Positions 1-64,000 of a stretch of 64,000 nucleotides of DNA are shown piece after piece. The DNA is taken from contig NC_135565.1 of the NCBI RefSeq assembly GCF_964340395.1, positions 4,174,142 to 4,238,141 on the forward strand. Reading direction: 5' to 3'. Below the pieces are notes generated by a model that searched no databases, had not been told where the DNA came from, and saw nothing but the letters and a program-made list of their open reading frames with translations. A program made the translations under genes and the position numbers. The stretch is from Glandiceps talaboti. Taxonomy: Eukaryota; Hemichordata; Enteropneusta; Spengelidae. Numbering within the stretch: the stretch's first letter is position 1; each line of letters opens with the position of its first letter.

Positions 1-1243
1 CTGCCCCATACTTCCAGTCCATAGATGATGTGTGGGAGAACAGTGGAATTATAAAGCATGATAAGTATATGTTGAGGCACAACTTTGCGAATATGTAGGA
101 ATATGCCTGTAAGTTTGCTTATTTTAGAATTTACAGCAGTTATTTGTGGCTTCCAGGACATACACTGATCAATTGACACTACAACAAATGATGCAGTATC
201 AGTTTCTTGCAGTATTGTATCTTTAAGGCGCATAGATCCAGTGCTATCCACTGTTTTCCCTTTGCTTTTCAGAATTAAGTAATTCGTTTTAGCTAGATTT
301 ATCGTTAGCTTATTCGCATCACACCAATTTGTGATATTTGTTAATTCATAGCTTATTGATGTCATATCAATAATATTACTTCTATCAGTAAAAGTATGGA
401 ATAAATTTGAATCATCGGCATACAATCTTAAGTCAAATAAATCGGAAGATAATGGTATATCATTAATATATACAAGAAAAAGTGTAGGTCCTAGAATTGA
501 GCCTTGGGGAACACCACAAGTAATTGCCCGTTTGGAGGAATTAACACCATTTATACCTACAAACTGATACCTGAAAGTGAGATAATCTTTTAACCATTGA
601 AGGGACAAACCTCGTATAACATAATATTCTAATTTCGATATTAGAATATCATGATTTATGGTATCAAACGCTTTCGAAAAATCAATGAATAACCCAAGTG
701 TTGGATTTCCCTTATCAATTTCTTCAAGAAGATGTTGGGTGAGGCTGATCAAAGACAGTTTGGTGCCATGTTGCTTCTGAAAACCATATTTGTGTTTGTA
801 AAATGTGTTGTTTTTCTCAAAGAAGTTTAGATTATTTTGATTATTAACCATTTTTTCCCCCAAAAAATGCTTAGTAAAGGCAAAATAGAAATTGGTCTAT
901 AATTTCCTGTGTTTTCTGTGTTTCCCTTTTAAAATATAGGGACAACCCGTGTATTTTTAGAGTATTTCGGAATTTACCTTTTATGAATGACAAATTCAAA
1001 ACGTGGCACAATGGTTTCGATATATGATCAGCTGAATCCCTTATGAGTTTTACACTAATATTGTCGTAACCGGTTGCCTTGGCAACATCTAGAGATAAGA
1101 GCATCGTTTTGACATCCTCTTCAGTTACAGGTTGTAGGAAAAAGGTATTCGAAGCATTACAACCGAGATATGACATATGATCAGGTATTGTTGAAAGTGA
1201 AGTGTTAATTTTCTCAGCAAGATTTGGTCCAATACTAACAAAA
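1..1243 (-). mobile_element. non-LTR retrotransposon (LINE) reverse transcriptase fragment, degraded
   Basis: Minus-strand reading gives the reverse-transcriptase core of a CR1/Jockey-group LINE in the usual order: a finger segment near 1176-905, a NYRPISIL motif near 895, FIDFSKAFDTINH near 700, GVPQGSILGP near 510 and the catalytic YADD near 425. The reading frame shifts at about 905 and again at about 855, so the copy is broken. It continues past the left edge and its 5' side ends in a (TACA)n tract at 1244. No endonuclease domain is seen here. Clade assignment is inferred from motif style only. Confidence 0.88.
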
Positions 1244-1341
1244 AACTACATACATACATACATACATACATACATACATACATACATACATACATACATA
1301 CATACATACATACATACTATACATACATACATACATACATA
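1244..1341. repeat. (CATA)n microsatellite
   Basis: About 98 bp of near-perfect tetranucleotide repeat with one interruption near 1317. It abuts the truncated side of the LINE fragment. Confidence 0.95.
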
Positions 1342-1587
1342 TGGTATATAAAGCATGGTATGGTTCTCAAGTATAAGTAACGCATGGTTGTTAAGTCTGT
1401 CCTGGCTTCACCATAATACCCAGAATTGGAGATATGGACCTAGCGTCCATATATCAATCCCGGGCATCAATATGCCGACCTTTGCGACTGACACCTCGCT
1501 TTAGGACGCTGTGTAGGGCGCCACCACGGGTAGGAGTGTGCATAAATCAGTTGTTTTGTTTTTATTAAAATACATTTTATTTCGTAG

Positions 1588-1823
1588 AAAGTACAGCTTA
1601 TGCAGCAGACCCCATCAACCTGATGAAAAGTGGACGCACACAAGAAGGTCAAGAGAGCTCCGATTACTACTACAGCAGTTTTCATTCCGGTCTGTTTAAG
1701 CTGAGAGAAACCGACAAAATCTACATGAAAGTGTTTCTTCCGAGCACAAATGTTGTTTTAGATAACCGACAAGAATCAACCTATATGGGGCTGTACATGG
1801 TTGATGAAGGCTATGATATGTGA
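1588..1823 (+). CDS. TNF-superfamily ligand, C-terminal exon
   Basis: The open frame ends at TGA 1821-1823. It contains the terminal beta strands of a TNF homology domain: HSGLFKL (1684-1704), DKIYMKV (1714-1734), then VVLD and STYMGLYMV before the stop. In this family these strands form the end of the jelly-roll that trimerises outside the cell and binds TNF receptors. The upstream part (ADPINLMKSG) fits the strand D-E region. The exon start is taken at the TAG acceptor 1585-1587 after a T-rich tract; CAG at 1594-1596 is an alternative. The transmembrane and stalk exons are not visible upstream, where a LINE and microsatellite sit. An orphan or pseudogenised terminal exon is possible. The subfamily cannot be told. 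Confidence 0.75.
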
Positions 1824-1908
1824 AGAGTTTATTGCGTGTTTATCATCAGTTCCGACTCTTCTTACTAATCAAGGAGTTTCCATTCTGTTTATCTTTATTC
1901 TTATTAGA

Positions 1909-1987
1909 TTCGGTTACCCAGACTATATCTGACTTCCGCCACACCCAGCAGAGAGGAGAACCCAGTGGCAGATTCTGGGTAACCGAA
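1909..1987. repeat. perfect 14-bp inverted repeat, hairpin in TNF 3' flank
   Basis: TTCGGTTACCCAGA at 1909-1922 is exactly complementary to TCTGGGTAACCGAA at 1974-1987, with a 51-bp loop. It lies about 86 bp after the TNF stop and so probably within its 3' UTR. It could be a structured RNA element or a tiny MITE. Confidence 0.7.
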
Positions 1988-2383
1988 ACTACCTTACTCG
2001 CCACCTTTGGAAAGGATAAGTAAATCTTCATCACATGACTGTAAATTGCTATTGCTATATTATTATCCAGTATCATATTGACAAATCAGATAGGTCATTT
2101 TATACCATGTACAGTGTATTATCCAGAGTTACAAAGCGAAGCTTGGCATGTACGATATAGTAATGAGTTGCCTCTCCCTCCTCCCATGTAACAACTCACC
2201 TTATTGGCCAATATGTTTCCCATTAGTAGAAGTCACATTAGTGATTAGCTAGTGGTGCTATAATATCCACAAAAATTTACTCGCAGTATAGTTTGTAGGG
2301 TATGGCGAGTAGGGCGCCCTCACACATCGCCCGGGCGTCCAACAAGGTGGTTGCATGTATTATATAGGGTTTAATAGATTGGA

Positions 2384-2389
2384 AATAAA
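2384..2389 (+). promoter_or_regulatory. candidate polyadenylation signal of the TNF-like gene
   Basis: AATAAA about 560 bp downstream of the TNF-like stop codon on the same strand. Assignment is by position only. Confidence 0.35.
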
Positions 2390-2566
2390 AGGAATAGAAC
2401 ATCCGGGATGTTTGATATAATACTTAATGATTGAGAAATTAGTACGTTTAATGTTTATATATATACGGAATGTTGTGTTATCAAAATCATTACACTATAT
2501 CTTATGTTCAATGACCTTCAGATTTGAACTTTTACCAAACCGTCCCATCATCACATTTAACGGTAC

Positions 2567-2602
2567 AAATGAATGAATGAATGAATGAATGAATGAATCA
2601 AT
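2567..2602. repeat. (AATG)n microsatellite
   Basis: About eight tandem AATG units passing into AATC units. Confidence 0.9.
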
Positions 2603-2907
2603 CAAACAATCATATATTGTCATGCAGTATTATCAACAGTACAACAGTGGAAACCGAACTTTCAGCTAATTAAGATAGAAACAAACTACAACTATTGTGT
2701 CCACATGTGTTAGTATTAAAGCGATCGAATGGAAGCAATATTTAGTTTAATTGTACTCACAGTAGGGTGGCGTTTCTGACGATTTCTATGATTGTGTAGG
2801 GTACATTTTGGGGCCTTTCTGTGTTTATTTCTACTATACAGTATATCGTGATTACAGGGTGATTATATCTACACAATGACGATACCCCTACTACCAACTA
2901 GCTTAAG

Positions 2908-2975
<68 letters not shown>
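2908..2975 (-). repeat. (GATT)n microsatellite, probable LINE/SINE 3' tail
   Basis: Pure AATC tetranucleotide on the plus strand. Read on the minus strand, it follows sequence ending in GGCATTTTATGAATTATTTT. That resembles the 3' end preceding the (GATT)n tail at 11873-11956, so it is probably a retroelement tail. Confidence 0.8.
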
Positions 2976-2978
<3 letters not shown>

Positions 2979-3249
2979 AATTCATAAAATGCCAGCAGAC
3001 TCCAGAACTGAAGTACTGTTTGGCACCAATAAGGGTTAGTTTGTGTCTATATCTTAGTACGCTGAAAGCCTAGTTGCCATAGTAATACCCATGGTTTTTT
3101 AAAGGCACACCATGGCATATTTGTGTACTCAAACTTTGAGTCGCGTTTTTATTACCGTTGTTATTTTTATACAAAATTTGTACAAATAAATATTCCTCAT
3201 TTTCACTGCTGATGGTGACTTCATTTTCTTTATTAACAATTGATTGACT

Positions 3250-3652
3250 TTTACAACTAGTAACACTGAAGTAAAGCACTTTCTTTATGTGGTACACTCG
3301 TTTACAGCATTCACATTAAGTGCAAAAGTATACTGTTTCAATTGGTTTATTTACAAGCCTAGCATGTGGCCTTCTCATGTGTTAAACTAACAAATGAAAC
3401 AGTATACTTTCACACTTGATATGGATGCTATAAACGATTGTAGTGCATACAGAAAATGCTTTACTTTGGTGTTATGGGTTGTATTAACAAATGAAACAGT
3501 ATACTTTCACACTTGATATGGATGCTATAAACGATTGTAGTGCATACAGAAAATGCTTTACTTTGGTGTTATGGGTTGTACTTGATATGGATGCTATAAA
3601 CAATTATAGTATACAAATACAGAAAACGCTTTACTTTGGTGTTATGGGTTGT
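3250..3652. repeat. foldback array: one inverted and three direct ~97-bp copies
   Basis: Direct copies start at 3388, 3485 (period 97) and, partially, 3581. Each contains the core GAAACAGTATACTTTC and ends GTTATGGGTTGTA. A diverged inverted copy occupies about 3250-3348. The unit therefore forms a large stem around a ~40-bp loop, as in foldback or MITE-type elements with repeated terminal arms. Confidence 0.8.
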
Positions 3653-3940
3653 AATGTGGTATCCTTGTAGAATATTTGGCCTGCCTGTCTACGTTGCTGA
3701 TCTGTAACTTCGATAACTCTCAGCTTGTTACAGAATTGTATATCAAGTGCCAGGATATTGTAATTTGAAAATATGGCCCTATACGCTGATTGGTCGATGA
3801 CAGTTACAATAGCTATTTGGGGTCACAGGTCAGACAGGCTAATATCTGGCTGATAATTATCAAGTGTTAGAGCAATTGTCAAACTTGCAAACAGTGATAA
3901 ACAAACACAGATACAGACACAAATCAAACTGTGTCAAACA

Positions 3941-3942
<2 letters not shown>

Positions 3943-3973
<31 letters not shown>
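3943..3973. repeat. (CA)n microsatellite
   Basis: About 15 CA dinucleotides. Confidence 0.95.
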
Positions 3974-3975
<2 letters not shown>

Positions 3976-4587
3976 CCCTCCGCCTCTCTCTCAGTTCAAA
4001 GTAATTGATCTAACATGAAATAAGCTGTCACTGTGTAGGAAAACAATGGCTCATGAATATCGCATAGCATTTATATACCATTGTAGGAATCAAACTAAAA
4101 CACTGGTCGATAGGTATAACTATAGGTTGTGACTTGAAAGACGTGACATTGAATGTGACAGAACTCTACAAATAGGGGGGTGTGTCCAAAAAACCTATTG
4201 GTCACCCTATATACAGGATTGCCCTATAGGATCCTATAGGGTTTTTGGAAGTGAATAAACACAAAGGAATTCAAAATGCATTTTAACATGAAGATTAGTT
4301 CATTGCCATTGAAATTAATTTTGAAGTCTTTCACAAGACATGATAGTAACTAATAGCTGCATGTCATAAATATGAAATATTTGTTAATCAAGTATAATAG
4401 TAGGGGTAATACCAACTAATGACACTACATATTATCATCTTTCATATATCCATTTAATATAAAATAACAATCAGCTGAAATTTTGTAACATTTCATGTCT
4501 TTATTATATATCTGTGTCTGTAGCTATGTTTTTGTGTTATAGTTCTTTTATATTGCATATTATATCCTTACCATATTACATAAAACT

Positions 4588-4722
4588 GTATGTATGTATG
4601 TATGTATGTATGTATGTATGTATGTATGTATGTATGCATGCGTGCGTGCGTGCGTGCGTGCGTGCGTATGTATGTATGTATGTATGTATGTGTGTATGTA
4701 TGTATGTCTGTATGTATGTATA
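4588..4722. repeat. (TATG)n/(TGCG)n compound microsatellite
   Basis: TATG units with a central block of TGCG units at about 4636-4667. The CpG-containing units are confined to the middle of the array. Confidence 0.95.
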
Positions 4723-4826
4723 ATGACTTCAAAACAGTAACATATCTCAGTATTATGTATTATATTTAATTTCTGCAAATAAAGTAAATATTATAACAGG
4801 ACCCTGTTGACATGCGAGTATAGGTG

Positions 4827-4940
4827 TGACTTACAGGAGTATTGAAATACCCAACATTCAGTCACTACTCTGGCATTCACTGGTATGACTTACAGGAGTA
4901 TTGAAACACCCAACATTCAGTCACTACTCTGACATTCATA
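4827..4940. repeat. 56-bp direct duplication
   Basis: Two near-identical copies of a segment reading TGACTTACAGGAGTATTGAA... starting about 4827 and 4883. Confidence 0.85.
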
Positions 4941-5051
4941 CCCCACGAGGTCCTGTTATTATTACATATTTTTATCTGAAACAAAAACATTTTGTAAAAA
5001 TGAAATTGTGAATTCAGGTGACTTCATGTACATCATAGATTGCTAAATAGC

Positions 5052-5125
5052 AAACATATATGCAATGACAGTTATTGGCAATTAACTGCAATACAAACAT
5101 ATATGCAATGACAGTTATTGGCAAC
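5052..5125. repeat. 45-bp direct duplication
   Basis: The segment ACATATATGCAATGACAG continuing through TTATTGGCAA occurs twice, 45 bp apart. Confidence 0.8.
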
Positions 5126-5126
5126 A

Positions 5127-5393
5127 CAAAACATCCCTTACATGGTGTCTGCTCTGTAGACACAATTAAGATAACACACAAACATCCCTTACACAGTGTC
5201 TGCTGTGTAGACACAATAAAGATAACACACAAACATCCCTTACAGTGTCTGCTGAGTTTTGTTAATGATAACGAGAACAAATACAAAAGTACAGAGCAGA
5301 CACTGTAAGGGATGTTTGTGTGTTATCTTTATTGTGTCTACAGAGCAGACACCATGTAAGGGATGTTTGAGTGTTATCTTTATTGTGTCTATC
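5127..5393. repeat. palindromic minisatellite (three direct, two inverted ~50-bp units)
   Basis: The unit ACATCCCTTACA...GTGTCTGCT...GTAGACACAAT occurs three times in plus orientation (5131-5256). It then occurs twice in inverse orientation (5297-5393) around a ~40-bp spacer. A transcript of either strand would fold into a long hairpin. Confidence 0.85.
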
Positions 5394-5708
5394 TCAACAT
5401 AACACTTTATGATCAGTCTCCCTGATCTTAATAGTTCATTTAATAGCATTTGAACTAGACTATACAGGTATATACAACCATTGCATAAGGTTTCTTGTAA
5501 ATATAAGTTTTATAATTACACATATCAAATATGACACATTCATTTTGTTATCATACAAAGTAGTATAAAATACTCACTTGCAAGTTTCCAGTATGAGAAA
5601 AAGTATGTCACTCAAAATAATATGTTTATCATTCTTACGGTTAAATTATCAAGCAAGAAGACCTACAAGAGAATGTCATCTGACAGAGAAGTAAAGGGGC
5701 ACAAGCTG

Positions 5709-5858
5709 AGTTTATACATATTTGGGCATAGTTTATACATATTTGGGCATAATTTATCCATATTTGGGCATAGTTCATCCATATTTGGGCATAGCTTATC
5801 CATATTTGGGTATAGTTTATCCATATTTTTGCATAGTTTATACATATTTGGGCATAGT
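5709..5858. repeat. 21-bp minisatellite
   Basis: About seven copies of a 21-bp unit with core CATATTTGGGCATAG. Because 21 is divisible by 3 the array stays open in several frames; it is not coding. Confidence 0.92.
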
Positions 5859-6177
5859 TTTCGCTGCATATTTAAAGTACTCCCAGTATTGTACTTACTG
5901 AAACATACTTAATAGCATTTCTCCCAACTAGTAATTACTTACTTGTTTATAAATACTCCCTTGGGAGAAAGAGGATTAACCATCACTTGCAATTGACTGA
6001 ACTCAAACCTGGTATTACGATATAACCCATAAATGATCCGATGACATAATTTATCATACATATCAAAAAATGTTCATGAAATCCACACTATGCAATTGAC
6101 TCTTCTATCAATGCCAAAAAACAATCATGATGTTATAGAAGACATGCATTGACATTAACATTATACTGGAATGTGGT

Positions 6178-6183
6178 TTTATT
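6178..6183 (-). terminator. USH1C: USH1C polyadenylation signal candidate
   Basis: AATAAA on the minus strand, 76 nt after the proposed TAA stop at 6259. This supports the proposed terminal exon, although the implied 3' UTR is short. Confidence 0.5.
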
Positions 6184-6258
6184 AAAAAGCATTTTCTGTT
6201 TTAGTAAAAAGCTTATAAACTGAGTTTGTGCCACTTTAAGAACTGCATGGATTGCTGC

Positions 6259-6271
6259 TTAAAAGAATTTA
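6259..6271 (-). CDS. USH1C: USH1C terminal coding exon 15 (predicted)
   Basis: After acceptor GCTACAG (6272), the bases T AAA TTC TTT TAA complete the split codon to give IKFF-stop. Human harmonin ends LTFF-stop in the same position after YDDE. A polyadenylation signal lies 76 nt further. The exon is tiny and the polypyrimidine tract is weak, so it rests on this homology. Confidence 0.62.
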
Positions 6272-9200
6272 CTGTAGCATTCAGCTTTGGTGAAGTGAAA
6301 GAATTCAGCAGTGTTAATCAAAGACAGCGAGTCTTCTGCTTAAACTTTGGTCATTATCACTTTCCTTTACAGCAATCTAGAGGGTAAAATATAATTATAG
6401 AGAATAACAGAAAATGTGTTTTAACTCTTTAAATAGGTAATTAACATAAAGAGATATACAGGTTTTTGTAAAAAGAGTAATACACTTATTCCCAACAGCA
6501 TACATGTATGTCATCCAATTCTTGGTACCTTGAAATAGAGTTGTAGTGCGCGCCTAGGCGCGTTGTGAAAATAATGAACATCTATTTGATTTCTTGGTTG
6601 ACACTATAACTTCTATTCCATGTACTACACATGCATTACTAATGGCATGTATTGACAGTCTTGTTCTATGTTGACCCTCTAGCATGAAGTGAAATACTAT
6701 TGCAGGTACCAAGAATTTGCAATCCACTGAGTAGGCTTAGTTGCAAAAGATGTAGGGTTTATTTGTAGTTGTGGTAATCTTTAATTTAGGAAAGAAAATC
6801 CTCACAAAGTATCTGATTAATCAAGACTGGATTATTAGCAATTAAAATAAAGTAATGAGATGACAGATTGTTCAAAACATGGATTCGTAATTAGCAATGC
6901 AAATAAACTACATTTCACATGCACTACCTAAGATTGTAAGTTTGCAAAAAAAATCTATAGGAAAGTATGTAGTAAAGGTTACCTAAATGTTATAATTACA
7001 CGAGGTATATCATTAGAACAAGTCAGTATGGTGCTTGCATAATACCAATATCAGCTGGCATGCTGCCAATGTGTCAACATAGTGTTGGCATGATGCCCAA
7101 ATGGTTTTGGCCTGATGCCAATATCACACAGTATGGTGCCAATACAATGATCTACATAATACATCTCATATACAAATTATTCTTAGATAAAAGAGTGCAA
7201 TAATGTACATGTATGTACTTGTCAACTTTATTTAAACAAATGATAATTAATCCCAAGTAGCCATAGTTACGACTTATTGTCCCTCCCTATGATATTTGCT
7301 CTATTTTCAAAATATTCATGTCATACTTGTTGAGATAAATGATTAGCCCCTATCCAACATCTCCCAGGTTTATAAATTGTGACGACCAATAAAATGGCCG
7401 GAGTCTTTTAGATCTACTTTTTATTCACAACCATCAGTGTAAACAGTATCATCAATGACTAACAACAATGCTTAATTAGAAGAGTTGAACTTTTTCCACT
7501 GAAAGCTTGCGAGTATTTTCAACAGGCAAAAATTACTGGAAAATAGTGAACACTAATAGCTACCAGGACTTCTAGATTTGATACAATATCTCAACTGGAC
7601 AGGAGACAAACATTAATGAACACACAAAATGATGAATAATTATTGAAACAGCAAGATTATTATGAAACGTTGACAGTACGAATAAAAACATAGTGAAATT
7701 CTCCTATTTGACACCACAATGTAGTTCTGGAATGTTCTAAAGTGTTCTCCCTTGAAATGAAATTCTGCCCCTGTTGTTGAGTTGTTGAATGTTCCATGTC
7801 AGTGTACAAGTGGTGTGTAGCCCATAATGTCTTGAAATGTACTGAGATTCTGAACACATTACTTAATTGTGTAGATGATCTATGTGATTGGTGGGTGAGT
7901 CCTTAAAAGAAAGTACTGTAAACAAAACAAAACAGAACATTACACATGTGAGACTAAATATCAAATAAATACTGAGTGATTGCTAGACTAGAGAGTAGTT
8001 GTTGGCCTTTCAATCTGTGACCATTCACAATGACTAGCATGATCTGATATTGAGCACTATTTACTGAGTTGTAACTGGAGCATTCGTTTAAATGTAAACC
8101 AATGATGTTATTGCATCCACAGATAACTTGGAATTAAACTGGAAGGTGGAGTTCAGATGTAAACATAATTATGAGCAAAGTACATAGGCTATTACAAGTG
8201 CTTGTCAGTGTCTGATGAACTGTCTGCTTGGCAACATCCACTACATAAGATTCAAGTCATCCCATTCAAGGTCTTTTTAATCTTTTACATTCTGTTCAGC
8301 ACTATCATAGTACAAAGACATCCTCTGAATGTCTTTATAGGGAAAAGCTTTTACCCTTCTGTAATTTGATTTTTAAAATGAGTCCTGATTGTAACTTTTA
8401 TCTTGTTATTTTTTCTGTTAATTTTTTACGGAAAACTCATGAATGTTAGGGTTCGGTGTAAAATAACACATCATGCTAGTTCAGGAGTGTAATCATCAGA
8501 TTCAAATGCTAATGACTGAGTCTTTATATGACTTTATGTTGGTACATATTGTTTACACTTGGGCAAGCTAAGTGACTTATTTTTTACATGTTATTGCTAA
8601 CTTAAAGGCTTTATGCTTACAGCTAGCATGGCTATAAGCATATGAATAGTTAAATTAGGTATCACTTCCCTAGGGCCATATCATCTATAAATCTGTAGGA
8701 CAAACAGTGATTCATCATTGAAAAAAATGAAATATCAACCAACAAAGAAACAATTTGTAGGGTTAAGGTCTTTGCAAATTTAAGTGAATTTGTTAGTAAA
8801 TATATACATTTTTGGGGACAAGTGTCATGAGATGATAGGCCTATATGGAAGTATTTCTAGAAGTGATAGTCTTTACATATGAATGTAATTTACATATAAA
8901 TAAATAGGCTGATATATGTTTTAAATTGTAACTTAACTTAATGTACAACTGCCATCAATGTTTTGTTCATTACATTTACATTTAATTGATGAAATGATAT
9001 ATTTTCCATATTTTTTCATGAGTTTGTTTATTAGCAGTTGATCAATTTTATGAATTATTTGATCAACATTTTGTTTTCATTGTGTGTAATATTAAGCACT
9101 TTAATCAGCCAATCTTTAATGTTAGTATCAATAATTAATTGCCTACAAACTGTTGCTTTTTTGCCAATAAAATTTTTTACATTTGAAGAATTAGGATGTA

Positions 9201-12200
9201 ATAGGTAGGATTAAAAGACTTAGTATATTGTATGTAGATTTTGGAAAAGATATTGTAACAGTGCATGGTTGCAAGAATCAATATGACAGAAAAATACAGT
9301 TACTTTGGAATGGTAAATTAGCGATGTTTTGATTGTCTACTACAGACCTTGATTATGGATAGTAGTAGACAGACCAAAATGTCACATTTCTTTTTGTTAC
9401 ATTTACCATTCCAAAGTGACTACAACCAATGACAGACAAGCATTTACAAGTGAAACTTGTTGGAACCAGGGAAAGTAAACAGACAAATAGGATCACAGCA
9501 TGTTGGAAGTATAGAAATAAGCAGTACATTCCATCATTTGATATGAACAGTGTTATGGCTTCTTTAAGCAATAGCTCACATTCACAGATTATTGAATTGA
9601 ATTGAATTGAACTGAATTGAATTGAATTGAAATTTATTCCACCAGAGAAGAAAAATGTACACACAAACTTTGAAAGGCAACAGCATGAACATTTCTGGTG
9701 AGGGCCATGGAAAAAGTTCCCTAGGAACTAATTAATCAAAGTCTATGTGGACATAATGCAAATAATTAAGACAAATTTGGGTGGGTACGAGTTTCACAAT
9801 AACAAAAAAACCAAACAATTTTATGTAAATAAAGAGATAAAGATATGTTGAATTTCAGGTTCCCCTGGCATTTTATGTACATGTGAAGTGGCATACATGT
9901 CTCTGTACTTCCAATTTGCTGTGCCAAGTGTTATCAAACCAATTTATTTGTTTATTTTCCCTGTTTGTAATACGTTCTGCTTGTATATGTTTATCTGTTG
10001 ATGGTTGTATATTTTGTTGACCTTTATAAATATTACACAGATTTAATATATTACTATAAATGTTCTATCTATCTATTTATCTATATGCTGGACAAACATG
10101 CATATTCATTGCAATTAGCTTCAATTAAAACAATGATGCATGCATGAAAGTTTCAAAACTTAATATTAATTACTTGAAATTAACTTACATTTCATCTTCA
10201 TAATTCTTTGCTGGTGCTACTGCTATCACCACTTCCAAAATCTCATTTTTCTGGAATTTTAAAGAAATATAAGAAAACAATTATTGAGTTGTAGAAATGC
10301 CAGGAAGTTGGTCAAACAGAGGTTATGAAAGTGCCAAATAGGGAACTCATAATCCAGACTGAGCATGCTCAGATGTAAAGGACTATGATTGTCTGTATTT
10401 ATAGTTTAATACACCTAATCTGAAACTATCAATAGAATAAACCTCCTACAATGGTCCAGTATTAGTTTGTGTGTGGTTACAGACAATGTACCACAATTGT
10501 TTATATTTCCCATGATGTACTATTCAGGCTATTCAAGATGGTGGATTTGCAAGTTCCCTATTGTAAATAGCAGCCTTGGATGATGATTTTTACAGTTACT
10601 GTGGTGAAATATAATTAAGAAGTCTAGACTGAATACTTACATCAGTAGTTTTCATGGCTTCCTTCAGAATCTGTTCTGCCTGGGTTAATTTCACATCAGT
10701 CACCTTTTTGCCCCCAACCATCATTATCTGGTCTCCTTTGTACAGCCCACCTACAAAAAACAACAACATAGATCAGTGAACCTGTGTGTATAGCGTGACA
10801 GAAACCCATGATATGTAGACCTGGGGTATTTCTGTTAATGCTTGCAGTATTCACTACCAGTACACAAATTATGAAGATAATAACAGTCAAAGTTTAAATC
10901 ATCTACACAACATTCCAGAATCTTGCAGTTGTAAATATGAAAACATGTCTTTTGTCAAATAATTATTTGAGACTAGTTATTAACCAACCGTGTCTCCATG
11001 CTGCTCCTCCTTCATAAACTTCTGAGACCACAATCCTTCCAATTGGAGAGTCTATTCCACCTTCAATCAGAATTTCCAATGGGCCATCTTTTTGAATTTT
11101 CAGAACTCTGATTTCCCGTCCATCAATTTCTCTGTCTGTAAACTGTAAAAGATGAACAGATACATTACAATAATAATAACAGCAGTTTTTTTTCAATGCT
11201 TGGGGGGGTGGGGGGGTGGGGGGGTGGGGGGTGGGGCACTGATTGTATTATTTTAAGGATCTTTGTTCACATTCATGTAGTATGATCTGTTTAGAGAAAA
11301 TATGTACATAATATTCGTACCGGTACCCCTGGACATCACATCATAGTTTATAATAACCCACTGCCATTTAGAGAAAATACGTACATAATATTCGTACCCC
11401 TAGACATCATATCATAATTTATATAATTCACTGCCTTTCCAATGGCACAATTTACTTGTCATGTTTAATGTCTAGAAATCCCAGGAATGAAACAGAAGTT
11501 AGGAAATAATGCCCTCCTTTACACACTTTTACTTGCCAATAATTAATTTGTGATGTTATGATTTGCCATAATAGTGCTATAACATTAGCTGCTTTGAGAT
11601 AATGATCTCCATCTTGTTTCAGCAACTGTTGTTACTTGCAACGCTTGAGGATATTCTGATCATCTGTCAAATGTTTACAACATGAACCCAAGTACAAACT
11701 ATTGGCATATGTATATGGTAGGCGTGCATTCTCTTGTCTCGCACCCCATCCATGGAAAAACCAACAGCTAATGCCTTCAAAAAGAACTTAAAGACATGTA
11801 TTTTCGCCAGAGCATTCAAGTGTACAGCGCTTCAGAACTGTACAAGGTTGTGGAAACTGGCACTTTACAAATTCACTGACTGACTGATTGATTGATTGAT
11901 TGATTGATTGACTGATTGATTGATTGATTGACTGATGGATTGATTGATTGATTGATAGCAAAGATGATCAGCAGCACAGATGAAAACATTTATGGCATTA
12001 TAAATATCATGCAATTAATTTAAACAAACATACTATATAGTACTACATGACTTTTGCATGAGAAGAGACAGACTGAGATAAAATATGAAATACAGAAAAC
12101 TGAAATTATGTTGAATGGAACCATACAGATGTTATATAGATATAGAGTAGGAAATATCCGACTTTAAAATCAAAACTTTCAATTGAAATAACCAGGAGTA

Positions 12201-15200
12201 TAGTATGGGTATAGCCCTGTTTTCGAAGTCTGATGAGAAAAATAACAACCTATGAGTTCATGTTGTTTGATAAAAATTTGGATGATAAACGAGATTTAAT
12301 ACATTGGCTTCATTGATTTGAACCAATCAGTGTGGAGATGGCATTGATTCGAACCAATCAGTGTGGAGATGGCATTGATTTGAACCAATCAGTGTGGAGA
12401 TGGCATTGATTTGAACCAATCAGTGTGGAGATGGCATTGATTTGAACCAATCAGTGTGGAGATGGCATTGATTTGAACCAATCAGTGTGGAGATGGCATT
12501 GATTCGAACCAATCAGTGTGGAGATGGCATTGATTTGAACCAATCAGTGTGGAGATGGCATTGATTTGAACCAATCAGTGTGGAGATGGCATTGATTTGA
12601 ACCAATCAATGTGGAGATGGCATTGATTCGAACCAATCAGTGTGGAGATGGCATTGATTTGAACCAATCAGTGTGGAGATGGCATTGATTTGAACCAATC
12701 AGTGTGGAGATGGCATTGATTTGAACCAATCAGTGTGGAGATGGCATTGATTCGAACCAATCAGTGTGGAGATGGCATTGATTCAAACTTAAGCGGAAGT
12801 GATGTACGAGATTTGCTAACCACTGAACTGCCATTAAAAGTATTACAATAAGGATAGAAGAAGCTAATCTCATATGTTAAGTTTTGCCAAACTTCAGATC
12901 AATGCTAACTCAATACATTTTATATCCAAGTTTTTATCAAACAAAGTGAATCCACAACGTATCCTCCCCAGTTAAAAACACTTTTAGAATATATTCCCTG
13001 ATTTGACTGTACTGAGGATATATTGCTTATACTTACCATTTTTGGGGTTTCACAGACTAAGTAGTGTAAGATTGTATATTGGACATAAATAGTCTGTTAC
13101 TAGGTACTAACTATGACTACATGTACATTACCCTTCAGCTTTAGAGATACTTTTGGAGCCTTTATTGAGGTCATATCACCTACTTACTACTACTGGGGGA
13201 ATCACACACAGGATTGTTCGTATACATTGGAACTACATATACATGTTAACTTAGTATACTACATTGCAGTGTGCATATTAGTACTAATTATTAGTGCAAG
13301 GGTATATTGTTGTCTGGTACTATATACTCATTGTACATCTTCCTTCTTTGGGTATACTACATTGCAGTATGCATATTAGTACTATTAGTGCTAGGGTATA
13401 TTGCTATCTGGTACTATACACTCTAGTACATCTTCCTTCTTTGGGTATATACAATATGTACATTGCAGTATGGATGCCAACACAGTATCCAATCATCACT
13501 AACCTCATCTAGCTCAATGAGAAATCATGAAGCAATTGTTGTTCATGCAAACAAGTAATTGAAAATGACATAGTCCCCGCTATGATTGGGTTTTAAGGAA
13601 CTGGCAGTTTATGTTGTCATTTTCAAACCTGGTTAATGTTGTTTGGCCTCATATGGTTGTTTTTGATATCACTACTCTGTTCAAGAATGTCTGAGTTACA
13701 TTGGCTTTGGACATGAAAACTGTGCCAACAAAATGGCTTGCGGGCAGCCATATTGGATTGTATCAAGACGAAAATGGATATGCACATGTATGTCACAGAA
13801 CACTGTGCTAATACCAACTTTAAATGAGATCTGTTCAAGCATGTCTGAGTTATGGCTTTGGACATGGAAAATTCGCAAACAAAATGGCTGCCAGGCAGCC
13901 ATATTGGATCGTATCACGACAACAATGGATTTGCACATGTATGTCATAGAACACTGTCCTAATACCAACTTTTAATGAGATCTGTTCAAGCATGTTTGAG
14001 TTATGGCTTTGGACATGAAATATTCGCAAACAAAATGGCTGCTAGGTGGCCATATTGGATCGTATCATAAAACATGTTGACGTGCATATGTATGCCATAG
14101 TATGTTGCCCCTGTACCAAGTTTGAAAAAAATCGGTCCAGGCATCTCCAAGAAACGGCTACGGACGGACGGACGGACACATGCACGCACGGACAGACGGA
14201 ACCCAATCCATAAGTCCCCGTCCGGACTTCGTCTGGCGGGGACTAATGAGTAAACCTCCAACTGTTAGAATGATATAGACAATGGAAAAATAGCATCCTG
14301 AACTGACAAATATACCATATTTGGATATTATGCAGGGGTTTCATTAAGTTTTAAAGTAGGGGGAGAAATGATAATAGTAGGCGGAGAAGTGCACGCAGAG
14401 CGTGCACCTCGCCTGCTATGCAGGCGCGGGGGGTGGGTTTGGGAGGGGGGTGTCCCCCCTCCCATGGTGAAATTTTTTTGAAAAACAGAAACCTTTCAGA
14501 GGCCATTTAGAGCATCTTTCAGAAGTACAGACACCATTAATTATACATTGTCATTTACTGGTTAAATATTCAATTTAGAAAAAATAACACGTCAGGTTTC
14601 CTCTGAAGAAAATTTGTGTTATGTGATTTATTGGTAGGTTTTGAAAATTCTTAAAACTGTCGGTGTAATTCCATGAACTTGGCGAGCCCACTGTTAGTAA
14701 TTGTTTCGACTTATGCCTTCACTCAGTTCATGTTCAAAATGGTGGATTTTAGAGTACATGTATACATTACAACTCATAGCTATGGTGATAATTATGATAA
14801 ACATGAACACATTACCTTTATATTGGCCCTTTGATAGTTTAATGAAGCCTGTATCAAGCAAAGACCTCTGGTTCAAAATAAACTTTTTTAGTTGGTAGTC
14901 ACTTTGACTACCACTTTTTAAAACTGGTAGTCAACAGGGAAGATTTGGAAGTCATTTTTTTTCAGCATTTAATAATTTATGCATAAACAAAACATTAAGT
15001 AATAAACGTTCCAGTTTTTTCATGAAATTAGTGACATTCATATTATGCAAACATTTGACCTGTCCTAAAATACTACATATAATATACTATTATCATAGTA
15101 AGTAAATATCATATAAATGATTATTGTGTGTACCAACCTCTCATTTTGCAATGTCGACTTGGAAACCTCAAACTGGCACCAATTTTGGCATAAACACTTA

Positions 15201-18200
15201 CATAATAAATACACACATGTTTTACATCCATTCATCAAGTTCAGTCACAGACACACATGTATACATGTACAACCCCCCCCCCCCCCACAAACACACACAC
15301 ACCAAACAGTTACTGGCCTCAAACATATATACAGGACGACTGAGAGATTGACAAAAATAAACTTCAAAACACTAACTAAATCGCTAGTCACACACCATAA
15401 TTACGTACTTTCCATGTTGTAGTTTATTTCACTGAATCACCAACAGGGTGAAGTGTAGAGTTTACACGTAATGATTAGTGGCTCATTCCATTTTGGGTGT
15501 GTGGGTTGGTTGTCAAACTTATAACACAAATGCTCTCAAATCTGAGCATTTATGCTATTTATTATTATTTACTTTGTAAACGATAAAACGTCATACGATA
15601 AAAAATACACAAGGTCACCATCCATTTCAGTTTCCCTTAGATTAAAAAATAACATGCTATGATCCAACCCTAGAGAGAAATGGTATGCGCCAAGTCACGT
15701 CCCTCAAATCTTATCTGTTACTATCTATAAACACAGGAAGTCATTCTGATTATGTCTAGGATTTGTCTCCTCAGCTAAGGGCTTCGATAAACGACGTAAA
15801 TTTTCATCCTTCCACTAAATTGAGGTATCATAGTATTGAATGAATAGTTGTAAAATACTATTATATTCGCGATTAGTGGTGGGAGAATGATTTTATTCCG
15901 TATATTTTCCTAAGTTTTGTATCATTTTGATCGCAACTGTGTGACATGGAAAAGACAATGAAACAGTCATGAAATCAATAGAGTGTTGCGTTTGACGTTT
16001 GATCACATCTAAGCTACATGTATTTTGTTTATTTCACCAAGCCATTGTCATTGCATGTTCTTGGACAGCGGTATCAAACTAAGTCAAAGGTCATAATCTT
16101 TTGTCACACGATGTATTTCTTACGAAGAGTTTATAGCAGTTTTGTAGTCTGAAAATCATTCTTTTATGACCATTACATTACAAAGCAGTCTTTGATTAAA
16201 TTTCACGTCATTTCTGTCATCATCTCGAAAAATGTAGCCGGAGAAATGACAAGAGTAGGCGGGTATTTTCTCCGGCGTCCGGCATATAATGAAACCCCTG
16301 ATTATGTAACTGCCCCAATAATAAGTTAAACTAACTTATGATTGGGTAGAATTTTGTGATTGATTAACAAAGACATGATGTCAATGACTGTGTGGGTGGC
16401 TTTGATTGAATTTGAAATTTCATCTCGGGACCTCATTGAGCTAGACGTAAAGAGAGATCTTGAGATTTGATGATGGATAGCACTAGACTATATACTTACA
16501 TAGTGGTTTGTAATTTGTATATTTAGTACATTAGTGCACAGTATCAGACTAGTTAGTACTAAGTATGTACTCACATGTTTTCTGGGATTAAATGAGGGGT
16601 CAGTATCATGCCTGCCTGGTCTGAAGTTAGAATAGGATTGGCTTGATGGTTTGAGATGAACCTTCATGGAGGTTGTGAAGTTTTCAAACCCTTCTGAGTC
16701 GGTATCTTTGTCGTCGGGTTCTTTTGGCGTGAACTGTGAGCATGATGGAGATGTTATGAAGACAGAAAGCAAATGAGATGGCAAGTGTGTAACAGTGATA
16801 CTAGATTGTACAATACAGTTGTCAGGGGAGCTCAGATAGTCTGTGGTACAGATGTAAAGATAGACCACAGAGCTCAATCAACAGCTGTATTTTTTAATAC
16901 ATTCCAACATGTACATGTCTTATTAACAGCTCCATTCTCTCACAACACTGTCATTTACCCAAAGATCCGTCTTTTTTCCTACACCATCTTTGTTTTCCTA
17001 TAACTGTTCTTTATCAATTATCAGTACACCCTATCCTTATTGGATATTCCTATCCCTGTCCTTCCCAATTCCAGTTTTTCCTGTCTTTCCATTATCACAG
17101 AGCCCTGTCTCCTGTACATACTTTTACACATGTTTACTAATCCCTCCACTATCTTGAAACACTACATGGACCAGACTGGAAACAAGTCTTTGACTTTGTG
17201 GGGTATTATTAAAGTCATTCAACAATTGGTACCTGTTTTTAATTTATATATCTGTTCTCTCTCTCTGTCTGTCTATCTGTTGATTTACTGAAATAAACTA
17301 TCCAATCTAAATCTACTTTAATCTTAGACTAACGATCTTTTCTCATAACTCTAACAAACAAATATTGTTACATTGTTTTTAACCACAAATAATCAATTCA
17401 TTGCCACCCTGACCATTGTTGGAGGTTTTTTTTATCAGTAGCTCCAGATTAGGTATTACAATAACCACAGATAATCCCATAGTCATTTGCATCTGAGCAT
17501 GCTCAGTCTGGATTGCAAAGTCCCTATTCCTGATGTATACACTGTTGATGTATCCTTTCACTCCCAATGTTCACACAGCCCTGTTCTTTTCGTATAGTTC
17601 TACCTTTATAGCAAAATATAGACTGCTGATAAGATGTTGATAAGTTGATTAAATTTTACTGCTAATTTGAGATATGGTGCTGGGTTTCTGGTAGTATTTT
17701 AATGTGTCTGGTACATTTTTACAATGTATTGATCGTAACGGTGTGACCGCTACCGAGTAATATAAATGTGTCAATGTCACACTTGTGAACGTTTGTCTAG
17801 GGGGAGAGGGAAGGAGGTTTGGCCAAAATGAATGAAGCTCGTTTATTTAGCTTGTGTAACATTGTGCAATTGTCACTTTAATACTCAGTGAATTCCTGTT
17901 GCATACACTGTTGCTCAACTGTCAACATTACCTTTACCTATCTCTATCAAATGTAGGTGAATTCAGTCGAGTATGGGCTATTAACAAGACAGACGTACAT
18001 GATTTGGAATGCATTCAATGTGAATTGAAACTATACCATCACTGTCACACAATTACAAATGGGGCTTAAATATGCAGTAACACAGACTGTAAGATACACT
18101 GTGTCATACTGCCCTCTATGGTCTGATCTTTCTTGTGAAAGGGTTGGTCAGTGTGTGAGGGCGCCCTGACTCAGTGTATCTTACAGACTACAGAAACACA

Positions 18201-21200
18201 CAGGAGAAGCAATAAATGCAAAGTGATCCAAAGATACAAATTCTTGAAAATTGACTTAATTATGGTTTTGATGGCAAGTAATTGGTATGATTTGCAAATG
18301 TCATTAAAAATGACTCTTTGCAGATAGTTTGACTTGACAAAATTGACAAAAAGGGTTTGATTGCGGCTGTAGTATGGGGGATACTCAGGTACATGAGTTA
18401 ATGGGAATCAGGTATGGGTTAATGTTGTAGGGTGGGGGAGGGGGTCAAACCAACACTTAGTTAATACTGTTACTGAAATAGGAACTGGTTTTATGTGCAA
18501 ATTTGAATATTACTCTGGTTTGTATAGGTTTGACTGACTCCAACTAAAACTATTAAGGCAACATGTTGACGTTAATCCATCAACAGACTTGATGTAGGGT
18601 GGCATATGTATGTCATTGTGTAAGCATATGTGTATGTCACTGTGTAAGCATATGTGTGTGTCACTGTGTAAGCATATGTGTGTGTCACTGTGTAAGCATA
18701 TGTGTGTGTCACTGTGTATATAAGCATATGTGTGTGTCACTGTGTAAGCATATGTGTGTGTCACTGTGTAAGCATATGTGTGTCACTGTGTAAGCATATG
18801 TGTGTCACTGTGTAAGTATATGTGTGTGTCACTGTGTAAGCATGTGTGTGTGTCACTAGCATGTGTGTCACTGTAAGCATATGTCACTGTGTAAGCATGT
18901 GTGTGTCACTGTGTAAGCATATATGTGTGTCACTGTGTAAGCATGTGTGTCACTGTGTAAGCATATATGTGTGTCACTGTGTAAGCATGTGTGTGTGTCA
19001 CTGTAGTGTGTGTCACTGTAAGCATGTGTCACTGTAAGCATGTGTGTCACTGTAAGCATGTGTGTGTGTCACTGTGTAAGCATATGTGTCACTGTAAGCA
19101 TATGTGTATGTCACTGTGTAAGCTAGCATATATGTGTGTTACTGTGTAAGCATGTGTCACTGTGTAAGCATATGTGTATGTCACTGTGTAAGTATATGTG
19201 TGTGTCACTGTGTAAGTATGTATGTCACTGTATAATCTACTCTTACCAGTTTAGCCAATTCTACTTCCTTTTCAATTTCCTGTCTCTGTAAGTCCCACTG
19301 TTGTTGAACCGTCAGACTTTCTTCTTGAACTGCATCAGTGGTCGCTTTCTTCTTCTCCTTCTCTAACTGTTCTTGCTGCAGACTTAAAGCCAACAGCTCC
19401 TGTGCAATGAGTTCTGATTCATCATCCAGATCGATAGATACCTGACTTGTTGTACTGTCAGGTCGTTTCTGTGGTTGTGCCATGAATAAATCTTTCCATT
19501 TTTCATCAGCTTTTCTTTTCTCTTCATCTTCTTTCTTTTTCTCATCCTCTGTTTTACTGGCAAATACTTTGGTCCTTTTAATGTGCATAGCTTTCTCTTC
19601 TTCTCTCTTTCTATCAGCTTCAGCCCTGAAAATATATCATATATTTTTTTTCCAATATTTTTTTGGTTGAAACAACTTTATCTTTTAGTCTACATTTCAA
19701 TAAGTTAAATATATTGTACATGCTACAGTGGAAACCGGGGTTTCTGCTTACTAAGATAAAAACAACTTTGTTGTCTAATATAGTTGAATAATTACATGAG
19801 TGGGAGATAGCTGTGCTTCAGTTGAGTGGATGTAATCACCCTGTAATCAAGATGGTGTAAATACTGGAATTCTTCAAAGTCCATACTGCAAAATTATTGA
19901 AGTCATCGAAAACATCACCCTACCGTGATTATTAAAAACATTAATGTCTGGGGTGCTACTTATTATTTTTGATAAATGTATCACATTAGAGAACGCTATT
20001 TATTTGATAAATGTATCACACTACAGGCTGCTATTGATTTGACATGTGTACAACACCAGAGGGTGCTATTTATTTGATAAATGTATCGGGAAGTGGAGCT
20101 GACATTTTTTAACGGAGCTGTTATAATGAATATATAAACCATTCTACCTATCCATATCCAGTCTCAGTTGTTTTTCTCTTTCTCTTCTCAGTGCCTCTTC
20201 TCGTAGGTTTTTCAACTCGGCTTGTTCAGATTCACGTTCTCTGTCTCTCTCTGCTCTCCTGAACCTGTTTGGTTTGGCATATATCTCAAAGTCTGCCTAA
20301 AAAATTATTACAGGAGAAATAAAGCTGGCTTGGTGTTTCACTCACGGCAAAGATAGACACAATTCAACTCTAGACTAACAATAACAGAGACACAACACAA
20401 CACACATTGAAAAGTGGTAAGCACTGCTATTTGTTTACAGTATAGTACAACTAGAAACAGGCTAGTGGTGAAAAATACACATTGATTTCATGATTTTAAT
20501 GACTTCAATTGTTTACACTTTAACTGATAATCAACAAGGTAACTTGTCTACTTCTACACCCCCAGCTGTGTGCGGCACATCATCTAAAATTGTTTCTTTT
20601 GCTGTCTATACGTTTAACAAACATTGTGTATTATTGTGTCTCTCGGATGAACACAGCAGTTAACATCAACATTATTAACATATATGCCAAAATTATGAAA
20701 ATTTGTTAATCAACAGGTTGATGATGCACATGCAGATAGTGAAGAAAAAATGAAATCACAGATCTAAAATATAGTCAAACTGTTGTTTTTTTAATTATGC
20801 CTATGGGGTAAAAATCCATTTTAAGTAAGATTGGCGCTAAGAGAGAAGAGACATGACAACATTGAGTCATGTATTTCTCATACGAATTGAGTTCAATGAT
20901 GGCATTATAGCCAGCAAACACACATTCAAGAATATGGCAATTTTATTTTATAAATGCAACAAGTATTTGTATTAATAACTTTTAGATTGTGCTACAAAAT
21001 AGCAGAATTAACATGAAGCAATATTGTATTGCATTGAATTTATTGTAGTTTTAGTATTGTATTTTGCAATGCATTGTAGTTTTAGTATGGTATTGTACAG
21101 TGTATTGTAGTTTTAGTATGGTATTGTACAGTGTATTGTAGTTTTAGTATGGTATTGTACAGTGTATTGTAGTTTTAGTATGGTATTGTACAGTGCATTG

Positions 21201-24200
21201 TAGTTTTAGTATGGTATTGTACAGTGTATTGTAGTTTTAGTATGTATTTTGCAATGCATTGTAGTTTTAGTATGGTATTGTACAATGCATTGTAGTTTTA
21301 GTATGGTATTGTACAGTGTATTGTAGTTTTAGTATGGTATTGTACAATGCATTGTAGTTTTAGTATGGTATTGTACAATGCATTGTAGTTTTAGTATGGT
21401 ATTGTACAGTGTATTGTAGTTTTAGTATGGTATTGTACAGTGTATTGTAGTTTTAGTATGGTATTGTACAATGCATTGTAGTTTTAGTATGGTATTGTAC
21501 AATGCATTGTAGTTTTAGTATGGTATTGTAAAGTGTATTGTAGTTTTAGTATGGTATTGTACAATGTATTGTAGTTTTAGTATGGTATTGTAAAGTGTAT
21601 TGTAGTTTTAGTATGGTATTGTACAATGTATTGTAGTTTTAGTATGGTATTGTACAGTGTATTGTAGTTTTAGTATGTATTGTACAGTGTATTGTAGTTT
21701 TAGTATGGTATTGTACAATGCATTGTAGTTTTAGTATGGTATTGTACAATGCATTGTAGTTTTAGTATGGTATTGTACAGTGTATTGTAGTTTTAGTATG
21801 GTATTGTACAGTGTATTGTAGTTTTAGTATGTATTGTACAGTGTATTGTAGTTTTAGTATGGTATTGTACAATGCATTGTAGTTTTAGTATGGTATTGTA
21901 CAATGCATTGTAGTTTTAGTATGGTATTGTACAGTGTATTGTAGTTTTAGTATGGTATTGTACAGTGCATTGTAGTTTTAGTATGGTATTGTACAGTGTA
22001 TTGTAGTTTTAGTATGTATTTTGCAATGCATTGTAGTTTTAGTATGGTGTTGTACAATGCATTGTAGTTTTAGTATGGTATTGTACAGTGTATTGTAGTT
22101 TTAGTATGGTATTGTACAATGCATTGTAGTTTTAGTATGGTATTGTACAATGCATTGTAGTTTTAGTATGGTATTGTACAGTGTATTGTAGTTTTAGTAT
22201 GGTATTGTACAGTGTATTGTAGTTTTAGTATGGTATTGTACAATGCATTGTAGTTTTAGTATGGTATTGTACAATGCATTGTAGTTTTAGTATGGTATTG
22301 TAAAGTGTATTGTAGTTTTAGTATGGTATTGTACAATGTATTGTAGTTTTAGTATGGTATTGTACAATGTATTGTAGTTTTAGTATGGTATTGTACAATG
22401 CATTGTAGTTTTAGTATGGTATTGTACAATGCATTGTAGTTTTAGTATGGTATTGTACAGTGTATTGTAGTTTTAGTATGGTATTGTACAATGCATTGTA
22501 GTTTTAGTATGGTATTGTACAATGCATTGTAGTTTTAGTATGGTATTGTACAGTGTATTGTAGTTTTAGTATGGTATTGTACAGTGTATTGTAGTTTTAG
22601 TATGGTATTGTACAATGCATTGTAGTTTTAGTATGGTATTGTACAGTGCATTGTAGTTTTAGTATGGTATTGTACAGTGTATTGTAGTTTTAGTATGGTA
22701 TTGTACAATGCATTGTAGTTTTAGTATGGTATTGTACAGTGTATTGTAGTTTTAGTATGGTATTGTACAGTGTATTGTAGTTTTAGTATGGTATTGTACA
22801 ATGCATTGTAGTTTTAGTATGGTATTGTACAGTGTATTGTAGTTTTAGTATGTATTGTACAATGCATTGTAGTTTTAGTATGGTATTGTACAGTGTATTG
22901 TAGTTTTAGTATGGTATTGTACAATGCATTGTAGTTTTAGTAAGGTATTGTACAATGCATTGTAGTTTTAGTATGGTATTGTACAGTGCATTGTAGTTTT
23001 AGTATGGTATTGTACAATGCATTGTAGTTTTAGTAAGGTATTGTACAGTGTATTGTAGTTTTAGTATGTATTGTACAGTGTATTGTAGTTTTAGTATGGT
23101 ATTGTACAGTGTATTGTAGTTTTAGTATGGTATTGTACAATGCATTGTAGTTTTAGTATGGTATTGTACAGTGTATTGTAGTTTTAGTATGGTATTGTAC
23201 AATGCATTGTAGTTTTAGTATGGTATTGTACAATACATTGTAGTTTTAGTAAGGTATTGTACAGTGTATTGTAGTTTTAGTATGTATTGTACAGTGTATT
23301 GTAGTTTTAGTATGGTATTGTACAGTGTATTGTAGTTTTAGTATGGTATTGTACAATGCATTGTAGTTTTAGTATGGTATTGTACAATGCATTGTAGTTT
23401 TAGTATGGTATTGTACAGTGTATTGTAGTTTTAGTATGGTATTGTACAATGCATTGTAGTTTTAGTATGGTATTGTACAGTGTATTGTAGTTTTAGTATG
23501 GTATTGTACAATGCATTGTAGTTTTAGTATGGTATTGTACAGTGTATTGTAGTTTTAGTATGGTATTGTACAATGCATTGTAGTTTTAGTATGGTATTGT
23601 ACAGTGTATTGTAGTTTTAGTATGGTATTGTACAGTGCATTGTAGTTTTAGTATGGTATTGTACAGTGCATTGTAGTTTTAGTATGGTATTGTACAATGC
23701 ATTGTAGTTTTAGTATGGTATTGTACAGTGCATTGTAGTTTTAGTATGGTATTGTACAATGCATTGTAGTTTTAGTATGGTATTGTACAGTGTATTGTAG
23801 TTTTAGTATGGTATTGTACAATGCATTGTAGTTTTAGTATGGTATTGTACAGTGCATTGTAGTTTTAGTATGGTATTGTACAGTGCATTGTAGTTTTAGT
23901 ATGGTATTGTACAGTGCATTGTAGTTTTAGTATGGTATTGTACAGTGTATTGTAGTTTTAGTATGGTATTGTACAGTGTATTGTAGTTTTAGTATGGTAC
24001 AATGTATTGTAGTTTAGTATTGTATTGTACATGACTTCACTGTATGAACAGGTGGCGTTTCCAGTACAGCCATGTATACGGAACCAGAAATGACACTTTT
24101 TATGTAGTGCTTTTGTATGGTAATGGGGAGTAAATACAGTGAGATTGTTATTAATCAAGGTAGATAAATCATATCTTACGAGTTGAGGAGAATTTCTTAA

Positions 24201-27200
24201 ATATGTGCTTTATATAAATTTATTGTATAAACTTACTGCTCCCTTCTTTAGAGTTATTGTCAGTTGTTTACTAGACTTCAACACAACAACTGCCTCAGCA
24301 TGGGTGATTCCTATAAAACTATTACCATTCACTTCAAGAATCTGGTCACCAGGCTGTAAACAAATATTTGAATAGTATCAATTTGGACAAAGAATGTACA
24401 CTATTTTAATAATTAGTTCTTGTATAAAGGATTCTAATTATTTATGAGTATTATTTTGTCTGTTCAGGTCGACATAACAAACTGTTCAATTGCTGGCTTT
24501 AACACTAGGTGACATAGTGGTAATGACGTGATCATACAGATGATGTAATTGGTATGCCCCCCTGTCTCTTTCCATGGTGTAGCCCCCTACATAGTGACTG
24601 TATACATATCACCACTTACCTTAATACCAATCTGTTCAGCCAATGAGTGTGGCATCACATACTGTATACATATCACCACTTACCTTAATACCAATCTGTT
24701 CAGCCAATGAGTGTGGCTTCACATACTGTATAAAGATTTCTGGTTGTCCTGGAGTACTAGCAATACTACAACCCAGTGTCATACCACCAACCAAGTTGAC
24801 ATACAGTTTACGAATGTTATCATCTTCACCATCTGCATTTTCAGCTTCATTGATCACATCCTCCTGAGAAAAAAAGGAAGATAATGTTATTAAGATTGAA
24901 GAATACTAACAAAATATACCTTACCTTAAAGGGCTATGTTTCAATCCTGGGTCACCACATTGATGTTATGTTAATTAGTTGCACCACAAGGATTACACAG
25001 GTTCAATGGTTATGTTCAGGATCAATTCGTTCTATAACTTTGTTTGACAACTGTTCTCCTCACCTAGTTCACTTTACATAATATTACCCTCGGTAATCGA
25101 GGCTTTGGTTTACCAAGATAGACACAAACTAAATTAATTGTCATGTCACCTAAGTGAAACACCAGGGTAACATGATTTGTATTCTACATAGATGTAGATA
25201 GATTACTGGTATTGGTTTCAAAGTTTAAGTCTCCAAGTTTAATTACTTCACTTAGTGTAGAGTAAAATACTTGAAGATTTTATGATCTACATGTATCTCA
25301 GTTGGATACTGACAAGAGGTCAATGCATATCACATCTAGCATAGAATGAAAATGTTTACATTGATATTGATAGATTACTAGAAATTGGTGTCCAATATTG
25401 TCACAACATGTGATGCAATAGGGACAGATGTTGTGAGTCAATGGATTTGACTGAATGAGTACAAGACAACTTTTTACAACCAGTTGTCTGCTTTCCTTGA
25501 CTAAGTCTTGCTTTCTTTTCAGATACATGCTCAACAATTTTGTGTTTGAATGAGTCCATGTAGATACATGCAAATAATAACTAATATGAAAGAAAACACA
25601 TGTTCAAAGTTGAATTACCTACATGTACTATCGTAGCAACCATATCATTCAAAAATACATGGGACTAGTACCAGTATTTCCAGACAAGGCAAGTACTAAG
25701 TGTGTGCACCCTGGTGTTTACTACTGATATTATCTCTAAGGCCTGGGATAAACGTTGAACTTCTCAAGTACTGAATCTAATTATTAGATTAGGTACATGA
25801 CAAATTCCACATGTATTGCAATTAGTTGCACCAATTAATATTAAATTCGACACAGACTGTTGAAAATAAGGACACAAGTGCGACGCGCAATAAGTATCAA
25901 ACTTTCACCATAACGAATCTAAAACAAAATAACCACAATTCAATGTGCTTGTCATGCACAATCTTGTCATTTTCAAACGTACTGGCAAAGTTCAACTCGT
26001 GTATCATTCTTGTGTTGAAATTAAGTTCATCTGTATTTCCAATGCTGAAGTAGCACACTTCAATGAAATTTCTGTCTTTCTTGATTGTGTATATCAACAG
26101 AATTCTCATCCAATCCGTATATGATTTTATCCCCTACGAAGTGTGTCATATTGTGTTTTTTGTAACTCAGTGTAATTTGGCCTTTTGGCCACAATGGCTG
26201 AGATTAATAAACCATTATTATTATAATTATTATTATTATCATTATATGCCACTAGACCCTCTAACCAGTTCGTTTTCATATTAAATTCAACATATTACAT
26301 TTGATGTCTATTCCGTGTCGTTTTTATTCTCTACTTGTGTCGACTTCATTACAATTAGATTAGGTACATGTGGTTTTTTAATGTTTATCACAGGCCTTAG
26401 AGTTAGTGTAACTTCAACAATGTCTGTCAGTGTTATGGCAAATGTAGAGACTATATAAGTTGGAAACCAATTCCAGTAATCTTACAATATATATGTACAC
26501 ATTGATCATTCTAGGCTCGATTGAATCAGCTGTAATGTTAATAAATACATACCAACATACTAGGAGCACTGCTCTGGACATACTTCCATGTCAGTGGATC
26601 ATTCTTTTTGTTCTTAATTGGTATCATGCCAACAGCTGTAATACAAATAGTGTAAGTATACATCAACTTGGTTAGATCAAATGATTTACATAGATAGAAT
26701 ATAACACACAAGGAGTTCAGCGTTTTAGTTGGGGGTTACACTTCATGACAAGTAGCATTTCTGGTTTTGTATACATGATAGTCAGACATGACAATGGAAA
26801 TGTGGCATTTCGGGATTTTTGCAATTCTGTTGTGTGACCGTCATGTATACGGAACTGGAAATGGCACCCTTTAATACAGTATTAGTTGGTTGGTTTGTTT
26901 GTTGCTTGGTTGTTGGGTTATTGTGTGATTGGTAGGTTAGTTGGATGGGTGGGTGGTTGGTTTGTTGGTATCAAGGAAATCAACAAGAGAAAGTCCACTT
27001 TCAAACCACGTGCAAACTTCTCTGTTCTGACTGCTTAGTTTACAAACTGTACTTACTCTTGACATTGAAGGTTACAAATCTCTTGGAGGGGATTAGTACT
27101 TACTATTGATTTTGAGGGTTACAAATCTCTTGGAGTGGATTACTGTACTTACTCTTGACTTTGAGTGTTACAAATCTCTTGGAGTGGATTAGTACTTACT

Positions 27201-30200
27201 ATTGATTTTGAGGGTTACAAATCTCTTGGAGTGGATTAGTACTTACTCTTAACTTTGAGGGTTACAAATCTCTTGGAGTGGATTAGTACTTACTCTTAAC
27301 TTTGAGGGTTACAAATCTCTTGGAGTGGATTAGTACTTACTCTTGATTTTGAGGGTTACAAATCTCTTGGAGTGGATTAGTACTTACTCTTAACTTTGAG
27401 TGTTACAAATCTCTTGGAGTGGATTAGTACTTACTATTGATTTTGAGTGTTACAAATCTCTTGGAGTGGATTAGTACTTACTCTTAACTTTGAGGATTAC
27501 AAATCTCTTGGAGTGGATTAGTACTTACTCTTAACTTTGAGGGTTACAAATCTCTTGGAGTGGATTAGTACTTACTCTTGATTTTGAGGGTTACAAATCT
27601 CTTGGAGTGGATTAGTACTTACTCTTAACTTTGAGGGTTACAAATCTCTTGGAGTGGATTAGTACTTACTCTTAACTTTGAGGGTTACAAATCTCTTGGA
27701 GTGGATTAGTACTTACTCTTGATTTTGAGGGTTACAAATCTCTTGGAGTGGATTAGTACTTACTCTTAACTTTGAGGGTTACAAATCTCTTGGAGTGGAT
27801 TAGTACTTACTCTTAACTTTGAGGGTTACAAATCTCTTGGAGTGGATTAGTACTTACTCTTGACTTTGAGGGTTACAAATCTCTTGGAGTAGATGAGAGA
27901 TAATACTTCGTCATGAGTTGCTTGAGAAATATTGAATCCATTGACCCGTACTACCTGGTCTCCTACCTGCATACATAACATATCAAAAAATGAGTTCCAA
28001 CGATCTTACAATGCTGGAATAAAAGTTTGGGGGACAGTATTCCACTTATAAATCAAAAGACAAAATGTGATTTCAGGGGTCCAGTGAACACTACATTGTG
28101 TACATTGCACTGTGATTACTGGGGTCCAGTGAACACTACATTGTGTACATTTCACTATGATTACTGGGGTCCAGTGAACACTACATTGTGTACATTTCAC
28201 TATGATTACTGGGGTCCAGTGAACACTACATTGTGTACATTGCACTGTAATTACTGGGGTCCAGTGAACACTACATTGTGTACATTTCACTGTGATTACT
28301 GGGGTCCAGTGAACACTACATTGTGTACATTTCACTGTAATTACTGGGGTCCAGTGAACACTACATTGTGTACATTTCACTGTGATTACTGGGGTTCAGT
28401 GAACACTACATTGTGTACATTTTACTGTGATTACAGGGGTCCAGTGAACACTACATTGTGTACATTTCACTGTAATTACTGGGGTCCAGTGAACACTACA
28501 TTGTGTACATTTTACTGTGATTACTGGGGTCCAGTGAACACTATATTGTGTACATTTCACTGTAATTACTGGGGTCCAGTGAACACTACATTGTGTACAT
28601 TTTACTGTGATTACTGGGGTCCAGTGAACACTACATTGTGTACATTTCACTGTGATTACTGGGGTCTAGTGAACACTACATTGTGTACATTTTACTGTGA
28701 TTCTTGCGTCCAGTGAACACTACATTGTGTACATTTTACTGTGATTACTGGGGTCCAGTGAACACTGTATCGTTAAACATTACCTTTAGTCCTTTGATGG
28801 ATGCTTGTGAATCAGGGATCACATCTGATACAAAAATGCCAACGCCATGTTCCACACCGCCACGAACACTGAATCCAAACGTGTCATTGCCCTGTTTGAC
28901 TAGACGTATTACGCGGATCTTTTCACTGGAAGATTTAAAATGTAAGCACTCTGTGAACACATGTACAGATAAAATAACTGTACCAGTTACATAGATTGAC
29001 TCGTACATCCACACTTATTTTCTACATACATAAAATAGTAATAGTGATGAGTTTCCAATAAAATTACAGCACTGTACACAGTTCTCTACCAAAATTATTG
29101 TATGGAAACCTATCATTTTATCAGATTTCCTTCCTCTGTTGAGTAGGTTTCTATACCTTGGCAAAATACTGGCTTTTATTACCAGGTATAAAAGTATGTA
29201 TGTAATACTATGACAGACGCTCCATGATGAGTGAGGGCAAGTGTGGTGTACTCTGGGTATTTGCACACAATATTTTGCACTTGCAGTGTTCTCTGTGTCT
29301 CATATTTTCATGAGCATAACAAGTAAAATTGTAGAGGAAAACACAAGCAATAGTGCAAATACCCACACTGGTACTCACACATAATCGGGTCCTGTTCTAT
29401 CATTATGTAAGTTTATCCGAAAAAGCAAATTTCCACGAAAATCATAATGTGCAATCACTCAATTTCATGTACATTGTACAAGGAACAATCATGCACTCAT
29501 TTGCATATATGTATGCAATTATGTTTTCACATATCTAGGCATTGAACTGCAGTGCAAATATCACTACTATGCATGTGTACTGTTGTAAATAATCACTGGT
29601 ACATAAATTGCATGTAATAAGTTGAGTGAACACAAAACTTTAAAACAAGTGATGACAATGACTTCAAGGCCAGGGTTTCAATCCCAGGTCCCACATTAGT
29701 GTTATCTGATCAGTGGAGACTAAAGGCCAGGGTTTCAATCCCAGGGTCTCACATTAGTGTTATCTGATCAGTGGAGACTTAAAGGCCATGGTTTCAATCC
29801 CAGGTTCTCACATTAATGTTATCTGATCAGTGGAGACTTAAAGGCCAGGGTTTCAATCCCAGGTTCCCACATTAGTGTTATCTGATCAGTGGAGACTTAA
29901 AGGCCAGGGTTTCAATCCCAGGGTCTCACATTAGTGTTATCTGATCAGTGGAGACTTAAAGGCCATGGTTTCAATCCCAGGTTCTCACATTAATGTTATC
30001 TGATCAGTGGAGACTTAAAGGCCATGGTTTCAATCCCAGGTTCTCACATTAATGTTATCTGATCAGTGGAGACTTAAAGGCCAGGGTTTCAATCCCAGGT
30101 TCCCACATTAGTGTTATCTGATCAGTAGAGACTTAAAGGCCAGGGTTTCAATCCCAGGGTCTCACATTAGTGTTATCTGATCAGTGGAGACTTAAAGGCC

Positions 30201-33200
30201 AGGGTTTCAATCCCAGGTCCCACATTAGTGTTATCTGATCAGTGGAGACTTATGGATTATATTGTATTATTGGATTATTGTAATGTTCTGGACCAAAGTT
30301 TTCTTTAGTTCTGCCAAACATCTGTTTTTAAAACCTTTTTTCTAGGTGGCCTTTAAAATTTGTGATATGCAGACAAAACTGTCCAATGTACTAGCTTACC
30401 TTGGTTGCTTAGGAACATATTTATCATAAGTCATTTGATGTTTCAGCGGTATCAATGGTCGGATTTCTTCATATAAGATCATTCTCTTAGGATCATTCAA
30501 GACAGCCTTTAAGTTTCTGACCAAGTCTTCAACTGACATGTTCCTGTGGGTCAAAAGTGAAAAAATAAATATTATTTAACATAACCTTTAAAGGAGCACA
30601 AACTTCAGATAACTGTAGATACTAGTCATAGACCACATATATAGTTACTAGTTAATGTAGATACTAGTTATAGACCACATATGTAGATACTAGTTAATGT
30701 AGATACTAGTTATAGACCACATATGTAGATAGTAGTTATAGATGACATATGTAGATACTAGTTATAGACCACATATATAGGTATTAGTTATAGACCACAT
30801 ATGTAGATACTAGTTATAGACCACATAGTAGATACTAGTTATAGACCACATATGTAGATACTAGTTATAGACCACATATGTAGATACTAGTTATAGACCA
30901 CATATGTAGATACTAGTTATAGACCACATATGTAGATACTAGTTATAGACCACATATGTAGATACTAGTTAATGTAGATACTAGTTATAGACCACACATG
31001 TAGATACTAGTTATAGACCACATAGTAGATACCAGTTATAGACCACATATGTAGATACTAGTTATAGACCACATATATAGGTATTAGTTATAGACCACAT
31101 ATGTAGATACTAGTTATAGACCACATATGTAGATACTAGTTATAGACCACATATATAGGTATTAGTTATAGACCACATATGTAGATACTAGTTAATGTAG
31201 ATACTAGTTATAGACCACATATATAGATACTAGTTATAGACCACATATATAGATAATAGTTATAGACCACATATATAGATATTAGTTATAGACCACATAT
31301 GTAGATACTAGTTATAGACCACATATATAGGTATTAGTTATAGACCACATATGTAGATACTAGTTATAGACCACATATATAGGTATTAGTTATAGACCAC
31401 ATATGTAGATACTAGTTATAGACCACATATGTAGATATTAGTTATAGACCACATATGTAGATACTAGTTATAGACCACATATGTAGATACTAGTTATAGA
31501 CCACATATATAGATACTAGTTATAGACCACATAGTAGATACTAGTTATAGACCACATATGTAGATACTAGTTATAGACCACATATATAGTTACTAGTTAA
31601 TGTAGATACTAGTTATAGACCACATATATAGTTACTAGTTAATGTAGATACTAGTTATAGACCACATATATAGTTACTAGTTAATGTAGATACTAGTTAT
31701 AGACCACATATATAGGTATTAGTTAATGTAGATACTAGTTATAGACCACATATGTAGATACTAGTTATAGACCACATATATAGTTACTAGTTAATGTAGA
31801 TACTAGTTATAGACCACATATGTAGATACTAGTCATAGACCACATATATAGTTACTAGTTAATGTAGATACTAGTTATAGACCACATATATAGTTACTAG
31901 TTAATGTAGATACTAGTTATAGACCACATATATAGTTACTAGTTAATGTAGATACTAGTTATAGACCACATATATAGTTACTAGTTAATGTAGATACTAG
32001 TTATAGACCACATATATAGTTACTAGTTAACGTAGATACTAGTTATAGACCACATATATAGTTACTAGTTAATGTAGATACTAGTTATAGACCACATATA
32101 TAGTTACTAGTTAATGTAGATACTAGTCATAGACCACATATGTAGATACTAGTTAACGTAGATACTAGTTATAGACCACATATATAGTTACTAGTTAATG
32201 TAGATACTAGTTATAGACCACATATATAGATACTAGTTATAGACCACATATATAGATACTAGTTATAGACCACATAGTAGATACTAGTTATAGACCACAT
32301 AGTAGATACTAGTTATAGATGACATATGTAGATACTAGTTATAGACCACATATATAGATACTAGTTATAGATGACATATGTAGGTATTAGTTATAGACCA
32401 CATATGTACATGTAGATACTAGTTATAGACCACATATATAGGTATTAGTTATAGACCACATATGTAGATACTAGTTATAGACCACATATATAGATACTAG
32501 TTATAGATGACATATGTAGATACTAGTTATAGACCACATATGTAGATACTAGTTATAGACCACATATATAGGTATTAGTTATAGACCACATATGTAGATA
32601 CTAGTTATAGACCATATGTAGATACTAAGTATAGACCACATATGTAGATACTAGTTATAGACCACATATGTAGATACTAGTTAAAGACCACATATGTAGA
32701 TACTAGTTATAGACCACATATGTAGATACTAGTTATAGACCACATATGTAGATACTAAGTATAGACCACATATGTAGATACTAGTTATAGACCACATATA
32801 TAGGTATTAGTTATAGACCACATATGTAGATACTAGTTATAGACCACATATGTAGATACTAGTTATAGACCACATATATAGGTATTAGTTATAGACCACA
32901 TATGTAGATACTAGTTATAGACCACATATGTAGATACTAAGTATAGACCACATATGTAGATACTAGTTATAGACCACATATGTAGATACTAGTTATAGAC
33001 CACATATGTAGATACTAGTTATAGACCACATATGTAGATACTAGTTATAGACCACATATGTAGATACTAGTTAAAGACCACATATGTAGATACTAGTTAT
33101 AGACCACATATGTAGATACTAGTTATAGACCACATATATAGATACTAGTTATAGACCACATAGTAGATACTAGTTATAGACCACATATATAGGTATTAGT

Positions 33201-36200
33201 TATAGACCACATATATAGATACTAGTCATAGACCACATATGTAGATACTAGTTAACGTAGATACTAGTTATAGACCACATATGTATATACTAGTTATAGA
33301 TGACATATGTAGATACTAGTTATAGACCACATATATAGGTATTAGTTATAGACCACATATGTAGATACTAGTTATAGACCACATAGTAGATACTAGTTAT
33401 AGACCACATATATAGGTATTAGTTATAGACCACATATGTAGATACTAGTTATAGACCACATAGTAGATACTAGTTATAGACCACATATAGAAAGCCTTAG
33501 GTCTGTTGGCTTGCTGTCTATATCTTGCATAAAATGGAGATACTTAAAAAGTAGGGTGTGATTTTCATCATTATAAAATGAGTACACAAAATGTACTGGT
33601 AGATTTGACAGCCTTGTCATCAGGATGAACACTTAACAATTGTTTATACTCACTGTTTATAACTACGGAGTGCCTGATAAAGAATATCTCTTTCATCCTC
33701 ATCTTCAATCAACATCTGAACCTACAAGACATAACAATGGTTTGAATAACATATAATAAGTAATAGGTTTCAAAATAAACAAAAATAACCACTGAAGATG
33801 ATACATGTAAAATGAGACTTGGTCCTCTAAATATGTGTTAAGCCAACAGTGGGAAGTGTTTGTGGTATATTTCCAATCATTTTTATTGATTTCACAATAG
33901 GTTGATTTATTGTCAACCAACCAACCAACCAACCAACCAACCAACCCACCCAACCACCCACCCACCCACCCACCCACCCACCCACCCAACCAACCAACCA
34001 ACCAACCAACCAACCAACCAACCAACCAACCAACCAACTAACCAACCAACCAACCAATCAGTGAATTTATAAAGCACCAGTTTCCACTACCATGTAGAGT
34101 TAAGAGGCACTGTACAAATGGAATGTGCTGGAGAATAGACAATTTTAATTTTTTTATGTCTCAAAGTTATTTGCATTTATTGGTTTTGTCATAAATCCAA
34201 TGGTAGTCCGTAGTGCATTCCATATACGGGATACAGCTTGTGAGAATGCATGCCCACCATAATATGACAATAGTTTGTACTTGGGTTCATGCAATAAACA
34301 TTTGGCAGATGATTGAAGTGTCCTGGGAGTTGGCTTCATGTGAATTAGGTCAGATATGTAGGTTGGTGATATGTCAATTCACAGATTTGTAAGTAATCAA
34401 TAAAAGCTTGTTCTGGTGGATTTCATTGATTGGTTGACATCAAGTCGTGGCAGTGTTAAAATCTGATAAGAATGTGAACCTGTCACCAAGCTGCATATCC
34501 ATCATCATCAGGTCAGAGTTCAAAGTTCAGGTACTAACTCATCACTTAGATACATGTCTAGTTGTAACTATTGACTGCGATAAATATGTCATACAATTTG
34601 ACATGTCTTACCAACAGTAAAATACACAGTTTATGAACTGGAACACAAATCGAATATGGCACTGTTTTCTCAACTAGTAGTTGGTATGTTTTACGAAATC
34701 GGAATGATGCACCAAAACTATAAAGAGACTATAGGTTATTAGTTGCAATTCCAGCGAATCAAATTACATGTGTTCATATACATGTACAATGTAGGTAGGT
34801 AGAATCTCAAGTGAAAAATCAATAGTTAACCCAACTGTATATAGTTATTTTACAATTACATGTATGCATGGAGCCTTGTTACTACACATTGCAGGGGTCA
34901 AATTAACAGTAGCTCAGGACACATATTGCCATAGATTACTAGTATTAACGTGGTAACTAGACTACCAAATTAACAGTATGGACGTTCAGGACACATAGAC
35001 TACTAAACATAGTATCTAGACTACCAAATTAGCAGTAGTCCAGGACACATAGACTACTAAACATAGTATCTAGACTACCAAATTAGCAGTAGTCCAGGAC
35101 AGACTACTAGACACTACACAGCGTGATAAATATTAACCATACTAAGTAGTCCCTACCTTGTCCTGCAGTACTCGTATATTCTTATTAACAACAGGAAAAC
35201 TGTACATAATGTCAGCCATGATTCAATGGTGTCATTTATCCACACGGAATAGTAAAATAATATGAACACAAAATGTGGTTGTTGGATCACAAATGGATGC
35301 CTAAATCAGGTCTCTTAGTTTCTCTGTCAGACTATCCTTTTATTGGACGATTCCATTATCACTAGGGGCAGACTGATAACTCTAGATATCTGATTTCAAT
35401 ATTTTCTGTACTTTCAACTCAGATTAGAAATGTTGTCAAACTTCTTGCAGCATAACTTTCCTAAAAAAACAACTCTGCAATCTATTCACTTTTCATTTCA
35501 TAAAACATTAAGTTATGAATTTCCAATTTTATTGATTTACTGCTAAATAAAGAGCCCTTGGATCCTATACAATAATTGACTAGTCGATAAAAGTTGTTGA
35601 TTAACTCAGTTGTAGATAACAATAATGATTCCAAAGTCTGCAAATTCATTGAAAGACTGCCCTCAATAGGTAAAAAGTGTAGATTCTTTCTTCTTTCTAG
35701 CCAATCTTAACAGGTGGTTCTGATTATCGAGTGAATGTACTGTAACATCTGTATATCACTTCACTAAGATTCTGAAATTATCAAATTCCTGATAAAATTA
35801 TAGAATACAACTCAGGGACCAATTTCCTTTATATTCAAAGATCTTGAAATTTCTCCAAATCGTGCCGCATCTAGGATTCTAAAATGGTTTAATTTTGATA
35901 TTATTTGGACCTCTATTTCAGAAATCTGGGTGTTGATTCCTGTTTGTCCTTTCTTTCACAAGGGTTTGAGTTTGATGAACACAGTAATAGCAAGACCTTA
36001 AAACCACAAGAGTAGTACAGGACACAAAATGGTCATCAACTTTTGGTTTAGGTTCTGTTTTTGTAGTTTATATGCTCTAGAATAAAGCCAACAACATGCA
36101 TATAAAAGTTTTTTGTTTTTTATAAATTTGCAATCACTAGGCATTCAAAAACAGTTAATACAAACAAATCTTATATTTCATGGTGAACGAAAAACAGGGT

Positions 36201-39200
36201 GACGATGCTGTGAGAAGAAACTAATACCACAGAGACCATATGGAAAACAACAAAAACCTAACTACCTGAAAAAAATGAATTAAAAAAAAAATTAAAACAT
36301 TTTTTTACCTACCCCTCCTGTTCAAAAATTGAATGTAATTGAAACCACACAATTTTTTTTGTTAAGCCTTATCTATAAGTAATGTTCAGCACTTTTGTGT
36401 TTAGTATCTTTTTTTCATAGATGCCAAGTCAATTTTATTGTTCTACTACCTTGGTAAGTGAAGGCAAAATTTGCTCAAAATTTCTTCTCCTACTAAATTG
36501 ACTCATCCAGGTGATCAATGCACATTTTCATGGAATATTTTTAAGTTTGCAGAAGTTTGCATTAAATTGTGCAAAAAGAAAGGAAAATAACATTACTGGG
36601 ACAAGCCATTAGCCAAGCAAGTGGACTTGTTATCAAAGAGTACCAATATTTACACATGTGATGATGGGCTCTTACATAACACAAGTAAACAGCTGTAAAA
36701 CCTCTATTCGGCCATTTGCATGGACTGCAATTGAGGCAAACCTTATCTCCGTCTTATATCAGTTGTTATCAATTTATTAGGCTATTATAAGTAATGCTAC
36801 AAACAGCTTTAGAGATGCAAACAACTTTTATGACACCCGTTTTCGCCAGGCAAGCCCGCGGGTTTGTTGCACTTGGACCGCTAATGGTTTGTGACTGTCA
36901 TGAAGATTTTTTAAAAAAAGTAGTTGAGTCACCTTAAAATTTTTCATACATACATGTATTTGATGCATGAAATAGTTCCCAATATGAAAACTTTGGTATG
37001 TAAATTAACTTGTTTTATGGTACCCTAAGTGGTCTTTCCAAATTACAACCTTGAATTGTATCTATGTCCTGCCATGCACTTTGCTGTGTACTATGTACTA
37101 GGATAGGAATCCAAGTTGTAATGTTCAAAATCACTATTTCTATATATACTTGTAACCTAGGGTTTTTTATCACTACTCGTCTTTGAACTTGTAGTGACAA
37201 GCCTCCTTAGGTCTCTTGTATTTTCCTTGGCTGAACAAAGACAAATATTGGGGTCCTGGAATAATACTTAATTGTATGCAAGGTTTACATGTTTTCTGTC
37301 TCTTGTCACTGGGGCTAAAGTGACCGACCCTACTTTGAGCCTCTGACCCTAAAAATATTTTAAACAAAAAGATAAGAAATTATTTGTCTTCTTCATTGAC
37401 CTTCATGCACATCTGTTTTCTTTCTCCTGTGATGTCAGTCGTCGTACACATTTCATCAAACTATCACAGAAGGGGCATCCTCACTGACCATGATTTTGTT
37501 TGTTTTGGGTAGAAGCAATAGTTTTCAAAAATAAATTAAATAAAACAAAATGCCGATCTACCTATCCTATTTTCTGAGACCATGTTAATGGAAACACACA
37601 ATTATTTTTTTTTGCATAAAACACAAACACAGTTTTCTCTCCTGAGTGACATGATGCAATTTGTTGTGCCAAGTAATACCGGTGTGTCCAACCCCTCTTA
37701 CTGTATGGTTACTCATGAGATATCCTAGATTTTATCGACAACTAAAAAATTTGCCATTTGATAAGAGGGTGCACTGACTCCTCAGCTACCATGGTTCTCA
37801 AACCTTAGCGAAAACATTGAATAATCACACAAGTTGTAAACATGTCACCTTTAAAATATTAACTCTATGGTCTATAGTATAAGTATACATTATTATCTGA
37901 AACAATTTGTCCTCTTTTAAGGTCACACTCTGCTGACCCCTGACCTCTGTACATGAGAACTGAAGTACTAGGACAAACAATATTATCAGATTATGTAGAT
38001 ACTAATGGTTTCTGGAATTCCCCCTCGATCAATTGAGGGATATGACATTGTTTGACACTCAAATACTAGTACTACAGTAAAAGTAATATTCCGGTTTAAA
38101 GTTATTTATATACCAGTTTGTCCTTACAAATTCAATTTTTTAAGTTTTAGATACTGTACACAATCTGTAATTATTGATTTATGGCTTTGAATAATCAGTG
38201 TATCTTAAGCTGTGTACATTATGAAATAGTGTGGTTTATATATGAACTGCTCATTATATAAACCATGTTTAGAATAGCTGCAATAATTGCTGTGTTTGCA
38301 AGTTACCAAAAACTAACAGTCACTGTTAGTTTTTTTTTTATTTTGAGGTTTTTTTCACGGTTTGTTATTTTTTTATCATGCCATCCTCCAGGGTTAGTTT
38401 TAAGTGCAAACACTAGAACAATAAAGAGCTAAAAAGGCAACCTTCCAAATCAGAAACTAACGCTACAAATATTGCAACCATATAGACTGTAAGATATGTC
38501 ATGCCATTCTGCCCCTACCGGCCTCCTCCGTCCTGCCCCTACTGGCCTTCTCTCACCTGACCATACAGAGTTGTCATGCAAAAACACAGAAACAAGTGTT
38601 AACAAGAACAAGATTTCAATAAAACAGAATGTACTGAACAACTGTGTCTACATACTTTATAGTACTTCATATACTGATTTTTATTTCCACAGGTGGTGGA
38701 GAGTTGTATGTTTTATATTTAATGTACCAAGCATTCTCTTTATCTCTGTTTTTGTCAAACATACATGTACCTGACATCTATTATAAACCATCTATTTTAC
38801 ATCCACATATACATTGTAGAGTAGCACAAGCTGGATTCATAATCTTTGGTATGTTAATGTTAATGCATGACTTCAATGGCATAGTAGTACTTCTACAGTT
38901 AACACAGCTGATGGCATATAATAATAATAATGTTCGGTTTTTATATAGCGCTTTCCCACACCGTGCTCAAAGCGCTTTACAATTATTACCCCTGGCTCGG
39001 ATCAGAACGGCACAACGGCCCTTTAGTCTTCCTCAACTCCTCGGGGAGCATACAATCCATTGCAGCCATTTAAGCGCATAGGATTAAGCCTTCACATTGC
39101 AACCTACATCCTACCAGGTCCCCAATTATACAGCTGGGTTGACTGAAGCACAGTCGTGGTTCAAATCTTGCCCAAGGACTTTAGCCACTCAGAAACAAAC

Positions 39201-39916
39201 AGCAGGCAGTGACAGGGCTCGAACCTGCAACCTGTAGATTCCAAGCCAGTCACGCTAACCATTCACCCATCATGACTCCACTATATATAATATATAATAC
39301 TTTAATAGGGCGGGGCTTTCCTTGATGTTTTAGTGTAAGTATACTAACTTATATCATCAAACCATTTGATTGTCTAAGTACCAGGTTAGAATCTACCAAT
39401 AACAAGCAATGGTTTCACTAGTACTACCACTCTGAACTCGTCTATTTTGAATCATGAAAAATTGGCGGTGTGGAAACATAGAGTTTGTTAGACATACTTT
39501 AATTTGGCAGACCAATGCTACTTGCAAGGGAAACTACATAGTACATGTAGTTGTAAAGACCTCATCTATTCAGCCAAGTGTACTCAGTACATTGTATTTA
39601 TGCAGTGCAACTAATAATACAGTATTGATACATTCTACAACAGCTGAATCTAGATATGCATACTGTAAAGTGTAAATAACTTGTAAAATCTGTTATCATG
39701 CATACTTATTTACACTGGAAAAAATTTACATTTCAAAATACAGCAAAAGATACCCCCCCCCCTCCCCCACATACATACATACATACATACATACATACAT
39801 ACATACATACATACATACATACATACATACATACATACATACATACATACACATACACACACACACACACGTACGTATGTACGTACGTACATACATACGT
39901 ACATACATACATACAT

Positions 39917-39949
<33 letters not shown>

Positions 39950-42749
39950 TACATACATACATACATACATACATACATACATACATACATACACACACAC
40001 ATACATGCATACATACATACATACATACATACATACATACATACATACATACATACATACATACATACATACAGACATACATACATACATACATACATAC
40101 ATACATACATACACATATACATACATACATACATACATACATACATACATACATACATACATACCATACATACATACAAAGGAAAAAAAGGGGAAAAAAA
40201 CATATAAACTCAAAAATGGTCATAACATTTTACTGCCAGTATCTCAGTTAAAGTTTATACAATTATTGAATGGGGTGATAATCTTTTGTTTGAAGTCAAA
40301 CAAACACTTCAAATATCAATAAACTAAAGCTGCAACTATAAGTATTGGTTTAATGATGGCCCAACCCAAAAACAAACACTCTACTGATTTCAACATGAAA
40401 CCCAAAGAGTCAGTGGGGTCCAGAGACTTGTCTTGATGTCACATCTCAAGAAGTTCTCCACACCAAGCCAATTGAGCCAATAATGATGTACACTTAGAAG
40501 TACAGGAATGTGTCATAAAATGGAAATTACCACCAACACCTTTGCTAAGATCTATATGGATTTTAAGACTGAATCAGGCCCTAGGCCACCCTCCTATAAC
40601 TAATTCATGCCACATTAGCTATTCAAGTAATATCCTCTGTTCACTTTGACACATTTTCAATATGGAGTGAATATTTCGAAAGCTGATATCACAAGTGGCC
40701 AGGAATTACATTACAAGTTTACATATAAGATCTATTTACATATCAGCAGTCAAATGCAAAACACATTCCTGTACTTCTAAGTTCTGCATCTGACATCACT
40801 TGGTGTGGAAAGATTCTTGAGATAGTAACATCAAGACAAATCTCTTGGCTAACACTGTAACTCTAACAGATCTAGTGCATACAGCTTCTAAAATGTATTG
40901 TCAACAAAACCTAAAAAAAGAAATAAACCAATGACCATTACCCCCATGAGTGTCTTTGTTTACAGTTTGGGAATGACTAGTTATAATTGGTGAAATAACA
41001 AAATGGTGAAATTTTACTATAATATGTTATTGGTACATTGTATTACACACTTTATACCATTGTCAATATGTTTGTTAGCATTTGAAAACTGTAGGTAATG
41101 AGAGGAGGGGGTGAGGGGGTGAGGGGTGTCTGATAAAATGCCGATCATTTCCAAACCCCATATCATTTTAGTGGTAAACCTACCTGGAGAATTTAGAAAC
41201 CTTAAAAAAACAAAAAAACAATACTAAATCCCAATCATAATATAAAACATTGTAGTCGTGTGTTGGTTTATTACATTTTTTTCTCTTGTAATCAATTTCT
41301 TTTCTATCAAATATTTTTTTTTGCAAACTTGAATTCATATAATCTGGAATACATTACAGTTTGTTTTTTTATTGATATTTATTCAACAAACACACACACA
41401 AAATAAATGTTTGGGTGTACATTTTGGCTATTTAAAGAACTTTTGTCAACATCACCATATGAAAGATATTGTGTTAAGGTACATGTCTTGAGTGGACTGT
41501 CATCGTACCGGTAAATTGCAGTTTTTGTGTTGTTACTTTTTGTTGATGTTGTTTTGGGGTATATATATTCTTTGTTTTATTTTTATTTAAAGAAGTGTCT
41601 AGTGAGGGGCACTAGCTGTTCCTCACTTGAATTTTAATTAATTCACTTTAAACAAAAGATTTCACAAGAATTGAGATTGAAAAAGCATAGCACTGACTCC
41701 TGGATACATCAACACATAACTGTGTTTCTTACGTAAATTTGGAGATAACGTTATTTTTCTTTGATGTGATATTGTTGCATGTGCAGTCAGAGTATTTTTA
41801 TTATGGTTTATGATTTCAAGTAAGTCGGGGTGCGGCCGTCTTTTACGGTGACCTTTTCATTGTTCACTGTTAGCTTTTCCTCGTCTGCGTGCCTTTCAAT
41901 TCAAAAGTTTCAATGAAATAGTCCATGGGTGTAAACACGTTTGGCGTGGTCACGGTATGTGTTGAAATCTCGTAAATTCGACATCGACATTTTCTAATAA
42001 GTTCTTTAACTTAATTCAAGAAAAGTTCGTTGTAATAACGCAGAATTTTAAGACATATACATTTCCAAATTTCCTTTACATAACGTACGGAGGGCCAGGA
42101 CTAAGTAAGTATGTGATTTGACAGAATTTCATAGAACTTATATTACCTATCTCACCTACAAATGATGATTTAGACAGACTGCACAACACCCGGTAAATAC
42201 TAGTACCTAACGAGACGTACTGCTAGCTATATGAGACGTACGTAGTCCTTGATGACAGGTGTAGGTAAATACACCATTTAGTTTTACATTTGATTTCAAC
42301 AAGAAATTAGACGGGTCGCTGATTACCACATATATCTATTTGAAAGTGTAAGTGGAACGTCCTCGACACCACCCACGGCAAAATATTTAGAAATTAACAG
42401 CAGTGGACAATTACTGTTGTATTTTGAATAACAATTCTAGCATTTTTGCTATCAAATAAACCTAATACAGTAAAGTAGAACTGTCCTGTTGGTTTAGAAA
42501 CTGTTCGTTTTCCTACATATTGCGCACATTTTTTTCGGTCTCGAGTCACCAGTTGCACTTTCTAGCTCCGATAGATGAAAACGTACACAATGTCATTGAA
42601 TTTGTACAAATTGTAGATATTTTCATCGCAGCAAAATCCTACTTTCTTCGCAGGAGCTCATTTATCATTTTCACAAATGTCAAGAATACACTGCCAAGTA
42701 TATAATTCCTTACCTTTTGACCAAATTCTTTTGCTACACGCCGATCCAT
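6259..42749 (-). CDS. USH1C: harmonin (USH1C), complete gene, 15 coding exons
   Basis: This is a PDZ scaffold that, in vertebrates, links cadherins, myosin VII and SANS at actin-rich stereocilia and microvilli. Exons (high to low): 42749-42714, 33721-33654, 30543-30400, 28925-28784, 27966-27858, 26635-26553, 24863-24684, 24353-24237, 20296-20148, 19625-19247, 16733-16575, 11142-10989, 10750-10641, 10250-10189, 6271-6259. All phases match and the total is 1905 nt, or 634 aa plus stop; human isoform a is 552 aa. Approximate layout: harmonin-homology domain 1-82, PDZ1 84-167, linker, PDZ2 212-293, charged coiled coil 300-465, proline/serine linker, PDZ3 530-620. The start MDRRVAKEF closely matches human harmonin. 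The human order HHD-PDZ-PDZ-coil-PDZ is intact. The extra length lies mainly in the coiled-coil and linker exons. Confidence 0.95.
6272..9464. other. USH1C intron 14, 3' part
   Basis: Unique-looking AT-rich DNA. The only structure seen is a short TIR pair at 6518-6716. No supported coding sequence; the small open frame at 7660-7857 (minus) has no recognisable features. Confidence 0.6.
6518..6716. mobile_element. small inverted-repeat element
   Basis: ATTCTTGGTACCT (6518-6530) is exactly inverted at 6704-6716. A 199-bp segment with perfect 13-bp ends, it also contains a CpG-rich palindrome (GCGCGCCTAGGCGCG) near 6547. MITE-like; no clear target-site duplication. Confidence 0.55.
9465..9995. 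mobile_element. foldback-type element, interrupted copy
   Basis: The left arm (about 9465-9590, with ATTCCATCATTTGATATG and GAACAGTGTTATGGC) and right arm (about 9845-9995, with GCTGTGCCAAGTGTTAT) match the two arms of the element at 47865-48215. Here the interior is interrupted by a LINE 3' end. Confidence 0.6.
9590..9720 (-). mobile_element. LINE 3' end with (TTCAA)n tail
   Basis: On the minus strand, CTCTGGTGGAATAAATTTC runs directly into about nine ATTCA pentamers (9632-9590). GGTGGRAT-AA followed by a short tandem tail is typical of CR1-like 3' termini; the same arrangement recurs at 57340-57385. Confidence 0.7.
10189..10250 (-). CDS. USH1C: USH1C coding exon 14 (PDZ3, end)
   Basis: 62 nt encoding [20 protein letters not shown], matching human IDLVVAVCPPKEYDDE. 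The donor is a perfect AT|GTAAGT. If it were not used, the ribosome would meet ATG TAA at once, giving a short form ending EDEM. Confidence 0.92.
10337..10562. mobile_element. MITE with 11-bp TIRs
   Basis: AATAGGGAACT at 10337-10347 is inverted at 10552-10562. The left half (with CAGACTGAGCATGCTCAG) is also found, in opposite orientation, at 17407-17528. It lies in USH1C intron 13. Confidence 0.7.
10641..10750 (-). CDS. USH1C: USH1C coding exon 13 (PDZ3, middle)
   Basis: 110 nt encoding [20 protein letters not shown] then [13 protein letters not shown] (human [27 protein letters not shown]). Acceptor TTTTGTAG, donor GTAAGT. Confidence 0.94.
10989..11142 (-). CDS. USH1C: USH1C coding exon 12 (PDZ3, first part)
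   Basis: 154 nt encoding [26 protein letters not shown] and [15 protein letters not shown]. Human PDZ3 reads [44 protein letters not shown]. The acceptor is good; the donor GTTGGT is weak, suggesting regulated or inefficient splicing. Confidence 0.94.
11202..11236 (+). repeat. G-run tract, candidate G-quadruplex
   Basis: Four or more runs of 4-7 G separated by single T on the plus strand, in USH1C intron 12-side flank just upstream of exon 12. The pre-mRNA carries the C-rich complement. Confidence 0.8.
11700..11956 (+). mobile_element. LINE C-terminal coding remnant and 3' end with (GATT)n tail
   Basis: Plus-strand reading gives [14 protein letters not shown], the C-terminal motif of CR1/L2-type ORF2 proteins (usually YGRRAFSVAAPRLWN). 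A frame-shifted remainder and a 3' UTR ending CACTTTACAAATTCACTGAC follow. The (GATT)n/(GACT)n tail covers about 11873-11956. Confidence 0.75.
12311..12786. repeat. 31-bp minisatellite with a CCAAT box per unit
   Basis: About 15 nearly identical units, each containing GAACCAATCAGTGTGGAG. Every unit carries CCAATCA, the NF-Y core. Variation is mostly one T/C site (GATTTGAA vs GATTCGAA). It lies in USH1C intron 11. Confidence 0.95.
13253..13448. repeat. ~98-bp direct duplication
   Basis: TACTACATTGCAGT...GGTATATTG...ACATCTTCCTTCTTTGGG occurs twice with small differences. Confidence 0.85.
13573..14243. mobile_element. non-autonomous DNA transposon (MITE), TA target site, internal tandem repeat
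   Basis: The ends are GTCCCCGC (13573-13580) and its inverse GCGGGGAC (14236-14243), each flanked by TA. Both ends also share an inner GATTGGGTT. The interior holds about 3.3 copies of a ~125-bp unit (core ATGGCTGCCAGGCAGCCATATTGGAT) and a GGAC-rich block near 14162-14200. The TA duplication suggests Tc1/mariner-type mobilisation. No transposase is present. Confidence 0.78.
14333..16300. mobile_element. non-autonomous DNA transposon, ~1.97 kb, 6-bp TSD
   Basis: It begins CAGGGGTTTCATTA (14333) and ends TAATGAAACCCCTG (16300), a perfect 14-bp TIR. Both sides are flanked by ATTATG (14327-14332 and 16301-16306), a 6-bp target-site duplication. Subterminal blocks containing GGAGAAATGA and GTAGGCGG are repeated inverted near both ends. 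There is no transposase-length ORF. The CAGGGG end is hAT-like, but 6 bp is not the usual hAT TSD length. Confidence 0.85.
16575..16733 (-). CDS. USH1C: USH1C coding exon 11 (linker)
   Basis: 159 nt encoding [19 protein letters not shown] then a basic/serine linker ending FNPRKH. Acceptor CTCACAG, donor GTGAGT. FxTPxx and GF-E/D resemble the human linker before PDZ3 (EEGFDPYSMFTPEQI) but are rearranged. Phase 0 on both sides, so it is skippable in frame. Confidence 0.85.
17407..17528. mobile_element. partial copy of the 10337-10562 MITE family
   Basis: Shares CATCTGAGCATGCTCAGT and AGTCTGGATT plus the flanking ~110 bp with the other copy, in opposite orientation. Confidence 0.7.
18084..18189. 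mobile_element. short MITE with 18-bp TIRs
   Basis: AGACTGTAAGATACACTG (18084-18101) is inverted at 18172-18189 with one mismatch. The interior has the marine-invertebrate-style GAGGGCGCCCT motif. A related end lies at about 38483-38515. Confidence 0.7.
18600..19232. repeat. ~21-26-bp minisatellite, edge 15 bp from exon 10 donor
   Basis: About 27 variable copies of GTAAGCATATGTGTGTGTCACTGT. On the transcribed strand each unit contains CTTACACAG, resembling a 3' splice site. The array runs to within about 15 nt of the exon 10 donor at 19246. Confidence 0.92.
19247..19625 (-). CDS. USH1C: USH1C coding exon 10 (coiled-coil region)
   Basis: The longest exon, 379 nt. It encodes a Lys/Glu-rich coiled coil with a less charged middle ([11 protein letters not shown], then [25 protein letters not shown]), ending EVELAKL. 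Acceptor TTTCAG, donor GTAAGA. A tandem array starts within about 15 nt of the donor. Sequence conservation with vertebrates is low apart from composition, as expected here. Confidence 0.9.
19728..19870. repeat. interspersed repeat family member
   Basis: Contains GGAAACCGGGGTTTCTGCTTA... and GTAATCACCCTGTAATCAAG. Related stretches occur near 2640-2880, 25085-25150 and 54290-54420, so it is dispersed. Class unknown. Confidence 0.6.
19950..20090. repeat. ~45-bp tandem repeat
   Basis: Three to four diverged copies of GCTATTTATTTGATAAATGTATCACA in USH1C intron 9. Confidence 0.75.
20148..20296 (-). CDS. USH1C: USH1C coding exon 9 (start of coiled coil)
   Basis: 149 nt encoding [12 protein letters not shown] followed by an Arg/Glu-rich helix ([17 protein letters not shown]). 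This corresponds to the human segment after PDZ2 (RELFMTDRERLAEARQRE). Acceptor TTTTTAG, donor GTAGAA, ends in phase 2. Confidence 0.9.
21034..24022. repeat. 31-bp satellite array, ~95 copies
   Basis: Unit TGTAGTTTTAGTATGGTATTGTACA followed by ATGCAT, GTGTAT or GTGCAT. It fills about 3 kb of the 3.9-kb intron 8 of USH1C. The junction variant TACAATGCATTGTA is a perfect 14-bp palindrome. The variants are interleaved in a binary-looking order, and a few units are shortened by 2-4 bp. Confidence 0.97.
24237..24353 (-). CDS. USH1C: USH1C coding exon 8 (PDZ2, second part)
   Basis: 117 nt encoding [10 protein letters not shown]... [15 protein letters not shown] (human IGDQIVEVNG...AVNVLKSSRSLTISI). 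Acceptor TTACAG, donor GTAAGT, phase 0 on both sides. Confidence 0.94.
24597..24724 (-). repeat. 64-bp tandem duplication spanning exon 7 end and its donor
   Basis: Copies at 24597-24660 and 24661-24724 differ at about one base. Each contains the last 42 bases of exon 7, GTAAGT and 18 bases of intron. The breakpoints share ACTGTATA, an 8-bp microhomology between exon and intron. Confidence 0.93.
24684..24863 (-). CDS. USH1C: USH1C coding exon 7 (PDZ2, first part)
   Basis: 180 nt, 60 codons, with an acidic linker then KLYVNLVGG, the binding loop LGCS, and [18 protein letters not shown]. Human PDZ2 has KVFISLVGSRGLGCS at the same place. Acceptor CTCAG, donor GTAAGT at 24683. The exon end and donor are tandemly duplicated once (64 bp). 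The distal copy would shift frame to an early TGA. Confidence 0.94.
25734..26402. mobile_element. inverted-repeat element with ATT-rich tail inside
   Basis: CTCTAAGGCCTG-GATAAAC at 25734 is inverted at 26402. A second matching block AGATTAGGTACATG sits inside both ends. Within it, at 26178-26245, lies GGCCACAATGGCTGAGATTAATAAACC followed by (ATT)n, a SINE/LINE-like 3' end. Probably a MITE carrying, or hit by, a retroelement tail. Confidence 0.6.
26553..26635 (-). CDS. USH1C: USH1C coding exon 6
   Basis: 83 nt encoding (T)[19 protein letters not shown], matching the human PDZ1-PDZ2 linker (HIGLIPVK...DEPLTWQYV). Acceptor TTACAG, donor GTATGT. Confidence 0.9.
27047..27890 (-). repeat. 47-bp tandem array of exon 5 end plus 5' splice site, 18 copies
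   Basis: On the transcribed strand each unit reads CCAAGAGATTTGTAACCCT, CAAAGTYAAGA, then GTAAGTAC and TAATCCACT. The first copy (27858-27890) is the true end of exon 5. The 17 downstream copies sit in intron 5 and keep GTAAGTAC intact. Sequence variation (CTTAAC, CTTGAT, ATTGAT) is shared among non-adjacent units, so the array has been homogenised in blocks. Confidence 0.96.
27858..27966 (-). CDS. USH1C: USH1C coding exon 5 (PDZ1, second part)
   Basis: 109 nt encoding [10 protein letters not shown]... (human VGDEIVRINGYS) to LKVK. Acceptor TGCAG, donor GTAAGT at 27857. The last 32 nt of the exon and this donor are the seed of an 18-copy tandem array running down to 27047. Use of any distal donor adds SKY then TAA, so only the first donor gives full-length protein. 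Confidence 0.93.
28066..28770. repeat. 45-bp minisatellite, ~15 copies, next to exon 4 donor
   Basis: Unit GGGGTCCAGTGAACACTACA-TTGTGTACATTTCACTGTGATTACT. Its length is a multiple of three and lacks stops, so long artefactual frames arise on both strands. The first 25 bp of intron 4, including the donor, look like a diverged unit; the array may have started there. Confidence 0.95.
28784..28925 (-). CDS. USH1C: USH1C coding exon 4 (PDZ1, first part)
   Basis: 142 nt encoding [11 protein letters not shown] then FGFSVRGG, the carboxylate-binding loop of PDZ1, and [11 protein letters not shown]. Acceptor CTTCCAG, donor GTAATG. A 45-bp tandem array begins about 18 nt inside the following intron. 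Confidence 0.94.
29655..30252. repeat. 59-bp tandem repeat, ~10 copies
   Basis: Unit AAAGGCCAGGGTTTCAATCC-CAGG..CACATTAGTGTTATCTGATCAGTGGAGACTT in USH1C intron 3. GGTTTCAATCCC resembles a tRNA B box. A related single copy lies at about 24928-24970, so the seed may be an interspersed element. Confidence 0.93.
30400..30543 (-). CDS. USH1C: USH1C coding exon 3
   Basis: 144 nt encoding [11 protein letters not shown]... through [10 protein letters not shown], the most conserved stretch of the harmonin-homology domain (human [14 protein letters not shown]). Acceptor CCCACAG, donor GTAAGC. The 26-bp satellite of intron 2 begins only about 55 nt upstream of its acceptor. Confidence 0.95.
30600..33490. 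repeat. 26-bp satellite array, ~110 copies
   Basis: Unit AGTTATAGACCACATATGTA-GATACT, with variants TATATAGGTATT and a shortened GTTAATGTAGATACT. It fills almost all of USH1C intron 2, from about 55 nt upstream of exon 3 to about 160 nt downstream of exon 2. Each standard unit junction carries ACTAGT. Confidence 0.97.
33654..33721 (-). CDS. USH1C: USH1C coding exon 2
   Basis: Encodes [16 protein letters not shown]...YK(Q), aligning with the second helix region of the human harmonin-homology domain (VDFLIENDAEKDYLY). Acceptor TTGTAG, donor GTGAGT, 68 nt, ends in phase 2. Confidence 0.92.
33905..34062 (-). repeat. (TTGG)n/(TGGG)n microsatellite, LINE 3' tail
   Basis: CCAA units with a block of CCCA in the middle. 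On the minus strand it directly follows the LINE 3' UTR ending TTTATAAATTCACTGATTGG, so it is the expanded tail of that element. Confidence 0.93.
34063..34530 (-). mobile_element. LINE C-terminal coding remnant and 3' UTR
   Basis: The minus strand encodes [18 protein letters not shown], then [18 protein letters not shown] and a stop near 34154. This is the C-terminal pattern of CR1/L2-type ORF2 (YxxDLL..PTRTLRSS ... YGxRAFSxAAPRLWNSLP). A 5'-truncated insertion in USH1C intron 1. Confidence 0.82.
34905..35106. repeat. ~54-bp tandem repeat
   Basis: Three to four copies of GGACACATAGACTACTAAAC-ATAGTATCTAGACTACCAAATTAGCAGTAGTCCA, immediately downstream of the alternative first exon's donor. Confidence 0.85.
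35157..35219 (-). CDS. USH1C: USH1C alternative first coding exon (predicted)
   Basis: ATG at 35219 has A at -3 and G at +4 and opens a 21-codon exon starting [11 protein letters not shown] and ending LQDK. It is followed by donor GTAGGG at 35156 in phase 0. It can splice directly to exon 2 ([10 protein letters not shown]...), exactly as exon 1 does, and there is no convincing acceptor just upstream. So it reads as an intronic alternative promoter and N-terminus replacing [17 protein letters not shown]-like CAATAAAAGG lies about 120 bp upstream. Expression is unproven. Confidence 0.6.
35336..35346 (-). promoter_or_regulatory. TATA-like element upstream of alternative exon
   Basis: Minus strand reads CCAATAAAAGG about 120 nt before the alternative ATG. 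It is the only TATA-like match seen there; core promoter status is inferred. Confidence 0.3.
35347..38482. other. USH1C intron 1, no gene seen
   Basis: AT-rich DNA with diverged dispersed repeats (related T-tract-containing stretches near 36290-36370 and 37545-37615). The small minus-strand frames at 37015-37367 show no family features. Confidence 0.5.
38917..39272 (-). mobile_element. tRNA-derived SINE
   Basis: On the minus strand the 5' head (39270-39212) is tRNA-like, with TGGTTAGCG as an A-box-like site and a perfect B box GGTTCGAGCCC. A body containing CTTGGGCAAGATTTGAACC and AAAGCGCTTTGAGC follows. The 3' end is CGCTATATAAAAACCGAACA followed by (TTA)n at 38932-38917. Full-length layout; family name not assigned. 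Confidence 0.82.
39768..40178. repeat. (ACAT)n microsatellite, ~410 bp
   Basis: Long tetranucleotide with short (AC)n and (GTAC)n interruptions. Three plus-strand and three minus-strand open frames of Tyr/Ile/His or Cys/Met/Val arise from it and are not genes. Confidence 0.97.
40432..40845. mobile_element. MITE with ~100-bp imperfect TIRs
   Basis: AGAGACTTGTCTTGATG (40432) pairs with the inverse of 40829-40845. CCACACCAAG and TTAGAAGTACAGGAATGTGT are also mirrored (40493-40513 and 40762-40782). About 414 bp in USH1C intron 1. Confidence 0.78.
40900..42713. other. USH1C intron 1, 5' part
   Basis: Low-complexity T-rich stretches and a G-rich run at 41100-41130; no coding sequence supported. 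Confidence 0.5.
42714..42749 (-). CDS. USH1C: USH1C coding exon 1
   Basis: ATG at 42749 encodes [12 protein letters not shown], nearly the same as the human harmonin N-terminus. The donor GTAAGG follows at 42713 in phase 0. It encodes the first helix of the harmonin-homology domain. The 5' UTR probably begins within the 370 bp up to the divergent eIF4G2 promoter. Confidence 0.93.
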
Positions 42750-43118
42750 TTTCCGATCAAAAATGTCACAAATGCCTATGTATATAAATATGACACACTT
42801 ACGGAGTCTTATCAACATAAATAAATATCACAAACTTAGGAGGTATTTTGAGCTCGTACACAAACTATTTTAAGGTTCACCCATTTCTACCATTGGTTTA
42901 AGTAAATTTATCTATCAACCAGAAATTGCTACACATTAAGACGTAAGATTTATATTTGCTATGAAATAACTTACGATAATGTTTATTTTACGTAGAATTA
43001 GATCATCAAAATATTATTATTCGATTCAAAGACGAGGCTTGACCACTATGCATTCTGGGAAGGATGTCAGTTTCGCAATTTTTTTCTGTTTCCGGAGTCG
43101 CAACGAGACCCTCTCTCG
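42750..43118. promoter_or_regulatory. putative bidirectional promoter between USH1C and eIF4G2
   Basis: Between the USH1C start codon (minus) and a candidate non-coding first exon of eIF4G2 (plus) ending CTCTCTCG|GTAAGC at 43118. The right part is relatively CpG-rich. GCATTCTGGGAA at 43050-43061 is the inverse of TTCCCAGAATGC, the right half of the ZNF143/SBS motif common in housekeeping and bidirectional promoters. TTTCCGGAG at 43089-43098 is ETS-like. Transcription starts were not determined. Confidence 0.45.
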
Positions 43119-45037
43119 GTAAGCTGAAATTTCTTTGTTTTTCACTGACTAATTTGAACTGTTTTGTCAGTCTAACGACATTATTAATTAATCATATATA
43201 GGAAAAATACAATGCCAAGTTATTAATGTAAATATTTTGATTATATAGGGATAAAACAGGGGGTTTTGGGGACAGTCGCTTTGTTGTAAACCTCGGCCAA
43301 ACGAGTTGAATGATTCATTCAGCGGTGTTGTCGTGTTACCTTCATGAAGAAATCGCCCATGATTTAAAGCCTTAGGTTTTAAGCAACTATTCATTTAAAA
43401 TACATGACTTGTATAGTAATTTTACAACAGTTCGAAATGTATTCTAAAATGGGAAAACGATTATTTCGACAGAATATGACGTATGTCTGGCCGTAAACAA
43501 AACAGTTCCCCATCATTCAATCGAGCGTGGTACACTGGAAAATAATCACAGTTTTTTCCCTTTTTATCTGTTACCCCCCAAACACAGCCCATGTCGTCAT
43601 TTCGCCCAGCGTAAGTCAAGCTTAATGTTCAAAAACCGCGATTTGTAGGTGAATTTTTTTGCCGTTTTTATATTCAAAACTCTGACGTTATTTTGAATCA
43701 TTGTTCATTGTGTTTTTACGGTTTCCTGTTTGAAAGAATATAAATAAACATACCGTAGATAAGCAAATCAGTGTGTGATAAATGGTTTGCGCAGGTCAAA
43801 CTTGGCCTTCAGAATATTACAAAAGAAGTGAGCTGTAGTCTAGTTTACTCACTAAAAAGATTTTATATACAACCATAAAATATTAATGACATACTGATGG
43901 GTAAAAAAAAGCCACAAGTAGCTGGTTTAAAACCCCTTTGATTCAACCCCAAGGTTATCTCATCCCACATGAGGGGTATCTTCGAAGTCCAACAATAAAC
44001 ATGGGATAGAATCATTCTGTCCAGGGCCAACTTTTTCGTTATTGATATATCGTGTCATACATGTATATCTACCAGATAACTAATTAGACTATATTTTCAA
44101 TCCTCTTCTCACTCCTGCTGAGAAATATTTCATTTTAACAAAACTGCCAATGTCATTGCCATCAACAAAATGAAGAAATTATATGTTGTACTCTTCTTAT
44201 ATTTTGGTCAGGAAGTCTCCTCAGATGTGTCACCTCCACTATTTGATTGGAACTGAACTGAAACAGTTCTAAAATCATGTTAATGTAAACAGACTGTATT
44301 ACATGTTATGTTATTATATGGTGGTCAATAATTTACATACACAATGTATATCTGTGTCTAAATACATTTATACTAATCATCAAATACTACTACTGTATTT
44401 TGCTTACCAATTATTGTACCAAATTGACTGCATATATTCATGACTGGTTTGTGCAAATAAAACTATGTATTATTATATTGCAAAATGTTGTCTGACGACC
44501 AGTATGAATGTATTTGTGGTGTTATGAATACATTTTATACAATGAAGATATTAGTTTATCAGAATTTTAGCTGTTTTGTCTCACAGTACACCATTTACTG
44601 TGGTCTTTAGTAAAACAGCCTCAGTTAAAACTAGCAAAATAAGGGGCGGGGAGATGAATTGATTTAACATATATAATACCATAATGAATAATTTAGATAT
44701 ACCTTCTATTAATATGATAGTATATGAGTCATAACTGGTAAGGTCTGACATGGTCCCCCTCAGGATAAATTGCAAGGAAGGCAGTTAATTTACATAATAA
44801 TTTAAATATCAATAAAATGGTAATTTTGTATAATGATCAACAAATAATGTGCATGTTTTCAACATTGAAACATATTCTAAAATAACCTTAGAAAAGTGGA
44901 AGGTAATGATTAAATTAACATACACACACATGGACATTGGGATATTACTGGTACTCTGAGATTACTAAAGCTCAAGGATAGTAGAACACTTATGAAACAT
45001 AGCAGAAACCTGCCTAGCATAGCTGCCTGGGTGACAA

Positions 45038-45076
45038 GGACTTGGCTGGGTAAAGGTATAGGGATACTTGGCTAGT
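45038..45076 (-). repeat. single inverted unit of the 27-bp satellite
   Basis: ACTTGGCTGGGTAAAGGTAT is the reverse complement of the array unit at 45385-47172, sitting alone about 310 bp before it. Confidence 0.85.
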
Positions 45077-45384
45077 TAGATTACAAATATATACTTATTT
45101 ATGTGAGTGATACATGTACATGTACCTGGTAAAGTGGCAAGCCTATGCTATGACAATCGTCCTCAAACAGTGCATTTACTGGGGGGAGGGGTACTCACAT
45201 ATAGTAAGGGGGTATGTGTACATGTACATATTGCAGCTTTGACCCACTCTTTTTAACTTGTGACTTTGTGTAGAGTTTAGATGCCTATATTTTGGCAGGA
45301 TGTAGACATTTGATTTCCAGTTAGTGGCTGAAATGTAGACTTTTGACTTTCTGAAATGTTTGTGCTTGTAATTTCAGTCCTCCA

Positions 45385-47172
45385 GTATATACCTGTACCC
45401 ATTCCCTAGCCAAGTACCCCCACACCTATTACCCAGCCAAGTATCCCCATACCTTTACCCACCCAAGTACCCCCATACCTTTACCCACCCAAGTGCCCCC
45501 ATACCTTTACCCACCCAAGTACCCCCATACCTATTACCCACCCAAGTACCCCCACACCTATTACCCACCCTGACCCAAGTACCCCATACCTATTACCCAG
45601 CCAAGTACCCCCATACCTATTACCCACCCAAGTACCCCCACACCTATTACCCACCCTGACCCAAGTACCCCATACCTATTACCCAGCCAAGTACCCCCAC
45701 ACCTATTACCCAGCCAAGTACCCCCACACCTATTACCCAGCCAAGTACTCCCATACCTTTACCCAGCCAAGTACCCCATACCTATTACCCAGCCAAGTAC
45801 CCCCATACCTATTACCCAGCCAAGTACCCCATACATATTACCCACCCTGACCCAAGTACCCCATATCTATTACAAAGCCAAGTACCCCTACCTATTACCC
45901 AGCCAAGGACCCCATACCTATTACCCAGCCAAGTACCCCCATACCTATTACCCACCCAAGTACCCCATACCTATTACCCAGCCAAGGACCCCATACCTAT
46001 TACCCAGCCAAGGACCCCATACCTATTACCCAGCCAAGTACCCCCATACCTATTACCCACCCAAGTACCCCCATACCTATTACCCACCCAAGTACCCCCA
46101 CACCTATTACCCAGCCAAGAACCCCTACCTATTACCCAGCCAAGTACCCCACACCTATTACCCAGCCAAGTACCCCATACCTATTACCCAGCCAAGGACC
46201 CCATACCTATTACCCAGCCAAGTACCCCCATACCTATTACCCACCCAAGTACCCCCATACCTATTACCCACCCAAGTACCCCACACCTATTACCCACCCA
46301 AGTACCCCCATACCTTTACCCACCCAAGTACCCCCATACCTATTACCCAGCCAAGTACCCCCATACCTATTACCCAGCCAAGTACCCCCATACCTATTAC
46401 CCAGCCAAATACCTCCATACCTTTACCCACCCAAGTACTCCCTACCTATTACCCAGCCAAGTACCCCCATACCTATTACCCAGCCAAGTACCCCCATACC
46501 TATTACCTAGCCAAGTACCCCATACCTATTACCCAGCCAAGTACCCCCATACCTATTACCCAGCCAAGTACCCCCATACCTATTACCCAGCCAAGTACCC
46601 CATACCTATTACCCAGCCAAGTACCCCCATACCTATTACCCAGCCAAGTACCCATACATGTACCTATTACCCACCCAAGTACCCCCATACCTTTACCCAC
46701 CCAAGTACCCCCATACCTATTACCCAGCCAAGTACCCCCATACCTATTACCCAGCCAAGTACCCCCATACCTATTACCCAGCCAAATACCCCCATACCTT
46801 TACCCACCCAAGTACTCCCTACCTATTACCCAGCCAAGTACCCCCATACCTATTACCCAGCCAAGTACCCCCATACCTATTACCTAGCCAAGTACCCCAT
46901 ACCTATTACCCAGCCAAGTACCCCCATACCTATTACCCAGCCAAGTACCCCCATACCTATTACCCAGCCAAGTACCCCATACCTATTACCCAGCCAAGTA
47001 CCCCCATACCTATTACCCAGCCAAGTACCCATACATGTACCTATTACCCACCCAAGTACCCCCATACCTATTACCCACCCAAGTACCCCACACACCTATT
47101 ACCCAGCCAAGAACCCCTACCTATTACCCAGCCAAGTACCCCCATACCTTTATCCAGCCAAGTACCCCACCC
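45385..47172. repeat. 27-bp satellite array, ~65 copies, with 377-bp higher-order duplication
   Basis: Unit CCAAGTACCCCCATACCTAT-TACCCAG with CACC/CAGC, TTTA and shortened variants. A block from about 46299-46675 is repeated at 46676-47052: rare variants (ACCTCCATACC, TACTCCCTACC, TTACCTAGCC, CATACATGTACC) recur exactly 377 bp apart. Long Pro/Tyr frames in it are artefacts. Confidence 0.96.
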
Positions 47173-47864
47173 CCTTCCTTGAAAAATCAGTGTGAAACAA
47201 CATTGACCAAAGTATGTGTTTGTAACTCAATATATTTCAAAAGATAAAAAAACATATAAATTATTTTGTTATTGTATGTATATAAATGTATGTACAGTAT
47301 TACCCAACTTTTTTACATTTTATGAATCTTTTTCACATTATTGAGTTACAAACATGGACTTGACATACATGTATATTGTTTCACATTGATTTTTCAAGTA
47401 GGAAGCCGTGATAAAATTTGTTTTATAAATTAAAAATCCAAAATAGATACCAAGTCCTCATCCATGCATGTATGGCTAACTGTGCAAAGCCATACAAAAA
47501 TAAATATTATGTAGCTTGTAACTTTGATATGTAGAAAGAGATTTAATCATTAGCTTGCTTACTTTCCCAGTGTATAGAAACAGATTACTGGTATTCAGCC
47601 AGCAACTGGCAGGGTTCCAGGATAAATAGTTCTCTTCCATGGCAAGCCATTTGTTTGTGTAATAGTGTTAACAGTAGCAACATGTACCAGTGTATATGTA
47701 CATGTATATTGTATTCGGGTATTCAATGGCACTGTTCTAAAATTAGCAACAAATTATTGTAAACAGCTTTGTTGATAACTACTACTAGAGTTCAATGTTC
47801 TCTACACTTGACCAGAAGGGAAAAAGATCAATGACCTTTTCATGCAGGCACTATTAAAATACAA

Positions 47865-48215
47865 CTGCAGACTTCCAAGCATTGAGGAATGGATCCTGTT
47901 ACAAACAAGGAACTTAAACAAAAGAATTGGGTTCATAACACTTGGCACAGCAGGTTGTAACAACATAGGCTTGTAGTACATTTTATGGTTTGATAAGAAC
48001 AGTGTTATGGCCTCTTTATGTGTACATGAAATGCCAGGGGAACTGTAAATTTGTTTGTGAACATGAACTATTATGTAAAGAGGCCATACAACTGTTCTTA
48101 TCAAATGATGGAATGTAATACAAGTCTCTGCTGTTCCAACATGCTATGCCAAGTGTTATTAATCCAATTCAGTTGTTTATATTTGTACTTGCCCTGTTTG
48201 TAACAGGTTCCGTTT
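47865..48215. mobile_element. foldback element with ~130-bp inverted arms
   Basis: The left arm (CCTGTTACAAACAAGG ... ACACTTGGCACAGCA ... GATAAGAACAGTGTTATGGC) is inverted at 48074-48210 (GCCATACAACTGTTCTTATC ... GCTATGCCAAGTGTTATTA ... CCCTGTTTGTAACAGG). Same family as 9465-9995. No coding capacity. Confidence 0.8.
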
Positions 48216-48663
48216 GTCAATTTGTCAATGCTTCAATGTCGGCAGTGGTTCCATTAGTTGACCCTTTAGGAGCAAGGGAAGGAATACCCATTCCCATAAG
48301 ACCAAATCTCTGAACATCTGCAAACTAAAATAATTTGCTGTACTGGAGGCATTGATAATGATGCTTTGTTGTATCAATTCATTTGCATTGACATTGTGCA
48401 AAAATCAGTGTCCATTGTAAGTGTTCCTGTGTAACTGTTATTTCACCTGGGTTCCCAAACAAAATTACCATAGACTGTATGGGAAAACACTGCCATTTTT
48501 ACCTCTTACTCCCTCTCAGTAACCATGTAGCAAACAAAAATCCATGTTTTTTGTTCAAAGACAATAACTTGGCTTGTACATGGTATACAGGTAATATACA
48601 TTGCATGTACGTTTGTCTCTAAAAATAGAAAACCAAATAACTGGGATATTGTTTTGTTTGCAG

Positions 48664-48721
48664 GATTTCTCAGTGTGTGATCAACTCACAGACATTTGTT
48701 TGGTAAGTTACACATTTCAAG
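48664..48721 (+). other. EIF4G2: eIF4G2 5' UTR portion of the first coding exon
   Basis: Starts after acceptor TTGTTTTGTTTGCAG (48663). It contains no ATG. An in-frame TAA at 48704-48706 lies six codons before the GTG start. A donor-like TTTG|GTAAGT at 48702 falls inside it and could allow alternative splicing of the leader. Confidence 0.65.
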
Positions 48722-48918
48722 GTGGAAGGCCCCATCGCAGCCAGTGGTGCTTCTCGTAGTGCTGGGCCAAAGAGAGGAAGGCAACAGCAAGGGACACCAC
48801 AGAGCACACATCATACCAACACCAAAACCTATCTACGATGGATTCCTCCAAGTACATATAAACGAGATGTCGTTTCTATACACCAGAAACAGGACACTAC
48901 ATTTAGACGTGTGCGAGG
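48722..48918 (+). CDS. EIF4G2: eIF4G2 coding exon 1, non-AUG (GTG) start
   Basis: GTG at 48722 has A at -3 and G at +4, and encodes (V/M)[11 protein letters not shown]. Human eIF4G2 begins at GUG with VESAIAEGGASR. No in-frame ATG lies between the TAA at 48704 and the GTG. The exon continues through [13 protein letters not shown] to FRRVR, matching human WIPARSTRRD...FRKVR. Donor GTAAGT at 48919. Confidence 0.93.
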
Positions 48919-51900
48919 GTAAGTAATCTTCCTGGTTGTTGACAATATTCCACTCAGTTCTTGAGTGGAGGTGGGGAATTGATAGCAGTAAAATTATGAA
49001 TTGAAGTGAATGTAATGTGGTATGGTTAACAGCTGCAAAGAAATCAGAAACTCATCACAGTGCTTGCTACTTCTACAAGTGGGACAAGCTGAGTTTATGA
49101 ATCAAGCTTTTTTACTCAAATGAAAATACTTACATAATTTTTTAAAACATTCATTCCTTTACATGTAATTATTCTATCTTGGTATTTCTGTCAATACATG
49201 CCTTTTATATAACATTGCAAGTATCATCTGGCATTTTTAGAACAGTTGATTGCACAGTTGGAATTTCCTCAACAATTTTTCATATGCATGATAAATTACG
49301 TCATTGGTTTGTTTATAGGTTATACCTCCATAATACTAGGTTTGAGTTCAATCATTTGTAAGCGGTGGTTAAGTGTGCTTCAAGTGTGGCTGTTGATCAT
49401 AAGTGAAAGTGTCAAACTTTATATCTTCAATATTTGTATTAGCAATTCTAACAATTGTGTTTTCTTTGATTTTCTACAGTATACTCAATAAGTTAACACC
49501 AGAGAAGTTTGATAAACTGAGCTTAGAACTCCTCAATGTTGGCATAGACTCCAAAGTTATTCTCAAGGGGGTTATTTTGTTGGTAAGTATAAAACAAAGA
49601 ATTATGCACAATTGTACAGCATTATTTATACTTTAAGAAAGTTTAATATCATGAAAATACTGACACAGACACAAACAGTTCAATTGCAACAGTTGTCAGT
49701 TGTTCCAGTCAAACTTGTGTGTCTCAAGGTCCAATACTTTGTGATCATGCCAGTAGCTAGTTATTCTTGTGTGTATCAAGGTCCAGTAATTTGTAATCAT
49801 GCCAGTAGCTAGTTATAATTATCTGACTAAGCAGAAATTTACAGTTTTACAAACACTAAATTCATTATGTTTTGTGAGAACTTGAGATTGACAATGATTA
49901 TTAAAGGGGAATGCCACTTTAGGAAATAGAGACATTTTCATAAACCATACGTTCTGGAAAATCATTTCATGATTTTACATCGCCTACAAGTACATGTTGT
50001 ACTTGCGATTTCAGAGAAACATCAAGTTGATCATGTGCATTTATAGGTATATCTTTGCTATGGGCTATTGCATCATGGGAATCTGCAGAAATAATGTTTG
50101 AACACTGAATAATCCTGAGTACAGAGTGCAAAAATAAAATGTTACACACATCAGTGTAAAACAGCTGTCATGAATATTCATTGTCAACCATTGGATATGT
50201 TATTTCTGCTGACTCCCATGATACAATAGCTCAAAGCAAAAATATCCTATAACGGCACAAGTTCAACTTCAGGTTTCTCTGAAATTGCAAGTAATTGTAG
50301 GTGATGTAAAGTTATAAAATGACTCTCCAGAACCCGTAGTTTATGAAAATGTCTGTATTTCCTGGAGTGGTGTTCCCCTTTAACAATAAAAAGCATTTTG
50401 ATATCAGATGACCTTTGAACATTAACCTATAGAAGCATTGCCATGGTGATACGAAAGACATCGTACATTACACATACATTATTAATGGTAGCCATACAAA
50501 ATAATTTCCCTTTCAATATGTTTTTTGTGTGTTAATGTTGATATGGACTCTACTTTAATTCTCCAAATTGTTATTTTTTGGGGGTGAGACACTGAGAGTC
50601 AAACCAAATGTACATTATTAATGTTGTTAGCGTAGAATAATTTCCTCCCCTGAATTGTTTTTCTCCATACTTGGCACAAAGCCAAGTCATTTCAAAACAG
50701 ATACTGTTTCAGCGTTTGAAAAAACAGTTGCACAAAATAATGTTTGGTAAAAATGAATATGATCATATTAAATTAATATTTGCTAAAAACTTCATTTAGG
50801 TAAGAATAAGAAGCAGAGGTCCGCTTGTGAGTCAACAGTATTGCGCAGTGTTTCATTCATTTACATTTAATTGTTGTGAAACTTTCAAGCAACTCAAATT
50901 ACTTGTTTTCCTTTCTTTGCCAAATAATGTAGTTCAGTGGTATATTTTTAAATCGTCTCGAGTGCAAAATAATTTCAACTCTTTGTTCATTATAATTTTC
51001 TCTTCTTTGCAAAGATCTTTGAAAAAAGTTTCAGACGAGTCAAGTATATTCACACAGATTAGATTTGTACTGGATTGATTTTCTTTGTCATATGTGTTAC
51101 AATGTATACATTTAATGCATTGTTTCATTCATCATATTTTTTTTTTCTTTTCTCTACCAAGATCTTTGAAAAAGCTTTAGATGAGCAAAAGTATAGTTCT
51201 ACCTATGCACAGCTATGTAGACGATTGTGTGAAGACGCTCCCAACTTTGAACCATCAGGCAGCTCAGGACCCTCCGTAAGTATTTGATGATGGTGACTTG
51301 ACATGGACACAATCATGATTTGCAAAGTGACATACACACTGGCACTCAAGCAGCATCAGGTTCTGATACATATATTTATCCCAAACAGTGGTAAAAATAC
51401 AACTCTTTGTTCACATTATTTCACTGTTTTCGAAATCGGCAGTAGGGGAGGTTTGGTAGCACCACAGTGTTTTCGAAATCGGCAGTATTTTTTTTGGGGG
51501 GGTGGGGGGTGTTATTGTGTTTTGGATTTTGATGGAAGAAAAAATCCATGAATCTACAGTGGCATGACCTTGTCTAGAGTGTTGTATTTTCTCTTGTCCC
51601 CATTTCTTTAATACAATATAGTTTTGCTTTAGATAAAAATCAATACAATAGTTGGTGTTTATTAGTATACTAATCTATTATGACTGCTACTAACAGATGG
51701 TATAATCTACACCTGTTATGACATCAACTGAACCTGTCAAACTCCAGTGACTTGATCGTTTCACAATCATGTGTTTTCTCTAGAAACCATCTTAAATATG
51801 TTGCAATAAGGTTACATGTATGTAAGGTTATGAAAACAACACAAGGTTCTGTGTACTGATCAATAAAAAGTTGCCATGGAAACTAGTTCATCCATGACAG

Positions 51901-54868
51901 GTCACCATGGAAACTAACTTATCAATAACATGTTGCCATGGAAACTTTTAAATAACTGTCTAATTTTAATTACCTTTTGAATTATTATAATAGTATTATA
52001 TTATATTTTTCTAACTGAGTGACTTGAAAAACATGGTGGGACTGTGTGTTTCCAATACCACACGACACAATTTTATTTTATGGTTAATCTACATGAAAAA
52101 GTCCTCTGAATACTTGAAGTAGCTTTAGCACCATATATGGGCATTGCCGTACAAGGTTTGCTGAAATTCGATGCATTGGTATGATTAAGGTACAAACCGG
52201 TGACCAAAGAATTCAATTAAAATCACTAACAATGGACATTAAAATAACACAGTAAATGGTTCATTACATTTCAATCAATTTATAACATGTTTTAGGAAAG
52301 TTGCAATGCTGATTAATTACCTTGGCCACACAAATATGCCATTTTGTACAATCATGCCAAACCATATTTGTATGCAAGCTAGGGAGACTGGTCTTAGACC
52401 CCTCAGTCTTTTGGTGAAAGTGTAGGTGACTTTGACTCTTAGCTTGCCCTTATTTGTAGTCCTGTCCTTATAACACCCAATTTATCAGTTGGCTGTGTAA
52501 ATTTGTCTTTAATTAGATAGAGTGTAGAACAAAACACAATTTTCCTATATTACAGAACATTAATCTTTTTGTAAAATTTGTGACAATGACTAATTGTTGT
52601 TGTGTTCTTGTTTATTGCAGACATTCCAGCGTCTACTGATCTCCAAGTGCCAAGATGAGTTTGAGAACAGATCCCGGGCATTTGCAGGTAAATTTTGTAA
52701 ATATGAAGTGTTGAAAGAAAAATAACTGACCTTATTTTACAACTTTTTTTCACACACAGTATCCAAATATGTACATGGCTGCCAATTTTCTTGTCCTTCA
52801 TACTACCTCAGACTCCATCAAATCATGAGGGCGCCCTTTTATCTGGTTCCCTATAACTGTTGTTATGGTAACTAAAAGACTAAATACTGTAAACTAGTTA
52901 TCTTTGTCACTAGAAAAATGTGCAAGTTTATAGTCTTCAGCTAAATCCAACAGACTAATTTTTATGAATTACTGCGTCTGGTGTACTGTTTATTTACAGA
53001 GGGGCATTTTAGTCACTACAACTTATTGTCACATTTTTGTTTGCTAGTGAAATAAACAAACTAAGTTCTCAGTGAAAATGTCTGGGTTTATATTACAGTA
53101 TGAAATTGTACTCAATAATCCCCTCTCTATATTTGGGTTTGGTTTTAAATGTCAGAAATTTTTCTTACTGTTTACATATGCGATATCTAATATAGTATAT
53201 AGTTATATAAACCTGTACAACAGTTGCTCCAATCAGTAGCATTTCATGAAGTCTTCAAGAGGTTTTGATGTCATAAAATTATTGTATGATTCTTAAAATA
53301 TTGTTTGATGTGTGGTTACATTATCCTCAATCAATTCCTGTTTTTTGGTGGTTTGTATTACATGTTTGTTTGTTTGTTATTTATAGCCTATGACTCGGCT
53401 GGCCCACTTTCTCCTGAGGAACAGGAGGAGAGACGTAGTGCTAAACGTAAGATGCTTGGCAACATCAAGTTCATTGGTAAGTTTTCCTGATTTATGTTAC
53501 AGTTCCGAAGTCACCTTCAGATTTGCTAGCATATGGTCAGCTCAATGTTAACATAGGACTGGTGTAGGCATTAACCCTTCCAGTTGCTAACACATACTGG
53601 TGAGGTGTTAGTGTCAGCCTAGTGTTAGCACTGAGCTAGTCTGGTGTTAACATAGGACTGGTGAAGGCATTAACCCTTCCAGTTGCTAACACACACTGGT
53701 GAGGTGTGTGTGCCAGCCTAGTGTTACTGAGCTAGTCTGGTGTTAACATAGGACTGGTGTAGGCATTAACCCTACCAGCTGCTAACACATACTGGTAAAG
53801 TGTGTGTACCAGTCTAGTGTTAGCACTGAGCTAGTCTGGTGTTAACATAGGACTGGTACAGGCATTAATCCTTCCAGTTGCTAACACACACTGGTGAGGT
53901 GTGTGTGCCAGCCTAGTGTTACTGAGCTAGCCTGGTGTTAATGCAGGACTGGTGTAGGCATTAACCCTTCCAGTCTATAACTGATGAGGTGTCATTGCCC
54001 AGTGACCAATTAACTGTTAAATAGTAATTCTATCAATGGTAAAATATGATTTTATATGGACATTGACTTATTGAGCCATAGTTTTCAAAAAATAATTTTG
54101 AGAAATTCAATCAATGCAGTTTGGCAACTTGTAACCAGAATTGATAAAAGTTATTATTTATGCATGATAATCTTGTTGATATTTTTGGTGTTTCAGGCGA
54201 ACTTGGAAAACTGGATATGCTACATGAGTCAATTTTACATAGGTGCATTAAGCAGGTAGGTTATGGAATAATTACTACTCTGGCAACTGAGGTTACAGTT
54301 TAGTGAGATACTGAAACTAAATCTATTGTCCAATGTGGTAGATTACACAAGTGGGTGATAGCAGTTCCTCTGTTGTGCAGATGTAATCACCCTGTGATCA
54401 AGATAGTGTAAACATATGAAGTATCATAGAATGTACAAGATTTGAAGAATGTAGAAACAACAAATGATATCTTGTGGCAATAGTTAGATTTTTACATTAT
54501 TTAAGGCAAGAACCCATGGTTGTTGAAAAGGTGCAACTGTAGTAGCGCCCCTGTGGTTGAAACAAGGGTAAACTGTAGTAGTACGCCTGTGTTCAATATT
54601 CAGTCTTGTTTAATGGGAAATTGTAATAGCGCCTTCATTAGACTTGAGTTGGATAGAGGAAAATGACAAAGTGCTTAAAGTTGGCCAGTATATCATACAC
54701 ACATCTTACTTCCACCTTCATGTACTGTAAAAGAGATTTATCACAACATGTCTGTTATAATATTACTTTTTCGACATTGTGCTATCTGTAACTTTTATAT
54801 CTCCAGTGTTGATGGGTAGTTGTATTAATGTCATCTGTCAGCAATGAAATTGAAACCCCATGATTGAT

Positions 54869-54901
<33 letters not shown>

Positions 54902-55098
54902 AATATACCTCTCTGTTTTGATTGATATGGTTGCAGTTGCTTGATAAGAAAAAGAACCAGTCTGTATCAGACATCACAGAAGACTTGGAATGTCTCTGTC
55001 AGATAATGAAGACTGTAGGCCCAAGATTGGACTCACAAAGAGCCAAGGTAGGCAGACGGAAACCTGGGTGGGTGCGTGTGGGGGGGGGGGGGGGGGGG

Positions 55099-55132
<34 letters not shown>

Positions 55133-58100
55133 GGAGAGAAGAGAAAGAGTTTTCTAGATTGAAAGTTGTAAGGAAGAAAATGTCAGATGTGTAAGAAAGT
55201 GGGTGACTAGGAGTGTAAGGCAGGTATACAGATAAGAGAGAAATGAAGGATTTGATAGGAGAACTAAAGAAAATGTAATCTCCATCAGTGTATGACAAGA
55301 AAAAATGATGAGTTTGAAAGACTAGAATGAAACTATAAAATATGGCCATGTAGTATGTCATGCATCTCAAGATTTTAATCATGTGATTGTATTTTACAGG
55401 CTCTTATGGATCAGTATTTTATGCGTATGCATGTTTTAGCCAACAATACAGATCTCCCTGCTCGCATTAGATTTATGTTGCAAGATACACTTGAACTCAG
55501 AGAAAGCAGTGTAAGTAAACTTGATGCTCCTCTTTTGTGAACAGTGCCCTCTGGTGGCAGTCGTTTGATAAATATTACTCCACAGTGACATATTTTCAGT
55601 GATGTTGATGTGGCAATACATAAAGTCTGCATGATAGGGTAAGAATTCAATTGACATAATATAGTGTTCACTAGACCACTACAGTAGGAACAGTACATCT
55701 GATTGGACAATGGAAATAGTTTCATCCCACATGTAGAACAGCAAGGAGTAAGATTTTGTTTGTATGATATATTGATAGACCCAAGACACATTGTAGTGTT
55801 CACTGGGAGCATAGCATCAGTGCATGTGTCTGGTTCCTAGCATCAGTGCATGCGTTTGGTTCCTAGCATAAATGCGTTTGGTTCCATGAACTTGGATGGG
55901 ATGATACTCCATGCAGGATCCCTGTGCTGTGCAGTCAACATGTCAAATATTCTTGAATGAGTAGTGATTTTTTGACTTGTTTCATTTCAGTGGGTGCCAC
56001 GTAAAGTTCTGCAAGATAGCAGTCCAAGAACTATAGAACAAATACGACATGAGGCTACAAAGGTTAGTTACTGAATCAATTACACCATGAACACAATCAA
56101 AGCTATGAAATATGAGACTTGTTATACAGGTAGAGAACTGTATATGTCCAATCAGCACCAAGTTCTATTTGACCAATCATCAAAGAGTTCTATTTGACCA
56201 ATCAGCACCAATTTCTATTTGACCAATCAGCACCAATTTCTATTTGACCAATCAGCACCAATTTCTATTTGACCAATCAGCACCAATTTCTATTTGACAA
56301 ATCATCTTTGACTGAGAGTTGTATTTGACCAATCATTGAGTTCAGTTTGACCAATTACAACTAAGTTCTATTTGACCTATCACCTCTGTGCTGTTTCACC
56401 AATCAGCACACCAGACAGATTTCTGTCCAATTTTTCCATTCTGTGCATATGATATAGTCCATAGGCCTCTGGAAGTCAAGATCTTAATATTGTTGAACAA
56501 ATATCATAATTTGGCTAATACTTAGTCTTAATAGCTGTCTGACCTGAGCTGTGTCATATAGTATACAGCAAGTAAGTTGACATTATGACAGGTGATTTAT
56601 TAACACACAATTGTAACTGTTTGCTTTATGTTCTGGCGTGCTCTTCAGGACTATGGTGTGTTTTTTCCACCCAATGGGCCAAATTTGAAACATAAGGACT
56701 TCTTTGGCGGCCCTTTTGATGACGGTATAGACATGCTTGGTGTCCAGAAACGAGGCGGTGTAATCACAGGTGGACTGAGTGATGTCTTCATGCCATCCAT
56801 GGGTAAGTACACAAACTTAATGCTTGCTAGCTTTACAGTAACTGTCAAGTTGTCCACATAATAATTGGGTGATAATACTCAATCAAGCTAATAATAGCAA
56901 ACTAAAATGGAACTATATTTTAAGAAATACTGTGACAGATATCTTTACTGTATATTTATAATACTGTAGTCCAACATTAGGAGATAAAAAATCTGTAACA
57001 TTCTCTAAAATGGAAGTTTCATAGGCATTCTGTGAGTTCGTGAGTGTGTTACATGGTCAAAGTCATCTTGTATAATGAGTGTCATCTCCTTCCCATCCAA
57101 TATATGCAGAATTCTACGACCATCATATTTCAAGGAGTGGTAGATACCGTGCTTCAGCAGCTAAAACTAATCATTTTAAATCGTCTTTCGTCCCATCCGC
57201 TATCTCAGTTCTTAATAGCAATCATTGTCGCTCTTTTTAGTACTGTGCTGTTGTTCAGTTTTAGTATGTTGTGTAATATATGTAATGCTATCTTTTGTAT
57301 TGCTTTTATTTTTGTTTTACCTGCAAGAACTGTCGTTTTAATTTCCCCTGGTGGGATGAATACAGTAATTCTGATTCTGATTAACCCTACCCCTATATAC
57401 AGAGTAGGTCTTTGAACACTGAATGAGGTTAAATGTTTTGTCACTTGAGGAAAACTCGCTGTCAGAAACACCACCCTCCTGTGAGTGTAATTATATCAAT
57501 ATCCATTTAATGTGACTTGGTAATGAGTGTTCTCACTCAGGTATTCTCTTTCTACTGTAGGAAGCATAGGTACAGGACCAGGAGTTATTCAGGACAGTTT
57601 CAACGGCTACTCTCCACCCTTAGGACGACCACGTAGCCCACGGGCCAGTGACTCTCGAAATGCCAATGGAAACGGTAACCAAGGTAAGAAAACCTCCCCC
57701 GAATTGTAGTGATGCAGGTCATTCAAGGTCATGTAAAAAAAGAATGTAATCTGAAACTGAAATACATCCCAAAACATTCCAAAACTGAAATACATCCCAA
57801 AACATTCCAAAACTGAAATACATCCCAAAACATTCCAAAACTGAAATTTCATGACAGTGTTGTATACCAAGGATGTGTGCACCCTGACAGTGACCTCTGA
57901 CCCTGCTATTATTGTTCATGCACAGGTTACCAAAACTATTCCAACCAGAAAGGTCAATCACAGAGACAGCATGATGGTGGTAACCAAGGCAACCAGGGTT
58001 ATCAGAATCGTCAGGGCAACCAGCAGCGTGACCTACCCCCTAGGTTCATGAAGAAAGGTCCTTTCAGCTTGGGTTCTGAAGAGGTACGTGGTAGCTTACA

Positions 58101-58322
58101 ATATGAAAACATCACAGTTGTTAATTTGTCTGTCAGCATTTGTGATAAGTATGTCTGTCTTTGTTTTCCCAGTCTGTTGCAGTGTGAATTGGTGTGTCTC
58201 ATCATTTACTGGTGGTATGCATGTGTGTCTTTCTCACTCACTCTATATCATATATGGTGATGTGTTCATCTCTCAGTCTGTCTGGTGCCTTGTGTGTGTG
58301 TGTGTTTGGAGAGGCCTGTCTT

Positions 58323-58353
<31 letters not shown>

Positions 58354-58770
58354 AGACTGTCTCTTGCAACCAAAATTAGTTGATAAAGGTATTAGCCTCA
58401 ATTGACTACTTACAAACTCCATGTTCTGCATTACCTTGACAACAGTAAATCGCTAACAGTGACTTCAAACCCATAGCTATATTTTGAGTAATAATAATGT
58501 AATAATAAGTTATTACATGTGGACAATTGTTTTTAGTAATTTACTAATTTGTTTTCTCTCATCAGATAAGTCTACGTCCAGCTAAGGACTCTATGGTATT
58601 GAAACCACAAGCCCCCAGTATGATGCCATCAGCTAGACCAACCATTGGTCAGCTACCACAGTCAGCTATGGCGCCATCAAGTGCTCCACAAATGACTGTA
58701 CCAACTAACACACAGAACCAGCAGTCTTCACCCAAGGTATGGATACTATGAATAGAAATGCGCACACACG

Positions 58771-58829
<59 letters not shown>

Positions 58830-61800
58830 CCACACACACACACATATACACCTGCCCGTACACACACACACACACACACATGCACATACCCACACACACA
58901 TACATACATACACATACCCACAGAAATACACATACACCTACCTGTACACACACACACACACACATACACACACAGACTTATCAAGGGTCCCCTGTACTAA
59001 CAAGTACAAAAGATGTTAAACAAATTGAAAAATTAAACATAACAAATTATAGCTGTTTGATGATGTGTTTTGTGAGCATAATAAAAGCCCAGCTTTACCT
59101 TATTGTCTACTCTTTGTGTTTGTGTACAGACTCAGGCTAGACAGATGCCTACAGGAGACAGGCCAAGACAGGACAAGAGAAAGGTCCCTAGCAAAGAAGA
59201 ACTACAAAAGATGGTGGTGAGTAATTACAGTTAGTCATCCTCAGCCACACAGCATTGTTTGTAATGTGTCTTCTAAATCATACACTTCAGATAATAGCTT
59301 CGTTGAGGGCAGCGCTAGTAAAGCGACCTCAGGGAGAGTAAGTAGGTGAAGTATCTCTAAGTGAACTTTGACCTAATTCAGTACACTACTACCAGTCATG
59401 TTGGCCAGGTATTCTGTCCTTGTAATCTCATCAAATATTATTATGTTCAGATATTAAATATTTCTGAAAAAAAGTTGGAAAAATTGTTTACCTGGATAAT
59501 ATAAAAGGAATGATTGATTAATTTGTTGCTTGCAAAGTTTTGGGGCGTGCTCACATAAATGTACAAATCTGAAAGAAAGAGATCCACGGAATGATTATGA
59601 AAGATATTACATTATTACAGCGGAACGCCACCCCCAGGGAATGAAGGCATCTTTGTAATCTTTGGTTTCTGGAGAGTCATTTCATGATTTTATCACCTAC
59701 ATGTACATGACTTGTCATTTCAGAGAAACAGCAAGTTCAAATTTTACCTTATTCATTGTTAAGTGGGGATTTGTCAAGATGCTGCTAACTTCATTCGACA
59801 GAAATTAGAATATGATGTTTCTGTTATCAATTGTGCGTTACCATGGATATAACTTGTTTACATGACTATTATAGGAATCGATGCTGGAACAATACCTGAG
59901 TGATAACAACATTAGTGATGCCATCAACACCATCAGAGCCATGAAGGTACCCAGGAAGTTCATGCCAACCGTTGTGTGTCAACTATTAACTGAATCAGTC
60001 GAGAAGTCAGAGGAACAACGAGAACATGTCAGCAAACTCATTGCAACTATGAACACAGAGGGTGTCATTACAGAAGAGCATTTCCTGACGGTGAGTAGAC
60101 AACCAGAATGGAATAGACCTTTCTCGTAGGTCATGCCCTCTAGTGGTGAAGTAGAGAAATGATAGTAATTGATTTACAAGTCAGTAGACCTGTACAATAA
60201 ATCACACCCTCTAGTGTTGGAGTAGAGAAGGGAGTAGTTGTTACACAAGTCAATATACATGTATAACAAATCAGGCCCTCTTGTGGTGAAGTATAGAAGT
60301 GAATAATTGATGTATGTGTGAACAGACCTGTACAATGAATCACACCCTCTAGTGGTGAAGTATAGAAGTGAGTAATTGATGTGTGTGTGAATTTACCTGT
60401 GCAATAAATCATATCAAGACCAGTTCTGACCCTTGTTCATTTAATTTCATTTCATTTCACAGGGTTTTACCGATGTTCTAAACAAGCTATCTGACTTGGA
60501 GAACACCGTAGCACTAGTCAAATCATACATAGCTACGTTTGCCGCCCAGGCTGTCATCGATGACGTCATCACTCTGGTAGACTTAGCTGATCCCATGAAG
60601 AATGGTAGCTTCTATCCACTATTCCTGCTAATACTGCAGAGAATGCATAAACTGAAAGACAAAGAGTGGCTGGTCTCTGTCTTCAACAACAGTAAAATCA
60701 ACATGCAGGGGATGCTCCCAGGTATGCTACTTCTTTGTTTCTTCCAAGTGACAACAATGAAGAACAGTACGATAGACCTAACATACAGTATATGCACATT
60801 TGTAGTCAGGCTAAGGAGTTAGGCAGTGGCAGATGTATGGATAGACTCCCTAGATTGAACCTTATTTGTATGGTCCACATGTACCTTGAGTGGACACTGT
60901 TCAACCTGGGGTCCCATTCATCATTTCATGACAATGTAGAACATGAGACCTACTGTACAAAAGATTCACATTTGTAGTCAGGCTAGGGAGTAAGGCAGTG
61001 ATTGGTGTAGGGATATACTCCCTAGTTTGAACCTAATTTGTATGGTCTATATTGCATGGACACTGTTCTATATGTGGTTCTGTTCATGACAGAACTGTAG
61101 AACATTGGACCTTTTATTGACTCAGTAGAAATTTTCATTATTGATTTAGACCTTTTGTACAGTAGATTCATATTTGTATTCATGCTAAGGTGTTGAGGGA
61201 GGAGGGTGTAGAACAGTGGACTGAATATACAGTAGATACACATTTGGTAACATAAATGTAATATTTATCATTAACTAGTTTGTTGTGTGAATTCATTTTC
61301 AGAACTTGACCAGAGCAAGGAGAGAATGATGGAGATACTAGAAGACAAGGTAAATCAATATGATGTATTTGTAGTGTACAGGGTTTGATATGTCCATGTG
61401 TAATATTTGTAAAGTATTTTAATGTTATCATATACCATATCACATATCATATCAGATCACATCACATCACACCCCACCATATTGCATCACACCCCACCAT
61501 ATTGCATCACATCACATACCATATCACATACCATATCGCATATATTGTATCACATATTATATACTATATTACACCATATAACATCACACCATATACCATA
61601 TCACATATATCACGTCATACCATATCATATATCACACCATATCATATACTACATTGTATATAACATATTATGTGTATATATATACCATATCACATCACAT
61701 CTCATCATGTGTCACCTTATTGTATATTACATGTATATCAAATTTATATTATCTCATGAAACAAGCAATAAAATGTCAATGTTACTTTACCTTGAGTAAC

Positions 61801-63846
61801 AGAAGTGGGCAGTAAAAAACAGGTAATCCATGAAATGGCAAAGGGTTCAACTTTTATCGATTTCAAATTAAAAATTAAAATGTTATATATGTCAGGCATA
61901 TCAGTGGTAATGAATGATTTATGTTGCAACCACCCACAACATGGAGATTGAAAACACCACAACCACCCACACCATGGAGATTGAAAACACCACAACCACC
62001 CACACACCATGGAGATTGAAAACACCACAACCACCCACACACCATGGAGATTGAAAACATCACAACCACCCACACACCATGGAGATTGAAAACACCACAA
62101 CCACCCACACACCATGGAGATTGAAAACACCACAACCACCCACACACCATGGAGATTGAAAACACCACAACCACCCACACCATGGAGATTGAAAACATCA
62201 CAACCACCCACACCATGGAGATTGAAAACACCACAACCACCCACACACCATGGAGATTGAAAACACCACAACCACCCACACCATGGAGATTGAAAACATC
62301 ACAACCACCCACACCATGGAGATTGAAAACATGTCTCATATTTCAAATTCATAATTTGTAATTTCTTTATGTTAACACAACATCTGAAATGTTTAGCTAA
62401 TTCCAGATTTTCACTGACTTAACCCCGGTTTGTTTGATTCCTGACAGCACCTGAGTTTCCTGTTTCCATTGCAACGGATGCATACAGACCTGTGGAAGCA
62501 GGTGAAGCAGGACCCCAACGCCTCTACTCTGTACAAATGGATTAAGGACAACGTCGACAGCAAATTACAGACTGACGCCGCATTTGTGTTTGCGTTGTCT
62601 ACCATGTAAGTTTTTACACCTTTTTTGTACCAACCATGTATCCTAAGCTTGTGGAATAAAATTAGTGCTAACAGTGTTTTTACTACTATTACTACTATAG
62701 TCCGCCGTCCTTACCACCCAGGCTATCATGTTTGACAGGTTTCTGCCATGATTCAAAAGTGTTCTACCATCCTTGAGCTTTAGTAATCTTTGAATGGCAA
62801 TATCATACTAATACTTTCACATGAAGAGAAATGACTGATGTCCATGTGTGTATGTGTTAAACATAGCTATGACTGATGTCCATGTGTGTATGTGTTAAAC
62901 ATAGCTATGACTGATGTCCATGTATGTATGTGTTAAACATAGCTATGACTGATGTTCATGTGTGTATGTGTTAAACATAGCTATGACTGATGTCCATGTG
63001 TGTATGTGTTAAACATAGCTATGACTGATGTTCATGTGTGTATGTGTTAAACATAGCTATGACTGATGTCAATGTGTGTATGTATTAAACATAGCTATGA
63101 CTGATGTCCATGTATGTATGTGTTAAACATAGCTGTCAGAGTATGTTTTCAATTTTGAGGCCTTGTAATAATATATGGATCAGTTATGCATATTAGTATG
63201 CAAATTAACATTTTCATAATATGTAAATCAGTATGTAAATTGGCTGTCATCCTAGCAATCTAGCCTGAGGAGATCATTGTTCAATAATTTGGACTTAGTT
63301 AGGGGGTCCAGCCAACCTTAACTACCTGACATGCTGTGAAATGGATACCTCATTTTTAGCTGTCGTCTAGAGGGTCCTATTCCATTTTGGAAATAGTTCT
63401 AACTATAAGTATAACACATACTTGTTAAACTGCTAATTGAAATTTTTTGCTCTCTCTTTTTAAAGTAGTACATTAGAAGTTCTATATACTTGTACTTTCC
63501 GACACACTTCATTATAGTGTAATGGCATGAGGTCTGTCTTAATGAAGGTTTTTCCAAAACCCTTGGATTTCCATTAATGGTTTTGATTGTGGACATGTAA
63601 CTAATTTAAAAAAAAAAAACTATGCTTGTTTTCTTAGTGTTCTGAAGTACTGCACAGAGGAAAGTACCCTGGCAGAAGGGATAGACAAAACTCAGTTACC
63701 GGATAAACAGCTACAAGAGAAGGAGAAAGCTAACCTTAGTAATTTGAAACCTTTACTGCAGGCATTTGTACATGACCAGATAACATTGCAGTTGAGTGTC
63801 CTGTATGCCTTACAAGTCCACTGCTACAATCATCAATACCCTAAAG
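48722..63846 (+). CDS. EIF4G2: eIF4G2 (DAP5/NAT1/p97), GTG start, 19 coding exons, 3' end beyond window
   Basis: An eIF4G paralogue that supports cap-independent and eIF4E-independent translation by binding eIF4A and eIF3 but not eIF4E. Exons: 48722-48918, 49480-49582, 51162-51275, 52621-52687, 53387-53476, 54197-54255, 54937-55047, 55400-55510, 55991-56062, 56649-56802, 57561-57683, 57926-58083, 58566-58736, 59130-59216, 59875-60090, 60463-60721, 61303-61349, 62448-62605, 63638-63846. All phases join; about 835 aa are encoded here against 907 for human. MIF4G spans about 67-310, a Gly/Gln/Asn linker 360-530, MA3 from about 531, and the start of W2 from about 700. Only about 66 residues precede MIF4G, and no eIF4E-binding YxxxxLphi motif is seen, as expected for DAP5. 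The start is GTG (see separate entry). The final W2 exon lies beyond 64000. Confidence 0.96.
49480..49582 (+). CDS. EIF4G2: eIF4G2 coding exon 2 (start of MIF4G)
   Basis: Encodes (G)[20 protein letters not shown]...VILKGVILL, nearly identical to human [21 protein letters not shown]. Acceptor TTTCTACAG, donor GTAAGT. Confidence 0.96.
49700..49812. repeat. 54-bp direct duplication
   Basis: TCAAGGTCCARTA-TTTGTRATCATGCCAGTAGCTAGTTAT occurs twice. Confidence 0.85.
49905..50379. mobile_element. MITE with ~200-bp TIRs and TTAA target-site duplication
   Basis: The ends AGGGGAATGCCAC and GTGGTGTTCCCCT are inverted and continue as matching arms (AGACATTTTCATAAAC, GATTTCAGAGAAAC) for about 200 bp. TTAA flanks both sides (49901-49904, 50380-50383). 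The TTAA target fits piggyBac or Kolobok superfamilies. A one-armed relative lies at 59615-59760. Confidence 0.88.
51015..51056 (+). pseudogene. decayed duplicate of eIF4G2 exon 3 start
   Basis: TTGCAAAG|ATCTTTGAAAAA followed by AGTTTCAGACGAGTCAAGTATA mirrors the real exon (ATCTTTGAAAAAGCTTTAGA...GAGCAAAAGTATA). The pyrimidine tract in front is also copied (TTCATTATAATTTTCTCTTC vs TTCATCATATTTTTTTTTTC). It has lost frame and has no donor in place. Could act as a decoy acceptor. Confidence 0.65.
51162..51275 (+). CDS. EIF4G2: eIF4G2 coding exon 3 (MIF4G)
   Basis: Encodes [20 protein letters not shown] ... [15 protein letters not shown] (human IVDKALEEPKYSSLYAQLCLRLAEDAPNFD). Acceptor CTACCAAG, donor GTAAGT. 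A decayed duplicate of its start lies 147 bp upstream at 51015-51056. Confidence 0.95.
51870..51945. promoter_or_regulatory. three X-box-like (RFX) sites in a 31-bp repeat
   Basis: GTTGCCATGGAAAC at 51870-51883 and 51932-51945 and GTCACCATGGAAAC at 51901-51914, spaced 31 bp. They match the RFX-factor X-box pattern GTNRCC-N2-RGNAAC. In eIF4G2 intron 3; function unknown. Confidence 0.55.
52621..52687 (+). CDS. EIF4G2: eIF4G2 coding exon 4 (MIF4G)
   Basis: Encodes [20 protein letters not shown] (human TFRRLLISKLQDEFENRTR). Acceptor TTATTGCAG, donor GTAAAT, phase 1. Confidence 0.95.
53387..53476 (+). CDS. EIF4G2: eIF4G2 coding exon 5 (MIF4G)
   Basis: Encodes (A)[20 protein letters not shown] then KMLGNIKFI(G), matching human [24 protein letters not shown]. 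Acceptor TTTATAG, donor GTAAGT. Confidence 0.95.
53555..53985. repeat. ~95-bp tandem repeat, 4-5 copies
   Basis: Unit contains TAACATAGGACTGGTGTAGG CATTAACCCTTCCAG, CTAACACA-ACTGGTGAGGTG and GAGCTAGTCTGGTG; diverged copies in eIF4G2 intron 5. Confidence 0.88.
54197..54255 (+). CDS. EIF4G2: eIF4G2 coding exon 6 (MIF4G)
   Basis: Encodes (G)[19 protein letters not shown] (human ELGKLDLIHESILHKCIKT). Acceptor TTTCAG, donor GTAGGT. Confidence 0.95.
54290..54420. repeat. interspersed repeat family member
   Basis: Shares GTAATCACCCTGTGATCAAG and GTGGGTGATAGC with the copy at 19728-19870. Confidence 0.6.
54872..54901. repeat. (TTG)n microsatellite
   Basis: About ten TTG triplets upstream of exon 7. 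Confidence 0.9.
54937..55047 (+). CDS. EIF4G2: eIF4G2 coding exon 7 (MIF4G)
   Basis: Encodes [20 protein letters not shown] ... [15 protein letters not shown] (human [23 protein letters not shown]). Acceptor TTGCAG, donor GTAGGC. A G-run and (ACAG)n follow about 30 bp into the intron. Confidence 0.96.
55079..55133. repeat. G-run followed by (ACAG)n
   Basis: About 20 consecutive G then seven ACAG units, 30 nt after the exon 7 donor. Confidence 0.9.
55400..55510 (+). CDS. EIF4G2: eIF4G2 coding exon 8 (MIF4G)
   Basis: Encodes [10 protein letters not shown]...[19 protein letters not shown] (human SLMDQYFARM...LPARIRFLLQDTVELREHH). Acceptor TTTTACAG, donor GTAAGT. Confidence 0.96.
55991..56062 (+). 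CDS. EIF4G2: eIF4G2 coding exon 9
   Basis: Encodes [24 protein letters not shown] in 24 codons (human WVPRKAFLDNGPKTINQIRQDAVK); the end of MIF4G. Acceptor ATTTCAG, donor GTTAGT. Confidence 0.95.
56164..56300. repeat. 25-bp minisatellite with CCAAT boxes
   Basis: Five or more copies of CTATTTGACCAATCAGCACC AATTT, with degenerate copies to about 56410. Each has CCAATCAG, as does the unrelated 31-bp array at 12311. Confidence 0.92.
56649..56802 (+). CDS. EIF4G2: eIF4G2 coding exon 10 (linker)
   Basis: Encodes [23 protein letters not shown]... [11 protein letters not shown] (human DLGVFIPAPM...DFFLEGPF...GGLADMFGQMPG). Acceptor CTCTTCAG, donor GTAAGT. Confidence 0.93.
57050..57386 (+). mobile_element. 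5'-truncated LINE 3' end with (TGATTC)n tail
   Basis: The plus strand encodes [26 protein letters not shown] at 57139-57216, the conserved C-terminus of CR1-like ORF2. The 3' UTR ends CCCCTGGTGGGATGAATACA and the tail GTAATTCTGATTCTGATT. Inserted in eIF4G2 intron 10. Confidence 0.83.
57561..57683 (+). CDS. EIF4G2: eIF4G2 coding exon 11 (linker)
   Basis: Encodes (G)[13 protein letters not shown], a hallmark conserved with human [14 protein letters not shown], then a Ser/Arg/Asn-rich stretch. Acceptor CTACTGTAG, donor GTAAGA. Confidence 0.95.
57752..57847. repeat. 28-bp minisatellite
   Basis: Three and a half copies of AAAACTGAAATACATCCCAA AACATTCC. Confidence 0.92.
57926..58083 (+). CDS. EIF4G2: eIF4G2 coding exon 12 (Gln/Asn/Gly-rich linker)
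   Basis: Encodes repeats rich in NQG/NQ followed by [19 protein letters not shown] (human KDMPPRFSKKGQLNADE). Low-complexity disordered linker. Acceptor TGCACAG, donor GTACGT. Confidence 0.93.
58326..58355. repeat. (GTCA)n microsatellite
   Basis: About seven tandem GTCA units in eIF4G2 intron 12. Confidence 0.88.
58566..58736 (+). CDS. EIF4G2: eIF4G2 coding exon 13 (linker)
   Basis: Encodes [20 protein letters not shown] then Pro/Ser/Gln-rich sequence ending QQSSPK (human ISLRPAQSFLMNKNQVPKLQP). Acceptor TCATCAG, donor GTATGG. Confidence 0.93.
58757..58976. repeat. (CA)n microsatellite, interrupted
   Basis: About 220 bp of CA-rich repeat starting 20 nt after the exon 13 donor; frames of Thr/His or Cys/Val within it are artefacts. 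Confidence 0.95.
59130..59216 (+). CDS. EIF4G2: eIF4G2 coding exon 14 (start of MA3)
   Basis: Encodes [20 protein letters not shown] then SKEELQKMV (human PPPSKEELLKLTE). Acceptor TGTACAG, donor GTGAGT. Confidence 0.93.
59615..59760. mobile_element. solo arm of the TTAA MITE family
   Basis: GGAACGCCACCCCCAGG then TTTCTGGAGAGTCATTTCAT and CATTTCAGAGAAAC match the arms of the 49905-50379 element. Confidence 0.75.
59875..60090 (+). CDS. EIF4G2: eIF4G2 coding exon 15 (MA3)
   Basis: 72 codons: [31 protein letters not shown] ... [10 protein letters not shown] (human EYLNSGNANEAVNGVREMRAPKHFLP). Acceptor ATTATAG, donor GTGAGT. A ~72-bp tandem repeat begins about 25 nt past the donor. Confidence 0.95.
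60115..60412. repeat. ~72-bp tandem repeat, four copies
   Basis: Unit contains CCCTCTAGTGGTGAAGTAGA G...GACCTGTACAATAAATCA. It fills most of intron 15 of eIF4G2. Confidence 0.88.
60463..60721 (+). CDS. EIF4G2: eIF4G2 coding exon 16 (MA3)
   Basis: 86 codons including [40 protein letters not shown] and [10 protein letters not shown] (human LVKSYLAQFAARAIISELVS, FPLFLLCLQQLAKLQDREW, SKVNMQKMLP). Acceptor TTTCACAG, donor GTATGC. Confidence 0.96.
60795..61200. repeat. ~170-bp direct duplication
   Basis: CACATTTGTAGTCAGGCTA...GAGT-AGGCAGTG...CTCCCTAG-TTGAACCT-ATTTGTATGGTC occurs twice, with a partial third. Confidence 0.8.
61303..61349 (+). CDS. EIF4G2: eIF4G2 coding exon 17
   Basis: Encodes (E)[15 protein letters not shown] (human EIDQNKDRMLEILEGK). 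Acceptor TTTTCAG, donor GTAAAT. Confidence 0.95.
61430..61735. repeat. CATAT/CACAT low-complexity tract
   Basis: Irregular pentamer-like repeats of CATAT, CACAT and CACCC in eIF4G2 intron 17. Confidence 0.85.
61937..62332. repeat. 33/35-bp minisatellite, ~12 copies
   Basis: Unit CCATGGAGATTGAAAACACC ACAACCACCCACAC, with a 2-bp (AC) length polymorphism between units. Confidence 0.94.
62448..62605 (+). CDS. EIF4G2: eIF4G2 coding exon 18 (W2)
   Basis: Encodes [20 protein letters not shown] then [16 protein letters not shown] (human GLSFLFPLLKLEKELLKQIK, TIYKWIKDNISPKL). Acceptor CTGACAG, donor GTAAGT. Confidence 0.95.
62826..63133. repeat. 38-bp minisatellite, ~8 copies
   Basis: Unit ATGACTGATGTCCATGTGTG TATGTGTTAAACATAGCT in eIF4G2 intron 18. 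Confidence 0.94.
63638..63846 (+). CDS. EIF4G2: eIF4G2 coding exon 19 (W2), last in window
   Basis: 69 codons, from [20 protein letters not shown] to [27 protein letters not shown](G) (human [25 protein letters not shown]). The human DETD caspase site region is replaced by AEGIDKTQ. Donor GTAAAC; the remaining W2 end is outside the window. Confidence 0.96.
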
Positions 63847-64000
63847 GTAAACTAAAAGTTATTGGATCTAATTTACTTGTACTTTGTTCCTTAGATTGCT
63901 GATATAAAAGCTTTCACTTTTATGACCGTCAAAAACACCCTTTTAACACTAATGTAAGGGACCTTGCTAATAACACTTAATAAGACTTGCATAAAGGGCC

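Follow-up and report, generated by a model that had tools for sequence, protein, structure and literature searches.

Mirages, as the relevant passages of PMC3087553 describe them, are exon-intron boundaries of amphioxus genes duplicated in the manner of a minisatellite. Adh3 data and globin RT-PCR given in these passages suggest regular splicing is undisturbed by mirages, and an intron-gain model is proposed there from the mirages in the amphioxus globins BflGb6 and BflGb9. Portions of PMC3902484 present PGBD5 and troponin C as further amphioxus cases, again with regular splicing reported as undisturbed. Intron gain by tandem duplication of an AG/GT segment (the Rogers model, and Gao and Lynch) is cited in the same passages of PMC3087553. 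Turning to the gene considered here, an excerpt of PMC1895989 reports a 45-bp VNTR in intron 5 of human USH1C, a VNTR that also appears in an excerpt of PMC3013073; the former further places p.R155X in exon 5 and c.496+1 at the exon 5 donor.

The window analyzed in this work is a stretch of 64,000 nucleotides from Glandiceps talaboti, with a GC content of 0.355. Its minus strand holds what, judged by sequence, is a harmonin-like (USH1C) gene, in which one exon end and its donor form the first unit of a tandem array. This array is a mirage, a new hemichordate instance of the phenomenon known from amphioxus. As far as amphioxus mirages are characterized in the passages cited, they share with the harmonin array a tandem unit that spans an exon-intron boundary and carries splice signals, edge units that escape homogenisation, and the involvement of several genes of one genome. 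The harmonin array differs in affecting a harmonin donor, in having 18 units of 47 bp, and in lying in a non-cephalochordate genome. The Rogers model and Gao and Lynch, in the form in which PMC3087553 cites them, likewise start from a duplication across a splice signal; unlike in the Rogers model, no new intron is present at the harmonin array, whose copies remain inside the old intron. A search of the open-access literature on hemichordates, minisatellites, mirages and splicing found, among the titles listed, none reporting hemichordate mirages. The human gene IFI6 (6-16, G1P3) reportedly contains a minisatellite of roughly 12-bp units with multiple splice donor sites, several of which are said to be used. 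There too one exon end owes several donors to a tandem repeat, but the harmonin unit has 39 nt of coding sequence, and use of an alternative donor would truncate the protein.

Results

The harmonin gene and its exons

The gene assignment follows from matches of the PDZ1 region to Harmonin 5f3x (E 3.9e-30) and of the PDZ2 region, read via its first donor, to Harmonin 2kbs (E 2.3e-21), harmonin chains being top-ranked among solved PDZ domains for both. A search for close protein relatives gave none at an E-value of 0.001. All exons lie on the minus strand. The exon of interest (27858..27966), equivalent to human exon 5, encodes the second half of PDZ1, is 109 nt long and ends in phase 1. It is followed by donor 1 (GTAAGTAC, 27850..27857) and, after an intron of 1222 nt that carries the array, by the next exon (26553..26635), whose acceptor is TTTGTATTACAG and whose first base is 26635. 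PDZ2 is divided between the exon at 24684..24863, which encodes its first half and has its donor GT at 24683, and the exon at 24237..24353, which encodes its second half. An exon at 30400..30543, with a donor GT at 30399, presumably belongs to the N-terminal (HHD) region and would resemble the harmonin N-terminus.

In the PDZ1 alignment, the human position c.496+1 falls in phase 1 after the residue matching the last K of KVK, and on this alignment the intron with the array occupies the position of human USH1C intron 5. The human 45-bp VNTR and the harmonin array agree in gene and intron position and are similar in unit length, most likely by coincidence.

Array anatomy

The array occupies 27049..27896 on the minus strand, as delimited by TRF, GTAAGTA spacing and unit alignment, and its first unit overlaps the harmonin exon. 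TRF reports a period of 47, 18.0 copies and 94% matches at 27049-27894. A sequence-only reading of the window had proposed that the exon end and its donor serve as the repeat unit and that every unit keeps GTAAGTA; both hold, with the motif present in 18/18 units. The 47-bp unit length given in that reading applies to 17 units and fails for unit 16, which is 49 bp long and accounts for the single 49-bp interval between otherwise evenly spaced motifs. Its figure of 32 nt for the exonic part needs correction. The likeness of unit 2 to the exon reaches about 39 nt back (TCATCTACTCCAAG... against TAATCCACTCCAAG...), with two differences in the 7 nt so added, and the unit thus consists of 39 nt of exon end and 8 nt of intron start.

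TACTAAT, which had been described as a branch-point-like feature of each unit, was rejected as a separate element. It occurs in 16/18 units, GTAAGTACAGT taking its place in units 16 and 18, and it spans the unit joint, where intronic GTAAGTAC is followed by exon-derived TAATCC. Given it is the joint of donor and exon sequence, there is therefore no separate branch-point element.

Among units 2-18, 8 of the 47 columns vary, and all of these lie outside the 8 donor columns. With random placement, the probability that all eight miss the donor columns is P = 0.196, and the intact donors are therefore no evidence for selection, which was accordingly dropped as an explanation of donor invariance. 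Variants confined to a single unit occur in six columns, and in five of these the unit concerned is an edge unit (1 or 18). Units 2-10 follow an A-A-B block order, a pattern judged by eye. Unequal exchange that spares the edges would produce both features; it fits less well that unit 10 equals unit 18 in its distance from unit 1 (42/47).

The part of PMC11175523 consulted gives 23 chromosomes in two hemichordates. The assembly searched comprises 590,416,875 bp in 47 contigs. The search yielded at least 17 matches (match counts are lower bounds), all of those reported lying within the harmonin exon and its array.

Donor frames

Each of the 18 donors was joined in silico to the next exon. Only donor 1 gives an open frame and is thus the sole donor that keeps harmonin. 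Donors 2-18 (27049..27810, minus strand; GT from 27810 to 27056) would all truncate the protein, since 17/17 joins read ...KVKSKY-stop. The earlier statement that only the first donor yields harmonin, the rest adding SKY and a stop, is therefore borne out by the frame reading. Most likely, the exon-proximal donor 1 is the one used and completes the 109-nt exon, and donors 2-18 are most likely intronic decoys with little effect.

Other tandem repeats in the harmonin gene

TRF and sequence inspection place a second exon-end/donor duplication at the PDZ2 exon (24602..24729, minus strand), consisting of two 64-bp units (46 exon and 18 intron) that are 63/64 identical. By frame reading its second donor, if used, would likewise be truncating. 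The TATACAGT found at each breakpoint is what a microhomology duplication would leave, and by its sequence this case looks younger than the 47-bp array.

A further array, of 45 bp and 15.6 copies (28066..28766, minus strand; TRF and sequence), starts about 17 nt past the donor GT at 28783, which belongs to the preceding PDZ1 exon. Nothing exonic was recognized in this array, and no tandem copy of that donor was found, the best match being 17/30.

Recurrence in other genes

At least 76 PDZ matches are present among those listed (150 of 162 candidates scored), 75 of them outside the window gene. The regions around the best 40 of these 75 listed matches were examined, one that lay inside another region being skipped. 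Exon-end/donor arrays were found in 2/40. In one region (L028), a 49-bp unit is repeated 4.8 times over the exon end KIQRDPNVGLG and its donor GTAAGTT, and the PDZ domain is completed by the next exon. In the other (L039), a 39-bp unit is repeated 3.9 times over LLINREDR and GTAGGG, with GTAGGG retained in three copies. Exon-intron boundary arrays thus affect several genes of this genome, namely harmonin (two), L028 and L039. The 47-bp array is hence not the singular case it had been taken for, belonging instead to a known kind with further members in the same gene and in these two regions.

Local copies were absent from the 80 nt upstream of the PDZ domain start in all 40 regions and from all 621 windows within the 40 PDZ domain matches. 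They occur in the 80 nt past the domain end in 2/40 regions, L039 and L066. At L066 the repeat is a short-period array 3' of the donor and is not exon-derived.

Across the genome, triples of AGGTAAGT spaced 30 to 60 bp apart gave 3097 matches against 1054 for the reversed control, counts of overlapping matches that are dominated by long arrays. This roughly threefold excess could reflect an enrichment of donor-bearing arrays. A genome-wide array count from such matches was abandoned, as about 100 listed places stem from only five arrays. Inspected by eye, one of them (L073) is bordered on its 5' side by a canonical exon, complete with acceptor, 46-codon frame and donor, two (L071 and L074) possibly have an edge exon, and L070 and L072 have none.

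Donors compared with random points

A near copy was defined as a 25-of-30 match at most 200 nt downstream. From 18 stretches of 10 kb, 20000 points were drawn, of which 1113 were skipped as low-complexity and the remainder of the skipped draws for containing N; among the non-simple points, 2333/18370 (12.7%) have a near copy. The corresponding rate for a small, hand-curated sample of donors is 3/32, or 2/31 leaving out the donor of the 47-bp array. This sample consists of eight donors from the window gene and 24 from the 40 PDZ regions; the other 16 regions showed no clear donor and were left out. The L039 donor, GTAGGG, failed the motif filter and was kept, having been noticed only through its array; without it and the 47-bp array donor the rate is 1/30. 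The L028 array lies at the preceding exon and hence outside the 32 donors.

As the copy rate at random points is at least as high as that at donors, chance capture is sufficient to account for an array at a donor. Within the limits of this small sample, donors are no more often struck than other non-coding positions. The random rate is very uneven: with near copies counted on either side, it is 0.14 overall and ranges from 0 to 0.71 among the stretches, so that donors may in fact be enriched or depleted two- to threefold. Over the harmonin gene span the either-side rate is 0.38 (725/1923), and tandem repeats with a period of at least 10 make up 16% of the 180-kb sample. The 47-bp array looks like a by-product of a genome with a high load of minisatellites and short tandem repeats.

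Mitochondrial sequences and other searches

COX1 occurs three times in contig C40, the copies being spaced 15,435 bp apart. The gene has 15 TGA codons and lacks AGA, AGG and AAA (0/513 codons for AAA), and its four ATA codons correspond to M, I or V in the two best solved relatives. AAA is also absent from the COX2-ATP frame, and the lone AAA of the ND2 frame precedes an upstream in-frame stop. The GC content of the locus is 0.53. The mitochondrial genomes of hemichordates are GC-rich, with AAA avoided, and those of amphioxus are AT-rich. ARAGORN gives the order -Asn, a tRNA with anticodon tca taken as +Trp, -Ala, -Tyr, COX1 and -Ser(tga), with ND2-like and COX2-like frames on the flanks of this block; the observed tRNA order is compatible with both hemichordates and amphioxus. 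A separate search for the GFP family gave no match in the genome, a result without weight since none of 14 control genomes gave one either.

Discussion

We consider it quite likely that the harmonin array is a mirage produced by tandem duplication and unequal exchange, with donor 1 in use and the copies acting as near-neutral decoys. A short tandem duplication would have taken in 39 nt of the exon end and 8 nt of the intron, and the resulting minisatellite would have been enlarged to 18 units via unequal exchange, the original exon unit remaining at the 5' edge of the array. The spliceosome would then pick the exon-proximal donor, and the 17 other copies would be removed with the intron, the decoy donors giving at most low-level truncated, NMD-prone transcripts.

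Other readings of the array deserve consideration. The sequence-only reading suggested that copy number may tune harmonin output. In a regulatory array of this kind, use of the downstream donors would scale with copy number, and the SKY-stop message, either truncated after PDZ1 or degraded by NMD, would set the amount of harmonin. Donors intact in 18/18 units and an identical truncation from 17/17 alternative donors are what such an array would display; however, donor conservation is no higher than chance, other genes have comparable arrays at their donors, at a rate not above chance capture, and published mirages, in the passages of PMC3087553 and PMC3902484 cited above, are reported to leave splicing undisturbed. 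The tuning proposal is thus unsupported, and we regard a regulatory role as improbable. The array might instead be a passive stage in intron or exon gain, with one of the intronic copies being taken up as a new exon. A model of this type is in print for the mirages of amphioxus globins (in the portions of PMC3087553 consulted), and the AG (CACTCCAAG) in every unit is a conceivable acceptor. Against this, the unit length of 47 is not divisible by 3, the AG, examined by eye, has no polypyrimidine tract ahead of it, and there is no sign that units are used as exons, which makes this possibility very unlikely.

It might also be asked whether the assembly collapsed or expanded a repeat here. The threefold COX1 at its regular spacing suggests some artificial tandem structure exists in this assembly. 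The array, however, measures merely about 850 bp and its variants are ordered; moreover, three further cases are present in the genome (24602-24729, L028 and L039), and amphioxus precedents are described in the passages of PMC3087553. An artefact is for these reasons the explanation to which we give least credence.

With 17 near-exact copies of its end and donor lying behind it, the harmonin exon offers a clean natural experiment on how the first donor prevails over identical rivals. Several arrays that differ in copy number within one genome would let RNA data relate donor choice to how many competing donors there are and how far away they lie, with no need for engineered constructs. A bolder and rather doubtful extension, which we offer tentatively, is that exon-end donor arrays are so common in this genome that its spliceosome must reliably favour the exon-proximal donor over many identical ones; the genome would then amount to a ready-made collection of donor-competition cases, with 2 to 18 copies and perhaps far more. 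The harmonin array itself would extend the amphioxus phenomenon, probably to a second deuterostome group.

Tandem duplication within the harmonin gene

The harmonin-like (USH1C) gene contains a second tandem duplication of an exon end with its donor, which occupies positions 24602-24729 as two copies of a 64-bp unit and presents the microhomology TATACAGT at both of its breakpoints. Near another donor of the same gene lies a 45-bp array of 15.6 copies (28066-28766), which starts approximately 17 nt past that donor. Its unit length is equal to that of the human USH1C intron 5 VNTR (45 bp), although the two arrays are located in different introns.

Across the span of the harmonin gene, a local tandem copy is present at 38% of points. 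Three stretches of the window, within or close to the gene, are very long minisatellites: 21042-24031 (97 copies of 31 bp), 30697-33488 (2.8 kb in total, with a unit of either 26 or 52 bp) and 45396-47168 (66 copies of 27 bp). A reading frame on the minus strand at 34154-34378 resembles the final part of a LINE-type reverse transcriptase ORF, a similarity recognized by eye only.

Repeats elsewhere in the genome

Contig C40 of the assembly (G000) presents three occurrences of COX1, 15,435 bp apart; this is probably a mitochondrial genome that was put together as tandem copies. In another stretch of the assembly (L011), local positions 1-5634 hold approximately 149 copies of a 38-bp unit, the consensus of which includes the donor-like AGTAAGTA.

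The donor-bearing array L074, with a 27-bp unit, runs for more than 2.7 kb on contig C1, from about 5046364 to at least 5049162. Its 5' edge, where the frame NVSLAQRMSERIYELIFNE comes after a TTTTAG acceptor, may correspond to an exon.
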